Positions 1 through 20,287 of a stretch of 20,287 nucleotides of DNA are shown one piece after another. The translations under genes were made by a program, and so were the position numbers. The stretch covers positions 1 through 20,287 of the forward strand of contig CAJJTI010000016.1 in the NCBI GenBank assembly GCA_905194705.1, read 5' to 3'. This DNA comes from an uncultured Solobacterium sp. (lineage in GTDB: Bacteria > Bacillota_I > Bacilli_A > Erysipelotrichales > Erysipelotrichaceae). The stretch's first letter is position 1; each line of letters starts with the position of its first letter. The notes under the pieces were generated by a model, which did not search any database, was not told the DNA's origin, and saw only the letters and a list, made by a program, of their open reading frames with translations.

Positions 1-493
1 CTAAAGGATGTGTTACATTTAATGTTTGACCACCATGATTTTCAAAACCAACAATTTTAAATGTTTCGTTATTTATGGTTGCTTCTACAACGATATTACC
101 AATACATCTATGATCTCTGTCAGTACTTTCTGTGTAGTAATCAAATATGCCTAAACCATCAATTTCATTTCCATCCTGGTCTAAATAATATTTTCCAAAA
201 AGCTGATATCCACCACATATCAATAAAAATGTTGTTGAATGATTTAATGCATTCACGATACTGTCTTTTCTTTTTAATAAATCTTCAAAGATAAGATTTT
301 GTTCATAGTCTGCTCCACCGCCTAAAAAGAATAAATCATAGTCATTTATATCTACTTCTTCATTTAAAGAACAGGTTTTAACTGTAACATTGATATTTCT
401 TTTTAGAGCACGTGTTTTAAGAACCTGGATATTCCCTTTATCTCCATATAGATCCATCAAATCGTTATACATCCATAATATCTTCAGATCCAT
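1..493 (-). CDS. gatD: GatD, glutaminase subunit of lipid II isoglutaminyl synthase (3' end cut by window edge)
   Basis: This is the N-terminal 164 residues of a class I glutamine amidotransferase-like protein. In the family, GatD releases ammonia from glutamine, and MurT uses it to amidate the D-Glu of the lipid II stem peptide to D-isoglutamine on the cytoplasmic face. Translated by hand, it begins MDLKILWMYNDLMDLYGDKG, typical of GatD. It has the LGGGADYEQ segment near residues 57-65 and the nucleophile motif LLICGGYQLFG, with Cys93 matching the catalytic cysteine (Cys94 in the S. aureus enzyme). FENHGG follows at 150-155. The catalytic His should lie beyond the window edge; the family is about 240 residues. 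The ATG sits one base after the murT stop (TAATATG) with GAGGA about 8 nt upstream, inside murT, so the two subunits are translationally linked. Identification is firm because of both motif and partner. Confidence 0.93.
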   Translation of the reverse strand, partial: MDLKILWMYNDLMDLYGDKGNIQVLKTRALKRNINVTVKTCSLNEEVDINDYDLFFLGGGADYEQNLIFEDLLKRKDSIVNALNHSTTFLLICGGYQLFGKYYLDQDGNEIDGLGIFDYYTESTDRDHRCIGNIVVEATINNETFKIVGFENHGGQTLNVTHPL

Positions 494-494
494 A

Positions 495-1802
495 TTATTT
501 TTCCTCTTTTCTTAAAATAGCACGTGTTGCATGAAGTGCAGTATAAGTACACATGATATAACTGTTCATATTCGCTTCATTTAGATAATGTACCGCTTTG
601 ACACTATCTTCTATTACTTTGATTTTGTCTTCTAAACCTTCATATTTTAAGCGAAGTGCCATGTCATAAGCTCTTAATCCACTGCATACAATTTCTCTGA
701 TATTCTTTTGATTTAATCTTTCAAAATGTGCATCCCAGATCCAGGAAATATCATGACCATCTTGATCATTGTCATTTAAGAAAATACATATCATCTTATC
801 TTCTTCATGACTGTTAATTTCTTTCATAACTTCATTTGCACCTGTTGGGTTTTTAATTAAATTGATAATACAAGGTTTATTCAGATTGAACTCTTCATTT
901 CTTCCTTCTTTTAAAGAATATGTACGGAATACTTTATCAGCATTACTTAAATCCAAATTAAGTGATTTCATGACACATAAAACACTGGCACAATTATAAA
1001 TTGCATATAACGCATTGATAAATGAATGGAATTCCGTGTTATTTACAATAAAAGTTCCCTTTTCTTTATCAACTTTTTCAACAAATATATCAGGCGCAAT
1101 TTCTCCATAATGGTCTTTTGGACAGTTGAATCTACCAATATGAGAATATTGATAATAGTCATAATGCAGTCTGTTTCCACATCTTGGACAGAATTTACCT
1201 TCGCTTGCTTCATTTGTTTCTAGTAAACTTTCCTCATTTTTACCAACTGAGAAAAGTAAAGTTTTAGCCTTTTCAGCATTATCTTTTAATCTTAAAACAT
1301 TTGGATCATCGCCATTTAAAATAAGCGTACCCGTAAAATCTTTTGTAACTGCCATAATTTTACGAATAATTGTTTCCATTTCCCCTGCTCTATCTAACTG
1401 ATCACGGAAAAAGTTTGTAACAACAAGATGAGAAGGATGTAAATGATCAAACTGTCTATATAATGTTAATTCATCCACTTCAATAACCACAGCATCAGCG
1501 TGGATAACATAATTTGCATCAGCGTTAGTCGCAAGTAAAGTAGCAATACCCACATTTAAATTATCTCCACGATGATTATTGATTACTTTTAATCCAGAAG
1601 CTCTTAAACTCTCTGCAATAAGGTTACTCGTTGTCGTTTTACCATTAGTACCGGTAACTAAAATCACAATTTCAGGCATCTTAAAACGCTTGATAAAATC
1701 TTTATCAAGTTTTAGAGCTATACTTCCTGGTAATGATCCACCTCTACCAAAAAGAGATAACAGCTTATGAGTACCTTTCACTATTCCTAATTTTAAATCC
1801 AT
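495..1802 (-). CDS. murT: MurT, ATP-dependent ligase subunit of lipid II isoglutaminyl synthase
   Basis: Mur-ligase-family subunit that activates the lipid II D-Glu carboxylate with ATP and accepts ammonia from GatD. From the chosen ATG it is 435 residues, the usual MurT length. The Mur P-loop is GTNGKTTT at 51-58, followed by the central ligase domain with VIEVDE (107-111) and TNFFRDQLDR (129-138). A zinc-ribbon insertion starts CPRCG at 205-209. The C-terminal domain has FLNDNDQDGHDISWIWD at 341-357; its Asp matches the residue that completes the GatD catalytic triad in S. aureus MurT. The first possible start is a GTG at 1811, directly after the yhaM stop. ATG at 1802 is preferred because AGGTG lies 6 nt before it. 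Oddity: the fourth zinc-ribbon cysteine is missing (C-P-K-D-H in place of a second Cys pair), so Asp or His may be the ligand. Confidence 0.95.
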   Translation of the reverse strand: MDLKLGIVKGTHKLLSLFGRGGSLPGSIALKLDKDFIKRFKMPEIVILVTGTNGKTTTSNLIAESLRASGLKVINNHRGDNLNVGIATLLATNADANYVIHADAVVIEVDELTLYRQFDHLHPSHLVVTNFFRDQLDRAGEMETIIRKIMAVTKDFTGTLILNGDDPNVLRLKDNAEKAKTLLFSVGKNEESLLETNEASEGKFCPRCGNRLHYDYYQYSHIGRFNCPKDHYGEIAPDIFVEKVDKEKGTFIVNNTEFHSFINALYAIYNCASVLCVMKSLNLDLSNADKVFRTYSLKEGRNEEFNLNKPCIINLIKNPTGANEVMKEINSHEEDKMICIFLNDNDQDGHDISWIWDAHFERLNQKNIREIVCSGLRAYDMALRLKYEGLEDKIKVIEDSVKAVHYLNEANMNSYIMCTYTALHATRAILRKEEK

Positions 1803-1811
1803 ATCTTTCAC

Positions 1812-2747
1812 CTATATTTTTGGTTTATAGAATTGTCTACCTTCTAAAGCAAATAATTTAGCTGTCCATTCACCTGGTTTAACTTGTGATAGAGCTTGGT
1901 TTAATGTATTCATTCTCGCATCAAGATTATCAATATAACTTAATACTTCTGCTTCTTTAATTTCTGGTAATACAGGAGAACCAAATTCCATTTTTCCATG
2001 GTGACTTAAAATCATATGTCTTAAAAGTAATGTTTCTTCGGCATTTTCTAAATGACATCTTTTAGAAGCTTCCATTAACCATCCATGACATATACTGATA
2101 TGACCAATTAACTTTCCTTCTGTACTGTATTCTCCTGAAATTAGACCGCCAAGTTCACATGTTTTACCCATATCATGTACGAGTACTCCAGAAAGAAGTA
2201 AATCATAGTTTAATGTCGGGTATAAAGAACAGATTGCTTTAGCAGTTTTTGCCATACCTAAAGTATGTTCTGCTAATCCCCCTACATATCCATGATGAAT
2301 TTTACTTGCGGCAGGATACACAAAAAATCTTTTATCGACTTTTTTGAACATTTCAATAACTAAAGTTTTTAAGTTCGTATTTTGAATAGAAAGAATTAAA
2401 TCCTTGATTTCATTTCTTAAAACTGTTTCTGAGTAAGAGCTTGTTTGTAAATACTCACTCATATCTAAAGTATTTTGATCTAAAGAAACTAAACTATTTA
2501 CTCTTAACTGCAACGCATGATTATAAAGAAGAACTTCACAATTTACATTTACTACATTACCTACAACTGCAGCTTCTTCATCTGTTGTTTTAACATCCCA
2601 TAGTTTAGCATCAATTGAGCCAGAGCTGTCTTGTAAAACAAGATTTAAATAAGGAGAACCTTTCTGAGTTGTTCCTTTTGTACAACTTTTAATCATTAAA
2701 GGAATAGAATATTTTTCTTTTTCCTTAAAATCTATAATCTTAGTCAT
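1812..2747 (-). CDS. yhaM: YhaM-type 3'-5' exoribonuclease (OB fold + HD domain)
   Basis: A 311-residue protein, close to the 314 of B. subtilis YhaM, a metal-dependent 3'-5' exonuclease that trims short RNA 3' ends and can act on single-stranded DNA. Residues about 15-90 form an OB-fold nucleic acid binding domain (LVLQDSSGSIDAKLWD, 37-52). Residues about 150-290 are the HD phosphohydrolase core: HH at 151-152, AEH at 159-161, VHDMGK at 190-195, SHHG at 248-251 and YIDNLDA at 271-277. An upstream start at 2765 is possible, but ATG at 2747 has GGAG 7 nt upstream. This ATG overlaps the stop of the glycosyltransferase-RecX gene by 8 nt (ATGACTAA), so translation is probably coupled. The stop is immediately followed by the murT start region. 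Its place in an envelope operon has no obvious functional logic. Assignment is confident. Confidence 0.93.
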   Translation of the reverse strand: MTKIIDFKEKEKYSIPLMIKSCTKGTTQKGSPYLNLVLQDSSGSIDAKLWDVKTTDEEAAVVGNVVNVNCEVLLYNHALQLRVNSLVSLDQNTLDMSEYLQTSSYSETVLRNEIKDLILSIQNTNLKTLVIEMFKKVDKRFFVYPAASKIHHGYVGGLAEHTLGMAKTAKAICSLYPTLNYDLLLSGVLVHDMGKTCELGGLISGEYSTEGKLIGHISICHGWLMEASKRCHLENAEETLLLRHMILSHHGKMEFGSPVLPEIKEAEVLSYIDNLDARMNTLNQALSQVKPGEWTAKLFALEGRQFYKPKI

Positions 2748-4728
2748 TATCCCACTCCATTTCATCTAAAATTGCATAAATATCTGAACATTCATATCCT
2801 TTAGCAGCACAATAACGATAAATCGTATTTCTTAATTCACTGCCAGAATATTTCTTTTCGTATCTTTTTCTCGCTTTTTGTGCACACTTTCGACAGTTAT
2901 CTAATTGTTTTAGTTCATCACCTGCAAAATCCAAATCCTGCACAACTGCTTCAACAATATCACTCTTGTAGCCACGAAGTAATAACTTGTTTTTAATCTT
3001 TTCTTTCTTCATGCGTACTGACTCATCACGAATTGTACCTTGAAGTTTTTCTGCATATGCCTTTGCATGTACTAGTTCTTCGTTAGGAAAAGTGTTTAAT
3101 ACATCTTGAATTAATTCAACAGGTATACCATTTTTCTTTAATTTACGAATAATTCTTTCTTCTCCAAATAAAGCATAATGCATTGAGTTAACAATAGTTT
3201 CACAATATCTTCTATCATTGATATATCCTTTTTTCTCAAGATTTTCGATAATATCATTGATTACTTCAATATCAAGTTTGAAATTCTTTGTTAACCAGTC
3301 ATACATTTCTTTACGTGTACGATCTTTTACAGCCAGCTTTCTTACACAAGAATCATAGGCATTTAATCTTTCTTCTCTGCTCTTTAAAGCTTTAATTGTT
3401 GATTCTGTAATCTTGCCACCTTTTCTTAAGCCAAAATTACAATAATCATCCAAAGAAATTGTCATCTTACTTTCTTCTTTAGAGCAGGTACGAACAATAA
3501 TTTGAACACTGTCATCTTTTACGATAATATCATCAATAACAGAAATACTCTTATATACTTCAATTGCATAATGATAAACTTCTATTACTCTTTCATAGAA
3601 AACCTCAGAACTGTATGGATGAACAACCTCTAAACATTTTTCTTTAATCTCTTCTAATTTATCATTAGATAATGTTTTAAATTTTAATAAAGCATCTTTT
3701 AAAGATTCAGCATCTTCAAAATACCAGCCTGTTTCTTCTTCAATAATCAAGTCACTTAATACTTCATCTTTTCTTGCAAATAGTGGAATACCACTTGATA
3801 AAGCTTCAATAAAAGTCATTCCTTGTGTTTCAGATAAACTTGCTGAAACAAACGCATCACTTGCTCGATAATAGTCAGCTATTTCTTTACTGTCTCTAGG
3901 ACCCGCAAAAAATACCGTATCCTCTATACCATTATCCTTAGCATACTTCTGTAATTTTTCTAAATCCGGTCCACCACCAACAATTAATAGTTTTATATCT
4001 CTACATTCTTCATGCAATTTCAAGAAGCCGTCAATAACAATATCTAAAGCTTTTTCTTCCGCAATACGGCCAACATAAACAATTATTTTATCTTGTTTTG
4101 TAAAGCCAAATTCATCATGTATTTTTTTTGTTTTTTCTTCACTAGTATTTAATGGGGAAAATTTATCTAAAGGTAAACCTGTAGGAACAACAAAAATATC
4201 AGAACGTACATTATATCTTTCTAATAGATCTTTCGTTTTTTTACTTGGAGCGATAACTGCTTGAGAAGTATCACCATACATTTTTGATAAATGAGCAACA
4301 GCTTTTTTGGCCACAGAATCAACTTTATCAGAGTTAATAAAGTTAACATAATGTGTATAGTCTTCATAAGTTGTGTGATAGGTACTGACAAGAGGAATGT
4401 TATACTGGTTTGCACACATTCTCGCAAGTATTCCTACGCCAAATTCAGTCTGTGCATGAATCATATCTAAATGTAGTGCTTTTACCTCATTCATCGCTCT
4501 TAAGTGTATTGGGGAAGTCATAACATAGCCATATAAAAACTTTAATTCAATTCCTGCAAGATAATAAATCTTATGATCTTCACTCCACTCGGAAGTACCA
4601 ATTTTTTTAGGACAGAAAACATATACTTCATGACCATGTTTTTCTAATTCATCACGCAATATTCTTGTACTATTAGCAACACCATTTATTTGTGGTGGAT
4701 ATGTATCCGAAAATAATCCTATTCTCAT
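2740..4728 (-). CDS. GT4 glycosyltransferase (diacylglycerol glucosyltransferase type) fused to full-length RecX
   Basis: One open frame of 662 residues joins two normally separate proteins. Residues 1 to about 395 are a GT-B family 4 glycosyltransferase: MRIGLFSDTYPPQINGVA at the start, HAQTEFGVG (91-99), STYHTTYEDYTHYV (115-128), PTGLPLDKF (182-190), VGRIAEEKALD (219-229), and an EX7E motif with E300 and E308 (ETQGMTFIE). These match processive or monoglucosyl-diacylglycerol synthases that glucosylate membrane diacylglycerol. Residues about 397-660 align along the whole length of RecX, the RecA-filament modulator: an N-terminal beta segment (IDDIIVKDDSVQIIVRT), then repeated three-helix units such as RTRKEMYDWL, EKKGYINDRRYC and GEERIIRKLKKNGI. 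The ATG has GGAGAG 6 nt upstream, just after the flippase stop. The Met at 422 has no good ribosome site and would remove RecX beta strands, so a separate RecX start is unlikely. The donor and acceptor are inferred from family only. Confidence 0.9.
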   Translation of the reverse strand: MRIGLFSDTYPPQINGVANSTRILRDELEKHGHEVYVFCPKKIGTSEWSEDHKIYYLAGIELKFLYGYVMTSPIHLRAMNEVKALHLDMIHAQTEFGVGILARMCANQYNIPLVSTYHTTYEDYTHYVNFINSDKVDSVAKKAVAHLSKMYGDTSQAVIAPSKKTKDLLERYNVRSDIFVVPTGLPLDKFSPLNTSEEKTKKIHDEFGFTKQDKIIVYVGRIAEEKALDIVIDGFLKLHEECRDIKLLIVGGGPDLEKLQKYAKDNGIEDTVFFAGPRDSKEIADYYRASDAFVSASLSETQGMTFIEALSSGIPLFARKDEVLSDLIIEEETGWYFEDAESLKDALLKFKTLSNDKLEEIKEKCLEVVHPYSSEVFYERVIEVYHYAIEVYKSISVIDDIIVKDDSVQIIVRTCSKEESKMTISLDDYCNFGLRKGGKITESTIKALKSREERLNAYDSCVRKLAVKDRTRKEMYDWLTKNFKLDIEVINDIIENLEKKGYINDRRYCETIVNSMHYALFGEERIIRKLKKNGIPVELIQDVLNTFPNEELVHAKAYAEKLQGTIRDESVRMKKEKIKNKLLLRGYKSDIVEAVVQDLDFAGDELKQLDNCRKCAQKARKRYEKKYSGSELRNTIYRYCAAKGYECSDIYAILDEMEWDND

Positions 4729-4730
4729 GT

Positions 4731-5780
4731 TTAACTCTCCTCTTTGATTGGTATATCTTTTCTTGTCTTAGCATATAAGAAAACAAGACCTCCAATCACT
4801 AACATCATATAATATGTAGCAAATCTCCATATAATCATAATTGAACTTGCATAAGCTTTACCAAATATTGTAGAAAACATCAATAAGAATGAAGCTTCTG
4901 TTCCTCCAGAACTTCCAGGAGATGGAATAAATGCATTCACTAATGAAACAAATGAACTTAAGGCAATAATATTAATTAATATATCAAAATTAACCGGTAA
5001 TCTTAAAGCTAACGCAATGAAAAATGGAACCGAATAATATAAAAGTAAACGAACAACATTCAATAGTACAACTTTTGGTATCATTTCTTTATGTTCTTTT
5101 ATAATCTTTACTTCGCCTTCAAAACGGTTAAGTTGCTTTTTTAAACTTTCTGTTGCTTTTACAGGATCTTTTACAAGTTTCATTTTCACGCCAATTTCAA
5201 TACCTTTTGTAGCAATCCATGTATAAAACTTTGGAAAGCTGACTAATACCCATAAGCCTAAAATAACGGCAGCATTTACAACAAAGGCAAAAGCGACAAT
5301 AATAAAGAACGAAGAATATTTACTGTAAAATAATGGAAGTTTTAATAGCACCAGAATAAATACTGATACAACCATTGTTGTCTGGTAAATAATAAAGTCC
5401 ATCCAGAGAACACTGGCACTGCTTGAAATTGGTACACCCTGTTTACGAAATATAAATACCTGAACAAACTGACCGCCGCTGGCACTTGGGGTAATGTTGT
5501 TAAAGAAACTTCCAACAAAGGCATTGATAATTCCATAGCGATATTTATATTCAGGATTGCTTAATTTACATTCTATCGTTAAGGCAATACCTACCATGAT
5601 ACGACTTAAAAGTACAACAAGAATCACCACAAAAAACCAGAAGTGATTGGCACTTTGTATTACAGCAATAATATCAATAGGGTTGTTTTTGAATGTCAGC
5701 CATATAACAAGAACTGCTATTGTTACAATTAATACGATATTAAAAACATAGTTATTTAATAATTTACTTATTTTTTGCAT
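4731..5780 (-). CDS. Lysylphosphatidylglycerol synthase TM-region / YbhN-like integral membrane protein (putative lipid flippase)
   Basis: Polytopic membrane protein of about 349 residues from the ATG at 5780, of the UPF0104/MprF flippase-domain family. About eight hydrophobic segments are visible, starting with NIVLIVTIAVLVIWLTF near the N-terminus. Family signatures are NNITPSASGGQFVQVFIF in the first half and NAFIPSPGSSGGTEASF in the second. A cytoplasmic, charged loop (KATESLKKQLNRFEGEVKII) lies between them. MprF's related domain flips aminoacyl-phospholipids; for stand-alone members the substrate is generally unknown. The next gene starts 2 nt after the stop and looks like a diacylglycerol glucosyltransferase, so moving or supporting a glycolipid is a reasonable inference. 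Start: a TTG at 5825 with AAGGAA upstream would add 15 residues, but those codons are also a near-perfect promoter; ATG 5780 (or 5786) gives the usual short N-terminus before the first membrane helix. Confidence 0.85.
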   Translation of the reverse strand: MQKISKLLNNYVFNIVLIVTIAVLVIWLTFKNNPIDIIAVIQSANHFWFFVVILVVLLSRIMVGIALTIECKLSNPEYKYRYGIINAFVGSFFNNITPSASGGQFVQVFIFRKQGVPISSSASVLWMDFIIYQTTMVVSVFILVLLKLPLFYSKYSSFFIIVAFAFVVNAAVILGLWVLVSFPKFYTWIATKGIEIGVKMKLVKDPVKATESLKKQLNRFEGEVKIIKEHKEMIPKVVLLNVVRLLLYYSVPFFIALALRLPVNFDILINIIALSSFVSLVNAFIPSPGSSGGTEASFLLMFSTIFGKAYASSIMIIWRFATYYMMLVIGGLVFLYAKTRKDIPIKEES

Positions 5781-5816
5781 ATGCATAATTATACTATCGA
5801 TGAAAAATGCACTCAA
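5778..5816 (-). promoter_or_regulatory. Near-consensus sigma-A promoter of the envelope operon, apparently giving a leaderless mRNA
   Basis: On the minus strand, TTGAGT (5816-5811) and a perfect TATAAT (5793-5788) are 17 bp apart. Transcription should start 6-8 nt after the -10 box, at about 5782-5780, and an in-frame ATG occupies 5780-5778. This is the only good promoter seen between the rbfA terminator and the flippase gene. It implies that the flippase mRNA starts at or within two bases of its start codon, with no Shine-Dalgarno site. Confidence 0.68.
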
Positions 5817-5848
5817 CTGTTTCAATATTACAGTTTCCTTAACTTTTG

Positions 5849-5881
5849 AAAAAAGCTGTCTCTAAACACTTAGAAACAGCT
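5849..5881 (-). terminator. Intrinsic terminator after rbfA
   Basis: On the minus strand a 12-bp stem pairs AGCTGTTTCTAA with TTAGAGACAGCT (one G-U pair) around a 4-nt loop (5866-5869), followed directly by a run of six T before C. It begins about 7 nt after the rbfA stop, and so closes the rimP-rbfA operon. It also separates that operon from the promoter of the flippase gene only about 30 bp further on. Confidence 0.9.
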
Positions 5882-5887
5882 AAATAC

Positions 5888-6250
5888 TTAATCTTCTTTA
5901 TTTTCGTCCTGACGATGGATTTCAGCAATAATATCATCAATATGACGACCGCGTTCCATTGCTTTATCAATCTCAAAACGAAGATCTGGAGTACGTCTAA
6001 TATCAAGTCTTTGACTTAATTCTGTACGAATAAAGCCTTTAGCACGATTTAATGCTTTTAGACCTGCTTCATTACGTGCATCTTTTCCTAAGAAAGAACA
6101 ATATACTGTCGCATAACTATGATCATTAGAAATACGAACATCAGTAATTGTAACAAAACCTACGTTAGGATCTTTCAATGAGAACTGAATAATATCTGTA
6201 ATATCTTTACGGATAATACCTTCAAGTCTTTTCACTTTTACACTTGTCAT
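5888..6250 (-). CDS. rbfA: RbfA, 30S ribosome-binding factor A
   Basis: A 120-residue single-domain type II KH protein that binds the immature 30S subunit near the 5' end of 16S rRNA and is needed for late maturation and cold growth. MTSVKVKRLEGIIRKDITDI at the start and VTITDVRISNDHSYATVYCS (33-52) are typical. NRAKGFIRTELSQRLDIRRT (68-87) carries the interrupted AxG-type KH turn, and the end is EIHRQDENKED. The reading frame remains open further upstream, but ATG at 6250 is chosen: it lies one base after the infB stop (TAATATG), AGAGG is 6 nt upstream, and family proteins begin here. It is the last gene of the operon, directly before a terminator. Nothing looks unusual in the protein. Confidence 0.96.
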   Translation of the reverse strand: MTSVKVKRLEGIIRKDITDIIQFSLKDPNVGFVTITDVRISNDHSYATVYCSFLGKDARNEAGLKALNRAKGFIRTELSQRLDIRRTPDLRFEIDKAMERGRHIDDIIAEIHRQDENKED

Positions 6251-6251
6251 A

Positions 6252-8108
6252 TTAAACCTCTGCAGGTACTTCTTTTTCTTGATATGCTTCAATCATATCG
6301 CCTACCTTGATATCGTTATAGTTTTCAATTGTAATACCGCATTCAAAGCCAACTGTAACTTCTTTTGCGTCATCCTTGAATCTCTTTAATGAACCAAGTT
6401 TACCAGTATAGATGACTACACCATCACGAACTAAACGAATACCACAATGGTTAACAAGTTTACCATCTGTAACCATACATCCACCGATTGTACCAATCTT
6501 GGATACTTTATATGTTTCACGGATTTCAGCTTGTCCAATAACAACTTCTGTATATACAGGAGCAAGCATACCCTTCATGGCATTTTCCATTTCTTCTGTA
6601 GCCTTATAGATAATGTCATGTAGACGTATAGATACACCAGCTTCTTCAGCCTTACGACGAATTGTTGCATCAGGTCGAACATTAAAGCCGATAATCATCG
6701 CTTTAGAAGCATCAGCTAACATAATATCTGATTCTGTAATTGCACCTGCTGTAGCATGAATAACATTAACTTTAACACCCTTAACATCAAGTTTTTCCAT
6801 TGAAGACTTAACAGCTTCAGCACTACCTTGTACATCAGCTTTAATAATAATTGGAATTTCTTGAATTTCACCTGCTTCAATTTCACGTGACAAGTCTTCT
6901 AAACTCATGGCACTTGTCTTGTTACGTTGAAGTTCAATCTTCTTGCGCATTCTTCTATCAGCTACTGCTCTAGCTTCTTTTTCGTTATTAAATGCTTTAA
7001 ATAAGTCACCTGCTTCAGGAACATCATTTAAACCAATGATTTCAATAGGTGTACTAGGTCCAGCTACCTTTAATTCTTTGCCATCTTCATCCGTCATTCT
7101 ACGAACTTTACCAAAGCACGTTCCAACGACAATTGGTTCACCTTGTTTTAAAGTACCATTTTGTACAAGTAATGTAGCAACTGGTCCTCTACCCTTATCA
7201 AGTTTTGCTTCAATAACAGTACCTGTAGCTAGACGGTTAGGATTTGCTTTAAGTTCCTGCATATCTGCAACAGTAAGAATTGTCTCAAGTAATTCTTGAA
7301 TACCGTCACCTTTTTTCGCAGATGTGTTAACGAAAATATTATCGCCACCCCATTCTTCAGGCATGATACCATGTTCTGCAAGTTCACTCTTTACTCTTTC
7401 AGGATTTGCAGTAGGCTTATCAATCTTGTTTACAGCAATAATAATTGGAACATTCGCTGCTTTAGCGTGGTCAATAGCTTCTTCTGTTTGAGGCATTACA
7501 CCATCATCAGCCGCAACAACAATAATTGCCATATCAGTAACTTTAGCTCCTCTAGCACGCATTGCCGTAAATGCTTCGTGACCTGGAGTATCTAAGAATG
7601 TTACTTTTCTTCCATTTACTTTAATCTGGTAAGCACCGATGGCTTGTGTAATACCACCAGCTTCACCTTCAACTACCTTTGTTTTTCTAATTGAGTCAAG
7701 AAGTGTTGTTTTACCATGGTCAACGTGTCCCATGATAGTAACAACAGGAGGTCTTTCACATAAGTCTTCAGGATTATCTGGTACTTCATCTTCAAGACTG
7801 TCCTCATCTTTTTGCTCAACTTTAGTTGGTTCTATATCGTAAGAAATACAAACAGTTTCAACCATGTCATCATCTAGGGCACTGTTGATTGTTACCATCT
7901 TGCCTTCTAAGAATAAGACTTTGATAATATCACTGGCTTGACGATTTATTTTTTTAGCAAGTTGACCTACAGTAATACCTTCACTGTAAGTAATTGCTTT
8001 TACTTCAGGTTCTTTGTTTCTTGTATCTTTAGAAAACTTGTTTGGACCATTTTTTCCACGGTTATTATTTTTTTTGTTTGTTTTTTGATTTGAATTATTT
8101 TTTGGCAT
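6252..8108 (-). CDS. infB: Translation initiation factor IF-2
   Basis: A 618-residue GTPase that brings fMet-tRNA to the 30S subunit and promotes subunit joining. The N-terminus is short and basic, rich in Asn, Lys and Gly (1-35), followed by an IF2N domain ([20 protein letters not shown], 41-60). The GTPase motifs are complete: GHVDHGKT (127-134), DTPGHE (173-178), NKID (227-230) and SAKKGD. Domains II, III and IV with the C-terminal fMet-tRNA-binding barrel complete the protein. It is shorter than the roughly 715 residues of B. subtilis IF2 because the N-terminal extension is reduced. The start is ATG 8108 with a long purine-rich ribosome site (AAGGAAGGAAGGG) 5 nt upstream. The stop is one base before the rbfA ATG. 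In the 89-bp gap towards rnpM the usual ylxQ-like gene is missing. Confidence 0.98.
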
Positions 8109-8197
8109 ATATACCCTTCCTTCCTTTCTTCATTTATGTTGGTTCCTTTGAACCGCAATCTATTTTTTTATCCCTTCTTTCTTCATATATTTCTTTT
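8109..8197 (-). promoter_or_regulatory. infB leader within the operon: purine-rich gap with strong ribosome site
   Basis: These 89 bases lie between rnpM and infB. On the minus strand they are strongly purine-rich and end in AAGGAAGGAAGGG five bases before the infB ATG, an unusually extended Shine-Dalgarno stretch. A small hairpin (GGTTC and GAACC, 4-nt loop, 8141-8154) sits about 30 nt ahead of the start codon. No open frame or promoter is convincing here. In Bacillus this position holds a ribosomal-protein L7Ae-family gene, which is absent. Confidence 0.5.
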
Positions 8198-8455
8198 TTA
8201 TTTAATATAGGATTTTATCGTATCGTAGAATTCATCAGGAATTTTAACTTCTAAAGATCTTTCCAGAGCTTTATTCTTTTTTGCTGTATCAACTGCAGAA
8301 ATATCTTTTTTAAGATACGCACCTCTGCCATTTGCTTTACCAGTTGTATCTACTTCAAGATTACCTTCTGGTGTACGTACAATACGTAGTAATTCTTTTT
8401 TAGGAAGTTGCTCACCTGTTGCAACACATCTACGCATTGGTATTTTTTTAGGCAT
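8198..8455 (-). CDS. rnpM: RnpM (YlxR), RNase P-modulating RNA-binding protein
   Basis: An 85-residue YlxR-family protein. The family signature is complete: RRCVATGEQLPKKELLRIVR at 8-27 and the basic strand-loop TGKANGRGAYL at 38-48, which forms the RNA-binding face. In B. subtilis the protein, formerly YlxR, has been reported to bind RNase P RNA and modulate its activity; that role is carried over by family, not shown here. The ATG overlaps the nusA stop by one base (TAATG), a classic termination-reinitiation junction that couples its level to NusA. The C-terminal half (ISAVDTAKKNKALERSLEVK) is helical and normal in length. Confidence 0.93.
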   Translation of the reverse strand: MPKKIPMRRCVATGEQLPKKELLRIVRTPEGNLEVDTTGKANGRGAYLKKDISAVDTAKKNKALERSLEVKIPDEFYDTIKSYIK

Positions 8456-10242
8456 TAGTTGTTATCCTCGTCATTATAATAATCTTCATATTCATCATAA
8501 TCGATATCATATTGACTTTCTTCTTCTAACATTTCCTGACGTTCAATTTCTTCTAATTCTTCATCTGTATAAACAGGTTTTACATTTGATGTATCAAGAT
8601 CCTTACGTAATTGGTTTGCAAGATCTTTGTTACGAACTTTGATATCTTCGTCATCACTCTTACGCTTTTTACGTTTTGGTTTTTCTTGTTTTGGTTTAGA
8701 TGTATTTGCAAATTTTTCAAATGCTGAAACGTAATCGTTCTTTTGTGCAATTGCTTCTAAATCTGCTTTTTTGCGTTTTGGTTTAGCTTCTTCAGCTGTC
8801 TTTTCTTCGGTAACTGTTTCTTCCATATCTTCTGGTTCTTCTTGAACTTGTTCTTCTACTTCTTCAACTTTTTCTATAGGAGCTGCTACAACTTCTTCTG
8901 CAGCTAATGTTTCAGTGCTATCATCGGGATCTTCTTCAGCAAATGCCATTTCTGTACGAATCTTGTCTTTTACAACTTCCTTCATTTCTTCTGGCATTAA
9001 ATCTTCAGGTTCTTCACTAGCTTCTTCACTTCTATTTTTGATTAATTCAGCAACAGCAGCTTGTCTCTTTTCTTCATCAGCTTTAGCTTCAGCAAGTTTT
9101 CTTTCTTCTCTTTTTCTAGCTAGTTCTTTTTCATATTCAGCATGTTGTTCAGCAGCTCTTGCGATTAATTCATCGTAATCTTTACCCATTTCTTCGATTT
9201 CACCACGAGTCTTGATATCAATTTTCTTATCGCATAATTTAACAGCTAAACGAGCATTCTTACCTTTACGTCCAATAGCTAAACTTAATTGATCATCGTT
9301 AACAATAACAAGTAATCCTTTACCTTCATCATCTGGTAATACTGCTTCAATAGCAGCAGGTGCCAAAGCATTTTTTACAAGTTGTGTAATATCTTCACTC
9401 CATAAGAAGATATCAATCTTTTCACCATGTAATTCTTCAATGATTTCTTGTACACGGCCACCTCTTTGTCCAATACATGCACCAATTGGATCAATTTCTT
9501 CATTGTGGCTTACTACTGCCATTTTAGTTCTTTCACCAGCATCACGGGCAATTGCTTTAATTTCAACTACACCTTGATAGATTTCAGGAACTTCTTTTTC
9601 AAATAAACGTTTCACTAACATTTCCGAAGAACGGCTTACAAGAACTTGTGGTCCTTTAGATTCTTTATTTACTTCTGTAATAACTACTCTTAATTTTTGG
9701 CCTTCTGTTAGTCTTTCATTAGGAATTTGATTTGATTTTGGCATCATTGCGACTGTTTTACCTAAATTTACTAAAACAAACTTGTCTTTTACTGATTCAA
9801 CAATACCAAGAACCATTTCATTTAACTGGTTGATATATTCATTATATACTGATACTTTCTCAGCTTCACGTATCTTTTGACGAATAACGTTACGGGCAAG
9901 AGTTGCGGCCGCTCTACTCATTGTTGAAATTTCCACTTCACGTCTGACTGTATCACCAATTTGTGCATCCGGATTAATTTCACGAGCATCTTCTAAAGAC
10001 ATCTGTAATTCATCATCTTCGATATCATCTTCATTTGTAACTGTATACAATTGATAAATGTCGATTGTTCCTCTTCTCTCATTGATTTCTGTTTCTACAG
10101 AGATATCACTAAGTTCAGCATCTTTTTTGTAAGCTTTTGACATAGCTTCTTTAAGTGCTTCAAGTACAACTTCTTCAGGAACACGACGTTCATCTTCGAT
10201 TGCATTTAAAGCTTTTATTAAATCCTTATACTTTAGTTTCAT
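8455..10242 (-). CDS. nusA: NusA, transcription elongation and termination factor, with long charged C-terminal extension
   Basis: A 595-residue protein whose first 350 residues are a standard Gram-positive NusA (about 370 in B. subtilis). The RNA polymerase-binding N-terminal domain is 1-125, the S1 domain about 135-200, and KH1 holds GACIGQRGGRVQE (254-266). KH2 holds LAIGRKGKNARLA (321-333). NusA binds the RNA exit channel, stabilises hairpin pauses, and helps termination and rRNA antitermination. From about 350 a low-complexity, probably disordered tail of about 245 residues is added. It has a charged helix (KELARKREERKLAEAKADE), acidic runs, two basic clusters (KPKRKKADLE at 487-496, KPKRKKRKSDDED at 521-533) and a very acidic end rich in D, E, Y and N. 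ATG 10242 has AAGGAG overlapping the rimP stop and a second AAGGAA beside the ATG. The stop overlaps rnpM. Confidence 0.97.
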   Translation of the reverse strand: MKLKYKDLIKALNAIEDERRVPEEVVLEALKEAMSKAYKKDAELSDISVETEINERRGTIDIYQLYTVTNEDDIEDDELQMSLEDAREINPDAQIGDTVRREVEISTMSRAAATLARNVIRQKIREAEKVSVYNEYINQLNEMVLGIVESVKDKFVLVNLGKTVAMMPKSNQIPNERLTEGQKLRVVITEVNKESKGPQVLVSRSSEMLVKRLFEKEVPEIYQGVVEIKAIARDAGERTKMAVVSHNEEIDPIGACIGQRGGRVQEIIEELHGEKIDIFLWSEDITQLVKNALAPAAIEAVLPDDEGKGLLVIVNDDQLSLAIGRKGKNARLAVKLCDKKIDIKTRGEIEEMGKDYDELIARAAEQHAEYEKELARKREERKLAEAKADEEKRQAAVAELIKNRSEEASEEPEDLMPEEMKEVVKDKIRTEMAFAEEDPDDSTETLAAEEVVAAPIEKVEEVEEQVQEEPEDMEETVTEEKTAEEAKPKRKKADLEAIAQKNDYVSAFEKFANTSKPKQEKPKRKKRKSDDEDIKVRNKDLANQLRKDLDTSNVKPVYTDEELEEIERQEMLEEESQYDIDYDEYEDYYNDEDNN

Positions 10243-10254
10243 TTCCTTTTCTCC

Positions 10255-10722
10255 TTAAAACTTAACAGCAAGACGAATAAATGCTATGTCATCTGCTGTA
10301 AACTCCATTACTTTCGTTGCCTGTTTTGCACGGTAACTTAATTTCATTCCTTCATCAGAATATGAGACAATTGTGCCTGTCACTTCATTTAATTTGTTGA
10401 TAGGATTTTTGAATTTGATAAACACATAAGGTTCTGTCATTGTCTCTAATTCATGAAGGTCATGAATTTCTCTTTCAGCACCAGGGCTGCATACTTCTAA
10501 TGTATATGCTTCACTAAGTGAATTATCTTGATCTAATACTTCTGAAATCTTTTCACTTGCAAGAGCACATGTATCTAAATCCATTGTGCCATCCTCTTTC
10601 GTAATCGCTACTTCAAGAGTACGGTTCTTCCCTGTTCCTGTCCACTTTAATTCATAAAGCTTCACATTGCATGAACTTAATACAGGAACGATCATTTCTT
10701 TTAAACGTTCAATTTGTTCCAT
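10255..10722 (-). CDS. rimP: RimP, 30S ribosome maturation factor
   Basis: A 155-residue two-domain protein (alpha/beta N-terminal domain, SH3-like C-terminal domain) that promotes early assembly of the 30S head around S12 and S9. Family landmarks are VKLYELKWTGTGKNRTLEVA (20-39), MDLDTCALASEKISEVLD (47-64) and the conserved LEVCSPGAERE (75-85), which corresponds to LEVSSPGxxRP in relatives. It is the first gene of the nusA operon, as in most Bacillota. The ATG has GGAGGG only two bases upstream, an unusually short distance. A perfect 10-bp hairpin lies just before that site. The stop overlaps the nusA ribosome site. Confidence 0.96.
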   Translation of the reverse strand: MEQIERLKEMIVPVLSSCNVKLYELKWTGTGKNRTLEVAITKEDGTMDLDTCALASEKISEVLDQDNSLSEAYTLEVCSPGAEREIHDLHELETMTEPYVFIKFKNPINKLNEVTGTIVSYSDEGMKLSYRAKQATKVMEFTADDIAFIRLAVKF

Positions 10723-10736
10723 ATCCCTCCATAAAT

Positions 10737-10760
10737 GAAGGAGTGCTTTCGCACTCCTTC
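10737..10760 (-). promoter_or_regulatory. GNRA-capped hairpin in the rimP-nusA operon leader
   Basis: A perfect 10-bp inverted repeat (GAAGGAGTGC, loop GAAA on the minus strand, GCACTCCTTC) occupies the leader between the predicted start site and the rimP ribosome site. It has no T-run on either strand, so it is not a typical terminator. The 5' arm contains a full Shine-Dalgarno-like AAGGAG, and the 3' arm could alternatively pair with the real GGAGG of rimP about 8 nt downstream. A role in mRNA stability or translational control is therefore possible, but this is inference. Confidence 0.7.
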
Positions 10761-10772
10761 TTGAACACCATC

Positions 10773-10801
10773 AATATAGCATAAAATCACGTATTTGAGA
10801 A
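10773..10801 (-). promoter_or_regulatory. Promoter of the rimP-nusA-rnpM-infB-rbfA operon
   Basis: On the minus strand an extended -10 element (TGC then TATATT, 10778-10773) follows TTCTCA (10801-10796) with a 17-bp spacer. Start of transcription would be near 10766, giving a leader of about 44 nt that begins with the hairpin at 10760-10737. No terminator is seen between the upstream small gene and this site, so readthrough from the polC transcript is also likely. Confidence 0.55.
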
Positions 10802-10811
10802 CATTTTTTGA

Positions 10812-11117
10812 CTATTTCTCTTTATAAATCAACTTTCCCATAGATAATAATGTTCTTTGAGGAATTTCAAACATATATTCACCCAGTAAACATAGCATCA
10901 CAACAAAAAATAAATGTCTATCTGGAAAGATTGAATCTAGAATCTGTCCAATAATTCCATAGATAATAAAATCACTGACTACTAGTACTTTTAATAATTG
11001 GTTTGTCTCTTCAGTGCGTACTAAAACCTTATGGCAATATGGACATTCAAGTTTCTCATTTTTACCAAAGGGATTCGTGTATAAAATTTTATTACAATAA
11101 GGACATGGTATTTTCAT
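10812..11117 (-). CDS. Small zinc-ribbon membrane protein of unknown function
   Basis: A 101-residue protein that I do not recognise. The N-terminus has two CPYC knuckles (residues 5-8 and 25-28, C-x2-C-x16-C-x2-C), a zinc-ribbon fold expected in the cytoplasm. Two hydrophobic segments follow, LLKVLVVSDFIIYGIIGQIL (41-60) and LFFVVMLCLLGEYMF (69-83), and the tail is basic (GKLIYKEK). This is the layout of zinc-ribbon-plus-membrane proteins with unknown roles. The ATG is two bases after the polC stop and has no Shine-Dalgarno site, so it probably depends on reinitiation by ribosomes finishing polC. It lies where Bacillus has only a short gap between polC and rimP. The codon use and the conserved Cys positions make it a real gene, but nothing here fixes its function. 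Confidence 0.75.
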   Translation of the reverse strand: MKIPCPYCNKILYTNPFGKNEKLECPYCHKVLVRTEETNQLLKVLVVSDFIIYGIIGQILDSIFPDRHLFFVVMLCLLGEYMFEIPQRTLLSMGKLIYKEK

Positions 11118-11119
11118 AA

Positions 11120-14100
11120 CTAAAATAAAGAGATTTGGTTGCTTTCCTGCATACCTTCAAGGCATCCTAAGTCATCAAGTTTTTTTACTAATGTACTTGA
11201 TAACTGTGTACGTTTAATAATATCTTCTTTGCTTAAGAATTCACCATTTTTTCTCGCTTCTTCTACACTTCTTGCAACGTTAGCACCTAAGCCGTCAATG
11301 ACAACAAATGGTGGAATGATAATATGATTGTCATCTGGATCAGAACAGAATTCTGTAGCTTTTGAGCGATATAAATCAACATTGCTGATTTTATATCCAC
11401 GGGCATATAATTCTTCACACACTTCGAGAGTATCATATAAACTCTTTTCTTTATTTGTGACTTCTTTTGCCGTCTCACGATTTTTCAAACGTTCATCAAT
11501 GTTGAACATTCTTTCTCTAACTGCTTCTAAGCCTCTAGACATAACGGTTATATCATAAGCATCACATCTTAAGGTTAGATATTGAATATAGAAGTTCCAT
11601 GGTTCATGTACTTTATACCAGGCTAAACGAACTGCCATCATAACATAGGCAACCGCATGAGCTTTCGGGAACATGTACTTAATCTTTTTACATGAATCAA
11701 TATACCAGTCTGGTACATCATGTTCTCTCATTTTCTTTTCTTGATCTTCTTTTAAGCCTTTTCCTTTACGGACATCTTCCATAATTCTAAAGGCATCTAT
11801 TGGTTCAAGATGTTTATTTAACAAATACGTCATGATATCATCACGACATCCGATAACTTCACTTAGGGCATGACCATTTTGAATTAATGTTTCTGCATTG
11901 CCTGCCCAAACGTCAGTACCATGTGATAAACCAGAAATAATAACTAAATCTGAGAAGACATGAGGTCGTGTTTCTTCAAGAACACGTCTTGTTGTTCTTG
12001 TACCAAATTCTGGCAAACCTAGAGCTCCTGTTTCTTTTTTATAAACACGAGGATCAGCTTTTAAAGCGTTATCTTCATAGAATAAACTTAATGATTCAGG
12101 ATCATTCATCGGTATGGTTAGTGGGTCAGTTTTTGATATATTTGTTAACATTCTCATCGCTGTAGGATCAACATGTCCTAAAATATCAAATTTCAAGACA
12201 TTATCATGAATATCATGGAAGTCGTAGTGCGTTGTCATCCATTCAGAGTTAGGATCATTTGCTGGATACTGGACTGGTGTAAAATCTTCCGCATCATAAT
12301 TTTCAGGAATGATGATAATACCACCAGGATGCTGACCGGTTGTACGTTTAACGTTTTGACAACCTGCAGCTAAGTAATCTTTCATGGTTGAACGCATATC
12401 GGTAATATTCATTTTTTCACAATACCCTTGAACATAACCATAGGCTGTCTTTTCTGCGACGGTACCAATCGTTCCCGCTCTAAAGGCATGTTTTTCACCA
12501 AATACCTGTTTGATAAAGGCATGGGCTTTTGCCTGATATTCATTTGAGAAGTTTAAGTCGATATCCGGTGTCTTATCCGCATTAAATCCTAAGAATGTCT
12601 GGAATGGTATATTTTGACCATTTCCCTTCATTGTAGTTCCACAATGAGGACATGTTTTATCAGGTAAATCAAATCCTGAACTGATAGAAGTATCTTCTAT
12701 CCATTCTGAATAATGACAATGTGGACATAAGTAATGTGGCTTTAAAGCATTAACTTCTGTAATACCAGACATTGTAGCAGTAAAACTTGAACCTACAGAT
12801 CCTCTTGAACCAACAACATAGCCATCATCATTACTCTTTTTAACAAGTAAGTGAGCGATATAGTAATGCACACCATAACCATTACGAATAATATTGTCCA
12901 GCTCTTCATTTAACCGGTTAGTTACGATATCAGGAATCTTACCCTCAAATTCGTACATATTTTTTGCTGTATTATTACAGATTTCTCTTAATTTATCATC
13001 AGAGTGTTCAATCGTTGGCGGGAAAGTTCCTGCAGGTACTGGACGAACATTTTCAATTTGAGCAAATAATTTCTTTGGATTATCAATAACCATCTGATGT
13101 ACTAAAGTAACATCATTTAACCAACCGAATTCATCAATCATCTCATTTGTCAAACGAATATGCTGGTCCGGGTTTTTTGTACGGTAACGAAGCATATCAT
13201 TACGAATATAAAGTGGATGAATTGCTCCTCCTACGCCCTGGCTCATGATATATACATCTCTAAATTTCTTTTGTGCTTTTGTACAATAATGAGCATCACT
13301 GTCAGCAATCACCGGCTTATGTAATTTATTTGCCATGGAAATAATTCTCTTTTGAACTGTTTTCAAACGCTCTGTATCAGGAACATTCCCCATAGCCACA
13401 AATGTTGTATAGCAGCTTAGTGGCTGTAATTCAATATAGTCATACCAGGACATTGCTTTTTCAAGACGCTCATCATCGCCATTACATGCAAGTTCAAATA
13501 CTTCATTATTTTGACAGGATGAACCAATTAGTAAATTCTCACGAACGGCATTTACAGCACTTCTTAAAACTCTTGCTTCAGCTGCTACTTCAGCACCTTC
13601 TTTACTTGATTTGCTGAAGACTGCAAGGGTCTTTGTATTAGACATGGATACTAATTTATATAAATCTTTTAGTCCATGTTTATTTTTCGCAATTAAAATC
13701 GTATGACTTGAACGACCTTTTTTAAATGCATCATCATCCTGAATAACTTCCTGTATATCACGAATTGTATTAGCACCCATTTTTTCTGCATCTTTTAATA
13801 AACATAAGAATACATCACCTAATACTTCCGCGTCATAATCTGCTCTATGGGCTACTTCTTCATCATAGGAAATATGATAGTTTCTTGCGATATTGCCTAA
13901 ACGATATGCTCTTCTTTCTTTTAGAATTGCACGTGACATATCTAAGGTATCAATTGTTGTATTTTGAAGTGGTTCTTTACCAATACGGCGTAATTCTTCA
14001 TTAAAGAAGTTATAGTCGAAAGAAGCATTATGTGCTACTAATACCGCATCACCAATCCACTCAACAATATCATCACAAACTTCTGCAAATGATTTCGCAT

Positions 14101-15481
14101 TTTTTACCATATCATTAGTAATATTTGTTTTATTTGCAATAAATGGTGGAATAGATACTGGCGGCTTGATAAACATCTGCTTATGTTCAGTTACCATGCC
14201 ATCCTTAATTCTTACAGCACCAAATTCAATAATATGATCATATTTGCATGATAAACCTGTCGTCTCCAAGTCAAAAGCAACATATTCAGCTTCATTTATT
14301 GCTTGATCACTGATGTTATAAACAATATTTAAACGATCTTCCGCTAAATTCACTTCACAACCTAAACCTACCTTAAATGGTCGATCAGGATTATTTTTTG
14401 TTAATGAAGAAGCTGTATTATAAGCTTTAACAAATGATTGAACGTCTGCATGGTCAGTAATTACAATTCCTTCATGTCCTAGATTATATGCATATTTAAC
14501 AATACTTGCTGCTTCACATACACCATCCATTTCACTCATATTTGTATGGGTATGAAATTCTATTCTTTTTTCTAGAGCATCATCTACAATTTTTGGCTTA
14601 TCTAATTTTGTTAGAGAATCAACATTGAATACAATATCTTTTGCATATGGATCATATGATACAGAACCATAAAAGCGGCAGTAATCACCAACTTTAGCTT
14701 CTGATAATTCCGCCTTTTCTTCATCTCTTTTCGCAAATCTTTTAATATTTATCGCATTATCACCATCATATACAGCTGATGTCTGAATAACCATACCTGA
14801 TTTTGTTGTGAAATCTTCCTGTTTGAAAATTTCACCATCAAAATAGATATTCTTCATTTGATCAGTCACATCATTAAGAGATATCTTTGTATAATCTTCA
14901 AGTTTAACTTTCGCTCTTCGTTTAAACTGTTGTGGTGCTTCTTTATTTACTGCTGGTGTTAGTTGTTTATTTACCTTTATTACAGGTACTTCCTCAATCA
15001 TTGGTGCACTTTCTGGTATATGTAACTGTAATTTCACCTGAAATTCTTTTAGACCAATTTTTGCAAATAAATTTTGCAAATCTTTTAAAGAATTAGACGC
15101 ATCATCAATCAAGTTTTCACTTGGAAATAACATCTCCAGTGTTTGATTTTTTAAATCAAGTTTTGGTAAACCTTCTTTAAAAATAGTATTCAAACCATAG
15201 TGTTCATAGAAATATGAAAAATACTTGTTCAGTTCAATCTGATTGATATTATGCTGTTCTACTTCAATATCCAAATCAAAATGACTGTCATTTAATAGAT
15301 TTTCTGTATATTCAATAAAATATTTATAAAGATCAAACGTTAATAATTCCTGTACATGAATATGCATGGATAACGTCTTATCATGTCTACAAAATGATAA
15401 TTTCGTTATGTCTGCTTCTTTTAATGGACTATTTTTTAAATAATCATCATTTTCAATTAATACATATAAATTCTTACTCAT
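11120..15481 (-). CDS. polC: DNA polymerase III PolC-type alpha subunit
   Basis: A 1453-residue replicative polymerase with built-in proofreading, normal for Gram-positive PolC (1437 in B. subtilis). The order is: N-terminal domains and OB fold (about 200-300), PHP domain beginning EFHTHTNMSEMDG (308-320), and the DnaQ-like 3'-5' exonuclease inserted in PHP, starting VAFDLETTGL (401-410) and closing with HRADYDAE. After the second PHP part comes the palm, with GSRGSVGSSF. Its inserted zinc finger is CPHC near 918 and CPHC near 942, and TPDIDLNFS near 970 carries catalytic aspartates. The fingers and C-terminal duplex-binding region end in NQISLF, resembling a beta-clamp-binding tail. The ATG follows the rnc stop by 8 nt with no visible Shine-Dalgarno site, suggesting coupling to rnc. 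Its synteny with rimP-nusA downstream is conserved in Bacillota. Confidence 0.98.
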   Translation of the reverse strand: MSKNLYVLIENDDYLKNSPLKEADITKLSFCRHDKTLSMHIHVQELLTFDLYKYFIEYTENLLNDSHFDLDIEVEQHNINQIELNKYFSYFYEHYGLNTIFKEGLPKLDLKNQTLEMLFPSENLIDDASNSLKDLQNLFAKIGLKEFQVKLQLHIPESAPMIEEVPVIKVNKQLTPAVNKEAPQQFKRRAKVKLEDYTKISLNDVTDQMKNIYFDGEIFKQEDFTTKSGMVIQTSAVYDGDNAINIKRFAKRDEEKAELSEAKVGDYCRFYGSVSYDPYAKDIVFNVDSLTKLDKPKIVDDALEKRIEFHTHTNMSEMDGVCEAASIVKYAYNLGHEGIVITDHADVQSFVKAYNTASSLTKNNPDRPFKVGLGCEVNLAEDRLNIVYNISDQAINEAEYVAFDLETTGLSCKYDHIIEFGAVRIKDGMVTEHKQMFIKPPVSIPPFIANKTNITNDMVKNAKSFAEVCDDIVEWIGDAVLVAHNASFDYNFFNEELRRIGKEPLQNTTIDTLDMSRAILKERRAYRLGNIARNYHISYDEEVAHRADYDAEVLGDVFLCLLKDAEKMGANTIRDIQEVIQDDDAFKKGRSSHTILIAKNKHGLKDLYKLVSMSNTKTLAVFSKSSKEGAEVAAEARVLRSAVNAVRENLLIGSSCQNNEVFELACNGDDERLEKAMSWYDYIELQPLSCYTTFVAMGNVPDTERLKTVQKRIISMANKLHKPVIADSDAHYCTKAQKKFRDVYIMSQGVGGAIHPLYIRNDMLRYRTKNPDQHIRLTNEMIDEFGWLNDVTLVHQMVIDNPKKLFAQIENVRPVPAGTFPPTIEHSDDKLREICNNTAKNMYEFEGKIPDIVTNRLNEELDNIIRNGYGVHYYIAHLLVKKSNDDGYVVGSRGSVGSSFTATMSGITEVNALKPHYLCPHCHYSEWIEDTSISSGFDLPDKTCPHCGTTMKGNGQNIPFQTFLGFNADKTPDIDLNFSNEYQAKAHAFIKQVFGEKHAFRAGTIGTVAEKTAYGYVQGYCEKMNITDMRSTMKDYLAAGCQNVKRTTGQHPGGIIIIPENYDAEDFTPVQYPANDPNSEWMTTHYDFHDIHDNVLKFDILGHVDPTAMRMLTNISKTDPLTIPMNDPESLSLFYEDNALKADPRVYKKETGALGLPEFGTRTTRRVLEETRPHVFSDLVIISGLSHGTDVWAGNAETLIQNGHALSEVIGCRDDIMTYLLNKHLEPIDAFRIMEDVRKGKGLKEDQEKKMREHDVPDWYIDSCKKIKYMFPKAHAVAYVMMAVRLAWYKVHEPWNFYIQYLTLRCDAYDITVMSRGLEAVRERMFNIDERLKNRETAKEVTNKEKSLYDTLEVCEELYARGYKISNVDLYRSKATEFCSDPDDNHIIIPPFVVIDGLGANVARSVEEARKNGEFLSKEDIIKRTQLSSTLVKKLDDLGCLEGMQESNQISLF

Positions 15482-15489
15482 ACTACAAA

Positions 15490-16170
15490 TTAACGAACCA
15501 TCTTATCAAATGCATCTTTAGCAGCATTTTGTTCTGCTTGTTTCTTGCTTGAACCTTTCCCTGTTCCTAGTACCAAATCATCCACAATAACATTCATTAC
15601 AAAAGTAGGTGCGTTGCTTGGACCACTTTCACTGACTAACTGATAACGTACTGTACGTCTATTATCTGATTGAACAATTTCTTGAAGTGCTGTCTTGTAA
15701 TCTTTAATGACATGTACTTCACCAGGATGTTTCAAATAAGGGATAATTACTTCATCTAGAATATTATCTACAGCCTTCATTCCTTGATCCAGATATAAAG
15801 CCCCTAAAAATGCTTCGAACATATCCGCAACAATCGCATCCTTGTTTCTACCGCCTGTTTTTTCTTCACCGCTGCCTAACAGTAAAAAGTCATTCAAATG
15901 TAAATCTCTTGCATATATCGCTAATGCTTTTTCACATACAAGCTGCGCTCTTAAACGCGTCATCTGTCCTTCTGATAAAGGTGGATCTAATGGAAAAATA
16001 TGATCACTGCTCCATAGCTGTAATACTGCATCTCCCATAAATTCGAGACGTTCATTATCATGTACCTCTTTATGCTCATTTGCATAAGAAGAATGCATAA
16101 AAGCCTGACGAATTAATTTATCATTTTTAATATTTATTCCACGATTTGTTAACCACTTAATAATATCCAT
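15490..16170 (-). CDS. rnc: Ribonuclease III
   Basis: A 226-residue double-strand-specific endoribonuclease that processes rRNA precursors and structured mRNAs as a dimer. The catalytic domain holds the signature NERLEFMGDAVL (39-50), with E43 and D47, and the second metal site DMFEAFLGALYLD (116-128), with D116 and E119. The double-stranded RNA-binding domain covers about 156-225 (DYKTALQEIVQ at the start, GTGKGSSKKQAEQNAAKDAF at its end). All catalytic residues are present. The ATG has AGGAG 6 nt upstream, and that site contains the recG stop TAG. In Bacillus the fapR-plsX-fabD-fabG-acpA block separates recG and rnc and smc follows rnc; here recG and rnc are 9 bp apart and polC follows. Confidence 0.97.
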   Translation of the reverse strand: MDIIKWLTNRGINIKNDKLIRQAFMHSSYANEHKEVHDNERLEFMGDAVLQLWSSDHIFPLDPPLSEGQMTRLRAQLVCEKALAIYARDLHLNDFLLLGSGEEKTGGRNKDAIVADMFEAFLGALYLDQGMKAVDNILDEVIIPYLKHPGEVHVIKDYKTALQEIVQSDNRRTVRYQLVSESGPSNAPTFVMNVIVDDLVLGTGKGSSKKQAEQNAAKDAFDKMVR

Positions 16171-16179
16171 CTTTTTCTC

Positions 16180-18198
16180 CTAATCCATATAAGAAATTTG
16201 TTTCTTATTATCTCTAATAATACTGTCAATCAATAATCTATTTTCTTCTAAATCTTTATTTTCTACAATATGCAAAGCATCTTTTCGTGCCGTTTCAACA
16301 ATCTTTGTATCGGTGATTGGATTACCTAACACAAAGTCAGGCACACCACTTTGCCTTGTTCCAAGTATATCACCTGGTCCTCTCAAGCGTAAATCCTCAT
16401 AGGATATCTCAAAACCATTACTTGTTTTTACAAGAACATTTAAACGTTCAAGTACTTTAGGGTCTTTAGAACCTGTAAGTAAATAACAATGCGACGTGCT
16501 TGAACCTCTTTGAATACGCCCTCTAAGTTGATGCAGTTGACTTAGGCCAAACCTGTCCGCATCATAAATAATCATTCCCGTAGCGTTAACAACATTCATT
16601 CCTACTTCTACAACTGTTGTTGAAACAAGTATCTGTATTTGATTATCATAAAACGCCTGCATGACTTCTTGTTTAGACAACGAATCAAGTTGACCATGTA
16701 ATAGTCCAACATTATATCTTCCAGCAAATAGTTTCTTTAAAGCCTCACCTATTTCTTCAACATTTTTAATATCGAAAGTTTCACTTTCCTGAATAGATGC
16801 ACATATTACATATAGTTGATGACCGCTAGCTAATAATTCTTCAATCTCAGGTAATACACTTCTAAAACTATTTTCTTCAATAAGTTTCGTAATTACTTCT
16901 TTTCTTCCTGAAGGCATTGTTTCAATTGTACTTACATCTGTATCACCATATAAAGTTGACGCTAAAGTTCTTGGAATTGGCGTAGCACTCATGAGTAAAA
17001 AATCTACTGTTTTGCCCTTTTCTTTTAACGCCCTTCTTTGTTCAACTCCAAATCTTTGTTGTTCATCTATAATTACTAGACCAAGACGCGCAAAAGATAC
17101 ATTTTTTTCTAACAGGCTGTGTGTACCAATCAAAATATCAATCTCATGATTCTTTAATTTTTCAAGTATTTCTTTTTTCTCTTTTGCACTTTCTGCACTA
17201 TATAAAACTTCAATGCGTACACCATATTCTCTTAAAAATGCAAATGATTTTAAATGCTGTTTGGCTAATATTTCCGTTGGTGCAAGTAAGGCAACTTGAT
17301 TATGACTTAATACAGAAGCGTAAGCACTCATCGCCGCTACAAATGTCTTACCACAACCAACATCCCCCTGTACTAAGCGATACATCACTTTCGTACTCTT
17401 TAAATCTTTCAATATTTCATCTATTGTTTTTTCTTGATCTATAGTAGGTGTAAAAGGCATTTTATTCATTACTTTTTTTATTTTAGATTCATCAAATATT
17501 TTTGGTTCCTTCTGGATAATATTAGAATTTTCGTTTCTCAGTAATTGTATTGTCACAAAAAACTTCAAAAACTCTTCATACTTTAAAGAACGATATGCCT
17601 GCAATATATCATTTTGACTTTCAGGAAAATGAATCTTATTTAATGCATCTTCTTTTGACAATAATCTATATGCTTTGATATATGAACCAGGAATTATGGT
17701 GCTAATACTTCCTTTTAATGCTTTTAATGTTTTTTCAATACATGAGCGAATTGTCTTTTGCTTTATATCCCCTTTAGAAGCATATACAGGCGTAATTAAA
17801 GGAATTGCATCGAGTGCATGAGCTTGATAGGAAACAGCTGTTATACGATTTTTCCCTTCATAAACTCCCTGTATTGTAACGGTAGAATACATCTTTAATT
17901 GTTTATCAGCCCATGGACGATTATAAATCGTTATCGAAAAAATCTGATCTTGAGCCATAATTTCAAATTTACTGCCTGTTCTGTTTCGCCCAAAACGCCA
18001 TGATTTAACTGCTGATACAAGTTGGCCTTCAACTGTCACTTTATCTTTTATCTTCCACTCACTGAATGGTTTAACTTCTAAAATTTCATAACGAAATGGA
18101 TAATAAGAAAGAAGACTGTCAGTATCTTCTATATTTAATAACTGCATAGCCTCTTTTTGCTTGGGTGTAAATTTTAAAGACTTATCATTAAAAAACAT
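16180..18198 (-). CDS. recG: RecG, ATP-dependent branched-DNA helicase
   Basis: A 672-residue SF2 helicase that remodels stalled replication forks and D-loops. The wedge (OB) domain fills about 45-170, containing VTVEGQLVSAVKSW and SITIYNRPW. Helicase motifs follow: I, QGDVGCGKT (277-285); Ia, PTEILAKQH (307-315); II, DEQQRFG (378-384); III, SATPIPRT (404-411); V, VSTTVVEVGMNV; VI, QLRGRIQRG (about 552-560). LRLRGPGDILGTRQSG matches the C-terminal RecG hallmark. Two motifs deviate from the family: motif II is DEQQ instead of DEQH, and motif VI has Gln where RecG has Gly (QLRGRVGRG). Start: ATG 18198 aligns with RecG N-termini and has no ribosome site, but an extended -10 element ends 6 nt upstream. 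Confidence 0.96.
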   Translation of the reverse strand: MFFNDKSLKFTPKQKEAMQLLNIEDTDSLLSYYPFRYEILEVKPFSEWKIKDKVTVEGQLVSAVKSWRFGRNRTGSKFEIMAQDQIFSITIYNRPWADKQLKMYSTVTIQGVYEGKNRITAVSYQAHALDAIPLITPVYASKGDIKQKTIRSCIEKTLKALKGSISTIIPGSYIKAYRLLSKEDALNKIHFPESQNDILQAYRSLKYEEFLKFFVTIQLLRNENSNIIQKEPKIFDESKIKKVMNKMPFTPTIDQEKTIDEILKDLKSTKVMYRLVQGDVGCGKTFVAAMSAYASVLSHNQVALLAPTEILAKQHLKSFAFLREYGVRIEVLYSAESAKEKKEILEKLKNHEIDILIGTHSLLEKNVSFARLGLVIIDEQQRFGVEQRRALKEKGKTVDFLLMSATPIPRTLASTLYGDTDVSTIETMPSGRKEVITKLIEENSFRSVLPEIEELLASGHQLYVICASIQESETFDIKNVEEIGEALKKLFAGRYNVGLLHGQLDSLSKQEVMQAFYDNQIQILVSTTVVEVGMNVVNATGMIIYDADRFGLSQLHQLRGRIQRGSSTSHCYLLTGSKDPKVLERLNVLVKTSNGFEISYEDLRLRGPGDILGTRQSGVPDFVLGNPITDTKIVETARKDALHIVENKDLEENRLLIDSIIRDNKKQISYMD

Positions 18199-18213
18199 GT
18201 ATCTATTTTAGCA
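18196..18213 (-). promoter_or_regulatory. Extended -10 promoter directly abutting the recG start codon
   Basis: On the minus strand TGC then TAAAAT forms an extended -10 element that ends six bases before the recG ATG (18198-18196). No good -35 is visible at 17 bp (the region is a T-run), which extended -10 promoters tolerate. The expected start point is the A of the ATG, which fits the lack of any Shine-Dalgarno site and suggests a leaderless mRNA. Confidence 0.5.
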
Positions 18214-18401
18214 TTAAAATAGCTCAAAAAAGATACCATCTGAAAAAGATTATCTCTAATTCATTACGTATCTTTCATGCCTATTGCTTTTACAAATAGT
18301 AAAAAAGAAATTCTTTTCAAAACTGTATTGATGTAATCAAGAACTGTTTTTTTACTATCTCTTGTTTTTTTGATGACGTTTTTTTAATCATCTTTTATAA
18401 A
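18199..18401. other. Intergenic stretch without a gene, holding a large inverted repeat and A7 tracts
   Basis: These 203 bases are the longest non-coding gap in the window. On the minus strand three A7C runs lie within about 35 bp of one another just after the FtsK-like gene, then an imperfect inverted repeat, then the recG promoter at the far end. A 24-codon frame starting ATG at 18391 has no ribosome site and is not reported as a gene. No tRNA-like or IS-end structure is seen. Confidence 0.6.
18296..18358. repeat. Imperfect inverted repeat with 20-nt arms and palindromic spacer
   Basis: Arms 18296-18315 (ATAGTAAAAAAGAAATTCTT) and 18339-18358 (AAGAACTGTTTTTTTACTAT) can pair over 18 of 20 positions including one G-U, separated by 23 bases. 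The spacer itself contains the palindrome TTGATGTAATCAA (18328-18340). As RNA on the minus strand it could act as a terminator of the FtsK-like gene, though its T-run lies within the stem. As DNA it could be an operator. Function is not established by the sequence. Confidence 0.55.
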
Positions 18402-20287
18402 TCAATTTGAATGATTATCCATTTCAATTTTTTGATTTACAGCTTTACAAATAATATCGATAACTTCTTTTTCTTTTAAATATTTCTCTTTTATTCCATA
18501 TTTAATATTTCCAGTAAGTATATTACTCATATCTTCTAATGTATATTTTTGTAATAAATATATTTGTGTGATGCTGTCTAAAGTAGCTTGATTTAGATGA
18601 TTCATTAAATCATCTTTAGCATATTCTTTTTCATTCAAATCATAGAAAATACATGCACAATACATAATCAATGCTTCTGGCATTTTTTCTTCTTTTCTTA
18701 AAAATTGTGCCATTTTAAACATAATTATTCTACTTTCATAAGTTCCATATTTTTGAACATACTGCATTTTCATTTCATTCCATAAGTTATTTTTATAGTT
18801 TGAAAGGGACTCATAGCCATATTTATCAAAATAATCGAATAAAGATATTACAGTATATCTCATATTATGAATTTCTTTAATGCATTGATATTTTTTAACA
18901 ATTTGTTTTCCTTTTTCTGTATATGAGTATTTTGTGTCAGGATATTTTTTCATTAATTCTTCAGCAGTAACATTATCTATTAACATTTTAATCAAATCAT
19001 TTTTTAGTCCTGTCGTTTTCAATTCATAATTTGAACATAATGCTTTTAATTCTGAAACTGTTAATAATTCTAATGCAGAAGTTAAATCTCCTGAAGTTAT
19101 ATAACCTTGATTTTCTAGATATTTAAGAATAACTTGAGGTTTAGTAATACCATATTCTTCTTCATAGTATTTTGGAAAATTGTTGTTATTTGTTTTTAAT
19201 TTATCCGCAAATTGAAGAATAAATAATTCTTGAATTGTTAATCCTTCGGGACATCTTGAGTCAAATGACTTTTTAAGAAATTCTGTCCCTGAGTTATTAA
19301 CGTCATTATTATTTTTAAAATATACATCCCTTGGTTTAGAACCCTGAGCTGGTCCAATAACACCTTGAGTTTCTAAAGTATCAATCAATCTTGCTGCTCG
19401 ACCATAACCTATATCAAATCTTCTTTGTAACAAGGAAGTGGATGCTTTTTGTGTATCAATTACATATTCTTTTACTTCTTTGTAAAGTGGATCAATCCCA
19501 CTAAAAGGCAAAATATCATCATTATCTAAAAAAATTTTTAAATCGTCATATATATGATTTTGATTTTGGTAGTTTTGATTTTGAATAAATCTACAAACAT
19601 TCATCATTTCAACATCATCAATATATGGAGTTATCACTCTTTGTGAAAAATCATTAATTTGTGCTTTATACAATATTTCACCATAATTCGATAAGCCTTC
19701 TGCACCTGAAGTACCAATAGCTAGTCTAGATTGTTGTGAATTTGGTAATTTAAAGGCAATTCTACCATCAAATTCTGTCTTAAGCATATCGCTTAAACTG
19801 CTCTTATCCGCACTTAAACAAGTAGCAATAATATGTATTCCTGTTATACGTGTTGTAGAAGTAATAGAATATAAAGATTCTGATAAAGTTTTATTTGTAC
19901 TAACTAAATCATCAATACTATCCACAAACAAAACTATATGTTTCATCTTTTGATTTGGATATTTATCATTATAACTTTCTATATTCCTAATACCATTTTT
20001 AGAAAATTGTTGTATTCTATCTTCTTTGATTTTACATAATTTGCGTATAACCGTATTTGCTCTATCAAGAGAAACGATTGGAAAAAGAAGATGTGGTAAA
20101 ACTTTAAATGTGGCATAATTTAATATTTTAGAATCAATTATTGCTAAAGAAAGATCATCTGGTGTATTTTGCATCAATAAAGAAATAATAATAGAATACA
20201 TCAAATTAGTCTTACCTGTTTCTTGACTGCCAGCAATAAGATAATTATTTGTCTTAGCAAGATTACCAAAATGTGCATCGCCAAAGA
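18402..20287 (-). CDS. FtsK/SpoIIIE-like protein with gamma domain, SAP domain and helical tail (5' end outside window)
   Basis: The visible 627 residues continue past the window edge upstream; the first visible codons encode FGDAHFGNLAKTNNYLIAG. The RecA-like motor has Walker A GSQETGKT (19-26). Walker B is VLFVDSID (118-125), lacking the glutamate of the family DE pair, and the usual ATQR sensor is ATCL (154-157). FtsK framework such as RIAFKLPNSQQSR and GAEGLSNYGEIL is retained. The gamma winged helix is very well kept (19317-19493: DPLYKEV, STSLLQRRFDIGYGRAARLI, GPAQGSKPRDV). Beyond it come about 300 extra residues: a SAP-type DNA-binding motif (18969-19067, LTVSELKALCSNYELKTTG) and a helical domain recalling SAP proteins of phages and accessory islands. 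It is richer in Asn, Lys, Tyr and AT than its neighbours, suggesting an accessory or transferred gene. It is probably not the main division translocase; its role is unknown. Confidence 0.85.
   Translation of the reverse strand, partial: FGDAHFGNLAKTNNYLIAGSQETGKTNLMYSIIISLLMQNTPDDLSLAIIDSKILNYATFKVLPHLLFPIVSLDRANTVIRKLCKIKEDRIQQFSKNGIRNIESYNDKYPNQKMKHIVLFVDSIDDLVSTNKTLSESLYSITSTTRITGIHIIATCLSADKSSLSDMLKTEFDGRIAFKLPNSQQSRLAIGTSGAEGLSNYGEILYKAQINDFSQRVITPYIDDVEMMNVCRFIQNQNYQNQNHIYDDLKIFLDNDDILPFSGIDPLYKEVKEYVIDTQKASTSLLQRRFDIGYGRAARLIDTLETQGVIGPAQGSKPRDVYFKNNNDVNNSGTEFLKKSFDSRCPEGLTIQELFILQFADKLKTNNNNFPKYYEEEYGITKPQVILKYLENQGYITSGDLTSALELLTVSELKALCSNYELKTTGLKNDLIKMLIDNVTAEELMKKYPDTKYSYTEKGKQIVKKYQCIKEIHNMRYTVISLFDYFDKYGYESLSNYKNNLWNEMKMQYVQKYGTYESRIIMFKMAQFLRKEEKMPEALIMYCACIFYDLNEKEYAKDDLMNHLNQATLDSITQIYLLQKYTLEDMSNILTGNIKYGIKEKYLKEKEVIDIICKAVNQKIEMDNHSN

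Follow-up and report, generated by a model that had tools for sequence, protein, structure and literature searches.

A glycosyltransferase-RecX fusion in most genomes of the order of Holdemania massiliensis and its probable origin from overlapping operon genes

A single open reading frame of 662 residues, located in the 20,287-nucleotide stretch of uncultured Solobacterium DNA that was analyzed here (the window), encodes a GT4 glycosyltransferase (GT) followed by a complete long-form RecX (approximately residues 396-660), the two parts being connected by a helix-to-strand joint. RecX is encoded in this manner, i.e., behind a probable membrane-lipid enzyme on the same chain, in most genomes of the order to which Holdemania massiliensis (G007) belongs, Erysipelothrix included. 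The known RecX forms are, to our knowledge, free proteins, and a literature search of titles and abstract openings returned no publication on a GT-RecX fusion. Both families are already known, and databases show the architecture under one name or the other; spread through most of the order, it is a new combination of known families with an unusually clear history. The explanation that we consider likely is an old merger of overlapping operon neighbours, whose intact halves work largely on their own and whose joint mainly represents inherited co-expression.

Architecture of the fused gene and its operon

The features on which the analysis is based are the following (window coordinates):

4731..5825, minus strand: LPG_synthase_TM membrane protein, directly upstream of the fused gene, in the LPGtm-GT-recX-yhaM block
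4737..4742, minus strand: Shine-Dalgarno-like GAGGAG of the GT start (sequence before the ATG)
2740..4728, minus strand: fused GT4-RecX coding sequence, ATG start (open reading frame, Pfam, protein search, alignment)
3550..4728, minus strand: GT4 half, residues 1-393, with N domain (14-188), C domain (201-360) and closing helix (374-393) (Pfam, model, Foldseek)
3805..3831, minus strand: EX7E motif, E300 to E308, invariant in 20 aligned sequences
3520..3609, minus strand: junction, at which the GT closing helix (374-393) continues into the first strand of RecX (396-403) (model, alignment)
3454..3543, minus strand: RecX N-terminal beta segment, residues 396-425 (model)
2767..3360, minus strand: RecX three-helix repeats HTH1-HTH3, residues 457-654 (Pfam, sequence matches to structures)
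1812..2765, minus strand: yhaM-like HD/OB-fold gene, following in the operon, with a start that overlaps the stop of recX

The original prediction had placed a full GT4 enzyme and a complete RecX in one frame, and this is supported by five Pfam domains above their cut-offs, i.e., Glyco_transf_4 at residues 14-188 (90.1 bits, cut-off 28.5), Glycos_transf_1 at 201-360 (111.1 bits, cut-off 26.4) and, with a cut-off of 26 bits each, RecX_HTH1 from residue 457 (38.4 bits), RecX_HTH2 at 504-544 (27.3 bits) and RecX_HTH3 at 608-654 (40.6 bits). The chain has a predicted mass of ~75 kDa, and its AlphaFold model exhibits a mean pLDDT of 87 with a pTM of 0.63, the latter value rendering the relative placement of the GT and RecX halves unreliable.

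The two glycosyltransferase domains, together with E300 and E308 of the EX7E motif, assign the first half to GT4. Foldseek matches of the model include MshA, BshA, PimA and PimB', and the best 50 are all glycosyltransferases and silent on the RecX half. The closest NCBIfam model is that of alpha-monoglucosyldiacylglycerol synthase (NF049988), which, like the fused GT, combines GT4 domains with EX7E and matches over the entire GT half; however, the score of 254.6 bits lies below the equivalog cut-off of 400, and the model stops with the GT (398 positions) whereas the fused protein continues into RecX. The predicted assignment to the diacylglycerol glucosyltransferase type thus stands as the best family match and falls short at the equivalog level, and the substrate can therefore only be inferred: the GT half probably adds sugar to membrane lipids and, judging from this family match and the membrane-protein neighbour, may glucosylate diacylglycerol from UDP-glucose.

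In the RecX half, the model places beta strands at residues 396-403, 407-413 and 419-425, as expected of the long form, so that the N-terminal beta segment is, as had been claimed, present in frame. Sequence matches to solved RecX chains cover residues 441-605 (3e3v) and 430-597 (3d5l), while the NCBIfam RecX equivalog NF010733 scores 141.7 bits against a cut-off of 240. The fused RecX resembles B. subtilis RecX (264 residues, PMC3527212; PDB 3e3v and 3d5l) in its full length, beta segment and three-helix repeats, but differs from such long Firmicutes forms in constituting the tail of a GT4 enzyme and in lacking a start of its own with a Shine-Dalgarno-like site. A free-standing polypeptide, which is usual for RecX without defining it, is replaced here by a frame shared with the GT. 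By its domain content this half would modulate or restrain RecA filaments, and RecA was found above cut-off in 20 of the 22 genomes tested, the exceptions being G014, which returned no match, and G111, which returned a contig-end fragment only. A different RecX extension, of ~160 N-terminal residues in three similar segments with no GT match, is found at L201:6003-7292.

The gene order on the minus strand of the window is LPG_synthase_TM, GT-RecX, yhaM-like and MurT, and yhaM adjoins recX on its downstream side in all 40 of the in-order loci inspected for which the frame is short or split. The recX stop lies within the start region of the yhaM-like gene at 2740-2765 (ATGACTAA), an overlap that suggests translational coupling. 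At four other loci (L042, L046, L053 and L057), the fusion is immediately preceded by a second GT, which is diverged (63-85 bits).

Distribution and integrity of the fusion

A protein search with the fused chain returned 1562 matches, of which the 120 listed are all full-length fusions of 659-705 residues with 49-100% identity and 99-100% query coverage. A genome scan added 80 loci from at least 572 relatives, 79 of them in a single frame and one, L045, with a stop inside RecX. The fusion is consequently considered real, and an indel or read error at the junction is ruled out by conservation in relatives. Of 294 genomes sampled from the order, itself a larger group, 280 matched the RecX-half profile, and the frame containing the match comprises at least 590 residues in 224, 200-310 residues in 39, an intermediate length in 16 and fewer residues in one, some of the short frames running into contig ends. 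The two-domain form thus extends through most of the order, with 224 of the 280 genomes fused. Genera carrying the fusion, as named in records or proteins, are Solobacterium, Bulleidia, Lactimicrobium, Anaerorhabdus, Holdemania, Traorella, Longicatena, Dielma and Erysipelothrix, the last represented among the listed matches by E. inopinata, E. larvae and E. urinaevulpis; together, the carriers make up a large set of bacteria associated with the gut and with animals. A separate recX beside the fusion was found in none of 17 relatives, bar a weak 66-position match in G001 (E 3.9e-4).

Close fused pairs yield dN/dS values of ~0.03-0.11 for the GT half and 0.01-0.14 for the RecX half, based on 40 listed of 44 computed pairs with saturated values omitted; since some pairs contain the same genome under two locus identifiers (e.g., L025/L087 and L035/L083), the independent comparisons number fewer than 44. 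These ratios indicate that both halves are under purifying selection and that neither is relaxed in fused genes. An artefact of assembly or sequencing, or a pseudogene in decay, might be suspected from the broken frames of a few relatives (L045, L100 and L124), but is scarcely credible in view of this selection, of the identical frame in 224 of 280 genomes and of two protein searches with fused queries whose listed matches are all fused, except for P0248, a 441-residue Erysipelothrix match that ends after the GT; conservation of the fused frame across relatives is the reason for its rejection. In G070 (L100/L235) the GT part is distributed over three frames, followed by an in-frame GT end and RecX, reflecting either sequencing errors or decay.

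The joint is equally uniform. Of 131 fused sequences (116 distinct), 130 have 25 residues from Y385 to Q409, and the predicted model displays no floppy linker. Of the GT starts, 94 of 115 exhibit a Shine-Dalgarno-like 4-mer pattern. The window gene has no in-frame ATG, GTG or TTG at residues 360-421; M422, the first to follow, is not preceded by a Shine-Dalgarno-like 4-mer, and initiation from it would entail loss of most of the RecX beta segment. The scan of relatives covered residues 386-400, with residues 401-421 scanned in the window gene only, and of the 59 among 116 distinct fused genes that possess an in-frame ATG, GTG or TTG at residues 386-400, none carries such a 4-mer; a hidden internal recX start was rejected on this basis, in line with the prediction that no internal start with a ribosome site separates the halves. 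Of the ancestral recX ribosome site, a GAGG is left in four of the 116 fused genes. It is also conceivable that long and free RecX are both produced, through internal initiation or cleavage, and that the fusion is only apparent at the protein level. M422 in the window, and the 59 of 116 relatives whose residues 386-400 include an in-frame start codon, leave room for such a scenario, which is nevertheless quite improbable given that all of these starts are devoid of a Shine-Dalgarno-like site and that an M422 product would miss most of the beta segment.

Unfused neighbours and the origin of the joint

Beyond the order, a class-wide draw returned RecX matches in 226 of 296 genomes, and none of the 114 listed RecX frames (232-317 residues) in genomes new to this draw is fused; these genomes (above G294) are regarded as outside the order on the basis of the draw rather than of kinship data. 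The surroundings of recX were inspected at 60 such loci, selected from higher-scoring rows of the class draw, and 59 yielded an upstream neighbour: a GT4 enzyme in six, a UgtP-type GT28 in 12, a YitT-like protein in 18, an S41 peptidase in five, an LPG_synthase_TM-like protein in four, PrfB in three and an unclassified protein in 11. The names YitT, S41 and PrfB are assigned by sequence likeness, while the LPG_synthase_TM-like group is named by its likeness to the window neighbour, without a family match. The YitT-like membrane protein (L175 and 17 further loci) is the commonest of these neighbours.

The six GT4 neighbours are of the same kind as the fused GT, that of L188 being distant, and form overlapping pairs with recX. 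In all six, recX occupies the +1 frame, a candidate start codon precedes the end of the GT stop by 23 nt, and a GAGG or GGAG is located just upstream of this start, within GT codons; L243 and L270 possess additional candidate starts, and the RecX match of L270 begins late. Y385 and RecX model position 3 are separated by 36 nt in 119 of the 123 fused sequences measured and by 39 nt in the other four, and the corresponding spacing in five of the six unfused pairs, worked out by hand, is 31-37 nt, so that the length of the fused joint and the unfused overlap agree to within a few nucleotides. The existence of these overlapping pairs points to a small frame-changing indel inside the gene overlap as the probable origin of the fusion.

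The merger favoured here would have proceeded as follows. Early in the order, an indel would have joined the overlapping neighbours of an LPGtm-GT-recX-yhaM operon, erasing the start and ribosome site of recX, and RecX could therefore have been produced only as a GT tail until a new start had evolved. Some lineages would later have acquired such a start, while lineages losing the GT would have gained one or retained a GT stub as a leader. Each half, presumably with its own enzymatic or RecA-directed activity and independent of the other in function, would perform its own job, and selection would retain both. Loss of the recX ribosome site would thus have acted as a ratchet, as the anatomy of the genes suggests.

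We infer a single origin; however, in a tree of RecX plus YhaM (82 rows, quick mode, without bootstrap, with L188 and L206 as long branches), the outgroup rows L181 and L183 fall beside the basal fused group and apart from the other outgroup rows, and two independent fusions are therefore possible. In the same tree, unfused rows are nested inside fused clades, and the AU test rejects a single clade of all fused rows (p 4e-5). Parsimony counts eight changes of the fused label under LG and six under the mixture model, of which starred branches force six and five, respectively.

The unfused forms within the order are of several kinds. One group, composed of L137, L138, L141 and L145, has the GT and recX adjacent in separate frames, overlapping again, while other unfused in-order loci keep recX-yhaM with no GT alongside. 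Of the genomes that lack an intact fusion, 28 have either no GT ortholog or a diverged one: the top scores are 332 (G192), 310 (G174), 251 (G244) and 228 bits (G245), all others are at or below 168 bits, and 11 of the 28 have no GT at 1e-40, compared to 568-631 bits in three fused controls. The reverse is seen in G122, with a free GT ortholog (539 bits) and no RecX match, whereas G092 is uninformative on a free GT because its GT runs to a contig end; absences of either gene may in part stem from incomplete assemblies. At L209 and L238 the part of the GT bearing the catalytic motif is gone and an N-terminal GT stub is still in frame with a whole RecX, the stub being clear in L209 (33 bits, 0 of 500 shuffles) and weak in L238 (8.3 bits, 0 of 500 shuffles). 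Only these two loci keep a stub; as a general fossil, a GT helix remaining in front of free RecX was sought by eye in 29 loci and was not evident. From the GT losses and the relict stubs attached to whole RecX it follows that RecX tends to outlast the GT and is usually kept when the GT is lost. The joint is accordingly dispensable, having been split or lost several times, mostly with RecX kept and in two cases with a GT stub left behind. A neutral fusion of operon neighbours, one of two possibilities that the original prediction had raised, is therefore well supported by the unfused overlapping pairs outside the order and by this repeated undoing.

Possible functional coupling and wider meaning

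The fused state nonetheless persists in most of the order over a large divergence, with a near-fixed junction length, and both exceed the needs of a purely accidental joint, although a 23-nt overlap would itself constrain that length. The same properties, together with the absence of a floppy linker in the model, would suit functional coupling, in which RecX is held at the membrane by the GT half or gated by it in response to lipid or UDP-sugar state, thereby tying RecA control to envelope growth. In addition, the gene directly upstream of recX encodes another type of glycolipid enzyme, the UgtP-type GT28, in 12 of the 59 loci outside the order, and membrane binding through a C-terminal helix has been proposed for a Mycoplasma glycolipid synthase (PMC6506492). 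Against coupling stand the repeated splitting and GT loss with RecX kept, the occurrence of a YitT-like gene upstream instead in 18 of the same 59 loci, which derive from higher-scoring genomes, and the behaviour of B. subtilis RecX-YFP, which is dispersed during growth and forms nucleoid foci near RecA threads after damage (PMC3527212). Coupling is on balance possible but rather unlikely.

The UgtP-type neighbours occur at L173, L181-L186, L189, L190, L241, L247 and L251, L247 being weaker. Three of the 12 were checked against NCBIfam, with diglucosyldiacylglycerol synthase as best match and all scores below cut-off. They parallel the fused GT in being a glycolipid enzyme type directly upstream of recX, but belong to another GT family and are encoded by a gene separate from recX. 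A bolder, distinctly unlikely proposal is that the fusion represents, in hardened form, an old functional link of Bacilli from glycolipid synthesis to RecA control, with a membrane-seated GT that senses lipid or UDP-sugar and places or gates RecX. Were it true, recombination and SOS would be tuned to envelope growth, and the position of recX behind two glycolipid enzyme families outside the order would be a trace of the link; in light of the nucleoid foci reported in PMC3527212, a membrane-held RecX would represent a real change in cell biology.

Irrespective of its function, the joint has practical consequences. Annotation masks one of the two functions, since the same architecture is called a RecX regulator, a glycosyltransferase or a diacylglycerol glucosyltransferase, and a GT knockout in fusion carriers would also affect RecX. 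The natural split, fused and relict forms within the order can be used to test a function of the joint against lock-in by loss of the ribosome site.

Two further genes of the window deserve mention. An FtsK-type protein at 18402-20204 (minus strand), cut by the window end, carries ~300 residues beyond its gamma domain, including a SAP domain, and this extension has a match in only one of 19 related genomes, a weak one (E 2.2e-4). Between rimP and polC, at 10812-11117 (minus strand), lies a gene for a 101-residue protein that begins like a zinc ribbon and is hydrophobic thereafter.
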